Assembly: GCA_024642665.1 (NCBI GenBank)
Contig: JAHEAR010000003.1
Span: forward strand, 64,385-128,384
Origin: Bacteroidota bacterium
GTDB taxonomy: Bacteria; Bacteroidota; Bacteroidia; Chitinophagales; Saprospiraceae
Length of the DNA: 64,000 bases
Direction of reading: 5' to 3'
Under the pieces are notes generated by a model, which was given only the letters and a program-made list of their open reading frames with translations, did not search any database and was not told where the DNA came from. Positions within the stretch are counted from its first letter, which is position 1, and each line of letters opens with the position of its first letter. The translations under genes were made by a program, and so were the position numbers. This document shows, one piece after another, positions 1-64,000 of this stretch.

Positions 1-837
1 ACACTGTTACTGATGGCTTATAATTTGTGGAAAGAGGATATTGCTCCGGCGTTACCGGCCGCCCTTGCGATTGAATATTTTCACAACTTTAGCCTGATGC
101 ATGATGATATCATGGATGAAGCGCCTCTTCGTCGCGGGAAGGAATCAGTTCATACACTCTTCGGTAACAATAGTGCCATTTTAAGTGGTGATGCGATGTT
201 GATACAATGCTTCGATTTATTGCTTGAAGCCGGCAGGGAAAATAATTTGGGAGCCCAACTTTGTGCCCTGATGTCCAAAGCTGCCCTTGAAATTTGTGAA
301 GGTCAGCAATTGGATATGGATTTTGAAAAACTCGATTCTCCCACAGACATTGAATATCTTGAAATGATTCGCCAAAAGACCGCGTGTCTGCTTGGTGCCA
401 GTATGCAAATGGGCGCCCTTCTTGCCGGTGCGACAGAAAGTGACGCGAATCTTCTGTATCAATTTGGAGAAAAAATGGGTCTTGGCTTTCAGATTCAGGA
501 CGATTATCTGGATGTCTTTGGGGATGAAAAATTGACCGGCAAACAAAAAGGAGGTGATATCCTAAGAGGCAAAAAGAACTTTTTATATGTCACAGCTTTC
601 AGCCAACTCAAAGCGGGCGAAAGAGAGGATTTTATCGAAGCATATGCAATGGCTTCCAGAAATCAGGATACAACTGAAATTTATAGTATTTACGAAAAAC
701 TGAAAATTCAGGAATATACGCTGGGACTGCAATCTAAATATTTAAATGAGGCAATGGCTGAATTGCACAAAATTGATTCAGTGGATGTGTCCCAGATTAC
801 CGCTTTGGCAGAAATGCTCTCATTAAGAAATTATTAA
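1..837 (+). CDS. Polyprenyl synthetase family protein, 5' truncated by window edge
   Basis: Reading frame is open from base 1 (TLLLMAYNLWKED); DDIMDEAPLRRG and QIQDDYLDVFGD match the two Asp-rich motifs of trans-isoprenyl diphosphate synthases. Confidence 0.93.
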   Translation, partial: TLLLMAYNLWKEDIAPALPAALAIEYFHNFSLMHDDIMDEAPLRRGKESVHTLFGNNSAILSGDAMLIQCFDLLLEAGRENNLGAQLCALMSKAALEICEGQQLDMDFEKLDSPTDIEYLEMIRQKTACLLGASMQMGALLAGATESDANLLYQFGEKMGLGFQIQDDYLDVFGDEKLTGKQKGGDILRGKKNFLYVTAFSQLKAGEREDFIEAYAMASRNQDTTEIYSIYEKLKIQEYTLGLQSKYLNEAMAELHKIDSVDVSQITALAEMLSLRNY

Positions 838-976
838 TTTTTGTGACAGAGCATGTTTAAGTGCTTATGTTGAACACCAGTGTAGCTTAGGAATCTGATT
901 TACTTGTCCTTTGCGTATCATTTGTCACGGATGTGTTATAATATTTGGAGCACCTTTGTGCCTTTAAATTCATGCT

Positions 977-1774
977 ATGGAAATCATTGGTTATTTAGCT
1001 TCAATACTGATAGGGGTTACACTGGGGCTTATTGGTGGAGGAGGCAGTATTCTAACGGTTCCTGTGCTTGTTTATTTATTTCGTGTAGAGCCTGTATTGG
1101 CTACGGCATATTCCCTGTTTATCGTAGGACTTACGAGTGCAGTAGGTTCAGTAAATTATTTTCGGGTTGGACTGGTCAATGTAAGGACAGCCATCATATT
1201 TGGCATCCCGGCGATTATAGGGGTGTTTATGACGCGGGCATACATTGTTCCTGCCTTACCTGCCGAGGTGACGATCTTGGGAAATTTTGTTTTGACGAAA
1301 GGAGAAATGATGTTATTGCTGTTTTCAATTGTCATGATTGGTGCCTCATTGAGTATGATTCGAGGTAAATCCGATGAGGATGTAATTGAAGAGGGCGAAC
1401 AAAAATTTAATTATCCTTTGATCTTACTCGAAGGGGCTGTTGTCGGGGTGCTGACGGGGTTGGTAGGCGCTGGAGGCGGATTTCTGATTATTCCTGCATT
1501 GGTCGTGTTGAGTAAACTTCCGATGAAACAGGCGGTTGCAACTTCTCTGGTGATTATTGCTGCAAAATCATTGATTGGATTTATGGGGGAAGGTGGCGAA
1601 ACGCAGATTGACTGGCCGTTTTTAGGGATTATTTCAGGGTTCGCCATTTTGGGTATATTTATAGGAACTGCGCTATCCCGAAAAATAGATGGGAAAAAAC
1701 TTAAACCTGCCTTCGGTTGGTTTGTTCTGATCATGGGAATTGGCATTATCCTCAAAGAAACTTTTTTTCAGTAA
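977..1774 (+). CDS. Sulfite exporter TauE/SafE family membrane protein
   Basis: 265 aa multi-TM; paired GLIGGGGSILTVPVLVYL and GLVGAGGGFLIIPALVVL repeats typical of TauE/SafE. Confidence 0.9.
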   Translation: MEIIGYLASILIGVTLGLIGGGGSILTVPVLVYLFRVEPVLATAYSLFIVGLTSAVGSVNYFRVGLVNVRTAIIFGIPAIIGVFMTRAYIVPALPAEVTILGNFVLTKGEMMLLLFSIVMIGASLSMIRGKSDEDVIEEGEQKFNYPLILLEGAVVGVLTGLVGAGGGFLIIPALVVLSKLPMKQAVATSLVIIAAKSLIGFMGEGGETQIDWPFLGIISGFAILGIFIGTALSRKIDGKKLKPAFGWFVLIMGIGIILKETFFQ

Positions 1775-1863
1775 ATTAGTTTTGTAACTATTGTAACGAT
1801 CTGGAAGTATTAAAACCCTCATTTTTGTACCAACAATTGACTTAAAGACATAATATTATACAT

Positions 1864-3279
1864 ATGAACATAGAACAAATTTATACGGGTTGCCTGGCGC
1901 AGGGAGCATATTATATTACGTCCAATGGCGAGGCTGCCATTATTGATCCTTTACGTGAGGTGCAACCTTATCTGGATCGTCTGGAGAGAGATGGCGTAAA
2001 ACTCAAGTATATATTTGAAACGCACTTTCATGCTGATTTTGTTTCCGGTCATGTCGATCTGAGTAAGAAAACAAATGCACCCATTGTTTATGGACCTACA
2101 GCAAAGCCAGATTTTGATTTTATTTCTGCCGCAGATGGTCAGGAGTTCAAATTAGGTGGTGTAACATTCAAAGTATTGCATACGCCCGGACATACGATGG
2201 AGAGTACTTCATACTTACTCAAAGATGAAAACGGGAAAGATGCTGCACTGTTTAGCGGAGATACCTTGTTTATTGGTGATGTTGGAAGACCCGATTTAGC
2301 ACAGAAAGCCGCCAGCATGACGATGGAACAATTAGCCGCTATTTTATATCACTCCTTAAGGGATAAGGTGATGACATTGGCTGATGATGTCGTGGTATAT
2401 CCTGCACATGGTGCCGGTAGTGCCTGCGGTAAAAATATGAGTAAGGAAACTGTCTCCACGATCGGCAATCAAAAGCAGTATAACTATGCACTTCGAGCGG
2501 ATATGACCGAAGCGGAATTTGTGAAAGAAGTAACCGATGGGTTGTTGCCGCCTCCGGCCTATTTTGGAATGAATGTCGCCATGAATAAGCAGGGCTATGA
2601 AAGTTTTGATACGGTCCTGACCAACGGTATGCGGGAGATGTCTGCAAAGGAATTTGAAGTTGCCGCTGAAGAAACAGATGCACTGCTTCTTGATACACGT
2701 TCTCACAGTGAATTTGCCAAAGGCTATATTCCGCAGTCCATAAATATTGGTTTGAAAGGTGATTTTGCCCCCTGGGTAGGAGCACTGATTGTGGATGTAA
2801 AGCAACCAATATTGTTAATCACCGATCCTGGAAAAGAAGAGGAAGCGGTGACTCGTTTAAGTCGCGTCGGTTTTGACAATGTCCTTGGGCATTTGAAAGG
2901 CGGGTTTGCGTCCTGGTTGAAAGAAGACCGGGAGATAGAAACTGTAGAAGTTATTACGGCGGATGAATTTGCTTCCAGAGTTAAGATCGGAGAAGATGTC
3001 ATTGTAGATGTCAGAAAGGAATCTGAATATGAAGCAGAACACGTTGAAGATGCTTACCTCAAACCACTGGCGTATATCAATGATTGGGTCAAGGATATCA
3101 ATCCGAAGGAGCACTTCTATCTGCATTGTGCCGGGGGTTATCGCAGTATGATTGCCGCGAGTATTCTGCAAGCCAGGGGGTATAGAAACTTTACCGAAGT
3201 AGCCGGCGGATTTTCAGCGATTGCAAAAACGGATCTTCCTAAAACGGACTTTATTTGTCAGAGTAAGGTGCTGAAATAG
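1864..3279 (+). CDS. MBL-fold hydrolase fused to two rhodanese domains (persulfide dioxygenase-like)
   Basis: THFHADFVSGH and HTPGHTMES metallo-beta-lactamase motifs; two C-terminal rhodanese-like modules, the second with LHCAGGYRS. Confidence 0.92.
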   Translation: MNIEQIYTGCLAQGAYYITSNGEAAIIDPLREVQPYLDRLERDGVKLKYIFETHFHADFVSGHVDLSKKTNAPIVYGPTAKPDFDFISAADGQEFKLGGVTFKVLHTPGHTMESTSYLLKDENGKDAALFSGDTLFIGDVGRPDLAQKAASMTMEQLAAILYHSLRDKVMTLADDVVVYPAHGAGSACGKNMSKETVSTIGNQKQYNYALRADMTEAEFVKEVTDGLLPPPAYFGMNVAMNKQGYESFDTVLTNGMREMSAKEFEVAAEETDALLLDTRSHSEFAKGYIPQSINIGLKGDFAPWVGALIVDVKQPILLITDPGKEEEAVTRLSRVGFDNVLGHLKGGFASWLKEDREIETVEVITADEFASRVKIGEDVIVDVRKESEYEAEHVEDAYLKPLAYINDWVKDINPKEHFYLHCAGGYRSMIAASILQARGYRNFTEVAGGFSAIAKTDLPKTDFICQSKVLK

Positions 3280-3318
3280 CAATTTTCACAATTTTCATTA
3301 GGACATGTGTTTAGTCCG

Positions 3319-3334
3319 GAAGCCTGGCGGCTTC
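3319..3334. other. Short perfect hairpin GAAGCC-TGGC-GGCTTC downstream of the MBL-rhodanese gene
   Basis: 6-bp perfect inverted repeat; no strong U-tract, so terminator status is uncertain. Confidence 0.4.
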
Positions 3335-3407
3335 TGTGGTTTAGAATGTTGAGTTATATAGCTGAACGCCATACAGGTTTAGTTAAGTTGTATGATGACC
3401 TAAAAAA

Positions 3408-3583
3408 CTAAACTTTCTAAACAAAAAGTGCCTTCGGTGCTTTGTGCTCAACTTTCTCAACACTGTGCCTTTGTACTCAATCTCTATCGCAGAAACAATT
3501 GTAAAATTGAGATAAAAAGCTAAACTTTCTAAACAACAGACACCAAAGGTGACGGGTGCTCAACTTTCTAAACACTGTAACCT
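3408..3583. repeat. Imperfect two-copy direct repeat (about 63 nt, offset 112 nt)
   Basis: CTAAACTTTCTAAACA...GTGCTCAACTTTCTMAACACTGT occurs at about 3408-3470 and 3520-3583. Confidence 0.7.
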
Positions 3584-3635
3584 TAGGCCGACTTGTTTTA
3601 GGATACAATGAAAAATCATTTACAAAACAACCAAT

Positions 3636-4199
3636 ATGTTAGATATAATAAAACAGCCATGGCCGTGGTATATAGCAGGCCCATTGATCGGATTGACCAT
3701 ACCTGCTCTTTTATTATTGGGTAATAAGCCGCTTGGCATTTCTTCTTCATTGCGCCATGTATGCGCGGCCTGCATGCCGGCCAATATTCCTTTTTTTAAT
3801 TACGAATGGAAAAAGGAAATATGGAATTTGTTTTTTGTTGTTGGAATATTAGTGGGAAGTTTGTTAGCCATGACATTTCTGGCTAATCCCCATCCGGTGG
3901 ATATTCATCCGGACCTTGTGCAAGAAATGAAAGGCTATGGGATGACCAATTTAAACGTTGTGATACCGGAGGAAATCGTAAACTGGCAATCGCTCTTTAC
4001 GCTAAAGGGATTCCTGATGATCGTCTTCGGTGGATTTTTGATTGGTTTTGGTACGCGCTATGCCGGCGGATGTACCAGTGGACACACAATCATGGGGCTT
4101 TCCAATTTGCAGTGGCCATCATTGATAGTTACTATTTCTTTTATGATTGGGGGTATCGCCATGGCAAATTTTTTACTACCTCACATACTCACTCTTTAA
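3636..4199 (+). CDS. YeeE/YedE family protein (sulfur transporter), first half
   Basis: YAGGCTSGHTIMG motif and multi-TM topology. Confidence 0.88.
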   Translation: MLDIIKQPWPWYIAGPLIGLTIPALLLLGNKPLGISSSLRHVCAACMPANIPFFNYEWKKEIWNLFFVVGILVGSLLAMTFLANPHPVDIHPDLVQEMKGYGMTNLNVVIPEEIVNWQSLFTLKGFLMIVFGGFLIGFGTRYAGGCTSGHTIMGLSNLQWPSLIVTISFMIGGIAMANFLLPHILTL

Positions 4200-4211
4200 T
4201 TCAATAAGGTT

Positions 4212-4661
4212 ATGAATCAACCAAAAGCAACCATACCAAGCATTAGTTTTTTGTCAAATATAAAGTTCTTATTAGCGGGGTTACTGTTTGGAATTTTTCT
4301 GCTTAAGTCAGAAGTGATCAATTGGTACCGTATACAAGAGATGTTCCGATTTCAATCTTTCCATATGTATGGTATTATTGGGAGTGCCGTGATCGTTGGG
4401 GCGGTTTCTGTTTTACTGATAAAGAAGTTCAAGGTTAAATCGATCAGCGGAGAGCTTATTAGTATTCCGGATAAGCAGTTTAGTAAAGGCCAGATATATG
4501 GTGGTTTGCTGTTTGGTTTTGGCTGGGCTATAACCGGTGCTTGCCCGGGTCCTTTATTTGCCCAGGTTGGATTAGGTGCTACTGTGGTTATTGTCACCTT
4601 ATTGAGTGCGATAGCAGGAACCTGGACTTTTGGGTTTTTGAAGGAGCGGTTGCCGGAGTAG
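4212..4661 (+). CDS. YeeE/YedE family protein (DUF6691-like), second half
   Basis: GFGWAITGACPGPLFAQ motif; 12 nt downstream of the preceding YeeE gene. Confidence 0.88.
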   Translation: MNQPKATIPSISFLSNIKFLLAGLLFGIFLLKSEVINWYRIQEMFRFQSFHMYGIIGSAVIVGAVSVLLIKKFKVKSISGELISIPDKQFSKGQIYGGLLFGFGWAITGACPGPLFAQVGLGATVVIVTLLSAIAGTWTFGFLKERLPE

Positions 4662-4783
4662 CACTTTATACTTTTATTTTTATTGATCAAATAATCCTGT
4701 TTGATGTAACCCAGATTCTGTCGATTGACTCTGAGTCTTAGGTAGTAGGCTCTTTTATTTCTCCTATCAATAGCCTATAAACC

Positions 4784-4833
4784 AATTACTGATTAATCAG
4801 TATAGCGTGTCTTCTCCACAACACTTTATTTTG
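4784..4833 (+). promoter_or_regulatory. Palindromic module A plus -7-like box
   Basis: AATTACTGATTAATCAGTATAG (4784-4805, containing the perfect 16-bp palindrome TACTGATTAATCAGTA), 20-nt spacer, TTATTTTG (4826-4833). Confidence 0.55.
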
Positions 4834-5041
4834 CATTAGATTAGGATTCCAGAAGGGTAGTGAATCCATGAGATAATGAGCATGTGGTCAAGTAAGCAGT
4901 TTATATTTCCATTTATTATTTATTAAACCTAAGCATGCGAATGCAAAAGGTAGGGATAGACTCGTGAGGTGGAACTCTGAAAATGCTTATGAAATACTAT
5001 TTTGATAGGGTATATGCACGCCATCATCTTCTTTTTTTTTA

Positions 5042-5884
5042 ATGATGAAGCAATTCTTTTTTACCATAAAATTCTTGGCTATAATTCTTTTAGCAGGACA
5101 AACTGTTTTCGCTCAGGATACCATACTACTTGATAAGGCATTTATTTCTCACGCAGATGTACTTCAAATTTCTGAGCCAGAATTTTCAGACAAGGTGTTT
5201 GAATTCAAGATAGGCGAATATAAAGTACTTTCAACCAATGGAGATTGCAAAACAACTAATCGCAGCCGGAAGAATTTATTCGGTACTAAATTTGACAAGT
5301 CGATTAAAAAATGCTCATTTGAAGTCAGGCATAAAGTCTCAGGAATATCCTTGATCGTAACCGAAGAGACTAATAGCACACGCACACGTTATCCTTTGAA
5401 GTGGCTTGGAAGTGGTGATACAAATGAATGGGATGAAGAGGAGGCGGGACCAATGATTTCAGAATCAATGGCTAGTGGTTTTAGTGCAACGATACGAATG
5501 GACGATGATCCCAGTGGCGAATGGACATTATTCATCAATGTGTCCGAAAAAAATCCCCAATCAGGTCCGATGAATATCATTTTGACGAATGGTGATATGC
5601 TGATACAAATATTTCCGGCAAGTTCAAATCCTGATTTTGACAGGAATAGTCCTCTCAAGAGCGTCTTTCGCGATTTTGCAACTGGTTTTGAATTTCATTT
5701 AGACGGCTCTAGTATTGGGGCATTGCAAACTTATGGTGGAGCAGTGTCTACGCGCACACCTGATACGCATCAGTTTTCCGGTTGCATGGCATGGATGGAT
5801 TCTTCGTTGGATATAAAAACGAGGCATATACTATGTTCGGCCATGGCTACTTTTTTATTGATGAATACACTTTATAAAAGTTAA
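5042..5884 (+). CDS. Hypothetical secreted protein
   Basis: 280 aa ORF with signal peptide (MKQFFFTIKFLAIILLAGQTVFAQ); no recognisable family. Confidence 0.75.
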   Translation: MMKQFFFTIKFLAIILLAGQTVFAQDTILLDKAFISHADVLQISEPEFSDKVFEFKIGEYKVLSTNGDCKTTNRSRKNLFGTKFDKSIKKCSFEVRHKVSGISLIVTEETNSTRTRYPLKWLGSGDTNEWDEEEAGPMISESMASGFSATIRMDDDPSGEWTLFINVSEKNPQSGPMNIILTNGDMLIQIFPASSNPDFDRNSPLKSVFRDFATGFEFHLDGSSIGALQTYGGAVSTRTPDTHQFSGCMAWMDSSLDIKTRHILCSAMATFLLMNTLYKS

Positions 5885-6193
5885 ATATGTAGCTGCATAA
5901 TGAGGAGCGGGTTGTTTTACACAAAGCATTTCTTGGGGCAAAAAACCTTTTTCCCTTTCATCGTAGTAATACTTTCAGGGTTTGATCTTTGCGCTGAAAA
6001 TTGTCGATATAGATATTTGCTTTTACCCTGGACAAAAGAAACGTTTCTTATCCATGGCAAATGGCTGTCAAGTGGAATCTGTTGGTGCCCGATACCGATT
6101 TAGCTTCTTGATGGAATTAGCTACCTCATCCCCCTGGTTATTCGGAATCCGGCATCACAAAGAAGCTCCCAATGCAATACTTCTTTCTTAGTT

Positions 6194-6243
6194 AATTACT
6201 GATTTATCGGTATAGGACGACCGTCTGTAAGGGAATAGTTTTG
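6194..6243 (+). promoter_or_regulatory. Palindromic module B plus -7 box upstream of TonB receptor
   Basis: AATTACTGATTTATCGGTATAG (6194-6215), 20-nt spacer, TAGTTTTG (6236-6243, matches TAnnTTTG). Confidence 0.6.
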
Positions 6244-6282
6244 TCAGGTAAGTTTTGACCATTTTATTCCTGTTAAAGCATT

Positions 6283-9090
6283 ATGAAACTTCATTTATTT
6301 TTAACCTGGATTGTATGTTGTGCTGTAACCATTGATCAGCCTGCCGCGCAATCTGTCTTAAGAGGAAAGGTTATAGATAATGTCACCGGCGAACCACTTA
6401 TTGGCGCTATTATAGGCATTAAAGGAACTACAAATGGTGTGGTTACTGATTTTAGCGGGGAGTATTTTCTAAAGTTGGAAAGTGCTCCGCCCATTACCCT
6501 GATCATTTCCTTTACTGGATTTAAAACAGTGACTCTGGAGGTACTTGATGTTTCCATCTTTACCATTACACGATTGGAAGAGGAAATTATTGAATTGGCA
6601 TCTGCAGAAATCCTTGGGGAAAGAATTCCGGAGAAATTTAAGAAGTCAGCACTGGTTGTCGAGTCCCTTGACATAGAAGGAATCAAACAAACCCCAAACT
6701 TAAATTTTTATGATGGGCTCGGCAAGTTGAAAGATGTAGATATCTCAGGTTCGCTGGGGTATAAAATAATTAATACACGAGGTTTTAATTCGACAACACC
6801 TGTAAGGTCTCTGCAGATCATTGATGGGGTAGACAACCAGGCGCCGGGACTGAATTTCTCACTCGGAAATTTTCTGGGGGTATCTGAGCTGGATGTATTG
6901 AGAGTAGATATTATCGTGGGCGCAAATGGCGCTTATTACGGTCCCAATGCTTTCAACGGCGTGATCAGTATGGAAACGAAAAGCCCATTCTTTCACAAAG
7001 GGCTGTCAGCAATTGTTAAGGCCGGGGAACGCAATTTATTTGAAGGGTCTTTGCGTTTCGCAGAGGTTTGGAAGAATAAAAATGGAAATGAGATTTTCGG
7101 GTATAAATTAAATTTCTCCGTGTTGTATGCGGATGACTGGAAGGCAGAAAATTATGATCCGATTACTGCAAGTAAAGTGCCGAAGTCTAATCCCGGAAGG
7201 TACAATGCCGTAAACATTTATGGGGATGATTATTATATCACCAATGACTTTTCAGGCCAAAGTAACTTGTTTCAAAATCCGGGACTTGGCCTTTTTTACC
7301 GCACGGGCTATAAGGAAGTTGATCTGGTAGATAATAAAGCTGAGAATTATAAAGCCGGCCTGGCCCTGCATCTGCGCACCAATCCTGCCAATACATTTGA
7401 ATCACCCGAATTGATAGTTTCTTCAAATTTTGGATCCGGAACAACGATATATCAAGGCGATAATCGGTTTAGCCTTAGAGACATCATGTTCTTTCAATAC
7501 CGGCTGGAGTTCCGTCAAAAAGACAACTATTTTATCCGGGCCTATTATACGCATGAGGATGCAGGGCGATCCTATGATCCCTATTTCACAGCATTACGAT
7601 TGCAGGAAATGAGCAAGACTGATCAACAGTGGGGAACCGATTACAGGTCAAACTGGAAGGAGAACTGGGCAAAAAGAATGGCATCTCTCCCGCCTTATCC
7701 TAAACCCATGATTATCCCTCCTGACTCTTTTTATTTTGATTATGCTGCAGCAGATCTTTGGTTAGCCACACATGCAGATTCACTCGCTGTTTGGCATGCG
7801 GCTACAGCTGATTGGGCCAACTTGAAAAATATCAGGAATCCTCCGGCTGTTCAGGATTTTCTGGTACCGGGAACGGATAGATTTAATGCGGCCTTTCAGG
7901 ATATCACCTCCAGATACAATAATGAAGAAGGTGGAACAAGATTTTTTGATCAATCCGCTCTTTTCCATGCTCAGGGGGAATTTGCATTTTCTACGCGATC
8001 CTTATTTGATGTAAAACTGGGGGCAAGCTTCCGACAATATGCTCCAAATTCAAAAGGAACCATTTTCAGTGATACCACCGGAACAAGAATCACCAATAAA
8101 GCGATAGGCCTTTACGGTGGATTGGAAAAGAAATTATTTGCTGACAAGCTCACAGTATCCGCTACGTTGCGGATGGATAAGAATCAGAACTTTAAATGGA
8201 TTCAAACTCCTGCCGCAAGTTTAGTCTATGCCGCTTCTCCAAAAACATTCTTCCGGGCTTCATTTTCGAGTGCGATCAGAAATCCAACCCTTGCTGATCA
8301 ATACTTGTACCTCAATGTAGGTCCGGCTATACTGGCAGGTCATATAGGTGCCGTAGATAGTTTGATTACCCTGGAGTCGTTTGATGATTACCGCAATTTT
8401 AGGAGCGCTGATACGCTGGACTATTTTTCTATTGACGCAATACGACCCGAACAAGTACAGACGATTGAAGTAGGGTTGAGAACTACGTTATTCCGAAACC
8501 TGTATGTCGATTTAGGGTATTACCGGAGTTCGTATAAAAATTTTCTCGGTTATCTGATCGGTCTCACAGGGGATTTTCCTGATGATCCTCTTGCGTTTCC
8601 TGAAAATATTCAGGTCTACCGGTATTCAGCCAATTCTGTTCATACAGTCACAAGTCAGGGATTTAGTATAGGGTTGAATTATTATCTATCCCGTCAAATT
8701 TTATTGTCCGGCAACTATAGTCTGAATCAATTACGCAAAACTGTGGCTGATGACCCTATCATCCCTGCCTATAATACGCCTGAAAACAAATTTAATCTTG
8801 GAATATCCGGCAATGATATGCGTATCACAAATACCGGTATACTTAAAAGTGTAGGGTTTAGTATAAACTACAAATGGGTGGAGGGTTTTCAATTTGAAGG
8901 GTCTCCTCAGTTTACCGGCTATGTGCCTGCGTATGGAATAGTGGATGCACAGATAAGTGCATACCAGGAAAAAATAAAAACCACATGTAAAGTGGGAGTC
9001 AGCAATATGTTCAACAATAAGCATTATGAAACCTATGGAGGTCCAAAGGTAGGCCGGCTGGCTTATGTCAGCATCGCCTATCATTTTTAA
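6283..9090 (+). CDS. TonB-dependent receptor with N-terminal carboxypeptidase-like regulatory domain
   Basis: Signal peptide; VLRGKVIDNVTGEPLIGAIIGIKGTTNGVVTDFSGEYFL; plug and beta-barrel; ends YVSIAYHF. Confidence 0.94.
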   Translation: MKLHLFLTWIVCCAVTIDQPAAQSVLRGKVIDNVTGEPLIGAIIGIKGTTNGVVTDFSGEYFLKLESAPPITLIISFTGFKTVTLEVLDVSIFTITRLEEEIIELASAEILGERIPEKFKKSALVVESLDIEGIKQTPNLNFYDGLGKLKDVDISGSLGYKIINTRGFNSTTPVRSLQIIDGVDNQAPGLNFSLGNFLGVSELDVLRVDIIVGANGAYYGPNAFNGVISMETKSPFFHKGLSAIVKAGERNLFEGSLRFAEVWKNKNGNEIFGYKLNFSVLYADDWKAENYDPITASKVPKSNPGRYNAVNIYGDDYYITNDFSGQSNLFQNPGLGLFYRTGYKEVDLVDNKAENYKAGLALHLRTNPANTFESPELIVSSNFGSGTTIYQGDNRFSLRDIMFFQYRLEFRQKDNYFIRAYYTHEDAGRSYDPYFTALRLQEMSKTDQQWGTDYRSNWKENWAKRMASLPPYPKPMIIPPDSFYFDYAAADLWLATHADSLAVWHAATADWANLKNIRNPPAVQDFLVPGTDRFNAAFQDITSRYNNEEGGTRFFDQSALFHAQGEFAFSTRSLFDVKLGASFRQYAPNSKGTIFSDTTGTRITNKAIGLYGGLEKKLFADKLTVSATLRMDKNQNFKWIQTPAASLVYAASPKTFFRASFSSAIRNPTLADQYLYLNVGPAILAGHIGAVDSLITLESFDDYRNFRSADTLDYFSIDAIRPEQVQTIEVGLRTTLFRNLYVDLGYYRSSYKNFLGYLIGLTGDFPDDPLAFPENIQVYRYSANSVHTVTSQGFSIGLNYYLSRQILLSGNYSLNQLRKTVADDPIIPAYNTPENKFNLGISGNDMRITNTGILKSVGFSINYKWVEGFQFEGSPQFTGYVPAYGIVDAQISAYQEKIKTTCKVGVSNMFNNKHYETYGGPKVGRLAYVSIAYHF

Positions 9091-9124
9091 AAGCAATCAT
9101 TATTCATTTTATAAATCTAAAATC

Positions 9125-10678
9125 ATGAAAAAACATTTGTACGCTATTTTTTTGATGTTTTTTACCTGGGCGGCTTCAGCACAATCTATTAGATACCTGG
9201 AGGAAGTCTATGATACCGTTAAGATTACCAAGGATATTGTTTATGGCGAAAATGCCACAGTCTTGTATTTAGAATTCTTTGGACAAGCGATCAAAGAACC
9301 ATTGTTGTTGGATCTGTATGAGCCGGTATCAAATCAAGGTGAGCAAAGTATTGCCCGTCCTTTGATTATCTATTTTCATTCCGGCAATTTTCTTCCATTT
9401 CCTCAAAATCAAAATGTTGTGGGGACAAGAAAGGATAGCTCTGTTGTTGAGATGTGCAGACGACTGGCCAAATGTGGATATGTCGTAGCCTCGGCGGATT
9501 ACCGGCTTGGATGGAACCCATTAGCCACTTCTGTTGATGATCGAAAACTGGGATTGATTAATGCAGCTTATCGCGGTGTACAGGATGCCAATACATGCAT
9601 TCGGTATTTTAAAAAAGCGATGGTCGAATCATTACTTCCTGTTTTGATTGACACCAGTCGGATTATTTTGTGGGGGGATGATTCCGGTGGTTATCTGGCA
9701 CTGAATGCAGGATGCCTGGACCGGTATGAAAAAATTCCATTGGCATCCGATGGTAAGTTCTGGTATGCTGGTTTATTTCCTATGGTGATAGAGTCATTAA
9801 ATGGGGATGTTGAAGCAAAGCAATATGGCATCAACTCACCGGCGATTCCGGGACTGCCATACCCCGAAGGGGATACCCTATGTTATGTCAACCATCCTGA
9901 ATATAGCTCCAAATTCAGCGTAACAGTCAATATGTCCGGCGCCGTTGGGGATAGCGCATGGATTGAGGAAGGTCAGCCACCGGTTATTTCCGTACACGCG
10001 CCTTATGATTTAACCACGCCTTATGAGGAGGGAATTGTCTATGTTAACATAGGCGAGGAGTATCTTGAAGTGATTGAAGTCCAGGGATCTTCTTTGGTCA
10101 ATTCACTTTCCACTCAATTGGGTAATAATGAAGGTATTGGCATGCCGGCTAACGCTACGCCATTTCAACAAGCTGTATCCGATGTAGCGTATGCAAGAAA
10201 TGGAGGAAGAGAAGCCTTATACCCCATCATTGGCGATACGATTACAGATGCTAATCCGTGGATCTTCTGGGATTGTGAGAGTAATGTAAATTGTACCAAA
10301 GGATTAGAGGTTAATCCGCATATGTCAAGGGAAAAAGCAAAAGTTTACGCGGATACGATATTGGCTTATGTCCTTCCACGTTTGTATAATGTACTTGATT
10401 TGCAAACGGTCGCGACCAAAGAAGTACTTATGACTGATGAAAGGATGATTAGTATTTCTCCTAACCCTGCTTCTGATGCTATACTGGTTTCCACAGAACA
10501 AGAAAAGCCAATCCGGGGCATAAGTGTGTTTGACATGAGAGGTGTTTTGGTACATCAATACACCAACCTCCAGACGTCATCTTTCCGAATGCCGGTCAAT
10601 CGCTTAGTATCCGGTCAATATATTCTTAAACTGCTCTTTGACGATGGCATTGTTGCTCGCATGTTTATTGTGAATTAA
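9125..10678 (+). CDS. Alpha/beta-hydrolase-fold protein with T9SS type A sorting domain
   Basis: Signal peptide from Met at 9125 (MKKHLYAIFLMFFTWAASAQ); IIYFHSGNFLPF, ADYRLGW, WGDDSGGYLALNAG; C-terminal SPNPASDAILV...GQYILKLLFDDG. Confidence 0.85.
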   Translation: MKKHLYAIFLMFFTWAASAQSIRYLEEVYDTVKITKDIVYGENATVLYLEFFGQAIKEPLLLDLYEPVSNQGEQSIARPLIIYFHSGNFLPFPQNQNVVGTRKDSSVVEMCRRLAKCGYVVASADYRLGWNPLATSVDDRKLGLINAAYRGVQDANTCIRYFKKAMVESLLPVLIDTSRIILWGDDSGGYLALNAGCLDRYEKIPLASDGKFWYAGLFPMVIESLNGDVEAKQYGINSPAIPGLPYPEGDTLCYVNHPEYSSKFSVTVNMSGAVGDSAWIEEGQPPVISVHAPYDLTTPYEEGIVYVNIGEEYLEVIEVQGSSLVNSLSTQLGNNEGIGMPANATPFQQAVSDVAYARNGGREALYPIIGDTITDANPWIFWDCESNVNCTKGLEVNPHMSREKAKVYADTILAYVLPRLYNVLDLQTVATKEVLMTDERMISISPNPASDAILVSTEQEKPIRGISVFDMRGVLVHQYTNLQTSSFRMPVNRLVSGQYILKLLFDDGIVARMFIVN

Positions 10679-10712
10679 GCCTCATCTTTTTCGTTTTTTA
10701 GTATTGATTGAT

Positions 10713-10748
10713 AGCCTGTATCCATGTTGGATACAGGCTTCTTTTTTG
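10713..10748 (+). terminator. Rho-independent terminator
   Basis: AGCCTGTATCC-ATGTT-GGATACAGGCT (11-bp perfect stem) followed by TCTTTTTT. Confidence 0.9.
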
Positions 10749-10951
10749 AAATAAAAAGTAAATGAAGATTCGCATGCAATAAGATGATAAGATCAGAAGA
10801 TGTAATTTATGTTAATCTGATCAGCACTATATTAAGAAAAAGGTCTGCGATTTTAAAAAAAAAATAGTTGTCTAACCAGATTACTTGAAAGCAAAGTTTT
10901 AATATTTCCTGATTTTAGTTAAATCAGTTCTGGTTTCCTTGTCCCCTGAGT

Positions 10952-12445
10952 TTAATGAATCGGAAAATTGGTAAGCCTTTCGCAGATCAGCAACATGTAA
11001 TAATATAATCGTTCCTCCGGATCATTCAGGTTTTGCCAATGTGGTGCATTCAGGGTTATGCCAAGAAAATCTTCATTTGCGATTGTGGCACGACCTAAAA
11101 ATTTTGAAATCGTGTTTCCATAAGTATTAACGGAATCCTGAAGAAAATACTGTTTGTAATAAGGGTTAAGGCTGTCCTTTGAAAAATCAGTGATGTTATC
11201 CTGATAAGCTGCGGTGTCAATGCTCTGGCCATAAATCATAGTTTTGTAATCCTCAAAAGCCTTCATGGCTTTCGCTTGTTTTTTGCAGGCCGATATGTAA
11301 ATCGAAAGAGAGGACAGAGAGTCCGGACTTGTCGCAGTGACTAGTTTTCCGAAACCGTCCTTGGCTAATTCAAGTGGCGTGCCGGCAGGTACCGCGATCG
11401 AAATACCGGTATGAATTTCTGTATAGAAATCTATGGATTGGAGTAATAACCGACCGTAAAGGGATTCAATTTCAGTGCTGAAGGAGGATGAATCAGCATG
11501 CACTACATTGGCGATATACTCCTCATCTTCACTGAAAAGGGTTTCCCAGATAAAACTAAAGGGCTGGGTTTTTATAAAATGGAGCTTAAGTTTATCGCCA
11601 CTCGGATCTCTGTATGTGAGATCAAGTGGATTATCGGCCTGTGCCACTTGTTCAAATTCGATGTCTTCCATTGTGATTGAAGTGTCAACTTGAATAGTGA
11701 CTATTGAATCAATTGGCTCCGGTGTTCTGCAGGAGCTCATCGTATCATTCTTGATGGTCTCCTGTTGAAGTAATAATTTGAAATCACTGGATGGGATAAC
11801 CCAGAAGCAGGTGCTTCCATTTAATCGTTTCGGACTGCAATCAATGATACCGATAACTTTTTTACCATAAGTGACCGGTGAGCCGGAATGATCCTCCCTG
11901 ATGTTGGGCTCTTTTAGTTTCAGGATTTCAGTAGACAGTTGCGGGTAGCAAACGCCATTGTCATAACATAATATGTTATTCAGCAGATTTGTGTTTCCTG
12001 CCATTCGGGAATTAAGTCTGCTAAGTTTAGTTTCCTCCTCCAGATCTGAGTTTTTGGTTTTGACTGTGTTTTGGTTATCATACACTTCAAAATAGGAGAC
12101 CTTGTCCGGTGGGTTGCCGGAGTAACTGTTCAGTGGGCTGATGTTTAATGAGGTATTCAGCTTTAATAACGCGAGTCCGGAGGGTTTATATATTTTTTCG
12201 ATGTGCGCAGTTGTCATTTTGTTTTGCCACAGGACTTCGATATTCTTCTTTCCGGCAACCAGTTGTAATACTGTGACGATTTGATCTTTAGCTTCCCAGA
12301 CGACGCCATAGCCGCTACCATCATTGACCTTAATCCGCACCACAGAATTTTGCTGAGCTGCTGAATGTGGGATATAGAATAGAAAAAAGCCTAAGGCCAG
12401 GTATAATGGCCACAGAGGAAGGCCTGAGTGATTACAAATCTTCAT
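10952..12445 (-). CDS. Secreted trypsin-like peptidase-domain protein (apparently degenerate)
   Basis: Signal sequence; VVRIKVNDGSGYGVVWEAKDQIVTVLQLVAG and DHSGSPVTYGKKVIGII resemble HtrA/trypsin-like folds; unknown C-terminal half. Confidence 0.65.
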   Translation of the reverse strand: MKICNHSGLPLWPLYLALGFFLFYIPHSAAQQNSVVRIKVNDGSGYGVVWEAKDQIVTVLQLVAGKKNIEVLWQNKMTTAHIEKIYKPSGLALLKLNTSLNISPLNSYSGNPPDKVSYFEVYDNQNTVKTKNSDLEEETKLSRLNSRMAGNTNLLNNILCYDNGVCYPQLSTEILKLKEPNIREDHSGSPVTYGKKVIGIIDCSPKRLNGSTCFWVIPSSDFKLLLQQETIKNDTMSSCRTPEPIDSIVTIQVDTSITMEDIEFEQVAQADNPLDLTYRDPSGDKLKLHFIKTQPFSFIWETLFSEDEEYIANVVHADSSSFSTEIESLYGRLLLQSIDFYTEIHTGISIAVPAGTPLELAKDGFGKLVTATSPDSLSSLSIYISACKKQAKAMKAFEDYKTMIYGQSIDTAAYQDNITDFSKDSLNPYYKQYFLQDSVNTYGNTISKFLGRATIANEDFLGITLNAPHWQNLNDPEERLYYYMLLICERLTNFPIH

Positions 12446-12672
12446 TAGTGCGGGGTGTTACGTCCGGAAGTAAGTTAATGTTTTATTGCGTCTCAGTTAA
12501 ATCTTACCCGCAATACTGAAAGCTATTGGAGTCATACTTCTTTGTCACTGTGTGATTTTTGGATTTGTTTGAACGAGCTAAAAGGCAGGCGGCAGAGGGC
12601 AAAGAGCTCAGGGTATACGCTATAACCTACGCTCATCATCCATCACCCATGACTCATCACTAATATCGCTGC

Positions 12673-13119
12673 CTATTCAAAATAAATCTTACAATCCACC
12701 CACTCTTTGTCAAAGACGGTGTCGTATTTCCTGTAAAAATTAAGACCGGGTTCGTTCCAATCCAGGACCTGCCATTTGACAAGTGTGGCTTTCTGGCGTC
12801 TGGCCTCTTCCAGGAACGCTTCAAAGAGTATTTTACCAATTCCTTTGCCGCGGGCCGACTCGCGCACTACAAAATCTTCCAGATACAGCATACGCCCCCG
12901 CCAGGTACTGAACATTCTGGTGTACAGGGCGATACCAATGATTTCTCTTTCCGATTCGGCAACAAATGCATCAAACCAGTCATCAGCATAATCCGTTTTG
13001 TAGGATGTGGGACTTGAGGTCACTTTGTGCAGTCCTTTTTCATAGGCTGCCAGTTCGCAAACGAGGGCATGAATACTCTCCATATCGTCCGGGGTGGCTT
13101 TCCGTAATTGAATGTCCAT
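12673..13119 (-). CDS. GNAT family N-acetyltransferase
   Basis: MDIQLRKATPDDMESIHAL start; YLEDFVVRESARGKGIGKILFEAFLEEAR acetyl-CoA motif. Start trimmed from ORF-track start 13197. Confidence 0.92.
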   Translation of the reverse strand: MDIQLRKATPDDMESIHALVCELAAYEKGLHKVTSSPTSYKTDYADDWFDAFVAESEREIIGIALYTRMFSTWRGRMLYLEDFVVRESARGKGIGKILFEAFLEEARRQKATLVKWQVLDWNEPGLNFYRKYDTVFDKEWVDCKIYFE

Positions 13120-13497
13120 TCTGATTTGTTTTAAATATTTAGGTTGCCTGAATCTGCAATAACAAGATGAATGTGGATTTCGAAAGCTTTCGAACAATCA
13201 CATTAAATTTAATTGTAATATGTGTTAATTGTTTGTATCGTTTACCGTTGGAATAAATGTAAAACAATTTTGTGCCGTGATCGAAATACCAAATTTTATA
13301 TGGTTGATTTTCAACGATCTGTCATGGCAGCCTTGCCGGGGTTTTTACATATTTATTAAAATCGCATAAACTTTAAAACCGTCCGGATCTCCCAGACTCC
13401 CCGACAGCATTGCCAAATGCGTCTTTTAAAGGCTGTAACCCCTTTGAATGCTAGAGAAATTTAGAATGGGTATACCTAGTATCCGAAGAAATAGTCA

Positions 13498-13505
13498 TAT
13501 CTTTG
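13498..13505 (+). promoter_or_regulatory. Candidate -7 box of rpsL promoter
   Basis: TATCTTTG matches Bacteroidota TAnnTTTG, about 48 nt before the rpsL ATG; no clear -33 seen. Confidence 0.55.
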
Positions 13506-13552
13506 CATTCGCTTTGAAAAAAGGCTTCTAAACTATTGTGAAAAATTAATGT

Positions 13553-13927
13553 ATGCCTACTATAAATCAATTAGTTAGGAAAGGTCGCGAGCAGGTTGTT
13601 TATAAGAGCAAAGCTCGTGCATTGGATGCTTGCCCTCAGAAGAGAGGCGTGTGCACCCGTGTGTATACCACTACCCCCAAGAAACCGAACTCGGCCTTGC
13701 GGAAGGTAGCGAAGGTAAGATTGACTAACGGAATCGAAGTGATCGCCTATATCCCGGGAGAAGGTCACAACCTGCAGGAACACTCTATCGTACTCCTTAG
13801 AGGAGGTAGAGTAAAGGATCTGCCGGGAGTTCGTTATACCATCGTTCGTGGTGCACTCGATACAGCCGGTGTAAACAACCGACTACAATCAAGATCAAAG
13901 TACGGAACAAAAAGACCTAAGAAATAG
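13553..13927 (+). CDS. rpsL: 30S ribosomal protein S12
   Basis: [13 protein letters not shown]...[22 protein letters not shown]. Confidence 0.99.
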
Positions 13928-13939
13928 TAGACATCCATC

Positions 13940-14407
13940 ATGAGGAAAAGAAAGCCAAAACAGCGGGTTATACAACCCGATCCAAGATACGGTGACCCGG
14001 TAGTGACCCGTTTCGTTAATAATATGATGTATCAGGGCAAAAAGAGTACAGCATATGAACTCTTTTACAACGCCATGGACCTGATTGGAACAAGAGCAAC
14101 CGACCAGAACCCCCATGATATGTTTATCAAGGCCCTGGAGAATACAACCCCATCGGTTGAGGTAAAAAGCCGCAGAATTGGTGGTGCTACGTTCCAGATT
14201 CCTACCGAAATCAATCCAAAACGTAAAGTTGCCATCGGCATGAAGTGGTTAATCCGTTTCGCCAGAGAGCGCAATGGAAAAGGAATGGCTGAAAAGCTGG
14301 CAGCAGAAGTAATGGCTGCAAGCAAAGGGGAAGGAAATGCGGTGAAAAGAAAAGAAGACACCCACAAAATGGCCGAGGCTAACAGAGCTTTCGCCCATTT
14401 TAAATAA
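13940..14407 (+). CDS. rpsG: 30S ribosomal protein S7
   Basis: [30 protein letters not shown]; position after rpsL. Confidence 0.99.
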
Positions 14408-14434
14408 ATCATAAAGAATAGTTTAAGGAATACA

Positions 14435-16570
14435 ATGGCTAACAAGGACCTAAGATATACACGTAACATTGGCATTGCTGCCCACATCGACGCTGGAAAA
14501 ACCACGACGACTGAGCGTGTATTATATTATACAGGTATTTCTCATAAAATTGGGGAAGTTCATGATGGCGCGGCCACCATGGACTGGATGGAACAGGAGC
14601 AGGAGCGCGGTATCACCATCACCAGTGCTGCGACTAAAGCGTCATGGAACTATAAGGGTCATGATTATGCCGTAAATATTATCGATACCCCGGGACACGT
14701 TGACTTTACTGTTGAAGTAAACAGATCATTACGTGTATTGGATGGTTTGGTATTCCTTTTTTGTGCAGTTTCCGGCGTTGAGCCTCAATCTGAGACCAAC
14801 TGGAGACTTGCAGATAACTATCGCGTACCACGTATTGGTTTTGTAAATAAAATGGACCGCTCAGGTGCCAACTTCTTTGAAGTAGTGAAAGATGTTGAAA
14901 CTAAGCTGGGTTCAAAAGCTATTCCATTGCAAGTTCCGATTGGAGAGGAAGAGCGCTTCAAAGGCGTTGTTGACCTGATCACAGGGAAGGCTATGGTATG
15001 GAATGAAGAGGATATGGGGATGACCTTTGAGGAAGTGCCGGTGCCGGCTGACCTCGTGGACGTTGTCGCAGAGTGGAGAGAAAAACTTCTGGAAGCCATT
15101 GCCGAATATGATGACTCCCTGATGGAGAAGTTTTTCGAAGATCCTGCGTCTATCGAGAAGGAAGAGATGATGGCGGCTATCCGCAAAGCGGTTTGCGATA
15201 TGAAATTCGTGCCGATGATGTGTGGATCAGCGTTCAAAAATAAAGGTGTTCAGGCGGTATTGGATGCTGTATGTGCTTTCATGCCGAGCCCGGTAGATGT
15301 AGAAGGTATCAAGGGAATTAACCCGGATACAGAGAAGGAAGAGATTCGTAAGCCAAGTGTTGATGAGCCTTTTGCCGCTTTAGCATTCAAGATTGCAACA
15401 GACCCGTATGTAGGTCGATTAGCATTTATGCGCGTTTATTCAGGAGCACTGGATGCCGGATCGTATGTATTAAATACACGGACCGGTAATAAAGAGCGTA
15501 TCTCACGTCTTTATCAGATGCATGCAAATAAGCAAAATGCGATCAATCGGGTAGAAGCAGGAGATATCGCAGCCGGTGTCGGATTTAAAGATATTCGAAC
15601 AGGAGATACACTGTGTGACGAAAAGAAACCAATCGTTTTGGAATCTATGGTCTTCCCGGATCCGGTGATCGGAATTGCGGTTGAACCAAAGAGCCAGAAG
15701 GATTTGGACAAATTGGGAATGGCTTTAGCAAAACTTGCTGAAGAAGATCCAACGTTCCGCGTGAAGTATGATGAGGACACCAACCAAACCGTGATAAGCG
15801 GAATGGGTGAGTTGCACCTCGAAATTATCATCGATCGTTTGCGCAGAGAGTTTGGGGTAGATTGTAATGAGGGACAGCCTCAGGTAAATTATAAAGAGGC
15901 ATTGACCAACTCCGTGGATCATACGGAAAGATTGAAAAAACAATCTGGTGGTTCCGGTCTCTTCGCTCAAATGTCTTTCGAACTGGGACCTGCAGATGAG
16001 GAGTTCCTGGAGAGCGATGATTTCAAGAGTGGAAAGATCAAGTTGCAATTTGTCAATAATATTTTTGGAGGTTCTATTCCAAAAGAATACTTCCCATCGA
16101 TCATTAAAGGGTTTACAGCCATGATGGACAATGGTATTCTTGCAGGGTACAATATTGACAGCATGAAAGTCCGTGTATATGATGGACAAACGCACGCTGT
16201 TGACTCCAAACCAATTGCCTTTGAACTTTGTGCAAAAGAAGGTTTCCGTGAAGCTGCAAAGAGAGCCAAACCGATCCTGCTTGAGCCAATCATGAAACTT
16301 GAAGTAGTAACACCGGAAGAATATGTAGGTCCTGTCATTGGTGACCTTAACAGACGCCGTGGATTACCAAAAGGACAGGATTCACGTCCGGGAGCAATAG
16401 CTATTTCAGCCGATGTTCCGTTATCTGAAATGTTTGGATATGTAACGCAGTTGCGTACCATCACGTCAGGTCGCGCGAGTTCTACAATGGAATTCAGCCA
16501 CTATGCACCGGTTCCTAAAGGAATAGCGGATGAGGTGATTGAAAAGGCAAAAGGTACAGTACAAGCTTAA
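14435..16570 (+). CDS. fusA: Elongation factor G
   Basis: [41 protein letters not shown]; 711 aa. Confidence 0.99.
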
Positions 16571-16631
16571 ATAATCGAATAAAGCCCAAAAGAGGGTTCA
16601 CTAATTTTATAATTAATTTTTTTGGTCGGAA

Positions 16632-16940
16632 ATGAATCAGAAAATCAGGATTAAACTCCGTTCTTATGACCACAATTTAGTGGATAAGTCAACGGAAAAA
16701 ATCGTTAAAACTGTTCGCAATAGTGGAGCCGTCGTTACGGGTCCGATTCCGCTGCCCACCGAGAAAGAAATATTTACCGTCTTGCGTTCTCCGCACGTAA
16801 ATAAGAAATCTCGAGAGCAGTTCCAATTGCGCACACACAAACGTTTGATCGAGATTTACACACCTACTCCTAAGACGGTAGACGCCCTCTCAAAACTCGA
16901 ATTGCCGAGTGGAGTAGATATCCAGGTCAAGCTTACGTAG
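16632..16940 (+). CDS. rpsJ: 30S ribosomal protein S10
   Basis: [18 protein letters not shown]...[18 protein letters not shown]. Confidence 0.99.
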
Positions 16941-16946
16941 TAATTT

Positions 16947-17011
16947 TTTGCAGTCGACGCTGCAAATAGAAGAGACAAATAATGGATTTTCATCTTACCT
17001 GAGGTAAGGTG
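16947..17011 (+). promoter_or_regulatory. Two tandem stem-loops between rpsJ and rplC
   Basis: TTTGCAG-TCGACG-CTGCAAA (16947-16966) and CATCTTACC-TGA-GGTAAGGTG (16991-17011). Confidence 0.5.
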
Positions 17012-17046
17012 AGGACTTAATTATCAATCAATCAAATCATCTTACG

Positions 17047-17667
17047 GTGAAAGGAATTATAGGGAAAAAAGTCGGCATGACAAGCATCTTTGACCAGAAT
17101 GGTCGGTCAGTTGCTTGTACAGTCGTTCACGCACAACCCAATGTGGTGACGCAGGTCAAGACCGTGGATTCTGACGGGTATGATGCTATTCAACTTGCCT
17201 ATGGCGAGGCGAAAGTGAAGAATACACCTCAATCCATGCAGGGCCATTTCGAAAAGGCAAAAACAGCCCCGAAAAGAAAACTTGTGGAATTCAGAGACTA
17301 TGATTTAAGTAAGAATCTAGGTGATCTGGTATCCATGGATGAGATTTTCGCGGAAGGTGAAAAGTGCTCTGCGATTGGTACAAGCAAAGGAAAAGGATTC
17401 CAGGGCGTTGTCAAACGTCACAAGTTTGAAGGTGTTGGACAAGCCACACACGGTCAGCACAACCGATTAAGAGCACCTGGTTCCATCGGTGCATCTTCCT
17501 ACCCATCTAAAGTAGTTAAGGGGATGAGAATGGCCGGTCGTATGGGTGGTGAGCGAGTGAAAATCAAAAACCTGCGTGTTCAAAAATTGCTGCCGGATCA
17601 GAATCTGATTTTGATCAAAGGTGCAATCCCGGGACATAACGGATCATTTATCATTATTGAAAAGTAA
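17047..17667 (+). CDS. rplC: 50S ribosomal protein L3 (GTG start)
   Basis: [26 protein letters not shown]...[13 protein letters not shown]. Confidence 0.99.
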
Positions 17668-17674
17668 GGGAGAC

Positions 17675-18301
17675 ATGAAGCTAGATATATTAAATGCAAA
17701 AGGGGAGAAGACAGGCCGCAGTATCGAACTGGCGGACAATGTCTTTGCCATTGAACCTAACGAACATGTCGTTTACCTCGCGGTAAAAGCCTACCTGGCC
17801 AATCAACGTCAGGGAACTCACAAGACCAAAGAACGTTGGGAAGTTTGGCGTACCACCAAGAAATTCAAAAAGCAAAAAGGTACAGGAGGAGCGCGTGCCG
17901 GTTCTTTGAAGAATCCAATGTATAAAGGTGGAGGTCGCACATTTGGTCCAAGACCACATGAGTATAACCTGAAAGTCAACAAAAAAGTAAGTTTGTTGGC
18001 ACGTCGTTCCGCATTGTCTTCAAAAGCAAAAGATGGAAATCTGATCGTGGTGGAAGAGATTCAGCTGGATCAGCCAAGAACAAAGGATTTTGTAGCGGTT
18101 TTAAGAAACCTGCATATCGATAATAACAAAGCATTGTTTGTGACCTCTGAAGCAAATACAAATCTGTATCTGTCCGGAAGAAATCTCCAGAATACACGAT
18201 TGGTCAGAGCACAGGATCTCAATACATATGATATCCTACGTTCGCAAAAACTTGTGTTGTCAGAACAATCTGTAGATCTGATTACAAAATCATTGAGTTA
18301 A
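17675..18301 (+). CDS. rplD: 50S ribosomal protein L4
   Basis: MKLDILNAKGEKTGRSIEL; KGTGGARAGSLKNPMYKGGGRTFGPRP. Start trimmed from ORF-track start 17621. Confidence 0.98.
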   Translation: MKLDILNAKGEKTGRSIELADNVFAIEPNEHVVYLAVKAYLANQRQGTHKTKERWEVWRTTKKFKKQKGTGGARAGSLKNPMYKGGGRTFGPRPHEYNLKVNKKVSLLARRSALSSKAKDGNLIVVEEIQLDQPRTKDFVAVLRNLHIDNNKALFVTSEANTNLYLSGRNLQNTRLVRAQDLNTYDILRSQKLVLSEQSVDLITKSLS

Positions 18302-18333
18302 TTAATTCGCTGAAACTATAAAGCGTAGAAAAA

Positions 18334-18633
18334 ATGAGCAACAAGATTATACTCGTCAAGCCACTGATTACCGAGAAAGCCGATACACTGGCTGAAAGTA
18401 AAAGTCAATATACTTTCGTGGTGGATAAAGGGGCTAATAAGATTGAGATTAGAAAAGCTGTTGAGCAGTTATACACCGTGAATGTTGAAGGTGTGAATAC
18501 TATGATTATCGCCGGAAAGCGAAAATCACGAAATACCAAAAGAGGTGTATTGCATGGCCGAAAAGCAACCTACAAGAAAGCAATTGTAACGTTGGCAGCC
18601 GGTGAAAGCATTGACTTTTTTGGAGATATATAA
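18334..18633 (+). CDS. rplW: 50S ribosomal protein L23
   Basis: LVKPLITEKADTLAES; position between rplD and rplB. Confidence 0.98.
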   Translation: MSNKIILVKPLITEKADTLAESKSQYTFVVDKGANKIEIRKAVEQLYTVNVEGVNTMIIAGKRKSRNTKRGVLHGRKATYKKAIVTLAAGESIDFFGDI

Positions 18634-18673
18634 CAGACGATAATTTATTTAGAAGAATAGAATCAGGTAGATC

Positions 18674-19507
18674 ATGGCCGTAAAGAAATTTAAACCCATT
18701 AGTCCAGGTACACGATTCAGAGTTGGAAACAGCTATGGAGAAGTGACCACCAACAAGCCGGAGAAATCTTTGCTTGAACCAGTCAAGAAGAGTGGCGGGC
18801 GTAATGCGGATGGTAAGATGACAATGCGTCATAAAGGTGGAGGGCACAAGAGACGTTACAGATTGATTGATTGGAAGAGAGACAAGGAAAATGTAACAGG
18901 TACTGTCGTGTCTATTGAGTATGACCCAAATCGTACAGCCTTTATTGCGTTGATCCATTATACCGATGGCGAGAAGAGATATATTCTTGCGCCGCATGGA
19001 CTGAAAGTGGATGATACCATTTTGTCTGGTAGCCAGGCCTTACCAAATGTTGGTCACACCCTGTCCCTTCAGAATATCCCATTGGGTTCATCGATTCATA
19101 ACATAGAATTACATCCTGGTCAGGGTGGAGTGATCGTCCGCAGTGCCGGTGCATCAGCTACCATGATGGGACGTGAAGATAGATATGCGGTCATCAAACT
19201 GCCTTCCGGTGAAGTAAGAAGAATATTACTGACTTGTAAAGCAACGATGGGTACGGTGTCAAATCCTGACCACGCACTGACAGTTTTCGGTAAAGCCGGA
19301 AGAAAGAGATGGATTGGTCGACGTCCAAGAGTGAGAGGGGTAGCAATGAACCCTGTTGATCACCCGATGGGTGGTGGTGAAGGTAAATCTTCAGGAGGTC
19401 ACCCGGTTTCAAGAACCGGTATTATGGCCAAAGGACAGAAGACCAGAAACCGACATGCAAAGTCATCGAATTTGATCATCTCTCGTAGAAAGACTAAAAA
19501 CAAGTAA
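18674..19507 (+). CDS. rplB: 50S ribosomal protein L2
   Basis: [44 protein letters not shown]. Confidence 0.99.
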
Positions 19508-19526
19508 TAAGCTGTAATCAATTATC

Positions 19527-19793
19527 ATGGCAAGATCAATAAAAAAAGGACCTTACGTATTCAACAAGCTGATGGCTAAAATCGAAAAAGCCAATGCAGC
19601 GAGTCGTAAATCAGTTATCAAAACCTGGTCACGCGCATCAATGATTATACCCGATATGGTAGGTCATACGATTGCAGTACATAACGGTAAAACATTTATT
19701 CCAGTTTTTGTCACAGAAAACATGGTCGGTCACAAACTAGGAGAATTTGCGCCTACAAGGACTTACCGCGGTCATGCCGGAAACAGGAAGTAG
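19527..19793 (+). CDS. rpsS: 30S ribosomal protein S19
   Basis: [11 protein letters not shown]...[12 protein letters not shown]. Confidence 0.99.
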
Positions 19794-19827
19794 TAACATT
19801 AGAAGACGTATAAAACAAAAATCATAA

Positions 19828-20211
19828 ATGGAAGCTGTTGCTAAACTCAGAAATTGTCCGATGTCAGCTCGAAAGATGAGACTAGTTGCGGATTTGGTAC
19901 GCGGAAAGAAAGTAGAGGATGCCGTCAATATTCTCAGATTCACCAAGAAAGAAGCTGCGGGATGGATGGAAAAACTTGTCCTGTCTGCAGTCACCAATTG
20001 GGAGAATAAAACAGAGGGAGCAAAAGACGTGGATGAGCATGATCTCTACATCAAGACATTGATGGTAGATGATGCAGGACACCTCAAGCGTATCCGCCCT
20101 GCACCCCAGGGAAGAGCACACCGTATCAGGAAACATCTGAATCATGTAACCCTGGTGATAGAAAACAGAATTCCATTCGACGGTGACAAAACCGGTGAAG
20201 AGGAAGAATAA
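19828..20211 (+). CDS. rplV: 50S ribosomal protein L22
   Basis: CPMSARKMRLVADLVRGKKVEDAVNIL; RAHRIRKHLNHVTLVI. Confidence 0.98.
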   Translation: MEAVAKLRNCPMSARKMRLVADLVRGKKVEDAVNILRFTKKEAAGWMEKLVLSAVTNWENKTEGAKDVDEHDLYIKTLMVDDAGHLKRIRPAPQGRAHRIRKHLNHVTLVIENRIPFDGDKTGEEEE

Positions 20212-20257
20212 AACAGAAGTGATTATAACAATTGAATAATAATAATTCAGGATTCTA

Positions 20258-21100
20258 ATGGGTCAAAAAACAAATCCGATAGGTAACAGACTAGGTATCA
20301 TCCGTGGATGGGAATCTAACTGGTATGGAGGGCATGACTATGCAAACAAAGTAGTGCAGGATGAAAAAATCCGGATCTACCTTAATGCCAGAATTGAAAA
20401 GGGCGGTATCGCTCACATCGTTATCGAGCGTACCTTAAAGCGCGTGACGGTGACTATCCAGACCTCCAGACCGGGTATCATTATCGGAAAAGGTGGTTCT
20501 GAAGTGGATCGTATCCGCGAAGAGCTCAAGAAGCTTACTAAAATGGAAGTCCAGATCAATATCATGGAGATCCGTAAGCCGGAATTAGATGCCAATATCG
20601 TTGCTGAATCAATAGCAAAACAGCTCGAAGCACGTATCAATTACCGTCGTGCGATCAAAATGGCTATTCAGTCTACCATGCGATCAGGAGCAGAAGGGAT
20701 CAAAGTTAGAATCAGTGGTCGTCTGAACGGAGCTGAAATGGCTCGATCTGAAGAATACAAAGATGGTAGAACACCATTACATACGTTCCGAGCAGATATA
20801 GATTATTCATTACGGGAAGCTCAGACGGTATTTGGAAAAATTGGTATTAAGTGCTGGATCTGTAAAGGAGAGGTTTATGGGAAACGTGAACTGACCTTAA
20901 ACCAGGGAGCTGATCAGGGACCAAAACCTGGTCGTGGGGGCAGAGACGGAAGAGACAGAGACAGAGGGTATGATAACGAGGGAGGAAGAGACAGATCTGA
21001 AAGAGGTGAAAAGAGAGGAGGCCGAGGCGGAGCAGGTAGAGGAGGCAATAACAGAGGCGGTGGAGGAGCAGGTCGCGCAGGCGGACCAAGGAAAAAATAG
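20258..21100 (+). CDS. rpsC: 30S ribosomal protein S3 with Arg/Gly-rich C-terminal extension
   Basis: [27 protein letters not shown]-type [17 protein letters not shown]-like tail. Confidence 0.98.
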
Positions 21101-21116
21101 TATTCAATAACATCAA

Positions 21117-21156
21117 AGAAAAGTTGGTAATAATCGTACCTTTGCCCAACTTTTCT
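21117..21156 (+). promoter_or_regulatory. Stem-loop with embedded TAnnTTTG box between rpsC and rplP
   Basis: AGAAAAGTTGG (21117-21127) / CCAACTTTTCT (21146-21156) 11-bp perfect arms; TACCTTTG at 21137-21144 in the loop. Confidence 0.5.
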
Positions 21157-21192
21157 GAAAAGTGACCCAAATAGGGAAATAATTTAAGCATC

Positions 21193-21615
21193 ATGTTACA
21201 GCCAAAACGTACAAAGTACAGGAAGCAGCAAAAAGGCCGCAATAGAGGCATAGCCGGGAGAGGAAGTGATATTTCTTTTGGAAGCTATGGACTTAAATCC
21301 CTTGATTTATCGAGGATTACAAGCCGCCAGATTGAGTCTGCGAGGATCGCCATGACCCGTCACATGAAAAGAGAGGGGATGGTTTGGATCAGGATTTTTC
21401 CTGACAAACCAGTGACGAAAAAGCCGCAGGAAGTACGTATGGGTAAGGGAAAAGGAGCACATGATCACTGGGTGGCTTTAGTGCAACCGGGTCGTATCAT
21501 GTTTGAGATCGATGGTGTAACGCCGGAAGTAGCCAGAGAAGCCCTTGCATTAGCAGCACAAAAGCTTCCTGTTCAGACGGTTACAGTAGTGAGACACGAT
21601 TTTATAGAAAAATAA
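21193..21615 (+). CDS. rplP: 50S ribosomal protein L16
   Basis: [42 protein letters not shown]. Confidence 0.99.
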
Positions 21616-21627
21616 CCAGGGACCGCC

Positions 21628-21888
21628 ATGGCAACAAAGAAGTATATCGAATTAAGTGAGATGTCAGCAGATGACTTAAGTGCTGAATTAGTCCAGATCA
21701 ATGCACAATATCAAAAATTGCGTTTTGATCATACCATTAAAGGTTTGGACAATCCAGTGACCCTAAGAGAAACCAGAAGGGATATTGCGCGCATTCAATC
21801 CGAGATTCGTCGCCGGGAAGTAGCAGCTTTTACCCCGGAACAAATAGCAAAAAGATCTAAAATCAGATTACGTCGCAAAAATGCTTAA
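21628..21888 (+). CDS. rpmC: 50S ribosomal protein L29
   Basis: [49 protein letters not shown]. Confidence 0.97.
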
Positions 21889-21895
21889 CGAAGTT

Positions 21896-22159
21896 ATGAG
21901 TACGAACGAACAATCATTAAAAAAGCAAAGGGTTGGTCTGGTGACCAGCAATAAAAACGACAAAACCATTACGGTGGAAGTAGAGCGTAAGCTGAGACAC
22001 CCGATGTACAGCAAATTCGTAAAGCGAAACAAGAAGTTTTTGGCGCATGACGAAAAGAACGCTTGTGGGGTAGGTGATTTGGTAAGAATTGTTGAATCCC
22101 GTCCGTTGAGTGCCAGAAAAAGATGGCGCTTAGTGGAAATCATTGAAAAAGCGAAGTAA
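21896..22159 (+). CDS. rpsQ: 30S ribosomal protein S17
   Basis: [47 protein letters not shown]. Confidence 0.97.
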
Positions 22160-22198
22160 GCCAATTAATTCGCTCAATAAAACTGAGATAAATATAAC

Positions 22199-22564
22199 AT
22201 GATACAGCAAGAATCAAGACTCAATGTAGCCGACAACAGCGGAGCCAAGCAGGTGCTTTGCATTCGTGTACTAGGCGGATCAGGTAGAAGATATGCTTCT
22301 GTCGGAGATAAGATCATCGTGACCGTGAAAGACGCAGTGCCGGGTGGTATTAAAAAGGGATTGGTTTCTACCGCTGTAGTCGTCCGTACGAAAAAAGAGA
22401 TCCGTCGTAAAGATGGCTCATACATTCGCTTTGATGATAATGCAGTGGTATTGCTAAACCCAAATGATGAGCCAAGAGGAACAAGGATTTTTGGCCCTGT
22501 AGCCCGTGAATTGAGAGAGCGCGATTATATGCGAATTATATCATTGGCGCCTGAAGTAATTTGA
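22199..22564 (+). CDS. rplN: 50S ribosomal protein L14
   Basis: [33 protein letters not shown]. Confidence 0.99.
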
Positions 22565-22592
22565 TTGACCAAGTATAGCTTAAGCTAAAGAC

Positions 22593-22940
22593 ATGAGTGC
22601 AAAAAAAACAAATAGCGACCAAAAAACACCAAAACCTTTTCTTAGAAAAGGCGATAAAGTGATTGTTGTTGCCGGTTCCGATAAAGGAAAAAAAGGAGAG
22701 GTTGTGGAAGTGATTCGCAACAAACAAAGAGTCATCGTAGAAGATGTCAATATTGTTAAGAAACACCGCAAGCCAACACAAACTGAACCAGGAGGTATTA
22801 TTGAAATACCGGCTGCTATCCACATCTCTAATGTGATGTTGATCGATCCTAAATCAGGTGAACCTACCCGAATTGGTCGCAAAGAAGTCGATGGTAAAAG
22901 TGTTCGCTATTCTAAAAAATCTGGAGAAATCATTAAGTGA
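22593..22940 (+). CDS. rplX: 50S ribosomal protein L24
   Basis: [40 protein letters not shown]. Confidence 0.98.
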
Positions 22941-23500
22941 TGAGTTATACACCGAGATTAAAACAATTTTATGATGCCAATGTGGCGCCAAAACTGAATG
23001 AACAGTTTGGGTATTCGTCTGTAATGCAAATTCCAAAAATTCTTAAGGTTTGTATTAACCAGGGGATTGGTGATGCTACGCAGGACAAAAAGTTGGTCGA
23101 TATCTATCAGGAAGAACTGACAACGATCACAGGACAAAGAGCGGTTGGCACGATCGCCAAGAAATCAGTCTCTAACTTCAAGCTTAGAGAAGGCATGCCT
23201 ATTGGTGTACGGGTCACTTTACGCCGTGAAAGAATGTGGGAATTCCTGGATCGTTTGATTACCGTGACCTTACCAAGGGTACGTGACTTTCAGGGGATCA
23301 ATGATAAGAGTTTTGATGGAAGAGGAAACTTTTCGATGGGGGTTACGGAACAGATTATTTTTCCGGAAATAGACCTCGATAAAATTACGAAAATCAATGG
23401 CATGGATATTACCATCGTCACTTCTGCCAACACAGATGCTGAAGCATTTGCTTTGTTGAAAGAATTGGGAATGCCTTTTAAAAATCAAAAAACACAATAA
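22940..23500 (+). CDS. rplE: 50S ribosomal protein L5
   Basis: [36 protein letters not shown]-type overlap with rplX. Confidence 0.98.
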
Positions 23501-23507
23501 TACCGAT

Positions 23508-23777
23508 ATGGCAAGGGAATCATTAATCGCTAGAGAAGCCAAAAGAGTAAGGTTGGTTGAGAAATACGCCGATTTACGCAAGCAATTGAAAGAAGAAGGT
23601 AACTGGGATGCTTTGGATAAGCTGCCGCGTAATTCTTCCAAAAAGCGTTTGCATAACCGATGCAGACTCACCGGTAGACCGAAAGGGTATATGCGGAAGT
23701 TTGGTTTGTGCAGAGTGAAGTTTAGAGATATGGCACTTGGCGGAATGCTTCCTGGTGTCACCAAAGCTAGTTGGTAA
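23508..23777 (+). CDS. rpsN: 30S ribosomal protein S14 (zinc-independent form)
   Basis: 89 aa; [36 protein letters not shown]; no CxxC zinc ribbon. Confidence 0.98.
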
Positions 23778-23812
23778 TTTTAATAAGAAGAACAGAACAG
23801 AATAATATATTC

Positions 23813-24214
23813 ATGGCAGTTACAGATCCAATCGCAGATTATCTTACCCGTATTCGAAACGCACAACAGGCGCGTCACAGGGTGGTCAGTATACCTAACT
23901 CAAAGCTTAAGCGCGGGATTACCGAAATCCTGTATAAGCAGGGGTATATTCATAAGTATGCCTTTTTGGGAGAAGGCAAGGAAGCTGTTATTTCTATCGC
24001 GATTAAGTACGATAGTGAAACGAAGGAGCCTGTGATCCGAAAATTAGGCAGATTGAGTAAGCCTGGTTTGCGGATGTTTGTATCGCATTCAGAACTACCG
24101 CGTATTATCAACGGGTTAGGGATTGCGATTATCTCGACGTCCCATGGATTAATGACAGACAAAGAAGCCCGACAGCAAAATCTGGGTGGTGAGTGTTTGT
24201 GCTTTGTATATTAA
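23813..24214 (+). CDS. rpsH: 30S ribosomal protein S8
   Basis: MAVTDPIADYLTRIRNAQQA; STSHGLMTDKEARQQNLGGE. Start trimmed from ORF-track start 23771. Confidence 0.98.
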   Translation: MAVTDPIADYLTRIRNAQQARHRVVSIPNSKLKRGITEILYKQGYIHKYAFLGEGKEAVISIAIKYDSETKEPVIRKLGRLSKPGLRMFVSHSELPRIINGLGIAIISTSHGLMTDKEARQQNLGGECLCFVY

Positions 24215-24256
24215 TTGAATTGACAATTTAGACCTAAACACTTAAAATTATAGATC

Positions 24257-24811
24257 GTGTCAAGAGTAGGTAATTTACCAATCAGTTTGCCAAGTGGTGT
24301 AGATATCAATGTTGCCAAAAGTAATTTGGTAACGGTCAAAGGGCCTAATGGTTCGCTCGCAGAGCAGATTGACCCGGATATCAAGATTAAGATGGAAGAT
24401 GGTCAGATGACCTTCAGCCGTCCTTCAGACCAAAACCGACACAAAGCACTTCACGGATTGTCAAGAGCTTTGATTCAGAATATGGTCATAGGCGTAACGG
24501 ATGGCTTTACAAAGACACTTGAATTGGTCGGTGTTGGTTACAGGGTAACAAATACAGGTAACTTGTTGGAAATCATCGTGGGGTATTCACACCCGATTTA
24601 TTTCTACGTGCCGGATGAGATCAAGGTGGAAACGAAAACTGAAAAAGGATCTAATCCAATGATTATTCTGAGTGCTTCTGATAAGCAGCTTCTTGGACAA
24701 GTGGCAGCAAAGATCAGAGCCTACAGAAAGCCTGAGCCTTACAAAGGAAAAGGTATTAAGTACTCCAACGAAATCATTAGAAGAAAAGCGGGTAAAACAT
24801 CCGGTAAATAA
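24257..24811 (+). CDS. rplF: 50S ribosomal protein L6 (GTG start)
   Basis: SRVGNLPISLPSGVDI; RKPEPYKGKGIKYSNEIIRRKAGKT. Confidence 0.98.
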   Translation: MSRVGNLPISLPSGVDINVAKSNLVTVKGPNGSLAEQIDPDIKIKMEDGQMTFSRPSDQNRHKALHGLSRALIQNMVIGVTDGFTKTLELVGVGYRVTNTGNLLEIIVGYSHPIYFYVPDEIKVETKTEKGSNPMIILSASDKQLLGQVAAKIRAYRKPEPYKGKGIKYSNEIIRRKAGKTSGK

Positions 24812-24838
24812 TAAACAGCGTAAAATAGCTACCAGATC

Positions 24839-25189
24839 ATGGCACTATCAAAAACAGCAAGACGTAAGCGTATTCATATGCGCATTCGCAAAAAAATGGA
24901 GGGCAGCAGTTCAACACCTCGCCTTTCCGTATATCGTAGCAACAAGCAGATTTACTGCCAGCTGATCGATGATCATAATGGAACAACATTAGCATCGGCA
25001 TCCTCTAATGATGAAGGAATGGCAGGTGGTAACAAGGCGGAAATAGCGAAGAAAGTTGGTGAATTGATTGCTTCAAGAGCACAATCCATCAATATCTCTA
25101 AAGTCGTCTTTGACCGTGGCGGATATTTGTTTCATGGAAGAGTAAAAGCATTAGCTGACGGAGCAAGAAACGCAGGACTTAAATTCTAA
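24839..25189 (+). CDS. rplR: 50S ribosomal protein L18
   Basis: [54 protein letters not shown]. Confidence 0.98.
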
Positions 25190-25213
25190 TCCAAATTTCA
25201 ATAAGGATCTATC

Positions 25214-25759
25214 GTGAAAGAATCAACAGGCAGAGTAAAAGCATCAGAAACCGAACTTAAAGACAAAATGGTGTCCCTTAACCGGGTAGCGAAAGTTACT
25301 AAAGGGGGACGTACATTTTCATTTGCTGCAATTGTCGTTGTCGGAGACGGTCAGGGAACCGTTGGACAAGGACTTGGAAAAGCACGTGATGTGCAGGAGG
25401 CAATCGCTAAAGCAGTGGATGATGCTAAAAAGAACCTGGTCAAAGTACCTATTCATAACGGAACCATTCCGCATGAGCAGCTAGGTAAGTTTGGAGCAGG
25501 TCGGGTGTTAATCAAACCGGCTTCTGATGGAACGGGTGTAATTGCCGGTGGTGCGATGCGTGCCGTACTGGAGAGTGCAGGAATTCACAACGTACTGGCG
25601 AAATCAATGGGATCATCTAATCCTCATAATGTGGTAAAAGCTACGATCAACGCATTGACATTGTTGAGAAGCCCACAACAGATTGCCAAGGAAAGAAAGG
25701 TGACGGTCGAAAGCGTATTTGGCCAGCCTGTAAATGTAAAAGCTGAAGTAAACGCATAA
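25214..25759 (+). CDS. rpsE: 30S ribosomal protein S5 (GTG start)
   Basis: [51 protein letters not shown]. Confidence 0.98.
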
Positions 25760-25770
25760 TTTAACTAGAG

Positions 25771-25953
25771 ATGGCTAAAGTAAAAGTAACACAAGTCAAA
25801 AGTTTTATCGATCGGCCGAAAAGCCAGAAGGATACGATTATAGCCTTAGGACTAGGAAAAATAAACAGATCAAAAGTGCATGAAGTAAATCCTCAGATAC
25901 AAGGGATGATTGCTAAAGTAGCACACTTGATTACAGTGGAAAATATTGATTAA
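25771..25953 (+). CDS. rpmD: 50S ribosomal protein L30
   Basis: KVKVTQVKSFIDRPKSQKDTIIALGLGKINRSKVHEVNPQIQGMIAKVAHLI. Confidence 0.97.
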   Translation: MAKVKVTQVKSFIDRPKSQKDTIIALGLGKINRSKVHEVNPQIQGMIAKVAHLITVENID

Positions 25954-25972
25954 GCAATAATCGAATAAGCAT

Positions 25973-26419
25973 ATGGAACTCCATAATTTAACCCCGGCAA
26001 CAGGATCCGTACGGGACAATAAGAGAAAAGGGCGCGGACAAGGTTCCGGAAAAGGTGGCACAGCTACCAAAGGACACAAAGGAGCGAAATCAAGATCCGG
26101 CTATAAGCAAAAGAGAGGTCATGAAGGAGGTCAGATGCCCCTTCAGATGCGTTTGCCTAAGAGAGGATTTAAGAATCCTAATCGTGAGGCATTTACCGCT
26201 TTAAATCTGGATCAGCTTCAGGAAATGTCAGACAAATTTAAAGTGACGGACTGGACCATCGAAGCATTACGGGAACACAATTTCATTTCCCGAACAGACA
26301 AGGTGAAACTCCTTGCAAGAGGCGAACTAAGCGCCAAAGTTAATTTAACCGCTCATGCGGCTAGTGAAGCTGCAAAGAAAGCAGTGGAAGCAGCAGGCGG
26401 AACTATAACTATTGTGTAA
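25973..26419 (+). CDS. rplO: 50S ribosomal protein L15
   Basis: MELHNLTPATGSVRDNKRKGRGQGSGKGGTATKGHKGAKSRSG. Confidence 0.98.
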   Translation: MELHNLTPATGSVRDNKRKGRGQGSGKGGTATKGHKGAKSRSGYKQKRGHEGGQMPLQMRLPKRGFKNPNREAFTALNLDQLQEMSDKFKVTDWTIEALREHNFISRTDKVKLLARGELSAKVNLTAHAASEAAKKAVEAAGGTITIV

Positions 26420-26437
26420 GCATATCAGGCAAGAAGA

Positions 26438-27814
26438 ATGAAAAACTTTATTACCACCCTCAAGCATATTTGGAATATTAAAGAATTACGCGATCGTATT
26501 CTTTTTACGCTTTTGTTGGTTGCTATTTATCGTCTGGGTTCACGGATCGTTTTACCGGGCGTGGTACCTTCAGTATTAGATGCCTTTAATAGTAATCGTG
26601 GTGGTTCTAATGACTTGCTTGGTTTGATTAATATTTTTACCGGGGGGGCATTTAATAATGCAGCGATCTTTGCGCTAGGGATTATGCCTTATATCACAGC
26701 ATCCATTATTATTCAGTTGCTTGGTTTTGCGGTACCTTATTTTCAGCGATTACAACAGAAGGAAGGTGAGTCAGGGCGTAAGAAAATTACGCAGTTAACT
26801 CGATTACTGACCTTAGCGATTACATTGGTCCAAGGGGGCGCATATTTAACGTATATCAAGAGTGTTGGAGCGATTTCTCCAAATATTCCTGTACCCATTT
26901 TCTGGTTCTCCAGCATTATCATTTTATCCACGGGAACAATTCTGGCCATGTGGTTAGGTGAGCGAATCACAGATAAAGGAATTGGAAATGGTATCTCCAT
27001 ATTGATTATGATTGGTATCATTGCTTCCCTTCCGCAGGCTATTATTTTTGAATTCACGGCACAGATCAATCAAGGTGGGTTACTGACTTTTGTATTTGAA
27101 ATTGCTGCTTTCTTTGGGGTGACCATGCTGTGTATCCTGATCGTTCAGGGGGTAAGAAAGATTCCTATCAATTTTGCCAAGCGTATGGTGGGTAGAGGAA
27201 ATGCAAATATTCCGCAATCAGGAGCCAGAGATTATATTCCATTAAAAGTGAATGCTGCAGGGGTGATGCCAATCATCTTTGCTCAAGCTATTCTATTTCT
27301 GCCAATGACCGTGGCCCAATATTTTACTTCGGCAGATGGTTCTGGCGGCGGTGGGTTTTTGAGACAACTCAATGATCCGTTTTCTGCAGCAAGTATGATG
27401 TTCTCGTTTATCCTTGTGGTCGTTTTTACTTACATATACACTGCATTGATTGTCAATCCACAGCAATACGCAGAGCACCTGAAGCGTCAGAATGCTTTTA
27501 TTCCGGGGGTTAAACCAGGAAAGGACACTGCAGATTTTATTGATAATATCACCACAAGAGTAACCTTGCCGGGCGCTTTATTCCTCGGTTTAATTACAAT
27601 ACTGCCAAAGTTTGCATTCGATCTGGGTATCAATCAGGGCTTTGCCATTTTCTTTGGAGGAACATCTCTTCTGATTTTGGTAGGCGTTGTTTTGGACACA
27701 TTACAACAAATTGAAAGCTACTTATTGATGCGGAAATATGATGGCCTTGTAAAAGGCGGCAAACTCAAGGGACGTAGTGGTGGCAGCGGTATGCAGATTG
27801 GAGCCTCTATGTAA
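26438..27814 (+). CDS. secY: Preprotein translocase subunit SecY
   Basis: Ten-TM SecY; IPLKVNAAGVMPIIFAQAI; position after rplO. Confidence 0.99.
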   Translation: MKNFITTLKHIWNIKELRDRILFTLLLVAIYRLGSRIVLPGVVPSVLDAFNSNRGGSNDLLGLINIFTGGAFNNAAIFALGIMPYITASIIIQLLGFAVPYFQRLQQKEGESGRKKITQLTRLLTLAITLVQGGAYLTYIKSVGAISPNIPVPIFWFSSIIILSTGTILAMWLGERITDKGIGNGISILIMIGIIASLPQAIIFEFTAQINQGGLLTFVFEIAAFFGVTMLCILIVQGVRKIPINFAKRMVGRGNANIPQSGARDYIPLKVNAAGVMPIIFAQAILFLPMTVAQYFTSADGSGGGGFLRQLNDPFSAASMMFSFILVVVFTYIYTALIVNPQQYAEHLKRQNAFIPGVKPGKDTADFIDNITTRVTLPGALFLGLITILPKFAFDLGINQGFAIFFGGTSLLILVGVVLDTLQQIESYLLMRKYDGLVKGGKLKGRSGGSGMQIGASM

Positions 27815-27870
27815 ATTGGCCCCGATGCAGTTCTTTATTTTTTATTCTTTTTCCCTTTGATCCTGATACA

Positions 27871-28707
27871 ATGCAAATAGGATCCCGTTTTAATTATAAG
27901 ACCCCGGAAGAAATCGAATTAATCAGGAAGAACTGTCTTCTGGTAACGTCCACCCTGGCGGAAGTTGCCTCACATATTAAGCCCGGCATAACGGGTTTGG
28001 AATTAGATACAATCGCTGAAACATACATCAGAGATCATAAAGCAAAACCGGCTTTCAAAGGATATCCGGGATCTATTTTTGATTTTCCCGGGACTTTATG
28101 CATTTCATTCAATGAAGTCATCGTTCACGGCATCCCCGACAAGACTGAAATCAAGGAAGGAGATATAGTATCCATTGATTGTGGCGTCGATATGAATGGC
28201 TTTTTCGGAGATGCGGCCTTTACGTTTGCCATCGGAGAGATATCACCGGATGTCATGGAACTTCTTGTAACGACTCGCGAATGTCTGGATTTAGCCATTT
28301 CACAGGCCGTTTCCGGAAATCGATTAGGAGATATCGGTCACGCCGTACAACAACATGCTGAAGTGGATCACGACTATGGGGTCATTCGGGAGATGGTTGG
28401 TCATGGTATAGGCAAAAACTTACATGAGCCACCGGAAGTCCCGAATTATGGAAAACGAGGCAAAGGACCCTTATTAAAAGAAGGTTTGACCATCGCGATT
28501 GAGCCGATGATTAATCTGGGAAGCCGCAATGTACAGATGAAAAAAGATGGCTGGACGCTGGTCACCAGAGATATGAAGCCTTCTGCTCATTATGAGCATA
28601 CCATAGCAGTTCAAAAGTCCGCAGCAGATGTGCTTTCGGACCATTTGGTAATTGATGAGGCTATAAAAAATAATGTCAATTTGTCCGAAATACGGATAAA
28701 AAGATAG
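27871..28707 (+). CDS. map: Type I methionyl aminopeptidase
   Basis: SIDCGVDMNGFFGDAAFTF; GHGIGKNLHEPPEVPNYG; AIEPMINLG. Confidence 0.98.
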   Translation: MQIGSRFNYKTPEEIELIRKNCLLVTSTLAEVASHIKPGITGLELDTIAETYIRDHKAKPAFKGYPGSIFDFPGTLCISFNEVIVHGIPDKTEIKEGDIVSIDCGVDMNGFFGDAAFTFAIGEISPDVMELLVTTRECLDLAISQAVSGNRLGDIGHAVQQHAEVDHDYGVIREMVGHGIGKNLHEPPEVPNYGKRGKGPLLKEGLTIAIEPMINLGSRNVQMKKDGWTLVTRDMKPSAHYEHTIAVQKSAADVLSDHLVIDEAIKNNVNLSEIRIKR

Positions 28708-28731
28708 ATATTTGCACTCCAAAATCAAAAA

Positions 28732-28950
28732 ATGGCAAAACAACAGGTCATAAAGCAGGATGGAATTATTGAGGAGGCCTTGTCTAATGCCATGTTTAGA
28801 GTGAGATTAGAGAACGATCATATGCTGATTGCAACCATTTCAGGCAAAATGCGTATGAATTACATAAGAATACTTCCCGGAGATAAGGTATCGGTGGAAA
28901 TGTCCCCCTACGATCTATCCAGAGGTAGAATAACATATAGGTATAAATAA
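28732..28950 (+). CDS. infA: Translation initiation factor IF-1
   Basis: [72 protein letters not shown]. Confidence 0.99.
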
Positions 28951-28981
28951 TTGATCCTGAGGTCATTAAAATAGTATTAAG

Positions 28982-29098
28982 ATGAAAGTTAGAACTTCAG
29001 TAAAGAAAAGATCCGTGGACTGCAAAATTGTTCGCAGGAAAGGAAGAATCTATATTATTAACAAGAAGAATCCAAAATTCAAACAGCGTCAAGGCTAA
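28982..29098 (+). CDS. rpmJ: 50S ribosomal protein L36 (zinc-independent form)
   Basis: Translated by hand (absent from ORF track): [38 protein letters not shown], 38 aa. Confidence 0.97.
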
Positions 29099-29116
29099 TA
29101 AAAATCGAATATTCAT

Positions 29117-29494
29117 ATGGCTCGGATAGCAGGTATAGATCTTCCAAGAAATAAAAGAGGTGTAATTAGCCTTCAATACATATATGGTATTGGAGCTTCA
29201 CGCGCTAAGGACATCCTTGAAAAAGCGTCCATCAGTGAGCAGGTAAAAGTGCAGGATTGGACGGATGATAACGTGATGAACATATCCCGTATCATTCAGG
29301 AGCAGTATAAAGTAGAAGGAGAACTGCGCTCAGAAGTTCAACACCAGATCAAGCGATTGATGGATATCGCCTGTTATCGTGGGCTTCGTCACCGTAGAGG
29401 ACTTCCTGTTCGTGGACAACGCACAAAGACCAATGCTCGTACGAGAAAAGGAAAACGTAAGACAGTGGCAAACAAAAAGAAAGTAACGAAATAA
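29117..29494 (+). CDS. rpsM: 30S ribosomal protein S13
   Basis: [45 protein letters not shown]. Confidence 0.99.
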
Positions 29495-29526
29495 TCAGAT
29501 TCTGAATTCCTATTGTATAGTATACT

Positions 29527-29919
29527 ATGGCTAAGACATTAAAAAAGACAGCTAAGAAGCGCAAGGTTAAAGTAGAAGCGGATGGAAAGGTATTCATTCA
29601 GGCTACTTTTAACAATATCATTATCACGCTTACGAATCGTGCAGGACAAGTAATTTCATGGGCTTCTGCCGGCAAAGCTGGTTTTAAAGGGTCAAAGAAA
29701 AATACACCTTATGCTGCTCAGATTGCTGCATCAAGCGCTGCTCAGGAAGCCTACGATGCCGGAATGAGATCAGCTGAGGTTTTCGTCAAAGGACCCGGAT
29801 CCGGTCGTGAAGCAGCCATTCGTGCCATTGATGGCATCGGCGTGCGCATTTCCAAAATTCAGGATTTAACACCGGTTCCACATAATGGATGCCGTCCACC
29901 AAAAAGAAGAAGAGTGTAA
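29527..29919 (+). CDS. rpsK: 30S ribosomal protein S11
   Basis: [53 protein letters not shown]. Confidence 0.99.
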
Positions 29920-29968
29920 TGCCATTTTGTGGCTGATATAGTTTTAATTCTATCTATTCGAAATAATT

Positions 29969-30580
29969 ATGGCAAGATATACCGGACCTACAACGAAGAA
30001 AGCAAGAGCGCTGGGTGAGATGATCTTCGGTTACGATAAAAGCTTCGAGCGTAAGAAATACCGCCCGGGTCAACATGGTAACTCAAAGCGTCGTCGTCAG
30101 AAGTCAGAGTACGCCCTGCAGTTGCTCGAAAAGCAAAAAGCAAAATATACCTATGGCGTCCTTGAGCGCCAGTTCCGCAATATTTTTGAGAAAGCCTCTT
30201 CCAAGAGTGGGGTAACTGGTACAGTACTACTTCAGTTTTTGGAAGCTCGTCTCGACAATACGATTTTCAGATTAGGTATTGCCAGAACACGCAGAGCAGC
30301 CAGACAATTGGTTTCACATAAGCATGTGCTGGTCAATGGAGAATTATCCAATATCCCGTCACGCCGTTTAAAGCCCGGTGACGTAGTTTCAGTTCGCGGA
30401 AAGTCACAGCACCTGGAAGTCATCAATGACAACATTGGGGCTAAAGCAGATATCAGAAAATTTCCATGGTTAGAGTGGAATGCTGATCGCATGGAAGGTA
30501 AATTCCTTGCATTCCCTGAGCGTGATGAAATTCCTGAAAAAATCAACGAGCAGTTAATCGTCGAATTGTATTCAAAATAA
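29969..30580 (+). CDS. rpsD: 30S ribosomal protein S4
   Basis: [34 protein letters not shown]4 domain [31 protein letters not shown]. Confidence 0.99.
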
Positions 30581-30597
30581 CCATAATGGTACAAAAA

Positions 30598-30623
30598 GGT
30601 ATAGTCTGTTTTTCGGCTATACC
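30598..30623 (+). other. Stem-loop between rpsD and rpoA
   Basis: GGTATAGTC-TGTTTTTC-GGCTATACC, 9-bp stem with one GU, followed by T-rich sequence. Confidence 0.55.
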
Positions 30624-30665
30624 AATTGTATTTTATTATATCATTTCATTCTGTAATTTCCTTGT

Positions 30666-31664
30666 ATGAGTATCTTGAACTTTCAAAAGCCGGATAAAAT
30701 ATTACTCCAGAAAGCGACTGACTTTCATGGACAATTCGAGTTTAAACCGTTAGAACCGGGATTTGGTCAGACTATAGGGAATTCACTTCGCAGAATACTG
30801 CTTTCATCACTTGAAGGATATGCTATTTCAGCGATCCGAATAGCCGGTGTAGATCATGAGTTCTCATCAATCCCCGGTGTGGTTGAAGACGTAGTGGATA
30901 TCATCCTCAACATCAAGCAAATCAGATTGAAAAGTAAACATGAAGATGATGCTGCTACCGAACATCAGATTTATATCACCATCAGCGGTCAGGATGAGTT
31001 TAGAGCAAAAGACATAGAATCAAAGACCAATGTTTTTGAAGTCATGAACCCTGAATTGCTGATATGCCGAATGGAGCCTTCTGTCAATCTTGAGTTGGAA
31101 ATGACGATCACCAAAGGAAGAGGATATGTTCCTGCAGAGGACAATATGCCTGAGAATGCGCCTATTGGCGTAATTCCGGTGGATGCTATTTACACCCCTT
31201 TGAAAAAAGTTTCTTACCATATTTCAAATACACGTGTAGGACAACGTACAGATTATGAGAAGCTAAGCATAGAGCTTGAAACAGATGGAACGATCCACCC
31301 TGAAGAAGCCATTAAAGAAGCCAGCCGTATCATGATCCAACATCTTATGTTGATTACTGATGAGCATATCACGTTTGATGACAAAGTAGGGAAAGAAGAT
31401 GGTATCGTTAATGAGCATATCCTCAGCATGCGCAAGCTGTTGAAGACTTCCCTTGAAGATCTTGATCTGTCTGTAAGAGCGTACAATTGTCTTAAAGCCG
31501 CAAAAATTAATTCGCTGGCAGAATTAGTAAAATTTGATACACACGAATTATTGAAATTTAGAAATTTCGGTAAGAAGTCATTAGTAGAAATTGAGGAGCT
31601 TCTCCAGATCAAAGGATTGACCTTTGGGATGGATCTCGCAAAATATAAATTGGACGAAGAGTAA
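30666..31664 (+). CDS. rpoA: DNA-directed RNA polymerase subunit alpha
   Basis: FEFKPLEPGFGQTIGNSLRRILLSSLEGYAI; alpha-CTD AELVKFDTHELLKFRNFGKKSLVEIEELL. Confidence 0.99.
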   Translation: MSILNFQKPDKILLQKATDFHGQFEFKPLEPGFGQTIGNSLRRILLSSLEGYAISAIRIAGVDHEFSSIPGVVEDVVDIILNIKQIRLKSKHEDDAATEHQIYITISGQDEFRAKDIESKTNVFEVMNPELLICRMEPSVNLELEMTITKGRGYVPAEDNMPENAPIGVIPVDAIYTPLKKVSYHISNTRVGQRTDYEKLSIELETDGTIHPEEAIKEASRIMIQHLMLITDEHITFDDKVGKEDGIVNEHILSMRKLLKTSLEDLDLSVRAYNCLKAAKINSLAELVKFDTHELLKFRNFGKKSLVEIEELLQIKGLTFGMDLAKYKLDEE

Positions 31665-31753
31665 AATCATGTTCAACCTATTGCAGTAACCTGTAAGGAA
31701 TTTTTCCTGGTGCTGCGGAGTCATTAAATTGTTAACCATTTTTCAACTCGATT

Positions 31754-32263
31754 ATGAGACACGGAAAGAAATTCAATCACCTGAGCAGGACGTCAAGCCA
31801 TCGTGCGGCATTGTTAATGAACCTGAGCCTTGCGTTGATAGAGCATAAGCGCATATTTACCACAGTAGCTAAGGCAAAAGCACTTAGAAAGCATATTGAG
31901 CCTATACTGACCAAATCAAAGACAAACACGACACACAATAGGCGGGTTGCTTTTTCTTACCTGAATAATAAAGAAGCTGTCACAGAGCTATTTACTACGA
32001 TTTCCGCAAAAATTGGAGAGCGTCCGGGTGGGTACACGCGGGTCATTAAGACAGGATTCCGAAAAGGAGATGGTGCTGAAATGGCTATGATCGAATTGGT
32101 TGACTTTAATGAAATTTATACCAATCCAAAGAACAAAAGAAGTGAAAAGGACACCGCTAAACCAGGTGCTCGTCGTACGCGAAGAAGCAAGGCGAAAACT
32201 CCTGCTGCTGCTGCTCCATCCGCTAAGAAAGCAGCAGAATCAGCTGCTAATGAGGAGGAATAA
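31754..32263 (+). CDS. rplQ: 50S ribosomal protein L17 with Ala/Lys-rich C-terminal extension
   Basis: [52 protein letters not shown]. Confidence 0.98.
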
Positions 32264-32287
32264 TTTGCTTCCATTTTAAGAAATATT

Positions 32288-32320
32288 AAAGGCCTGGAGT
32301 TTTCCGGGCCTTTTTTTTGG
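32288..32320 (+). terminator. Rho-independent terminator of the ribosomal superoperon
   Basis: AAAGGCCTGGA-GTTT-TCCGGGCCTTTTTTTT (11-bp stem, one GU, U-tract). Confidence 0.92.
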
Positions 32321-32395
32321 CCATCTGGATACTTTTCTGACGAAAGAATCTTAGATGGTTTGACATTTAATAAAGACCGATACTAATTTTTCCTA

Positions 32396-32403
32396 TATAT
32401 TTG
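32396..32403 (+). promoter_or_regulatory. Candidate -7 box of carA promoter
   Basis: TATATTTG matches TAnnTTTG, about 25 nt upstream of carA. Confidence 0.5.
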
Positions 32404-32428
32404 ACCCCCTGAATGAAAGTGTTAACAC

Positions 32429-33541
32429 ATGCTATCTGATTCAGCGGCCAAAAAGGCCATTCTCCTCCTCGAAGACGGGACTTATTTTGAAGGTTTCGCA
32501 GCCGGATTACCGGGTACGGCGACCGGTGAAATCTGCTTTAATACAGGCATGACCGGCTACCAGGAAATTTTTACTGACCCCTCTTATTTCGGACAGATTC
32601 TGGTGACTACCCATGTCCATATTGGAAACTACGGGGCCAAAGACTCAGAGATCGAAAGCAGTCAAATGCAAATCAATGCCCTGATTTGTAAATCATTTGT
32701 TGATGAATACAGCCGCGCGCTGGCAGATCAATCGATACAGGCTTTTTTTGAGCAACAGAAGAAGCTTTGTATCTATGGGGTGGATACGCGTGCTATTGTC
32801 CGTCACATCAGGAGCAAAGGCGCCATGAATGCGATTATCTCCAGCGAAGAACTTGATCTGGAGGTCCTTAAAAAGAAGCTGGCTCAGGTTCCATCAATGG
32901 AGGGCCTTGAACTAAGCTCTAAAGTCTCCACACAGGAACCGTATGAAGTTGGTAATCCTGATGCCCAATTGAGAGTATCTGCGCTTGACTACGGTATTAA
33001 AACAAATATTCTGAATTGTCTCGTTGATCGAGGTTGTAAAGTCAAAGTGTTTCCTGCTACAGCATCTTATGAAGAGGTGATGAGTTATGCACCTCACGGC
33101 ATATTTTTATCGAATGGTCCCGGTGATCCATCAGCGATGACCTATACCCTGGAGGTGGTCAGGAAATTAGTAGATGATGGCAGACCATTATTCGGTATCT
33201 GCCTGGGTCATCAGGTACTGGCTTTATCACAAGGTATTTCTACTTATAAAATGCACCATGGACATCGTGGCATCAATCATCCCGTATTAAATAAAGTGTC
33301 CGGGAAAGCTGAAGTGACCAGCCAGAATCATGGTTTTGGAGTCAGTGAAGAATCTATCAGAAACCAGGAGGATAATATTCAGGTGACGCATATCAATCTA
33401 AATGATCAAACCGTAGAGGGTTTGCGGATCATAGGGAAGCCGGCATTTTCAGTGCAATATCATCCCGAAGCCTCTCCCGGTCCACATGATTCCAGATATT
33501 TGTTTGATGATTTTGTGCATCTGATGAATCAGCATAATTGA
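32429..33541 (+). CDS. carA: Carbamoyl-phosphate synthase small subunit
   Basis: LLEDGTYFEGFAAG; FLSNGPGDPSA; FGICLGHQVLALS; QYHPEASPGPHDS. Confidence 0.98.
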   Translation: MLSDSAAKKAILLLEDGTYFEGFAAGLPGTATGEICFNTGMTGYQEIFTDPSYFGQILVTTHVHIGNYGAKDSEIESSQMQINALICKSFVDEYSRALADQSIQAFFEQQKKLCIYGVDTRAIVRHIRSKGAMNAIISSEELDLEVLKKKLAQVPSMEGLELSSKVSTQEPYEVGNPDAQLRVSALDYGIKTNILNCLVDRGCKVKVFPATASYEEVMSYAPHGIFLSNGPGDPSAMTYTLEVVRKLVDDGRPLFGICLGHQVLALSQGISTYKMHHGHRGINHPVLNKVSGKAEVTSQNHGFGVSEESIRNQEDNIQVTHINLNDQTVEGLRIIGKPAFSVQYHPEASPGPHDSRYLFDDFVHLMNQHN

Positions 33542-33582
33542 TTCTCTAAATCATTAAAGTTTTAGGTATTTACTTATTTTAC

Positions 33583-33604
33583 ACAAGTATAGTAATCTAC
33601 TTGT
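33583..33604. other. Inverted repeat between carA and eno
   Basis: ACAAGTA-TAGTAATC-TACTTGT, 7-bp perfect arms. Confidence 0.4.
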
Positions 33605-33623
33605 TTCTTCAATAATCGGATAA

Positions 33624-34922
<1,299 letters not shown>

Positions 34923-35078
34923 TTAGATTGGCCTCAGGTGGTCTGGATAAAACCGGAAGGGGTGAGTTTTTCTTTCACCCTGGCTTTCAGAGGTTTAATA
35001 TATTATTAAAAAACAACATATTTGGTCAGATCGTTTTTATGGGTTATCTTTCGGACTTCACATAAGGGCTCAAACTTC

Positions 35079-35384
35079 ATGAAAAGACTACTTCATCTAA
35101 AGCAGGTGATTACTGATCTGATGGCATCAGGATGGCTTACAAAATATACGGTTTCAGCCGGTTTATTTGTCATTTGGATGTTATTCTTTGACAAGCATAA
35201 TTTCTTTACCCAATGGAGTTTGAGACGCTCGGTCAACCATTTGGAAATTTCTATTGAGAAATATAAGAAGCAACTGGCGGAAGCTGAATCTGCACATGAA
35301 GATTTGATGAACAACAAAGAGAAATTTGCGAGAGAAAAGTATCTCATGCACAAACCGGATGAAGATATTTTCTTGTTTCAATAA
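35079..35384 (+). CDS. Septum formation initiator (FtsB/DivIC-like) coiled-coil membrane protein
   Basis: Single TM plus coiled coil; KFAREKYLMHKPDEDIFLFQ end. Start trimmed from ORF-track start 35022. Confidence 0.8.
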   Translation: MKRLLHLKQVITDLMASGWLTKYTVSAGLFVIWMLFFDKHNFFTQWSLRRSVNHLEISIEKYKKQLAEAESAHEDLMNNKEKFAREKYLMHKPDEDIFLFQ

Positions 35385-35408
35385 CCATAAGAAGAATTAA
35401 TAGGATTT

Positions 35409-36281
35409 ATGAGTGTACTTGTAGGAAAGGATAGCCGGGTCATTGTTCAGGGCTTCACAGGAACAGAGGGAACATTTCATGCTGGTCAGATGATTGAGTA
35501 TGGAACGAATGTGGTTGGCGGGGTTACGCCCGGAAAAGGAGGACAAACCCATTTGGATCGGCCTGTTTTCAATACCGTGGAGGATGCTGTAAGAGAAACA
35601 CAAGCGAATGTCTCCATAATATTTGTTCCGCCGGCATTTGCTCCTGATGCTATTCTGGAAGCTGCTGAAGCCGGTATAAAAGTGATCATTTGCATTACCG
35701 AAGGCATTCCGGTGCAGGACATGATAAAAGTCAAAGATTATTTGAATAAAACAGGAAGCCGTCTGATTGGGCCAAATTGCCCGGGTATCATCACACCCGG
35801 TGAAGCCAAGATCGGTATCATGCCCGGATTTATTCATACACCGGGACGTATTGGAATTGTTTCAAGATCAGGTACCCTAACTTATGAGGCGGTTGATCAG
35901 GTGACCAAGGCAGGCTTAGGACAATCCACCTGCATAGGTATCGGTGGCGATCCAATTTGCGGCACCACCACTATGGAGGCTGTTCAGTTATTAATGGAGG
36001 ACCCTGATACCGACGGGATCATCATGATAGGGGAGATTGGGGGGAGTATGGAAGCGGATGCAGCCCATTGGATAAAAGCGCATGGTACTAAGCCAGTGGT
36101 AGGCTTTATTGCCGGGAAAACTGCGCCGGCGGGTCGTACGATGGGTCATGCAGGAGCGATCGTTGGCGGAAAAGCTGATACAGCTGCAGCCAAGATGGAA
36201 ATTCTTGCTGCATGTGGTGTTCATGTCGTAGAATCTCCGGCACAGATTGGCGCAAAGATGGCCGAAGTCCTGTCTAATTAA
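35409..36281 (+). CDS. sucD: Succinate-CoA ligase subunit alpha
   Basis: [65 protein letters not shown]. Confidence 0.98.
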
Positions 36282-36337
36282 ATGAATTCAGGTTTAGCAA
36301 TAATCTGCCTTATTCTTTTTTATAGATTCATATCATT

Positions 36338-37147
36338 ATGATCCAACATCAATTATTAGCAGGCAAGCGTGGCGTAATTTTTGGCGCTTTAGATGAAAGT
36401 TCAATCGCCTGGCATGTAGCAAAACAATGTGTCGCTGAAGGAGCAACAATTACCTTGACGAATGCCCCTGTGGCTATGCGTTTTGGGACTATTCAAAAAT
36501 TAGGAGAGGAATTAAACGCTGAAGTTATATCTGCCGATGCAACCTCTGCTGAAGACCTCACAAACCTATTTCAAAAGTCAATTGAAGTACTGGGTGGTCC
36601 GATTGATTTTGTTTTGCATTCGATAGGTATGTCATTGAATGTTCGAAAGGGTAAAACATATACCGATTTAAATCACGAGTGGATGCACAAGACACTCGAT
36701 ATTAGTGCGATGTCCTTTCATCGTATGATGCAGGTTTTGTTTAATACGGAGGCTATGGCTGATGGTGGTTCTATTTTATCGCTGTCCTATATAGCAGCAC
36801 AGCGTGTGTTTCCGGACTATAGTGAAATGGCTGACGCAAAAGCTTTACTGGAATCTTTCGCAAGAAGCTTTGGATATCATTTTGGGATTAAAAAAGGCGT
36901 AAGGGTAAATACGATCTCTCAATCCCCTACGCGTACCACAGCCGGAAGTGGCGTAAAAGGATTTGATGATTTTTTCTCCTATGCGGAAACTATGTCCCCA
37001 TTAGGAAATGCCAGTGCAGAAGACTGCGCCAATTACTGTGTCAGTTTATTTTCAGACTATACAAAGGCAGTCACCATGCAAAACCTTTATCATGATGGAG
37101 GCTTCAGTTCAATGGGCGTAAATCCGGCGATTCTAAGTCAGGAATAG
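36338..37147 (+). CDS. fabI: Enoyl-ACP reductase (FabI-type SDR)
   Basis: LAGKRGVIFGALDESSIAWHVAKQCVAEGA; SLSYIAAQRVFPDYSEMADAKALLES. Confidence 0.93.
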   Translation: MIQHQLLAGKRGVIFGALDESSIAWHVAKQCVAEGATITLTNAPVAMRFGTIQKLGEELNAEVISADATSAEDLTNLFQKSIEVLGGPIDFVLHSIGMSLNVRKGKTYTDLNHEWMHKTLDISAMSFHRMMQVLFNTEAMADGGSILSLSYIAAQRVFPDYSEMADAKALLESFARSFGYHFGIKKGVRVNTISQSPTRTTAGSGVKGFDDFFSYAETMSPLGNASAEDCANYCVSLFSDYTKAVTMQNLYHDGGFSSMGVNPAILSQE

Positions 37148-37179
37148 CATATCTTCACCAAAAGTGCGTTTTCTATTGC

Positions 37180-39057
37180 ATGAACTCATGGTGTCGACTC
37201 CATAGCTTATTTATAATGATGTGTCTTGTCACTGGACTTGATGTGCATGCACAGCAAGTCGATCCGGAGCCATCGATAGGCAGTACAAGAAAAGACTCCA
37301 TACCAATTGGTATCATGCCTTTGGACACTGCTGTCCCTTTTACATATGTCCTGCTAGGGGATCCCGATCGCGTATATACATCCTTCGATTCATTGCACTG
37401 GGATGATATCAGACACTCTCCAAGTCCGGGGTTTTATGCGCATCTTGGAAATTACGGATCTGCCACAAGATCCATGGCGCCTTCCATATTTTCTCAAATA
37501 GGATTTTCCACGGGATGGAATCAATACGATCCTTATTATGTGCATCAGGAGCAATTCAGGTATTACAGTCAGGATATTCCTGTGGCCAAAGCAAAGTATT
37601 CTCAGGCAGGACAAGAAAACACCTATCTCACATTAGATTTTGGAAGACGGTTTGCGGATGGTGTGACCCTAAGTGTATTCTACAACCGGATTAATCAGAT
37701 AGGTGATTTTCAAAATCAAAGGCAGAAGGATACAGGTTTTGGCGTTGGCATTTGGCATGATGCACCTTCAGGAAATTATGATGCCTTCTACAACTATACC
37801 AACAACGCGGTAGTAACTCAGGAAAATGGTGGCGTTTCGGATACGGATTCAATAGGACTGGCAAATTGGCCGGACATGGCCATCCCTGTTCATATTCTGA
37901 CAGGGACTACCAACCATAAACACAGATCTTTTCTGACCAAACAGATTGTACACGTCACATCAGAATCCTCTGATTTTGGACTTGACCTCTGGTTGCAGGC
38001 ATCTTTTTCAACAGGACTATTTAAGTATGCGGATGAGTCTTCTTCAAATGCAGCAGCATATTACGGTGAGGTTTATCTGAATGATGACAGAGGTATTCGG
38101 CAATATACTTTTCTTCAAGAAAATGAATGGATTTTTGGAGCCTCTCTTCCCTGGAGAAAAGCAAATTCAGAACTTAATGGATCAATCAGATATCGGGGTA
38201 TAAACCTGCAGCAGGAACCAAATGAAAAAAAAATTGCTGAACTTTATCTGGAAGCCAATGGATTGTTTCACTGGATTAAACCTTTAATTCTTAAAGGAGG
38301 ATTTTCATTGGGTATAGGGCAGGCAGTAGGAGTGTTTTCATTCCATGCAGAGGGTGATCTTAAGATCGGACCGCTAGGGCATTTAATAGGGCGGTGGTCA
38401 TTAGCTTCGAGGAAACCGTCCTTAATGGAGTCTTCGCTATTCGTAAATCAACAAGCTGTTTACGCTAATGAATTCAAAAATCCACTGATGAGTGATTTCG
38501 GAATCACCTGGGATTTAAAATCTCAGGGTTTTGAAATTGGAGCACGTTGGATTTTGTACGATCATTACATTTATTTTGATTCTATATCATTTCCTCAGCA
38601 AGTCAATGGGACATTCTCATTAAGAAGATTTTCAGTTTCGAAATCTTTTGATTTTAATTCCTTTGGTTTTCGTGGGAAAGTTTTCTGGCAACCGGATTCA
38701 CCAAAGGAGTTGGCTTTACCTGCCTGGTGGTATACGGCCAGTCTTTTTGGAAAGTTTAGGATTCTGGACCGTAAAGTGACATTGTTGCCTGGTATAGATG
38801 TCACCTATAATGAAGGCTTTAACGGGATTACCTATTTCCCCGTCAATGGGCAATACAGGTTGACCAATGGGCCGGAGATACCTGATTACTTTCGGATAGA
38901 TGTTGCGATGGGCATTCAGATAAAATTTCTGAAGATATTCGCCCGCATAGAAGATTTGGCAGGTCTTTTTGAAAAACGTGTTCTCTACCAGGCAGAGGTG
39001 TATCCACATTACAGAGGCTACTTCCGAATCGGACTGGAGGCCTCATTCTTTAATTAA
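37180..39057 (+). CDS. Putative outer-membrane porin (beta-barrel)
   Basis: Signal peptide; alternating amphipathic beta-strands; terminal GYFRIGLEASFFN. Confidence 0.75.
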   Translation: MNSWCRLHSLFIMMCLVTGLDVHAQQVDPEPSIGSTRKDSIPIGIMPLDTAVPFTYVLLGDPDRVYTSFDSLHWDDIRHSPSPGFYAHLGNYGSATRSMAPSIFSQIGFSTGWNQYDPYYVHQEQFRYYSQDIPVAKAKYSQAGQENTYLTLDFGRRFADGVTLSVFYNRINQIGDFQNQRQKDTGFGVGIWHDAPSGNYDAFYNYTNNAVVTQENGGVSDTDSIGLANWPDMAIPVHILTGTTNHKHRSFLTKQIVHVTSESSDFGLDLWLQASFSTGLFKYADESSSNAAAYYGEVYLNDDRGIRQYTFLQENEWIFGASLPWRKANSELNGSIRYRGINLQQEPNEKKIAELYLEANGLFHWIKPLILKGGFSLGIGQAVGVFSFHAEGDLKIGPLGHLIGRWSLASRKPSLMESSLFVNQQAVYANEFKNPLMSDFGITWDLKSQGFEIGARWILYDHYIYFDSISFPQQVNGTFSLRRFSVSKSFDFNSFGFRGKVFWQPDSPKELALPAWWYTASLFGKFRILDRKVTLLPGIDVTYNEGFNGITYFPVNGQYRLTNGPEIPDYFRIDVAMGIQIKFLKIFARIEDLAGLFEKRVLYQAEVYPHYRGYFRIGLEASFFN

Positions 39058-39156
39058 TGTAAATATAGGTAAGGTGTCATTTGGTCGAAACATTTTCCTA
39101 TTTGGTTGGTTTTAGCTTATGATTATTTTGGTAATTTATTTCAGACGCCTGCTCCT

Positions 39157-39669
39157 ATGAAAAAATTATTTTATTTGATATTACTGTTGTTGACAATTTC
39201 TTCGTGGTCATCCTTCGTGCTAGGCCAGTCAGATAAATCTGCCAGACCAAGCCCTTTTGTTGAGGTAAAGGGAAATTTTGAAGAAGCAGATCTGGCGATC
39301 GAGTATTCATCGCCGGCTGTAAAGGGACGGTCTATTTGGGGTGATTTGGTGCCTTATGACAAAGTGTGGCGGACGGGTGCTAACGAAGCAACAACTTTTG
39401 AAACCGATAAAGAATTAAACCTTGGTGGTGAACAATTACCTGCAGGTAAATATGCTTTGTTTACCATTCCCGGAGAGTCTGAATGGACATGGATATTTAA
39501 TCAGGTTTGGGATCAATGGGGCGCCTTCAAATATGATCCATCAAAAGATGTGCTGCGGGTTACGGTCGCACCTGAATCATCGCCGGTTTTTTACGAGCAT
39601 TTGACCTTTGTCATTGAAGAAAATGCTGTCTCTCTAAATTGGGAAAATCTTAAAGTAAGTTTGAATTAA
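39157..39669 (+). CDS. DUF2911-like secreted protein
   Basis: MKKLFYLILLLLTISSWSSFVLGQ signal; GRSIWGDLVPYDKVWRTGANEATTFETDKELNLGGEQLPAGKYALFTIPG. Confidence 0.85.
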   Translation: MKKLFYLILLLLTISSWSSFVLGQSDKSARPSPFVEVKGNFEEADLAIEYSSPAVKGRSIWGDLVPYDKVWRTGANEATTFETDKELNLGGEQLPAGKYALFTIPGESEWTWIFNQVWDQWGAFKYDPSKDVLRVTVAPESSPVFYEHLTFVIEENAVSLNWENLKVSLN

Positions 39670-39709
39670 ATCGATTTACTTTTCATAAAGGAAAAGGAAT
39701 GTGCAATGG

Positions 39710-40420
39710 TTACAGGGTGTAGTTCGGACTTAATTGTTCATCCGCCTGCGCATAAAAATCATTAATGTATTGCACGACTTCATCCGGATCATCCATTATC
39801 GGGATTAACTCCAGATCGATTTTATTAATGTTTTTTTCTTTCTCGAGCATCACTTCTATAATCCATTCCTTTAAGCCGGTCCAAAATTCTGAACCCACAA
39901 GAATGACCGGAACACGGGATATTTTCTTGGTTTGAATAAGTGTCAATACTTCAAATGCTTCATCTAAAGTCCCAAAGCCCCCGGGCAGCACAACAAAGCC
40001 CTGAGCATATTTGACAAACATCACCTTGCGAACAAAGAAATATCGGTGACTCAGATTCTTATCGTAGTCTATGAAAGGATTGTGAGATTGTTCAAATGGA
40101 AGATCAATATTTAATCCCACGGAGATTCCACCTTGAATGCTAGCTCCCTTATTGCCGGCTTCCATAATGCCTGGTCCCCCTCCGGTGATGATCCCAAAAC
40201 CTGACTCTGTAAGCTTCTGTGCAATGCTCACTGCTTTTTGATAGTGGGGAGAATTTGGTTTCGTCCGCGCACTTCCAAAAATGGAAATACAGGGACCAAT
40301 GCGATTGAGTGATTCGAATCCATCGACAAATTCTGCAATAACCTTAAACATCGTCCAGGCGTTTTCACCTTTCAGTTGGGTCCATTGCTTCATCAGACGT
40401 GGAGGAATACCTTCTGACAT
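39710..40420 (-). CDS. TIGR00730/LOG family Rossmann-fold protein
   Basis: GGGPGIMEAGNKGA and LPGGFGTLDEAFEVLTLIQ motifs. Confidence 0.93.
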   Translation of the reverse strand: MSEGIPPRLMKQWTQLKGENAWTMFKVIAEFVDGFESLNRIGPCISIFGSARTKPNSPHYQKAVSIAQKLTESGFGIITGGGPGIMEAGNKGASIQGGISVGLNIDLPFEQSHNPFIDYDKNLSHRYFFVRKVMFVKYAQGFVVLPGGFGTLDEAFEVLTLIQTKKISRVPVILVGSEFWTGLKEWIIEVMLEKEKNINKIDLELIPIMDDPDEVVQYINDFYAQADEQLSPNYTL

Positions 40421-40470
40421 GATATTTTTATTAGGTATAAAAAAAGAAGCCGTGCATACTACGCATGAAT

Positions 40471-41745
40471 TTATTCAACGGAAGCCTGATAATTGGTATA
40501 CTCCTGTTCAATATACTTTTGCAAGTCTTTCAAGTCAGTGAATCTGGAGAGTACTTCTTTCATCTCCAACGCCGACTGTGCTGTTGGCAGAACAAATTTG
40601 TCAATGTCCTGAGGAGATATTGTTTTACCACCAAGGATGATTAATCGTTCCACTACATTCTTCAATTCACGGATATTACCCGTCCATGGAAGAGATTGAA
40701 GCTTCTTAATAGACTTCGCATCAAACTGTTTTTGAGGAATTCCATAGTCCTTACAAATGTCTTCACAAAAGTGACTAATCAGTTGTGGAATATCCTCTAC
40801 CCTGTCTTTTAAAGGAGGAACATCAATAATGATCACCGCAAGACGATGGTAGAGATCCTCTCTGAATCGACCGGCATCAATTAATTTTCGCAGGTCTTTA
40901 TTAGTGGCAGCAATAACTCTAACGTCTACCCGTATTTGTTTATCCCCACCTACGCGAACGATTTTATTTTCTTGGAGCGCCCGTAATACTTTCGCCTGAG
41001 CCGACAGACTCATGTCACCAATTTCATCCAGAAAGATAGAGCCGCCATTCGCTAATTCAAACTTACCGGTACGTTGTTTAATGGCGGAGGTGAAAGCTCC
41101 TTTTTCATGTCCAAAAAGTTCGCTTTCGATAAGTTCTGATGGTATCGCAGCGCAATTCACTTCAATGAGCGGATGGTCCTTGCGATGACTTTTCTGATGT
41201 ATCCAATGAGCTACCAGTTCTTTGCCGGTTCCATTTGGTCCGGTTACCAATACTCTTGCTTCTGTAGGCGCTACAAGTTCAATCGTATCCATGATTTGAC
41301 CAATGCACTTAGATTTTCCAACTATTGGTTGTGAACGCGAACCTGACACCTTGGTTTGTAAAACTTTACGCTCTGTAATCAACTCGGATTTATCCATAGC
41401 ATTTCTGAGCGTGATCAGCAATCGATTGAGATCCGGTGGCTTGGAGATAAAATCAAAAGCACCCTTTTTGACTGCCTCAACTGCTGTATCGATTGAAGCA
41501 TGTCCTGAGATCATCACCACCGGTGTTTCACTCGCTATCTCCTGAATTCTATCCAAGGCATCCATCCCATCAAGCTTAGGCATTTTGATATCCAGGATGA
41601 TTACGTCATACGTGTTTTGCTTCACCTTTACTAAAGCCTCCATGCCATCTGAGGCTTCATCTACCTGATATTTTTCAAATTCCAGAATATCACGTAAGGT
41701 ATGGCGGATACTGCGTTCGTCGTCGACAATAAGAACTTTTGACAT
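40471..41745 (-). CDS. NtrC/NtrX-like response regulator (receiver plus AAA+), lacking C-terminal HTH
   Basis: [59 protein letters not shown]; ends [15 protein letters not shown]. Confidence 0.93.
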
Positions 41746-41904
41746 GAGTAGTTTATGTTAATTGATAAATATATGGAGATTTATTCTCAAATATATAACA
41801 TTGACATGAAAGAACTTATAATTTATAAAAAATAATATATGTAACTATGAGGGGTTAACGCCCTAAATATTGCAAAAAGTGGAAAACCTTGATTCCGAAA
41901 GGAC

Positions 41905-41923
41905 CTAAGTAGACACTACTTAG
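41905..41923. other. Short perfect hairpin in intergenic region
   Basis: CTAAGTAG-ACA-CTACTTAG. Confidence 0.45.
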
Positions 41924-41969
41924 CAGCAAGATTTGGGAAAAGAAGGAAATTTCCAGAAATGGAATCGGC

Positions 41970-43175
41970 TCAGGAGGTGGGTCCTGACAATTCCGAAAGG
42001 GTTATATAGGCTAACAAACCCATTCCCGTCTTAAGTGCTACTTCATTGATATTGAAGTGGTTGGAGTGAACAGGAAAATTTCTGTTCACTTCCGACCAGC
42101 CGGTGCCCAGGCGATAGAAGGTAGCAGGCGCTATTTGAGAGTAGAAAGCAAAATCTTCTGAGGTCATCCGGGCAGGTAATTCATAGACCTGATCTTCACC
42201 AAGAAAATCGACAGCCAATTGCCGGCATTTTTCGGTAACCTCATCATTGTTGATTAGACATGGATATCCGATTACAATATTCGTTTCTGCGGTACAGCCG
42301 GAAGCGTCACAGGTTTTTTCGATGATGTTTTTAATACGTTGGTGACTTTCTTTTCTCCAATCCTCATCCATAGCTCTCAGCGTGCCCTCCAAATGGACAG
42401 TATCCGGAATAACATTAGTAGCACCACCATCCGAATAAATTTTTCCTATCGTTAACACAGCTGGCGCAAATGGATCTTTGTTTCGACTGATCTCTTCCTG
42501 TAAGGCGGTCACAACTTTTGCCGCCGTCACAATCGGATCAATACACAGATGAGGTGTTGCAGCATGACCACCTTTCCCTCGAACAGTTATATATATTTCA
42601 TCGGCTGAGGCCATATACATTCCATTCCGGAAGCCCACTTGTCCAGCTTCAAGCGAAGGATAAACATGTTGACCAAGAATCCATGTTGGTACTCCTTCTT
42701 TAAAAAGGCCTTCCTTGATCATGATGGAAGCACCACCCGGCAGTTTTTCTTCTCCGGGCTGAAATATCATTTTGATGGTGCCACGTATGCTTTGCTTATG
42801 CTGTTGCAGAATGGCTGCTGCACCAAGCAGACTACTTGTATGTACATCATGTCCACAAGCATGCATCACACCTTCATGAATTGATTTATAGCTTACATCA
42901 TTAGCCTCTCTTATCGGTAAAGCATCCATGTCCGCTCTTAGCATCACGGTTGGCCCCTGATGATTCCCTTGAATAACAGCTACGATTCCAAAACCGGCCC
43001 AACCGGTGGTGAATTCAATACCATGTTTGGTTAGATAGTCAGCAACCTTTCCACTGGTTCTTTCTTCATGAAAGGAGAGTTCCGGATGCTGGTGCAAATC
43101 CTGTCGAATAGAAACAATCTCTGGAAATAGTTTTTCGGCTGCACTTTTTATTTGAGCAATAAGGTCTGTGGCCAT
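41970..43175 (-). CDS. M20 family amidohydrolase/metallopeptidase
   Basis: RADMDALPI; HACGHDVHTSSLLGAAAIL; FQPGEEKLPGGASIMIKEG. Start trimmed from ORF-track start 43214, giving a 4-nt gap to the upstream gene. Confidence 0.94.
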   Translation of the reverse strand: MATDLIAQIKSAAEKLFPEIVSIRQDLHQHPELSFHEERTSGKVADYLTKHGIEFTTGWAGFGIVAVIQGNHQGPTVMLRADMDALPIREANDVSYKSIHEGVMHACGHDVHTSSLLGAAAILQQHKQSIRGTIKMIFQPGEEKLPGGASIMIKEGLFKEGVPTWILGQHVYPSLEAGQVGFRNGMYMASADEIYITVRGKGGHAATPHLCIDPIVTAAKVVTALQEEISRNKDPFAPAVLTIGKIYSDGGATNVIPDTVHLEGTLRAMDEDWRKESHQRIKNIIEKTCDASGCTAETNIVIGYPCLINNDEVTEKCRQLAVDFLGEDQVYELPARMTSEDFAFYSQIAPATFYRLGTGWSEVNRNFPVHSNHFNINEVALKTGMGLLAYITLSELSGPTS

Positions 43176-43179
43176 GATT

Positions 43180-45135
43180 TTATATCGTTTGTCCAGTCTT
43201 TTTAAGTTGCGCAATTAAAATGGAAAGGTCGGTGGTCCAGTGATAATCGCGAGCGTAAACATAATGAATGTGCTGAAGTCTTCTATCAACATCTGATGTA
43301 TCAGCCGGATAAGCAGGGCATAAAATACCGGCTGGTAATGGGGGTAAGGACTGTATCATTGAATCTAAAGGGTAATAGGACACCCAGGTTTTCTTCCCAA
43401 GGCCGACAAGCACAATGTGTTTCAGAAAGTTCGTAGGATGTGGAATTAGAAACAGCAGGAGGGGAGACGCTATCCAAAGCAGTAAAGAAGAAATTAAATC
43501 AAATATTCTTTTTGCTCGCTTAGATGCCTGATCAGATAAATTGAAATGGATTTGAATGGCATAAGATTCTCCGGCAATATCTTTACCCATACTTCCGACG
43601 ATATTCATGGTCGTGGAGGCAGCGAGCATATACCTTAAGGTCGGACCTAAATGCGACATCGTTCCCGTAAAAACAGAAAAAGGTACATCCTGCGCTGAAA
43701 AAATAATTTCTTTCGCCTGATAGATGCGAACCAACTCCTCTAACTGACCAATGTCACCAAGTACATTTTCTGATGGCTGGGAAGCATCAGTGTCCGGAGA
43801 GACAATGCCAAGAATTTCAATTTGATCTTTAGAACGATTAATGAGTTCTTTAATTCTCGCGGTTTCCTCTTTGCCCGCCACAATGATTGCTTTGCGATGA
43901 TTTTGTTGTCCTAAATTATTGCTTAGCGCACTCCATGGATTTAATTTTGATCGCGTAATCAGTAGCACAAGACTAAACAGGAGTGAACCCAGCAAGATCA
44001 CCATTCTTGAACTACGCAATGCGGTCGGCAGAATGGCATATAGGACCAATATCATTAACATGCCTGAAAAAAAACCCAGCCAGGATGACTTTCTTTTTAA
44101 TGGTTTATCATAAGCCCCATTGAGATACATGGCGAGTATAATGATTCCCGTATATAGTGGTAAGTTAAAATAATAAGAAGTAGGTTTAAGATAGTAAACC
44201 GTATCAAAATAATACCAGGCCCAGATTTTACTGATCGTATAAAAGGAGGCAAACAGCAGGGCTGTGTCTAACACTATCGGCCACCATTTAGTCAGATTCT
44301 GCCGGACAAGTTGCAGTATTCCATGAAAGTAGATGGCCAACTTGATTAAAAATTTCTGCCCACTAAATTCAGGATGCTTTTGCGTGAAAATGAGCATGGC
44401 CTGGTAGAAAGTCAACACATAATTCAGCGTTGATTTTTTTGTTGACTCTCCTTTGTAGTGGATGATACTTGTCGTTGGTAAATAAGTGATGCTATATCCG
44501 GCCTTTGTAATGCGATAGGATAGATCTATATCCTCACCATACATGAAAAAATCTTCATCCAGCAAGCCGGCATCGGTCAGTGCTTCTTTTCTCATAAACA
44601 TAAATGCGCCACAAAGCACTTCTACATCGGCAGTTTCATTTGTTTCAACATGTCCCTGATAGTACCTGTTCCAAATCCTGGATTTGGGAAACAAACGGTA
44701 TAATCCGGTCATCTTCATAAAGGAAGCAGACAACGTTGGAAGGCCTCTCTTGGATTCAGGCAGAAACTGACCGCTGCCATCCAGCATTTTTACACCGATA
44801 GCACCAGTATTTGCATGACCTTCCATAAAATCAAGGCACTTTGAAAAGGTATCTCCTGAAACTACGGTATCCGGATTTAGGAGAAGAATATATTCCCCGG
44901 ACGCGATACGTATGCCCTGATTGTTTGCTTTAGCAAAGCCGATATTCTCTTTATTGGCGATGGTAATGACCTCCGGATAATGTTCTCGAACGAGTTGTGG
45001 GGTACCATCAACAGAAGCATTATCAACGACAATGATTTCGCTTCGGATTCCTTTCATGGCTTCTCGAATGGAACGAAGACAGTTATCTAAAAAAGGATAA
45101 ACATTATAGCTGACGATGATTACGGATAGTCTCAA
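43180..45135 (-). CDS. GT2 glycosyltransferase fused to TM/Rossmann and sugar-transferase-like C-terminal region
   Basis: MRLSVIIVSYNVYPFLDNCLRSI, LNPDTVV, FFMYGEDIDLSYR; then TM segments, RKAIIVAGKEETARIKELI, KRAKRIFDLISSLLLWIASPLLLFL. Confidence 0.85.
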   Translation of the reverse strand: MRLSVIIVSYNVYPFLDNCLRSIREAMKGIRSEIIVVDNASVDGTPQLVREHYPEVITIANKENIGFAKANNQGIRIASGEYILLLNPDTVVSGDTFSKCLDFMEGHANTGAIGVKMLDGSGQFLPESKRGLPTLSASFMKMTGLYRLFPKSRIWNRYYQGHVETNETADVEVLCGAFMFMRKEALTDAGLLDEDFFMYGEDIDLSYRITKAGYSITYLPTTSIIHYKGESTKKSTLNYVLTFYQAMLIFTQKHPEFSGQKFLIKLAIYFHGILQLVRQNLTKWWPIVLDTALLFASFYTISKIWAWYYFDTVYYLKPTSYYFNLPLYTGIIILAMYLNGAYDKPLKRKSSWLGFFSGMLMILVLYAILPTALRSSRMVILLGSLLFSLVLLITRSKLNPWSALSNNLGQQNHRKAIIVAGKEETARIKELINRSKDQIEILGIVSPDTDASQPSENVLGDIGQLEELVRIYQAKEIIFSAQDVPFSVFTGTMSHLGPTLRYMLAASTTMNIVGSMGKDIAGESYAIQIHFNLSDQASKRAKRIFDLISSLLLWIASPLLLFLIPHPTNFLKHIVLVGLGKKTWVSYYPLDSMIQSLPPLPAGILCPAYPADTSDVDRRLQHIHYVYARDYHWTTDLSILIAQLKKTGQTI

Positions 45136-45147
45136 CAGCAGGGCAGG

Positions 45148-45768
45148 TTAGGCGTTCTCAGTCATTTCAATAGTGGTCCTCGAAACGATAGATCGACCGA
45201 GTGTGAGTCCGTCAGCATATTCCAATTCGCCACCGAAGGAAACGCCCCTGGCGATCAGGCTGATCCTAACCGGATATGGTTTTATTAATTTACTGAGATA
45301 GAAAATGGTGGTTTCCCCTTCGATCGTTGGACTGATCGCCATGATCACTTCTGATACCTCCTTGGTTGACAGTCGATCTATCAAGTCAGGAATATTCAGA
45401 TCCTGTGGACCCACATTGTCGATCGGAGAGATAATGCCACCGAGGACATGATAGAGTCCATGATATTGACCGGTATCTTCTATAGCCATGACATCGCGTT
45501 CGGATTCCACTATGCAAATCGTACTTCGGGTGCGAGAATGATCACTGCAAATGCCACATATATCTGAGTCAGATAAGTTGTGACAAGTTTTGCAGTTTTG
45601 AATATGATCCCGAATACCTTTTAGTCCTTCCATTAATTCCGGAAGTACAGAGGATTTGGTTTTTAATAAGAACAAGGCAATACGCAGGGCACTTTTACGA
45701 CCAATACCAGGCAATTGCCCAATAGTTTTTATAGCATATTCGAGATGACGGGAGGAGCTTTGTGACAT
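45148..45768 (-). CDS. recR: Recombination protein RecR
   Basis: IGQLPGIGRKSALRIALFLL; four-Cys zinc motif CKTCHNLSDSDICGIC; Toprim region with GGIISPIDNVGPQDL. Confidence 0.98.
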   Translation of the reverse strand: MSQSSSRHLEYAIKTIGQLPGIGRKSALRIALFLLKTKSSVLPELMEGLKGIRDHIQNCKTCHNLSDSDICGICSDHSRTRSTICIVESERDVMAIEDTGQYHGLYHVLGGIISPIDNVGPQDLNIPDLIDRLSTKEVSEVIMAISPTIEGETTIFYLSKLIKPYPVRISLIARGVSFGGELEYADGLTLGRSIVSRTTIEMTENA

Positions 45769-45816
45769 ATATCCTTCAAATTTATATAAAAACCCCCTTT
45801 CATTGCAGTCCGGGGA

Positions 45817-47049
45817 CTATAGTAACATGGCTGCGGGGTTTTCGAGATATTGTTGTAAGGTAGATAAAAACTTAGCACCGGTAGCTCCATCAATCACCCG
45901 ATGATCGCAGGACAAAGTTATTTTCATGACTTTCCTCGTGCTTACGATACCTTCTACCAGTTGCAACTCATCTGTAATCGCTCCAACGGCCAGTATGGCT
46001 GCGTCAGGCAAGTTGATAATTCCTGTAAACTCTTCAATGCCAAACATCCCAAGATTGGAAATGGTAAATGTATTTCCCTGCATTTCCTGTGGTTGAATTT
46101 TTTTATTCCGCGCTTTGTCCGCAAGAACAGCCACCTTGTTTTTGATTTCTTTTAAACCCATCTGATCGGCTCCAAAAAGAACAGGTACTAATAATCCTTC
46201 ATCAACAGCAACGGCTACGCCAATATTGATGTCTTTGTTGATCCGAATTTTATCCCCGAGCCAGGACGAATTTATTGCCGGGTGAAGACGCAATGCGGAG
46301 GCACATGCTTTAATAATAAAATCATTAAAGGAAATTTTTGTATCCGGTTGGGCATTCATCAAACTTCGGGCTTCAGCCATTTTATCCATATTGATTTTCA
46401 TCGTCAGATAAAAATGTGGCGCTGAATATTTGCTTTCCGAAAGTCTGCGTGCAATCGTCTTTCGCATTTGGCTTACGGGAATCTCACCATACTGAGGCAC
46501 CGTTGAGATAGTTTTTGTATGCGCTGGTTCACTTCCTTGGGTTGCATAATTTTCAACATCTCTCTTGACGATACGACCACCATCTCCTGTACCGATGATG
46601 GCAGAGAGATCTATTCCCGATTGTGAGGCAATAGACTTTGCCAGAGGCGATGATTTGATTCTTTGTTCAGTATGTCCGGAAGAAGCCGTTGCACTTGAAC
46701 TTACTTCCAAAGCGGTGCCACCATTGCTTGAAGGCACTGATGGTTTGGGTGGGGCAGGGGCAACGTTGTTTTCCTGCGATCCTTCATCCGCAAGTATTTT
46801 TTTATAATCTTCTCCTTTTTCTCCGATGACAGCCAGTACATCATTGACTGGGACGGAACCTTCCGCCACACTGATATATAATAAATATCCATCGTGAAAG
46901 CTTTCCAGCTCCATGGTGGCTTTATCCGTTTCAACTTCTGCTAGAATATCTCCCGAAGAAACCTTATCACCTACTTTTTTAAGCCAACCGATGATGTTTC
47001 CTTCTTCCATCGTGTCACTCAGCCGGGGCATACGAATTATTTCTGCCAT
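45817..47049 (-). CDS. Dihydrolipoamide acyltransferase (E2), probably pyruvate dehydrogenase complex
   Basis: Lipoyl domain MPRLSDTMEEGNIIGWLKKVGDKV...ETDKATMELES; E3-binding domain; catalytic LSCDHRVIDGATGAKFL. Confidence 0.95.
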   Translation of the reverse strand: MAEIIRMPRLSDTMEEGNIIGWLKKVGDKVSSGDILAEVETDKATMELESFHDGYLLYISVAEGSVPVNDVLAVIGEKGEDYKKILADEGSQENNVAPAPPKPSVPSSNGGTALEVSSSATASSGHTEQRIKSSPLAKSIASQSGIDLSAIIGTGDGGRIVKRDVENYATQGSEPAHTKTISTVPQYGEIPVSQMRKTIARRLSESKYSAPHFYLTMKINMDKMAEARSLMNAQPDTKISFNDFIIKACASALRLHPAINSSWLGDKIRINKDINIGVAVAVDEGLLVPVLFGADQMGLKEIKNKVAVLADKARNKKIQPQEMQGNTFTISNLGMFGIEEFTGIINLPDAAILAVGAITDELQLVEGIVSTRKVMKITLSCDHRVIDGATGAKFLSTLQQYLENPAAMLL

Positions 47050-47120
47050 GATTTATTTGCTATTTATGCTGTAAAAATAAGGATATCCTTGAAGAGCTAG
47101 TGAATCTGAGCCTGTAAAAA

Positions 47121-47158
47121 TCAAAAGCCCCGGAACCGAAATGGCCTGGAGCTTTTGA
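47121..47158 (-). terminator. Terminator downstream of OmpA-family gene
   Basis: TCAAAAGC...GCTTTTGA interrupted stem, followed on the minus strand by TTTTTACAGG. Confidence 0.65.
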
Positions 47159-47204
47159 ATACACAAAAAATCTATTTCAAATAACCCTATTCAACTTTAT
47201 ATGA

Positions 47205-49010
47205 CTAATATCCCGAATTATAATTGCCCGAAAATTTAGTTCCTGCTCTGGCGGAGCCAGGAGTGTTTTGACCTGCTTCAGGTCCTTCCGGACGCCCCAT
47301 GTCGGTATCAGTCGATGTAGCCACATGGAATTCCACACGGCGGTTCATGTAATGTTTAAATTCTTCTTCCGTGGAACCGGTATATTTATCAGACAAATTT
47401 GATACTAAAGGGGTTTCTTCCCCACCAAAGTTGAGAATGAAACGGTTCCGTGGTATGTTGTAACTATTGACAAGAAAGTCTATTGCTTCCTTTGCACGAT
47501 TGTAGGATAGCACATTATTGTAGTCATTTGGGCTGCGGTTGTCAGCAAAGCCGATGGCAACTACCTTAACATCCGGATGTGAACGCATCACGGCTGCAAT
47601 ATTGTGTAAGGCACCATAAAATTCCGGTTTGATATAGTATTTATCTAAATCAAAATGGATCATCGGTAAAAACCAATTGAGGTTTGACTCCATAGCTTCT
47701 GCACGCTGGTTGATGAGCGCTACTACTTCATCTTCTTTGAGATATTGTTGAGGAATCTGAGCGACTCCATCAGCATTAACTTCATAACCCGGTGGAGAGT
47801 ATGGTTCCTCATCTTTGCAATCAACAACCCCGTCGCCATCACTATCCAGTGTGATACCACGAGTATCTACAGGGCATCCTGCGGGGGTGTTAATTTCCTG
47901 ATCAATCATATCGATCACGCCATCACCATCACTATCGGTAAGATCAAATTTTGGACGCTGTTTTAATTCTGCAATGTCATTGAAAGAAGCATCCAGTGGA
48001 TTTACCCAATAGAGCGGCTCAATTCGTTTTTCTTTTGATCCTATATTAATACCAAGACGGATAGATGTGTACTGGGCAATATCATTGCTTGGTGTTTTAG
48101 CTCTAGGCGACAACATTTCGAAACCATCCAGCAAATCATTGTCGCTTAAAAGGATTCTATGTTCGATGCCAATATTGATTCGTTTTGAGAGTTTTCTTGA
48201 GAGGCCAAGTGAAATGGTCATATGCGGGATGACATTTTTTTCGTCGCCAAAAGAAATGACATCTGTGGCTACACCTCCGGGCGTTTCATAATCGCCATCC
48301 AGTAGGTTCTTCAGATTTTTGATCGATTGTTTTCTGCCTTCTGACGTATTTAAATCAAGACCACCATATACACTCGTAAAATCATAAAGATTTCCATCGG
48401 CATCAAGCAGATCGACTCCTACATCCGGTATACTTAGGCCAAGACCAATAGCGGTATAAAGATTCCATTTATTGGAAGGGCCATGAAAGAGGATATTCCC
48501 AATATTCAGAATTCCTTCCAGAGAAAGAGAAACCAGACCAGTTTTATAGTTTCTATTAATATTATCATCGTTGGTTGTCTCATCTGTGTAACCCACAAGA
48601 ATTGGCGATTCATCAACATTTTGATAATAAGTCTTTTCAACAGCAAGGAAGTTGAAGCCCCTCGCATCATATCCCTTAGAGGATTGATACGTGGCATCTA
48701 CTCGCCAGGAGAGTGTGTAATTAATTGCTTTTCGGAGGTGAAGTCCAAATCCGTATCCCGAAAGGACACCGGCTTCAACATCCCCACTGATAAAAGCTGT
48801 GCCGCCATGGAGCCCTAGCTCCCACATGTTTTTAGGTTTGGCAGAATACTTCGATTGGCCAGTTCTCCATAATTGATTTTGCTCCGGATTTTGGGTCATT
48901 TCATCCTCAATAACAGGGGAGGAGAAACTTCCGTTTTCAGTTTGTGCGTGAAGAGAATTCAATAATAGTAATGGAAAACTAAACAGCAAGACAAGGTGTG
49001 CTCGTGTCAT
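47205..49010 (-). CDS. OmpA family outer-membrane protein with thrombospondin type-3-like repeats
   Basis: DSDGDGVIDMIDQE...DSDGDGVVDCKDEEPYSPPGYEV; OmpA domain IGFADNRSPNDYNNVLSYNRAKEAIDFLV. Confidence 0.92.
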   Translation of the reverse strand: MTRAHLVLLFSFPLLLLNSLHAQTENGSFSSPVIEDEMTQNPEQNQLWRTGQSKYSAKPKNMWELGLHGGTAFISGDVEAGVLSGYGFGLHLRKAINYTLSWRVDATYQSSKGYDARGFNFLAVEKTYYQNVDESPILVGYTDETTNDDNINRNYKTGLVSLSLEGILNIGNILFHGPSNKWNLYTAIGLGLSIPDVGVDLLDADGNLYDFTSVYGGLDLNTSEGRKQSIKNLKNLLDGDYETPGGVATDVISFGDEKNVIPHMTISLGLSRKLSKRINIGIEHRILLSDNDLLDGFEMLSPRAKTPSNDIAQYTSIRLGINIGSKEKRIEPLYWVNPLDASFNDIAELKQRPKFDLTDSDGDGVIDMIDQEINTPAGCPVDTRGITLDSDGDGVVDCKDEEPYSPPGYEVNADGVAQIPQQYLKEDEVVALINQRAEAMESNLNWFLPMIHFDLDKYYIKPEFYGALHNIAAVMRSHPDVKVVAIGFADNRSPNDYNNVLSYNRAKEAIDFLVNSYNIPRNRFILNFGGEETPLVSNLSDKYTGSTEEEFKHYMNRRVEFHVATSTDTDMGRPEGPEAGQNTPGSARAGTKFSGNYNSGY

Positions 49011-49172
49011 AAGGTTCAGATTTGTTAAATAGATAGTTTGTGTTTTACAAATGTATTTCTTTTTTATTAGAAAATGGCACTAGAAATTAACTTTCTGCTC
49101 GAAAAGGAATATTCTGAATTCTTCCAAAAGAGAATGATAGTGAGATAGTTTACATATTAGAATTAAATTATA

Positions 49173-49180
49173 TATATTTG
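49173..49180 (+). promoter_or_regulatory. Candidate -7 box abutting the start codon of the arginase-fold gene
   Basis: TATATTTG ends 4 nt before the ATG at 49185. Confidence 0.45.
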
Positions 49181-49184
49181 TCTT

Positions 49185-50183
49185 ATGATTTCTCATTGGT
49201 TTGTCCCGGACGAAAAATCGTCAATTCGGCCAGAACGTATAAGTAAAAGTTCACTATGGCATAAAGTAAAATTCCTTGATGATGAGGAGTTGACTTTTAA
49301 GGCCGGTGACTTACTGATTATCAGCTTTGATCAGCAAATCGCGAGCCGAATTAAGTCTATCCTGTATCAGTTTAGTGCTACACCGGCCCATGCACTGGAT
49401 ATTATTGACTGTGGCACCATCTCCCAGGGGGAGCCTGAAAATGTGATTCCCATCCTTGAAGAGATTAATGCCACAGGGGCAGTAATGTTGCTGATCGGAA
49501 TGCCGCTCGCCTTTATGCGATACCAGGTAGACGGTATCCGAATGGCAAGTATTGTCAGAGAGTCCAATCTCGATGATGATGTTCATCTGCGAGGGACAAA
49601 GCCTGGTACTTTATTTCAATACATAGGGACCCAAAGACACCTCGTTCTTGAATCGCATCTTAATGTGGAGGGCCATTTACGTCTTAGTGAATTGCGGGAG
49701 GAATTGAATTTGGCAGAACCCTGCATCCGGGATTCAGAAGCATTAATTTTCAATTGTGATAGCATGAGCGCAGCGGAGTCAGGCTACCTGACCGGCATGT
49801 CCTCTAGCGGGTTGACGGCCATTGAAGCATGTCAGCTCTTTCGTTATGCCGGGGCAGCCCAAATCCTTAAATCGGTAGGGGTATATAATTATTCGCTGGA
49901 GAAAGATGCCTCAGGCATCCTGGGGAATGCCATAGCTCAAATGATTTGGTATTTTATGGAAGGCTCCACCCTGCGGGAAGATCCTGAAAAAAACCCGCTC
50001 ACGGAGTATCATGTACAATCCAAAGATCATGATCATATACTTCTCTTTTTCAAAAGTGAGTTTTCCGGGAGATGGTGGATCCAGGATAAACAAGGTCGAA
50101 AGGTGCCATGTTCCTATCAGGATTATCGCAAAGCGTGTGAAGAAGAGTTTAGCGATCGCATCATCAAATCAGTTTTGGGCTGA
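49185..50183 (+). CDS. Arginase/ureohydrolase-fold protein (formimidoylglutamase-like), probable pseudoenzyme
   Basis: EACQLFRYAGAAQILKSVGVYNYSLEKDASGILGNAIAQMIWYFMEG resembles the C-terminal region of Bacteroidota arginase-family proteins; metal-ligand motifs missing. Confidence 0.75.
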   Translation: MISHWFVPDEKSSIRPERISKSSLWHKVKFLDDEELTFKAGDLLIISFDQQIASRIKSILYQFSATPAHALDIIDCGTISQGEPENVIPILEEINATGAVMLLIGMPLAFMRYQVDGIRMASIVRESNLDDDVHLRGTKPGTLFQYIGTQRHLVLESHLNVEGHLRLSELREELNLAEPCIRDSEALIFNCDSMSAAESGYLTGMSSSGLTAIEACQLFRYAGAAQILKSVGVYNYSLEKDASGILGNAIAQMIWYFMEGSTLREDPEKNPLTEYHVQSKDHDHILLFFKSEFSGRWWIQDKQGRKVPCSYQDYRKACEEEFSDRIIKSVLG

Positions 50184-50200
50184 TCAAACAAAAAACAGCA

Positions 50201-51502
50201 TTAAAACTTAAGAATTTGTTCTAACTGCATGGATCTTGATCCTTTGAGGAGAAGCGTTTGTCCGGCACATGCCTCCCAGTCCCATTTATTTTTTAAATCC
50301 TGCGTATCAGTAAAAGAGTTAATCCGTGAATCATATTTTAAAGTATTCAGTACTTCGGAAAATACTTTTCCCACTAAAATGATTTTGCCAAATTTCATTG
50401 TTGAAACGAGCGAAATAATCTGAAGATGCGCTTCTTCTGTAATGCCACCAAGTTCTTTCATGTCTCCCAACACAACCCAACCGGATGGATGTTTTTCTGC
50501 AAAAGCGCGAACAGCCAATTCCATGCTGGAAGGATTTGCATTATAGGCATCCATGATGAACGTACAACCATTTATTTGTAACTCTTCAGAACGATTGGAT
50601 TTTGAAATAAAGTTTGAAAGGACTGAAGTGATGAGCTTTTGATCTACCTCAAAGTGCATTCCAATGGTATAGGCCGCCAGCATATTCGAAGCATTATATC
50701 GGCCAAACATTTTGGAATGGATGTGTAAAGAATTTTGCTGATCATTTAGCGTAAAACCTGGTTCGTTTTTATCCGTAGAGTAAGTGAGATGTATATCAGT
50801 AGATTTTGAATTCTCCAGTCCAAAAGTTGTTTTATGTGAAAGATTCTGACTCAGCTGCTCGACTCTTGAATCATCCAAATTGATAAAACCATATCCTTCA
50901 TGGTCGCTGAGATATTCAAATAGCTCCCCTTTGGTTTTCTGTACCCCTTCGATAGAACCGAAACCTTCCAAATGTGCGTTTCCAATGTTCGTGATGAGGC
51001 CATGTGTTGGTTCGGCGATGCTGCATAAAAATTTTATTTCACCGGGATGGTTGGCACCCATTTCGCAAACTACGATTTCAGTGTTCTCCGGAACACTCAA
51101 TAGGGTCAGTGGAACACCAATATGATTATTGAAATTCCCGACTGTTGCATGCACCCGGAATGCGATTGACAGCACATCAGTTATCATTTCTTTCGTAGTG
51201 GTTTTGCCATTACTACCGGTGATGGCCAGCACCGGGATGTTTAATTTTTTGCGATGAAAATTCGCTAACGCCTGAAGTGTTTCAAGGGTGTCATGGCTAT
51301 GAAAATATGCAGGCCCTGTCAGTGTATTATCGGATACGACTGCCAGTGAAGCTCCAAGTTCTAATGCTTTTTTGGCAAAAAGATTTCCATCAAAATTTTC
51401 CCCTTTCAAAGCAAAAAATATGCAGCCAGGTGTAATTTTCCGGGTATCCGTGGAGATCATTCGATGCGCAAGAAAATGATTGTAAAGGGTTGGTATATCC
51501 AT
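50201..51502 (-). CDS. murF: UDP-N-acetylmuramoyl-tripeptide--D-alanyl-D-alanine ligase
   Basis: DTRKITPGCIFFALKGENFDGN; AITGSNGKTTTKEMI; DAYNANPSSMELAV; LGDMKELG. Confidence 0.97.
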   Translation of the reverse strand: MDIPTLYNHFLAHRMISTDTRKITPGCIFFALKGENFDGNLFAKKALELGASLAVVSDNTLTGPAYFHSHDTLETLQALANFHRKKLNIPVLAITGSNGKTTTKEMITDVLSIAFRVHATVGNFNNHIGVPLTLLSVPENTEIVVCEMGANHPGEIKFLCSIAEPTHGLITNIGNAHLEGFGSIEGVQKTKGELFEYLSDHEGYGFINLDDSRVEQLSQNLSHKTTFGLENSKSTDIHLTYSTDKNEPGFTLNDQQNSLHIHSKMFGRYNASNMLAAYTIGMHFEVDQKLITSVLSNFISKSNRSEELQINGCTFIMDAYNANPSSMELAVRAFAEKHPSGWVVLGDMKELGGITEEAHLQIISLVSTMKFGKIILVGKVFSEVLNTLKYDSRINSFTDTQDLKNKWDWEACAGQTLLLKGSRSMQLEQILKF

Positions 51503-51544
51503 TTATACAGAACAAGTTAATCCGAAATATTCGTAGCCAAATAA

Positions 51545-51573
51545 AAACGCCCAGACAAAATGAATGGGCGTTT
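51545..51573 (-). terminator. Terminator downstream of gldJ
   Basis: AAACGCCCA...TGGGCGTTT 9-bp stem; minus-strand T-run TTTTTAT follows. Confidence 0.8.
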
Positions 51574-51594
51574 CTATGTTAGTTTATAAAAAGA

Positions 51595-53094
51595 TTATTT
51601 ATATCTTCTCGAAGAACTTTTCTTTCCGCCACCGCCGAAATCATTACCGCCAATTTCACCACCGGGTGCTGATCCACCGATTTGATGCATAGCACAACGG
51701 AAACCGATCGTTCGATCTCCCATGGTTTGGTTTTTAAATCTTCTGGCAGCAGGTGATAACCAATACAAACGATCTGCCCATGAGCCACCTTTGATCACAC
51801 GTGAGCTGTCATTGATCAGTGTAGACTCGCCATAAGCGTAGTAAACAGCTTCGTCATCATCATCTCTGTAATCGAGCACATTTCCTTTTTGGTAATTTTC
51901 ACGCATGGCGGCAACTGAATCCTCCACCATCGTATAACGGATACGACCTAAGCTGTCTTTTTCGACTGGAGTTCCATTTTCATCCAATACTCTTTGCTTG
52001 AATATATTACCACGGAAAGGGTTTAAATCCTGATTTTCTACATCACGCAATGTTGAACTGGTCGTAGGACGATAAAGATCGCCTACCCATTCATTGACAT
52101 TTCCTGCCATATTGTATAATCCGAAATCGTTTGGAAAGAAAGCCTTCACAGGAGCTGGAAATGGGGCATTGTCATTTGGTTTTCCTGCAGTACCCATATA
52201 ATTTCCTCTGGCCTCTTTAAAGTTGGCCAACATTTTACCCTGATTCTTATCATGTATTTTATAACGGGCAGTAGCACCATCCCAAGGATAGATTCTACGA
52301 TCAGAGATTAACTCATCCTTTTTAGAAAGATTGTTGCCTTGAAGTGCAAGTGCTGCATATTCCCATTCAGCTTCAGTTGGAAGTCGATAAGCAGGCAGCA
52401 GGATACCATCTTCAAAACGAACAGGACGTTCACCACCTGTTTTCAGATCCGGAAGGTTCTTCTTTACACTTCCCTGATATTGTCCAACCAGGTAGGACTC
52501 TGTATTAAAGTTGTCCGCGTCTTTTTGATCTACATTCAGATTAAGTACGCCCTTCTCAACAAGGAGCATTTCATTTACGCGGTCTGTACGCCAAACGCAA
52601 AATTTGTTTGCTTGTTCCCAGGTAACGCCTACCACAGGGTAGTCTGCGTAACTTGGGTGTCTGAAGTAGGTTTCGACCATAGGCTCATTGAAGGCCAATT
52701 CCTCTCGCCAAACCAAAGTATCCGGAAGAATACTGAGCCACTCCTGTGGATAAGACTCTCCGAAGACTCTTTTAGTCCAATATTCAAATTCACGATAGTG
52801 TGAGTTAGAAACTTCAGTCTCATCCATCATAAAGGAAGATACTGTGATCCTGCGAGGTACATTATTCCAATCATAGGTAACATCCTGATCAGTCAGACCC
52901 ATTGTAAAGGTTCCTCCTTCAATCGGAACGAGGCCGGGGCCAACTTCCAAATCACCATGAGAGCCTTTTTCAAATCCTCCCCATTCCTGGTCATTATATT
53001 TCCAGCCGGTCACGGATGATCGCTCGGACTTCTTACAAGCCCCGAAACTCAATAATAACAGAGCTCCTGCACTAAATAAAAGAAATTTCTTCAT
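51595..53094 (-). CDS. gldJ: Gliding motility / T9SS lipoprotein GldJ (SUMF1-like fold)
   Basis: Lipobox LLLLSFGACKK; FGE-sulfatase-type YRLPTEAEWEYAA, NMAGNVNEWVGD, KGGSWADRLYWLSPAARRF; beside porP/porU/porV. Start trimmed from ORF-track start 53244. Confidence 0.9.
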   Translation of the reverse strand: MKKFLLFSAGALLLLSFGACKKSERSSVTGWKYNDQEWGGFEKGSHGDLEVGPGLVPIEGGTFTMGLTDQDVTYDWNNVPRRITVSSFMMDETEVSNSHYREFEYWTKRVFGESYPQEWLSILPDTLVWREELAFNEPMVETYFRHPSYADYPVVGVTWEQANKFCVWRTDRVNEMLLVEKGVLNLNVDQKDADNFNTESYLVGQYQGSVKKNLPDLKTGGERPVRFEDGILLPAYRLPTEAEWEYAALALQGNNLSKKDELISDRRIYPWDGATARYKIHDKNQGKMLANFKEARGNYMGTAGKPNDNAPFPAPVKAFFPNDFGLYNMAGNVNEWVGDLYRPTTSSTLRDVENQDLNPFRGNIFKQRVLDENGTPVEKDSLGRIRYTMVEDSVAAMRENYQKGNVLDYRDDDDEAVYYAYGESTLINDSSRVIKGGSWADRLYWLSPAARRFKNQTMGDRTIGFRCAMHQIGGSAPGGEIGGNDFGGGGKKSSSRRYK

Positions 53095-53222
53095 TCTAAT
53101 CTGAACATGTTTGTTAAACGAGGGACAAATATACATTTCTGAAACGGAACCAGAGGGTAAATATTGTTTTGTTTTTTCTGCTAAGTACACAACAAAAAGT
53201 ATGCCCTTACCCCCGGACCATA

Positions 53223-54290
53223 TTATCTGAAGAGTCTGAGGCAATCACTGTATTTGGAATCACTATGATTATCCTCCAATGTAAAAACCAAACCAAGCTC
53301 GTGAGTGCCTCCGCTGACCGGAAATCCAGAGATGGTCATATCATAACTATATCCTATCTTTAGTTGTTTGGTTCTTAACCCAATAGAAGCAATAATGGCT
53401 TCCGATTGGCCTGACGATATGCGGTAATATCCGCCAAAACTGACCATGCCGGCATCAAAGGTCAAGCCTCCATTTATTTGTTGGAAAGGTCCTTGAATGA
53501 CATAAATAATGGATGGAGACAACGCCATGCCGGAATTCCTTTTCGAAGAGGCAGAATTCAAAGGAAATGAGGCTCCTGCGTGGGCAGTCCAGCGCATAGG
53601 GATTCCGCCACTAAGATTTGAATTGATATCCAGATATTCAGGATTAGGCGTATTCAGGTGTCTTACGGATATGCCTGTGTATAAAACCTTGTTATTCAGT
53701 ACAAAACCAAATCCCAGGTCCGGATAGATTATCGAGTTTTTCTCAGGGGCGAATTCTTCGGTTGGGAAAGGCGTTCCACCCGGGCTGGTGGCCCCCAGGT
53801 AATCGTCAATCTGGTCACCGAATCGCAATCTGTCCCAATTCAGGGTGGATTGTACGATTCCTGCTTCAATTCCCATCCGCATATATAGATCTTTGCGTAT
53901 TCTGAGGCGATAAGAGTATATGCCGGCAGCTTTTATGGTTTTAAGAAGTCCGTCTCCGGCATCATCAGAAAGCAGCCAAAACCCTATCCCACTTTTCAAA
54001 CGGTCAAAAAACTGATCATAGGACAGCGCATAAGTTCGGTAAGCATTATTAAACCCGGGAAATTGGTTCCTGTAATTGGCAGCGAATCTGGGACCATCGG
54101 TCAGACCGGTCAACCCTGGGTTTAATTGTAGTGGAGAGAGGTAAAATTGTGAAAAAATAGGATCCTGCGCTTGAATACCAATCAGAGAAAACCACATTAT
54201 ACCTGATATCAGCCATTTCAGGTTTTGACTGCGCTGAAAAGTAATCAAATGCAGTAACTTTATAGGGTGGTGATGCTTGTTAGGTTCCAT
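53223..54290 (-). CDS. PorP/SprF family type IX secretion system membrane protein
   Basis: QDPIFSQFYLSPLQLNPGLTGLTDGPRFAANYRNQFPGFNNAYRTYALSYDQFF. Likely start at the MEPNKHHH Met. Confidence 0.95.
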   Translation of the reverse strand: MEPNKHHHPIKLLHLITFQRSQNLKWLISGIMWFSLIGIQAQDPIFSQFYLSPLQLNPGLTGLTDGPRFAANYRNQFPGFNNAYRTYALSYDQFFDRLKSGIGFWLLSDDAGDGLLKTIKAAGIYSYRLRIRKDLYMRMGIEAGIVQSTLNWDRLRFGDQIDDYLGATSPGGTPFPTEEFAPEKNSIIYPDLGFGFVLNNKVLYTGISVRHLNTPNPEYLDINSNLSGGIPMRWTAHAGASFPLNSASSKRNSGMALSPSIIYVIQGPFQQINGGLTFDAGMVSFGGYYRISSGQSEAIIASIGLRTKQLKIGYSYDMTISGFPVSGGTHELGLVFTLEDNHSDSKYSDCLRLFR

Positions 54291-54419
54291 CTGCGGGTTA
54301 CAATAATACTTCTTTTGGAGAATGAAACGAATAAAGACTAGTAAAACGTCAACCGAGACGCAAAAAGTTGGCAATTTTGACAACCATAAGCATATTTAAT
54401 TATTTGATATTAACAATAG

Positions 54420-54431
54420 ATAGATATCTAT
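54420..54431. promoter_or_regulatory. 12-bp palindrome in the divergent porP/porU intergenic region
   Basis: ATAGATATCTAT perfect palindrome. Confidence 0.35.
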
Positions 54432-54478
54432 GCCGTTTAATTATTGATTTTTTGAAACCTACTTCTGGTCAGCAAGTT

Positions 54479-57400
54479 ATGTTAAGACGATTACCCCTTC
54501 TCTTTTCCTTTGGTATACTATGTATAGGGTCACTTATTGGGCAAATCAATATCACCCATGATTTTGAACTCGAATGGGCCATTGACGGACAGCTGACATT
54601 TGATCATGCAGACCTTTATTCAGTCAACCCAAATCTTCCGGTGTACACCTATATGTTACCACTGGACGATGCAGGTAGTTTTTCTATAGAGATAAATGCA
54701 TTAAAAACAGAAAGAATAACAGCCCATTTTGAAGCTTTATCAGATGTTAATTCTACGGAATGTCTGTATGGAGCAAACGTCCATAAAGAACATGGGTTTT
54801 GGATTGCAGAGATTTGGGTTCTGCCAATTGTAGAAAAATCGCAAGGCATCTATGAGCGGGTATTAAAAGGATCGATTTTAATTAAAACTAAACCGGTTGG
54901 CAATGGAAGCGTTGCCCGGTCGGGGCCGGAGTTTAAAGATGAATCCGTTTTGTCGCAAGGTATAATTCACAGAGTTTCGGTCCCTAAATCCGGTGTCTAT
55001 AAAATTGATTATAACTTTATCAATGACCAATTAAAACTTAATCCGGCCCAACTATCACCGGACAATATTGCCATTTTTGGGAATGGGGCAGGACGTCTTC
55101 CCCAGTGGAATGCGATTCCCAGAATCGATGATCTTCAGCAATCAGCCTCTTTTGGGCACGGCCTCGAAGATGGCAAATTCGATCAAGGGGATTATTTGTT
55201 ATGGTATGCCGAAGGCCCCCATCAATGGACCTATGATCCCACTAGCCGGCAGTATGATATGGAGTTGAATAATTACGATGAAGTCAATCATTATTATATC
55301 ATTATCAATGGCCCCCCAAGAGATAAAATAACTGCTCAGGAAAATGAAACCGATGGCGATTATACGTCTGCCACCTCTCTGGTATATCAGCGACTTGAAG
55401 AGGAAAAAGTAAATCTACTCGGTCGATTTCGACCACCAGGATCAGGACAGGCCTGGTATGGAGATGAAATGTCTGTAGTCAACCAGTTGGATTATACAAA
55501 TCGATTTGATGTTAGGGATTTGGATCCAACAGATTCTGTTTATTACGAAGTCCGCTTTGCCGCAAGATCATCCTCCCTTTCTCGTTTTTATATTCAGTTT
55601 GATAGCTATGAAGCCGGACGCAATGTTGGTGGAGTAGTATTAGGAAATTATGAATCATCTTATGCTAACAAAGGTGTAATTGATGGGTCATTTGTTCCGG
55701 GGAGTTCGATTCAAAAAATATCAGTCCGATATCCCAATGCCAGTGGTGTTGACGCGAGAGCCTGGTTAGATCATATTCAGCTTAATTTTTGGAAAAATAA
55801 TCTTTACCGACAAGGCAATGTTTTAGACATTTGTGATACCCGAGCTTCAGTTGGAAAGACTCCCATCTATACCATTGATGGTGTATCTGCAGGATGTCAG
55901 ATATGGGATGTGACGAATCCTTTGGTTCCCAAAAATCAACAATATACTCAGGGATCAAAAGCAACCTTTATTCGTTCTGCTTCAGGAGACCTGCCAAACC
56001 ATTTTATTTGTTTTAATGCTGGCACTGATCTTAGGGTACCTGTATATGAAGGAAAAGTTTCTAATCAGAATTTGCATGGAATTCAAGGAGCAGATTTGGT
56101 CATCGTTTATTATGATGCCTTTGAAGCTGCGGCGATGAAGCTTGCAGGTCATCGCAGGGAGCATAATCAACTAGAAGTTGAGGCCATTCCTGTGAGTCAA
56201 ATCTTTGAAGAATTTGCGGGCGGTTCGAAGGATCCTTCTGCCATTCGAGATTTTGTCCGCATGATCTATAAAAGGGATTCGGATTTCAAATACTTATGTT
56301 TTATCGGAGATGCTACCTATGATTATTTAAATCATTTCACCGAGCTGCCGTATCAGAATTTTGTTCCGGCATTTGAGACCACTGAATCCCTTGATCCAAT
56401 ACGATCTTTTCCTTCCGATGATTATTATGCTTTGCTGGATGATGATGAAGGTAATACACTGATTGGAGCGATTGATATCGCAGTAGGTCGCTTGCCTGTA
56501 AGTACCGCAGAGGAGGCCTTGAAAATTGTAGAGAAAATAATCTATTATGATGTCGAACCTACTACACTAAAAGACTGGCGATCCCGAATCGTTTTGGTAG
56601 CCGATGATGAGGATGGAAATACCCATCTTAATCAGGCGGATGGCTTGTCTATTCTGAAAGAAAACGATGATCCCCAATTGAATATTCAAAAGATTTATCT
56701 GGACGCTTTTCCGCAGGAGTCCACACCGGGAGGAGATAGATATCCTGCTGTGAATGACAATATTGATCTCAACATGAATAAAGGTGCACTGACCATCACC
56801 TACATGGGGCATGGTGGGCCGAATGGTTGGTCTCAGGAGCGTGTACTTGGCATCAATCAGGCCCAATCCTACAGGAACCTGAATAATATGCCGCTTTTTA
56901 TCACAGCGACATGTTCGTTTGCCAGCTACGATGAACCCGGATTTACCAGTGCCGGGGAACATTTATTACTCAATCCGTTAGGCGGGGCGATAGCACTTAT
57001 GACGACCGTTAGAGCTGTCTATTCTGGGTCGAATGAGCGACTCACCCGCGCGGTGATGAATCGTTTATATGAGCCGGATGCTGATGGCACGTATCCAAGT
57101 ATTGCTGAAGTGCTCAGGCGGGCAAAAAATGCAAACGGTATCGATACATTAGATCACAATGCCAGGAAATTTACGCTTTTAGGTGATCCATCGCAGAAAC
57201 TAGCTATACCGGAATATGAGATCATTGTGACTGAGATTAATGGGCAGTCCGTATTGACTGGAATTCCCGATACCTTGAGTGCCCTTGAGAAAGCAAGTGT
57301 ATCAGGACAGGTCATCGATCAAAATGGCAATATCCTGACCAATTTTAATGGGCCTGTATTTTTGACCCTTTTTGATAAAAAGCAAGTCAGAAAGACACTG

Positions 57401-58312
57401 GCCAATGATAGCGGAAGCTCTGTGAGGCCTTTTGACACCCAGAACCAACAGCTTTTCAAAGGAACAGCCTCCGTTGTTGCCGGCGAGTGGACAATTGAAT
57501 TTGTGCTTCCCAAGGATATTGATTTTTCTTTTGGCCATGGTAAAATGAGTCTGTATGCTCAAAATGGGATCACGGATGCTACCGGATACTTTACTGATTT
57601 TTTCATTGGGGGTGTTTCTAAAGAAGGGCTGGAGGATGATATGCCACCGGAGGTAAGGCTTTTCATGAATGATGAGCATTTTGTTTATGGCGGCATCACG
57701 GATGCCAACCCGGCGATTTTTATCCAATTGAGCGATGACAATGGGATCAATGCTTCCGGCAACAGTATCGGGCATGATATAGAAGCTATTCTAGATGGGG
57801 ATGAGAAAAACAGTCTGATACTCAATGATTTTTATCAGGCGGATCTGGATGACTATACCCGTGGGCAGGTGCTCTATCCATTAGCAGGTTTAACACCCGG
57901 AAGACATACCCTGAAGGTTACAGCCTGGGATTTAGCCAATAACCCGGGAGAAGCTTACCTTGAATTTGTGGTGCTTGATACGGAAGGTCCGATGATTGAG
58001 AAACTGATGAATTTCCCGAATCCATTCAATTCGGCGACTAAATTTCAATTTGAACACAACCGTCCGGGAGCGCAAATGGACATAGAACTTGACATTTTTG
58101 ACCTTTCAGGACGATTTGTTAAAAATATAACTGTGGAAGACTACGTTTCAAGTGGATATCGGGTAGCTGATCTAGAATGGGATGGATTCAATGAAGGCGG
58201 CTCTCAAATAGCCCCCGGGATGTATGTATATAGACTAAAAGTAACTTTTACCCGAAATGGAGTCAGTGAGGTTGTTCAAAGTAATGCCAAAAAACTTGTC
58301 TTCATTCTTTGA
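54479..58312 (+). CDS. porU: Type IX secretion system sortase PorU
   Basis: Gingipain-like peptidase motifs ITYMGHGGPNGWSQERVL and FITATCSFASYDEPG; C-terminal sorting-like domain NFPNPFNSATKFQFEH. Start trimmed from ORF-track start 54368. Confidence 0.95.
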   Translation: MLRRLPLLFSFGILCIGSLIGQINITHDFELEWAIDGQLTFDHADLYSVNPNLPVYTYMLPLDDAGSFSIEINALKTERITAHFEALSDVNSTECLYGANVHKEHGFWIAEIWVLPIVEKSQGIYERVLKGSILIKTKPVGNGSVARSGPEFKDESVLSQGIIHRVSVPKSGVYKIDYNFINDQLKLNPAQLSPDNIAIFGNGAGRLPQWNAIPRIDDLQQSASFGHGLEDGKFDQGDYLLWYAEGPHQWTYDPTSRQYDMELNNYDEVNHYYIIINGPPRDKITAQENETDGDYTSATSLVYQRLEEEKVNLLGRFRPPGSGQAWYGDEMSVVNQLDYTNRFDVRDLDPTDSVYYEVRFAARSSSLSRFYIQFDSYEAGRNVGGVVLGNYESSYANKGVIDGSFVPGSSIQKISVRYPNASGVDARAWLDHIQLNFWKNNLYRQGNVLDICDTRASVGKTPIYTIDGVSAGCQIWDVTNPLVPKNQQYTQGSKATFIRSASGDLPNHFICFNAGTDLRVPVYEGKVSNQNLHGIQGADLVIVYYDAFEAAAMKLAGHRREHNQLEVEAIPVSQIFEEFAGGSKDPSAIRDFVRMIYKRDSDFKYLCFIGDATYDYLNHFTELPYQNFVPAFETTESLDPIRSFPSDDYYALLDDDEGNTLIGAIDIAVGRLPVSTAEEALKIVEKIIYYDVEPTTLKDWRSRIVLVADDEDGNTHLNQADGLSILKENDDPQLNIQKIYLDAFPQESTPGGDRYPAVNDNIDLNMNKGALTITYMGHGGPNGWSQERVLGINQAQSYRNLNNMPLFITATCSFASYDEPGFTSAGEHLLLNPLGGAIALMTTVRAVYSGSNERLTRAVMNRLYEPDADGTYPSIAEVLRRAKNANGIDTLDHNARKFTLLGDPSQKLAIPEYEIIVTEINGQSVLTGIPDTLSALEKASVSGQVIDQNGNILTNFNGPVFLTLFDKKQVRKTLANDSGSSVRPFDTQNQQLFKGTASVVAGEWTIEFVLPKDIDFSFGHGKMSLYAQNGITDATGYFTDFFIGGVSKEGLEDDMPPEVRLFMNDEHFVYGGITDANPAIFIQLSDDNGINASGNSIGHDIEAILDGDEKNSLILNDFYQADLDDYTRGQVLYPLAGLTPGRHTLKVTAWDLANNPGEAYLEFVVLDTEGPMIEKLMNFPNPFNSATKFQFEHNRPGAQMDIELDIFDLSGRFVKNITVEDYVSSGYRVADLEWDGFNEGGSQIAPGMYVYRLKVTFTRNGVSEVVQSNAKKLVFIL

Positions 58313-58324
58313 CCTCAATTAAAT

Positions 58325-58332
58325 TATCTTTG
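58325..58332 (+). promoter_or_regulatory. Candidate -7 box of porV promoter
   Basis: TATCTTTG, 30 nt upstream of the porV ATG. Confidence 0.5.
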
Positions 58333-58361
58333 CACTCAATTTTAAAATAATCCAGATTTAC

Positions 58362-59552
58362 ATGAAATACGTTTCACTCTTAATCGTCATGTTGACTGTG
58401 GTAAATGTTGCCAATAGTCAATATTGTGATCCTTCAAAGCAAAATTGCCCAAATGCCATTATTTCGGCCGTTCCATTCCTGAGGATCGTGCCGGATGCAC
58501 GTTCAGCAGCCATGGGGGACGGAGGTATTGGGATCTCTGCTGATGCCAATTCCATGCACCTGAATGCCTCAAAACTAGCCTTTATCGACTCCGATTATGG
58601 CCTTTCAGCGAGTTATTCTCCATGGCTGAGATCGTTAGGTCTCCAGGATGTTTATCTGGCATATCTCTCGGGATATAAGAAATTGGGTGAAAATCAGACC
58701 CTTGGTGCTTCCTTAAGGTACTTCTCACTGGGGGAACTTCAGTTTACAGATATCAATGGGAATTCTTTAGGTCAGGGAAGTCCTAATGAATTTGAAGTGG
58801 CCATTGCTTATGCGCGTAAGCTTTCCACCAAGTTTAGTGCGGCCTTGACCGGAAAATTCATTTATTCTAATCTGGCAGGTGGGCAGCAAATAGACAATAT
58901 TGATATTGTGCCTGCAACTTCAGGGGCTGTTGATATCTCGTTTACGTATCAAACACCACTTGATATCGGTGCAGGATCTATGTTGCGAATTGGTAGTGCC
59001 ATTACCAATATTGGTTCTAAAGTATCTTATACGAAGTCTGAGTTTAAGGATTTTATTCCCGGCAATTTAGGCCTTGGTGCAGCGCTGGAGATGAATCTGG
59101 ATGATTACAATCAGCTTACTTTCTTATTGGATTTTAATAAACTGTTGGTCCCAACCCCTATTAGTCCTGATGATACTGTGAATTACGATGCAAATAATAA
59201 TGGATATCCGGATTTCAGAGAGAAGCCATTATTCGAAGGCATCTTTGGATCCTTTACGGATGCTCCTGGTGGATTTTCTGAAGAGATCAGTGAGATTTCT
59301 TTTTCAGTTGGGGCGGAGTATTGGTACAATCAACAGTTTGCTTTCAGGGCCGGGTACTTTTATGAGAGTCCGAACAAAGGAAATCGTCAGTTCCTGACCG
59401 CAGGGCTTGGTTTGCGATATAATGTATTTGGTTTGAATATTTCTTATCTGGTCCCTACCTCCAATCAGCGCAGTCCGTTGGACAATACGCTTCGATTTAC
59501 CCTGATGTTCCATTTTGATGATAAGAAGGAACCAAAGCCAATTACTAACTAG
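58362..59552 (+). CDS. porV: Type IX secretion system outer membrane channel protein PorV (LptO)
   Basis: FLRIVPDARSAAMGDGGIGISADANSMHLNASKLAF; adjacent to porU. Confidence 0.96.
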   Translation: MKYVSLLIVMLTVVNVANSQYCDPSKQNCPNAIISAVPFLRIVPDARSAAMGDGGIGISADANSMHLNASKLAFIDSDYGLSASYSPWLRSLGLQDVYLAYLSGYKKLGENQTLGASLRYFSLGELQFTDINGNSLGQGSPNEFEVAIAYARKLSTKFSAALTGKFIYSNLAGGQQIDNIDIVPATSGAVDISFTYQTPLDIGAGSMLRIGSAITNIGSKVSYTKSEFKDFIPGNLGLGAALEMNLDDYNQLTFLLDFNKLLVPTPISPDDTVNYDANNNGYPDFREKPLFEGIFGSFTDAPGGFSEEISEISFSVGAEYWYNQQFAFRAGYFYESPNKGNRQFLTAGLGLRYNVFGLNISYLVPTSNQRSPLDNTLRFTLMFHFDDKKEPKPITN

Positions 59553-59596
59553 CATTTGGGTTAGTCTAAGGACTAACGACAATTTGAAAAAAGATA

Positions 59597-59633
59597 AAAA
59601 AGCCGAAAGGGAATATTTCCTTTTCGGCTTTTT
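59597..59633. terminator. Bidirectional Rho-independent terminator between porV and rnpB
   Basis: AAAAAGCCGAAAGGGA...TCCTTTTCGGCTTTTT near-perfect stem with A-tract and T-tract. Confidence 0.88.
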
Positions 59634-59657
59634 CATTTTACGTCCAAAATCAAAAAA

Positions 59658-60070
59658 TGCATCTGCGATAAATAAGCCGGATTCTGTTATCTCCGGTTAC
59701 CCGAAGACGTCCATCATTTATCTGGGCCGGACATTACTGTCGCGGCTCTAGCTGCCTACCCCCTTCAACTATTGCTATTCCGGCGAGCCGCCGGATATCC
59801 GCTACCATCGAAATGGTTTTGGAAATTGAAGTGTACATGACATTACAGCCCACAAGGTTTATCCCATCATACAGTCACCTGTATCATCCGTGCGCTCTTA
59901 CCGCACATTTTCACCCTTACCCTAAAAGGCTTGTCCTTTAGGGCGGTTTCATTTCTGTGACACTATCTGTCTCTGCTGATGCAGAGCCCATCGGTTAGAT
60001 GGTGTGGTGCCCTACGCTGTCCGGACTTTCCTCTCCCTCTGCAGGGAGCGATAGACTCATCACAGATGCA
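59658..60070 (-). ncRNA. rnpB: RNase P RNA (bacterial class A)
   Basis: Minus strand has GAGGAAAGTCCGGAC near the 5' end, GGGTAAGGGTGAAAA, and ACAGAATCCGGCTTAT near the 3' end; P1 helix TGCATCTGTGAT/ATCGCAGATGCA (12 bp, one GU) defines both ends. Confidence 0.96.
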
Positions 60071-60209
60071 GTCCAATAACGATTGAAAGGGGGAGTAAGT
60101 TCTGTATTGGAAGAAATTAGTTGCGATGGAGTTTTATTTGTGCGAGATATTAAATATAAACATATGATAATTAGATAATTATTTATTAAGTATTATCTTT
60201 ATGTGATAT

Positions 60210-63200
60210 ATGCGAATGGACTTCAGTGCATCTAAGTATCTCTTGCTCCTAGGAGGATGCGTGTTCGCATTTCTACTCCTATTGGGCTTTGATCAGTTGA
60301 CCTATGACAAAGCACATTTTGCCCAGCAGATAGAAAGCAATATTCAGACGCTTGAGGTTGAAGCATTTGATCAGCTTAGGCAAGGGGATTGGGTCAGCCA
60401 GATACGGTCCGCCCAGAAAACAGAGCGTCTTTTTTCCAACGAATTGATTGACCAGATCGAGAAACTTGGTCAACAGCCTTTTACCATTTACCTATATCAC
60501 AAGGACAGCCTGATCTTCTGGTCTAAGCCGGGTCCTATTGTTGATCCATTCCATTCCGAATTTGCACAGATACCTTGTGTCAAAAGAGACCATCGACAGG
60601 ATTATTATGTCAAAATGATAGAGATAGCCGATGGCCAGGATCTGCTAAAAGCGTATTTGAAAATTCCTATAATTCCTGATCAGGGTCAAATGTATAGCAT
60701 AGGGGTTGCGCCTTATCGATTTGGATATCCAACGCCGGACAATTCCACTTTGATAAGAAGTATAGACGGAACACCCATTGCACATGTTCAATTGCTGACC
60801 AGAGAATTCTCTTTCGTCCTGCAGGCTATTATTCTGTTTCTTGGCATCGTAGCCATGTGGGCTTCATGTATGAGCTGGCTTTTATGGGTCGACTCAAAAT
60901 CGGAGAATAAGGTCTCTGCCGTCAATAAAATTCTCCTGCAAATATTCGGTGTTTTAGGCATCCGTATGGCATCAATCGCGATACCGTATCATGATTTTTT
61001 TGATCAGCTTTCCCTGCTCAGCCCAATCATTCAGAATATCGAATTTCCGTATTCAACCGCTGACTTGTTATTGGATAGTTCAATTTTTCTATGGTTGTGT
61101 ACCCTGGTGAGCAAAATATATAGTCGCGATCCGGCGGAGGACAAACAAACTGTTTCATCATCGCCTGTAAAGCAACTTTGGATCGACCGATTGATGACGA
61201 CCAGTCACTATCTGGTGGTCGTCATGATGTGTGGGCTGACTGCCTGGATATTGAGACAAGTGGTTGGACAGAGTAACTTCAGACTGGATCTGGGTGAGAT
61301 ATCATTATTTGACATCCATCACTTTTTATCCATTCTGGCTTGTGGCCTGATCGTCATGGGCGTTTTTACATTTTCATTTCAGATCGTAACCCGAGCCATC
61401 TTTTACACCACCAATTTCTATGAGCGCATGATCGCTTTGCTGATCGCCGGTGTAGTCAGCTTGCCATTGGTCCATCTGATCAATATTGATATTCCTTTCG
61501 TTGGGTTTTATTTAGGCGTTTTTATTCTGATGACTTTGTTGGATTTGTATATCGAACAAGGTAATAAATCAGTGATCTGGGTGATGAGTTGGCTAGTGGC
61601 CATTTCATCGATGACAGCATTTGTGCTGTATAAGTATCAGAAAGATTTTGAGATTGTCTCTCGGCAGGAAATCATTGAAAGTGCTGCATTCGATTTTACA
61701 AAGAGCGTCAGAGCAGAAGATCAAATCAATGAATGGTTGCCGCGGCTGCCCAGAAAATACAGTCTTGGGGTTTACCGTGAGGGCCAGCTTATTTATGCCC
61801 TTCATCATGATTATGAGTTTGTTCTACCTCAATTTGAAGGATTGCACAATGGAATGGAGGTAGGAGAGTATTATCAATTTGCCTCTGCCAATGATCGCAC
61901 CGATATCGCGATGCGAAATGATAAGGATGTTGTGATCATGATCGGCAAAGAAGTAGATGGGATCAGTCAGGTTATCTCACTTTTCTCTTTGATTTTTACA
62001 GTATTTAGTTTCTTGCTGTTCATTGTGGCGGGACTTAATGCACTCTTTGGTTTTTTACCAAAGAATATGGACCTCACGATTTCGCCCCGCCCTTCCTTGC
62101 GAAACAAAATTCAATTAGCGGTGGTGATTATTATTATCCTGACGTTTATCATTGTCGGATTACTTACGGTCTATTATATCCGATCCAATAGCAGTGAAGA
62201 TGAGATCAGAAGGTATGATGAAAGCCTCAGGAATATTGCCGGATCGATCCGTCAATCACAGTCACCTGATGATAAATCATGGCGTGAGGATATGCGAAAA
62301 GCTTCTCGTATAGCAGTGGCAAATAGTGCCTCCAATAAAATTTATGATGCGGAGGGAAATATGATTCAGCAACAGGAATCTCAAGTTACAAGGGCTAACC
62401 TGCTTTCCGTTAAAATGGCATTCCTGCCCAAATTAATTCTGGATGTAGGATCACGGGATTATTATTTATCTGGTTCACACCTTCGCGGACGAAATTCAGG
62501 GCGTAAAAATGATGTCGGATTTGTGACCATACAGGCAGGAGAGTCTAAAGCCGGGTACATAGAATTGACGGAACTATTTCCTTCCGATGGCGGTGGAGGC
62601 GACCCGGGATCAGCATTTTTTATGATGCTGCTCAACGCCTACGTTTTTATATTTCTCATCGCGATTGGGATTGCTGTGTTTATGAGTAAGTCAATCATTG
62701 GCCCGGTCGCTCAGTTGAGTGAAAAACTAAAACGAATTCGATTAGGAAAGAAGAATGAGACCATTCAATGGAACCTTGATGATGAAGTCGGTGAACTGAT
62801 TCGGGATTATAACTCGATGGTGACGAAACTCGACGAGAGTGCATTATTGTTGGCGCAAACAGAAAGAGACACCGCATGGCGTGAGATGGCCAAGCAAGTA
62901 GCCCACGAGATCAAGAATCCACTGACGCCTATGAAGTTAAGTATTCAGTATTTGCAAAACTCAGCTTCTCGTGAGGATGGTGATATTGATCTTCCAAAAA
63001 TGATTAAAAGAGTCAGTACGACCCTTATCGAACAAATTGATAATCTCACGAATATAGCGACTGAGTTTTCTAGTTATGCCAAAATGCCGCAGGCCTCCAA
63101 CGAAGTATTTGTCATCAATGATGTGCTTGCTTCCGTGCATGATTTGTTCAGGAAGCGTGAGGATATGGACATACAATTGCAGGTGCCAATTAATGACCTG

Positions 63201-63590
63201 GTGGTTTTTGCAGATAAGAGTCAGATCATACGCGTATTTAATAACATCGTTAAAAACGCAATTCAATCAATTCCAAAGACAAGAAGAGGACTCATTCACA
63301 TTAAGCTCTATGCTGAAGAAGAGACCATTGTCATTTCCTTTGAAGATAATGGTGTAGGTATTGATGAACATATGCGTGAGAAAGTTTTCTATCCGAATTT
63401 TACAACGAAATCTTCCGGCATGGGGCTCGGACTGGCGATTTGTGCTGATATTATTCAGTCTTTTGATGGTAGAATTTATTTTGAAACGGAGAAAGGAGTC
63501 GGGACAAAATTCTTTATTGAACTGCCCAGACACTCAATTCATGATACAGGTAGCAACGCTCTTTCAACAGAGGAAGAATTTGAAGCATAA
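60210..63590 (+). CDS. NtrY-like sensor histidine kinase, multi-TM with HAMP, HisKA and HATPase
   Basis: HAMP after SKSIIGPVAQLSEKLKRI; H-box VAHEIKNPLTPMKLSIQYLQ; N-box NNIVKNAIQSIPKT; FEDNGVGID; GMGLGLAI. Confidence 0.94.
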   Translation: MRMDFSASKYLLLLGGCVFAFLLLLGFDQLTYDKAHFAQQIESNIQTLEVEAFDQLRQGDWVSQIRSAQKTERLFSNELIDQIEKLGQQPFTIYLYHKDSLIFWSKPGPIVDPFHSEFAQIPCVKRDHRQDYYVKMIEIADGQDLLKAYLKIPIIPDQGQMYSIGVAPYRFGYPTPDNSTLIRSIDGTPIAHVQLLTREFSFVLQAIILFLGIVAMWASCMSWLLWVDSKSENKVSAVNKILLQIFGVLGIRMASIAIPYHDFFDQLSLLSPIIQNIEFPYSTADLLLDSSIFLWLCTLVSKIYSRDPAEDKQTVSSSPVKQLWIDRLMTTSHYLVVVMMCGLTAWILRQVVGQSNFRLDLGEISLFDIHHFLSILACGLIVMGVFTFSFQIVTRAIFYTTNFYERMIALLIAGVVSLPLVHLINIDIPFVGFYLGVFILMTLLDLYIEQGNKSVIWVMSWLVAISSMTAFVLYKYQKDFEIVSRQEIIESAAFDFTKSVRAEDQINEWLPRLPRKYSLGVYREGQLIYALHHDYEFVLPQFEGLHNGMEVGEYYQFASANDRTDIAMRNDKDVVIMIGKEVDGISQVISLFSLIFTVFSFLLFIVAGLNALFGFLPKNMDLTISPRPSLRNKIQLAVVIIIILTFIIVGLLTVYYIRSNSSEDEIRRYDESLRNIAGSIRQSQSPDDKSWREDMRKASRIAVANSASNKIYDAEGNMIQQQESQVTRANLLSVKMAFLPKLILDVGSRDYYLSGSHLRGRNSGRKNDVGFVTIQAGESKAGYIELTELFPSDGGGGDPGSAFFMMLLNAYVFIFLIAIGIAVFMSKSIIGPVAQLSEKLKRIRLGKKNETIQWNLDDEVGELIRDYNSMVTKLDESALLLAQTERDTAWREMAKQVAHEIKNPLTPMKLSIQYLQNSASREDGDIDLPKMIKRVSTTLIEQIDNLTNIATEFSSYAKMPQASNEVFVINDVLASVHDLFRKREDMDIQLQVPINDLVVFADKSQIIRVFNNIVKNAIQSIPKTRRGLIHIKLYAEEETIVISFEDNGVGIDEHMREKVFYPNFTTKSSGMGLGLAICADIIQSFDGRIYFETEKGVGTKFFIELPRHSIHDTGSNALSTEEEFEA

Positions 63591-63640
63591 GAGGACTATT
63601 TCATTTCGAAATCATCTTCTTTTTCGAATCAAAAAAACTT

Positions 63641-64000
63641 CTACTTTTTTACGGCTGCAATAAGACTTTTGGCATTTGAAAGTGCTTCCTTGGAAGGGGG
63701 ATCGCCACTGACCATTTTGGCGATCTCGACGATTCGTTGATCCGGAGTCAGTTCCTGGATGGAAGAGGTGTCTTTTTCATCTTCCGTTTGTTTCGACACA
63801 TGATACTGATGCGTTGCATGGGATGCAATCTGCGGCGAATGAGTGATCATGAGGATTTGCTGGCCCTGTGCTAGTCCTTTGATAAGTTGTCCCATACGCC
63901 AGGCTACTTCGCCTGAAATCCCAGTATCGATTTCATCAAAAATAATGGTTGGAAGCTGCGCCTGCACAGCATAAATGGATTTTAATGCAAGGCTTAGTCT
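63641..64000 (-). CDS. recN: DNA repair protein RecN, C-terminal fragment (truncated by window edge)
   Basis: Frame open to window end: RLSLALKSIYAVQAQLPTIIFDEIDTGISGEVAWRMGQLIKGLAQGQQILMITHSPQIASHA. Confidence 0.95.
   Translation of the reverse strand, partial: RLSLALKSIYAVQAQLPTIIFDEIDTGISGEVAWRMGQLIKGLAQGQQILMITHSPQIASHATHQYHVSKQTEDEKDTSSIQELTPDQRIVEIAKMVSGDPPSKEALSNAKSLIAAVKK

Follow-up and report, generated by a model that had tools for sequence, protein, structure and literature searches.

The window, i.e. the whole stretch of 64,000 nucleotides analysed here, stems from contig C31 of a Saprospiraceae genome of 3.7 Mb (72 contigs, 98.3% complete). It contains two copies of a palindromic, operator-like element, each of them followed at a constant distance by a box resembling the -7 element of Bacteroidota promoters. 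The features concerned are listed in the table. The genes for the TonB-dependent receptor and the hydrolase behind the second copy probably share one operon. The secreted hypothetical protein encoded behind the first copy showed no match to any Pfam or NCBIfam family, and a search of 118 further genomes from the family found no relative of it. A sulfur-related gene block (13-4661) stops just 5' of the first operator copy and is devoid of an operator copy of its own; it codes for a TauE/SafE exporter, a persulfide dioxygenase-like protein with metallo-beta-lactamase and rhodanese parts, and two YeeE/Sulf_transp proteins.

Table. Operator copies, promoter boxes and predicted target genes in the window.
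Feature	Position	Strand	Remarks
Operator copy 1, perfect 7-2-7 palindrome TACTGATTAATCAGTA	4787..4802	+	16-mer also found 3' of PAS-LuxR regulator genes
-7 box TTATTTTG	4826..4833	+	5/6 match to TAnnTTTG, 23 nt 3' of the copy-1 palindrome
Gene for secreted hypothetical protein, 280 aa	5042..5884	+	Predicted target of copy 1
Operator copy 2, TACTGATTTATCGGTA	6197..6212	+	
-7 box TAGTTTTG	6236..6243	+	6/6 match, 23 nt 3' of the copy-2 palindrome
Gene for TonB-dependent receptor with CarbopepD_reg_2 domain, 935 aa	6283..9090	+	Predicted target of copy 2
Gene for BD-FAE-type alpha/beta hydrolase with T9SS sorting tail	9065..10678	+	Overlaps the receptor gene

A preliminary description of this DNA had reported two 22-mers (4784-4805 and 6194-6215) with 20 of 22 positions identical, the first containing a perfect 16-bp palindrome, and a -7-like box 20 nt behind either of them. 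All of this was reproduced, the gap of 20 nt being equivalent to 23 nt if counted from the 16-bp core. The cores read TACTGAT-TA-ATCAGTA and TACTGAT-TT-ATCGGTA and represent two inverted heptamers with a 2-bp spacer, i.e. a 7-2-7 layout, while the flanks of the two copies are unrelated. The heptamers fit the sequence TACYNMT, which is the NarL heptamer consensus. With the boxes set at -12 to -5, following the published position convention (PMC9723704), the palindromes are centred at about -43.5 and directly adjoin the -33 region, which supports the class II activator position proposed before. The same geometry predicts transcription starts near 4838 and 6248. The implied leader of the first transcript is about 204 nt long, compared to mostly 15-35 nt at other loci carrying the module.

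Genome-wide statistics were obtained by pattern searches with reversed-pattern controls. The motif TACTGATTWATCRGTA occurs without mismatch at exactly three places in the 3.7-Mb genome, two of them in the window and the third on contig C64 (C64:66725), where the box TATTTTTG follows 23 nt later and the module lies just 5' of a gene for a secreted lipoprotein; homologues of this lipoprotein were found. The boxes of the three copies match in 5/6, 6/6 and 6/6 positions, all at a gap of 23 nt. Given a background frequency of about 0.0076 for a box with at least 5/6 matches at a given position, the probability of three of three is about 4e-7. The reversed-pattern control at up to one mismatch gave no hit in the genome, and the fixed-gap pattern was detected neither on the reverse strand nor in the reversed control. 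If up to three mismatches were allowed in the fixed-gap search of the whole genome, only one further site (C6:2135) was added to the three exact copies. The three copies with the same spacing and the empty controls argue for a real regulatory module. The earlier suggestion that the gene at 5042 and the operon at 6283-10678 may be co-regulated is supported.

The further copies expected from the preliminary description were present not only on contig C64 but also in related bacteria. Searching 399 genomes of the order for the module at up to two mismatches resulted in matches in 14 genomes, compared to two control matches. When any gap from 13 to 35 nt and any base at heptamer position 5 were allowed, 10 of the 16 matches fell at a gap of 23 nt (binomial probability of about 1.5e-10), and the other gaps occurred as singletons or pairs. 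At seven loci (L041, L048, L049, L051, L052, L053 and L054), a gene of the PAS-GerE type, its GerE domain being C-terminal, ends just 5' of the module on the same strand, and a gene for a secreted or outer-membrane protein follows at most of them. The linked regulators scanned showed matches to GerE and PAS_3 (the latter weak in L041 and L053) and none to a receiver (REC) domain. No GerE gene was found beside the module at L045 and L050, and the neighbours at L042, L044, L046 and L047 also depart from the GerE pattern. In L046 and L047, TACTCAT-type modules are flanked by a LytTR-like gene on one side and a DUF1800 gene on the other; L048 and L054, which belong to the same genus, do carry the GerE gene. 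Each of the other genomes with a match contained a single module in this order-wide count, whereas the genome of the window contains three at that stringency, which suggests a spread of the operator to unlinked promoters in this genome.

For the converse search, four of the regulators were used as queries with one genome per species, which yielded 277 relatives. From these we retained 80 loci, assigned by their record titles to Chitinophagales, Cytophagales, Flavobacteriales, Bacteroidales and Saprospiraceae, apart from a few bins with other titles. We scanned 600 nt 3' of each regulator stop in an operator-agnostic way, accepting any 16-bp palindrome (at least 6/8 pairs) together with a TAnnTTTG box (at least 5/6). 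Of the 79 regulator loci, 69 showed this combination at a gap of 23 nt, and no other gap was represented at more than eight. A relaxed search detected the module with TACTGATWWATCAGTA at 75 of 80 loci. The palindromes at these loci are TACTGATAAATCAGTA, TACTGATTAATCAGTA (identical to the copy at 4787 in the window; e.g. at L147, L145, L126, L127, L135 and L178) and close variants, and they lie 0-120 nt, mostly 0-20 nt, past the stop codon of the regulator gene. L147 even combines the exact palindrome of the window with the exact second box TAGTTTTG. Strong conservation is confined to the palindrome, the TTG following it and the box, and does not extend to the remaining spacer; the copies in the genome of the window do not contain the trailing TTG. 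The -7 box is usually imperfect, with G as first base in about 74% of the sites. The usual target gene codes for an outer-membrane-type protein of about 778 aa with a CarbopepD_reg domain. Because the TonB receptor of the window shows only distant similarity to it, it does not represent the same gene.

The regulators of the various loci differ in the residue following the sequence 'TVNTHR' of the recognition helix, and this residue varies together with position 5 of the heptamers. It is Q at 68 loci, where G occupies position 5 in 134 of 136 half-sites, whereas Y is found at L099, L100, L103 and L217 with the left half TACTAAT, and K or R at L041, L048, L054 and L092 with the left half TACTCAT. 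Fisher's test gives about 5e-11 for this covariation, a value that is overstated since the related sequences are not independent. From this covariation we propose a code of one residue for one base, in which Q would go with G, Y with A, and K or R with C.

The preliminary description had placed the regulator outside of the window, which agrees with the lack of any detectable GerE gene on contig C31. Just one GerE protein of the genome lacks a receiver domain and measures about 250 aa; it is encoded on contig C6 by a gene starting at the contig edge. It carries the sequence 'TVDTHRQ', whose Q predicts a G at heptamer position 5, and a module of the form TCATGATGTATCACTA-N23-TTACTTTG is located 75 nt past its stop codon, 5' of a lipoprotein gene. 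The module at C6:2135, which is the fourth-best of the genome under the motif of the preliminary description, lies 5' of another gene for a secreted protein. The two sites on this contig, TCATGATGTATCACTA and TCATGATTTATCAGTA, are imperfect palindromes; the later pattern for the C6 pair was written with both in view and matches them at 0-1 mismatch by construction, while C6:2135 had been found independently by the earlier fixed-gap search. The order of elements on this contig (L084, 1-2220) is a LuxR-HTH gene, a module, the lipoprotein gene, a 95-aa HTH frame, the second module and the gene for the secreted protein. The 95-aa frame between the two modules is a partial HTH duplicate with 72% identity to the first HTH, and the tandem arrangement looks like a decayed duplication. 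In our judgement, this stand-alone LuxR-HTH protein is the probable cognate regulator of the window modules, at somewhat better than even odds. The assignment is the weakest link of the reconstruction because no PAS domain was detected in the N-terminal part of the protein, in which GerE was the only domain found. Its match to the PAS-GerE family is clear in the HTH only, and the search for orthologues gave other matches mainly over the HTH and no clean orthologue. A genome of the same genus (G001) contains neither a close relative of the C6 protein nor the 16-mer, which is consistent with the assignment but weak. Another regulator could also be missing from the 98.3%-complete genome.

Taken together, we assign a probability of roughly 0.83 to the reading that the window modules are class II activator-dependent promoters of a LuxR-HTH (GerE) one-component regulator. 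A dimer of this regulator, with its NarL/FixJ-type DNA-binding domain, would occupy the 7-2-7 palindrome, whose centre at about -43.5 places it beside the -33 region, and would contact RNA polymerase, which may then start with the Bacteroidota primary sigma factor from the imperfect TAnnTTTG box. The usual form of the system in Bacteroidota would comprise one PAS-GerE gene, the operator-promoter right past its stop codon and one target gene for an outer-membrane or secreted protein. In the genome of the window, the operator would also be used away from the regulator, resulting in co-activation of the secreted-protein gene, the TonB receptor/hydrolase operon and the lipoprotein gene on C64. The centre of the palindromes falls within the range of about -41 to -45 expected for class II activation, and the fixed operator-to-box distance that also belongs to it was observed in the three own copies and at 69/79 loci of the relatives, and the same 69/79 (strict) or 75/80 (relaxed) tie the operator to GerE-domain regulators, as expected for a NarL-type site. 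A further step, to which we give an even chance, is that a phylum-wide family of PAS-LuxR activators uses the recognition code with one adjacent surface-protein gene each, the C6 protein being a divergent paralogue that was rewired in this lineage to a small, scattered surface-gene regulon.

The closest known parallel is the NarL/NarP system of E. coli. NarL binds to 7-2-7 inverted repeats (PMC9314961, PMC2718512) and activates the ogt1052 promoter from a site at -44.5 (PMC9314961). The operators described here share with this promoter the inverted heptamers with a 2-bp spacer, the single promoter-near site and the class II-like position, but differ in the TAnnTTTG-type promoter, in the G (or A) at heptamer position 5 and in the linked regulator, a stand-alone protein of the PAS-GerE type lacking a receiver domain. 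NarL/FixJ response regulators such as FixJ, VraR, DesR and NarL share the GerE DNA-binding domain, but possess a phosphorylated receiver domain and, as two-component systems, a partner kinase, whereas PAS_3 and GerE were found in the linked regulators and an unassigned N-terminal part precedes GerE in the C6 protein. The best match with a solved structure is PDB 3clo, a LuxR-HTH 'transcriptional regulator' which we take to be from Bacteroides thetaiotaomicron; it matches the PAS-GerE regulators over nearly the full length (E 1.9e-23) and is also the best match of the C6 HTH (E 7.4e-11). No publication, operator or target was found for 3clo.

Several REC-GerE proteins are encoded in the genome, and the one on contig C22 has Q at the position expected to read base 5 (TIKTHVQ), so that the operators may belong to a two-component regulator of the NarL/FixJ type instead of the C6 protein. 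We regard this as unlikely, since the operator adjoins stand-alone PAS-GerE genes in the relatives, the extra modules of the genome itself adjoin the C6 gene, and most REC-GerE proteins among those listed carry K or R at that position. Still less probable is a repressor operator which blocks the -33 region and whose spacing merely reflects the promoter overlap. The palindrome is indeed placed as such an operator could be, and NarL-family proteins can also repress. However, repression would not need the exact 23-nt gap seen at 69/79 regulator loci, the usually imperfect -7 box is typical of activator-dependent promoters, and the known NarL site at -44.5 is an activating one (PMC9314961); because of this nearby centre, the imperfect boxes and the invariant spacing, we favour class II activation. 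The regulator family named in the preliminary description was Crp/Fnr, and a palindromic 16-mer at this position would fit, since activator sites of Crp/Fnr class II promoters are also centred in the low -40s. Crp and Fnr consensus sites are TGA-N6-TCA. The window sites show TGA-N4-TCA instead, as in the 7-2-7 layout of NarL, and both this half-site spacing and the strong genomic linkage to LuxR-HTH (GerE) regulators in other Bacteroidota render this family very improbable. Operators of GntR (YtrA), TetR and ArsR regulators were also considered and set aside when the link to LuxR-HTH genes emerged. That the palindromes are due to chance, or form a dispersed repeat with no role in regulation, is practically negligible: the palindrome without box is near background in the genome at two mismatches, but this reading is contradicted by the three exact copies sharing one spacing with empty controls, by the unrelated flanks, and by the conservation of only operator, trailing TTG and -7 box across the phylum.

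NarL-type operators and GerE regulators as such are already known, whereas a literature search covering mainly openly accessible journals gave no account of this operator or of the PAS-GerE/operator/target module. For a widespread family of Bacteroidota regulators, which includes a relative of 3clo, the analysis supplies a putative operator together with its promoter geometry and target, and it identifies a small predicted surface-gene regulon in the genome of the window. With these elements, the targets of PAS-GerE regulators become predictable from sequence, and the proposed specificity code is directly testable. Two minor observations concern further sites. A partial palindrome TATTGATTAAGCAATA at 25944-25959 of the window deviates from the motif by three mismatches on either strand. 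One of the relatives (L111) contains three copies of the module, one of which (2924-2970, + strand) lies 5' of the PAS-GerE gene itself, and its position suggests autoregulation.
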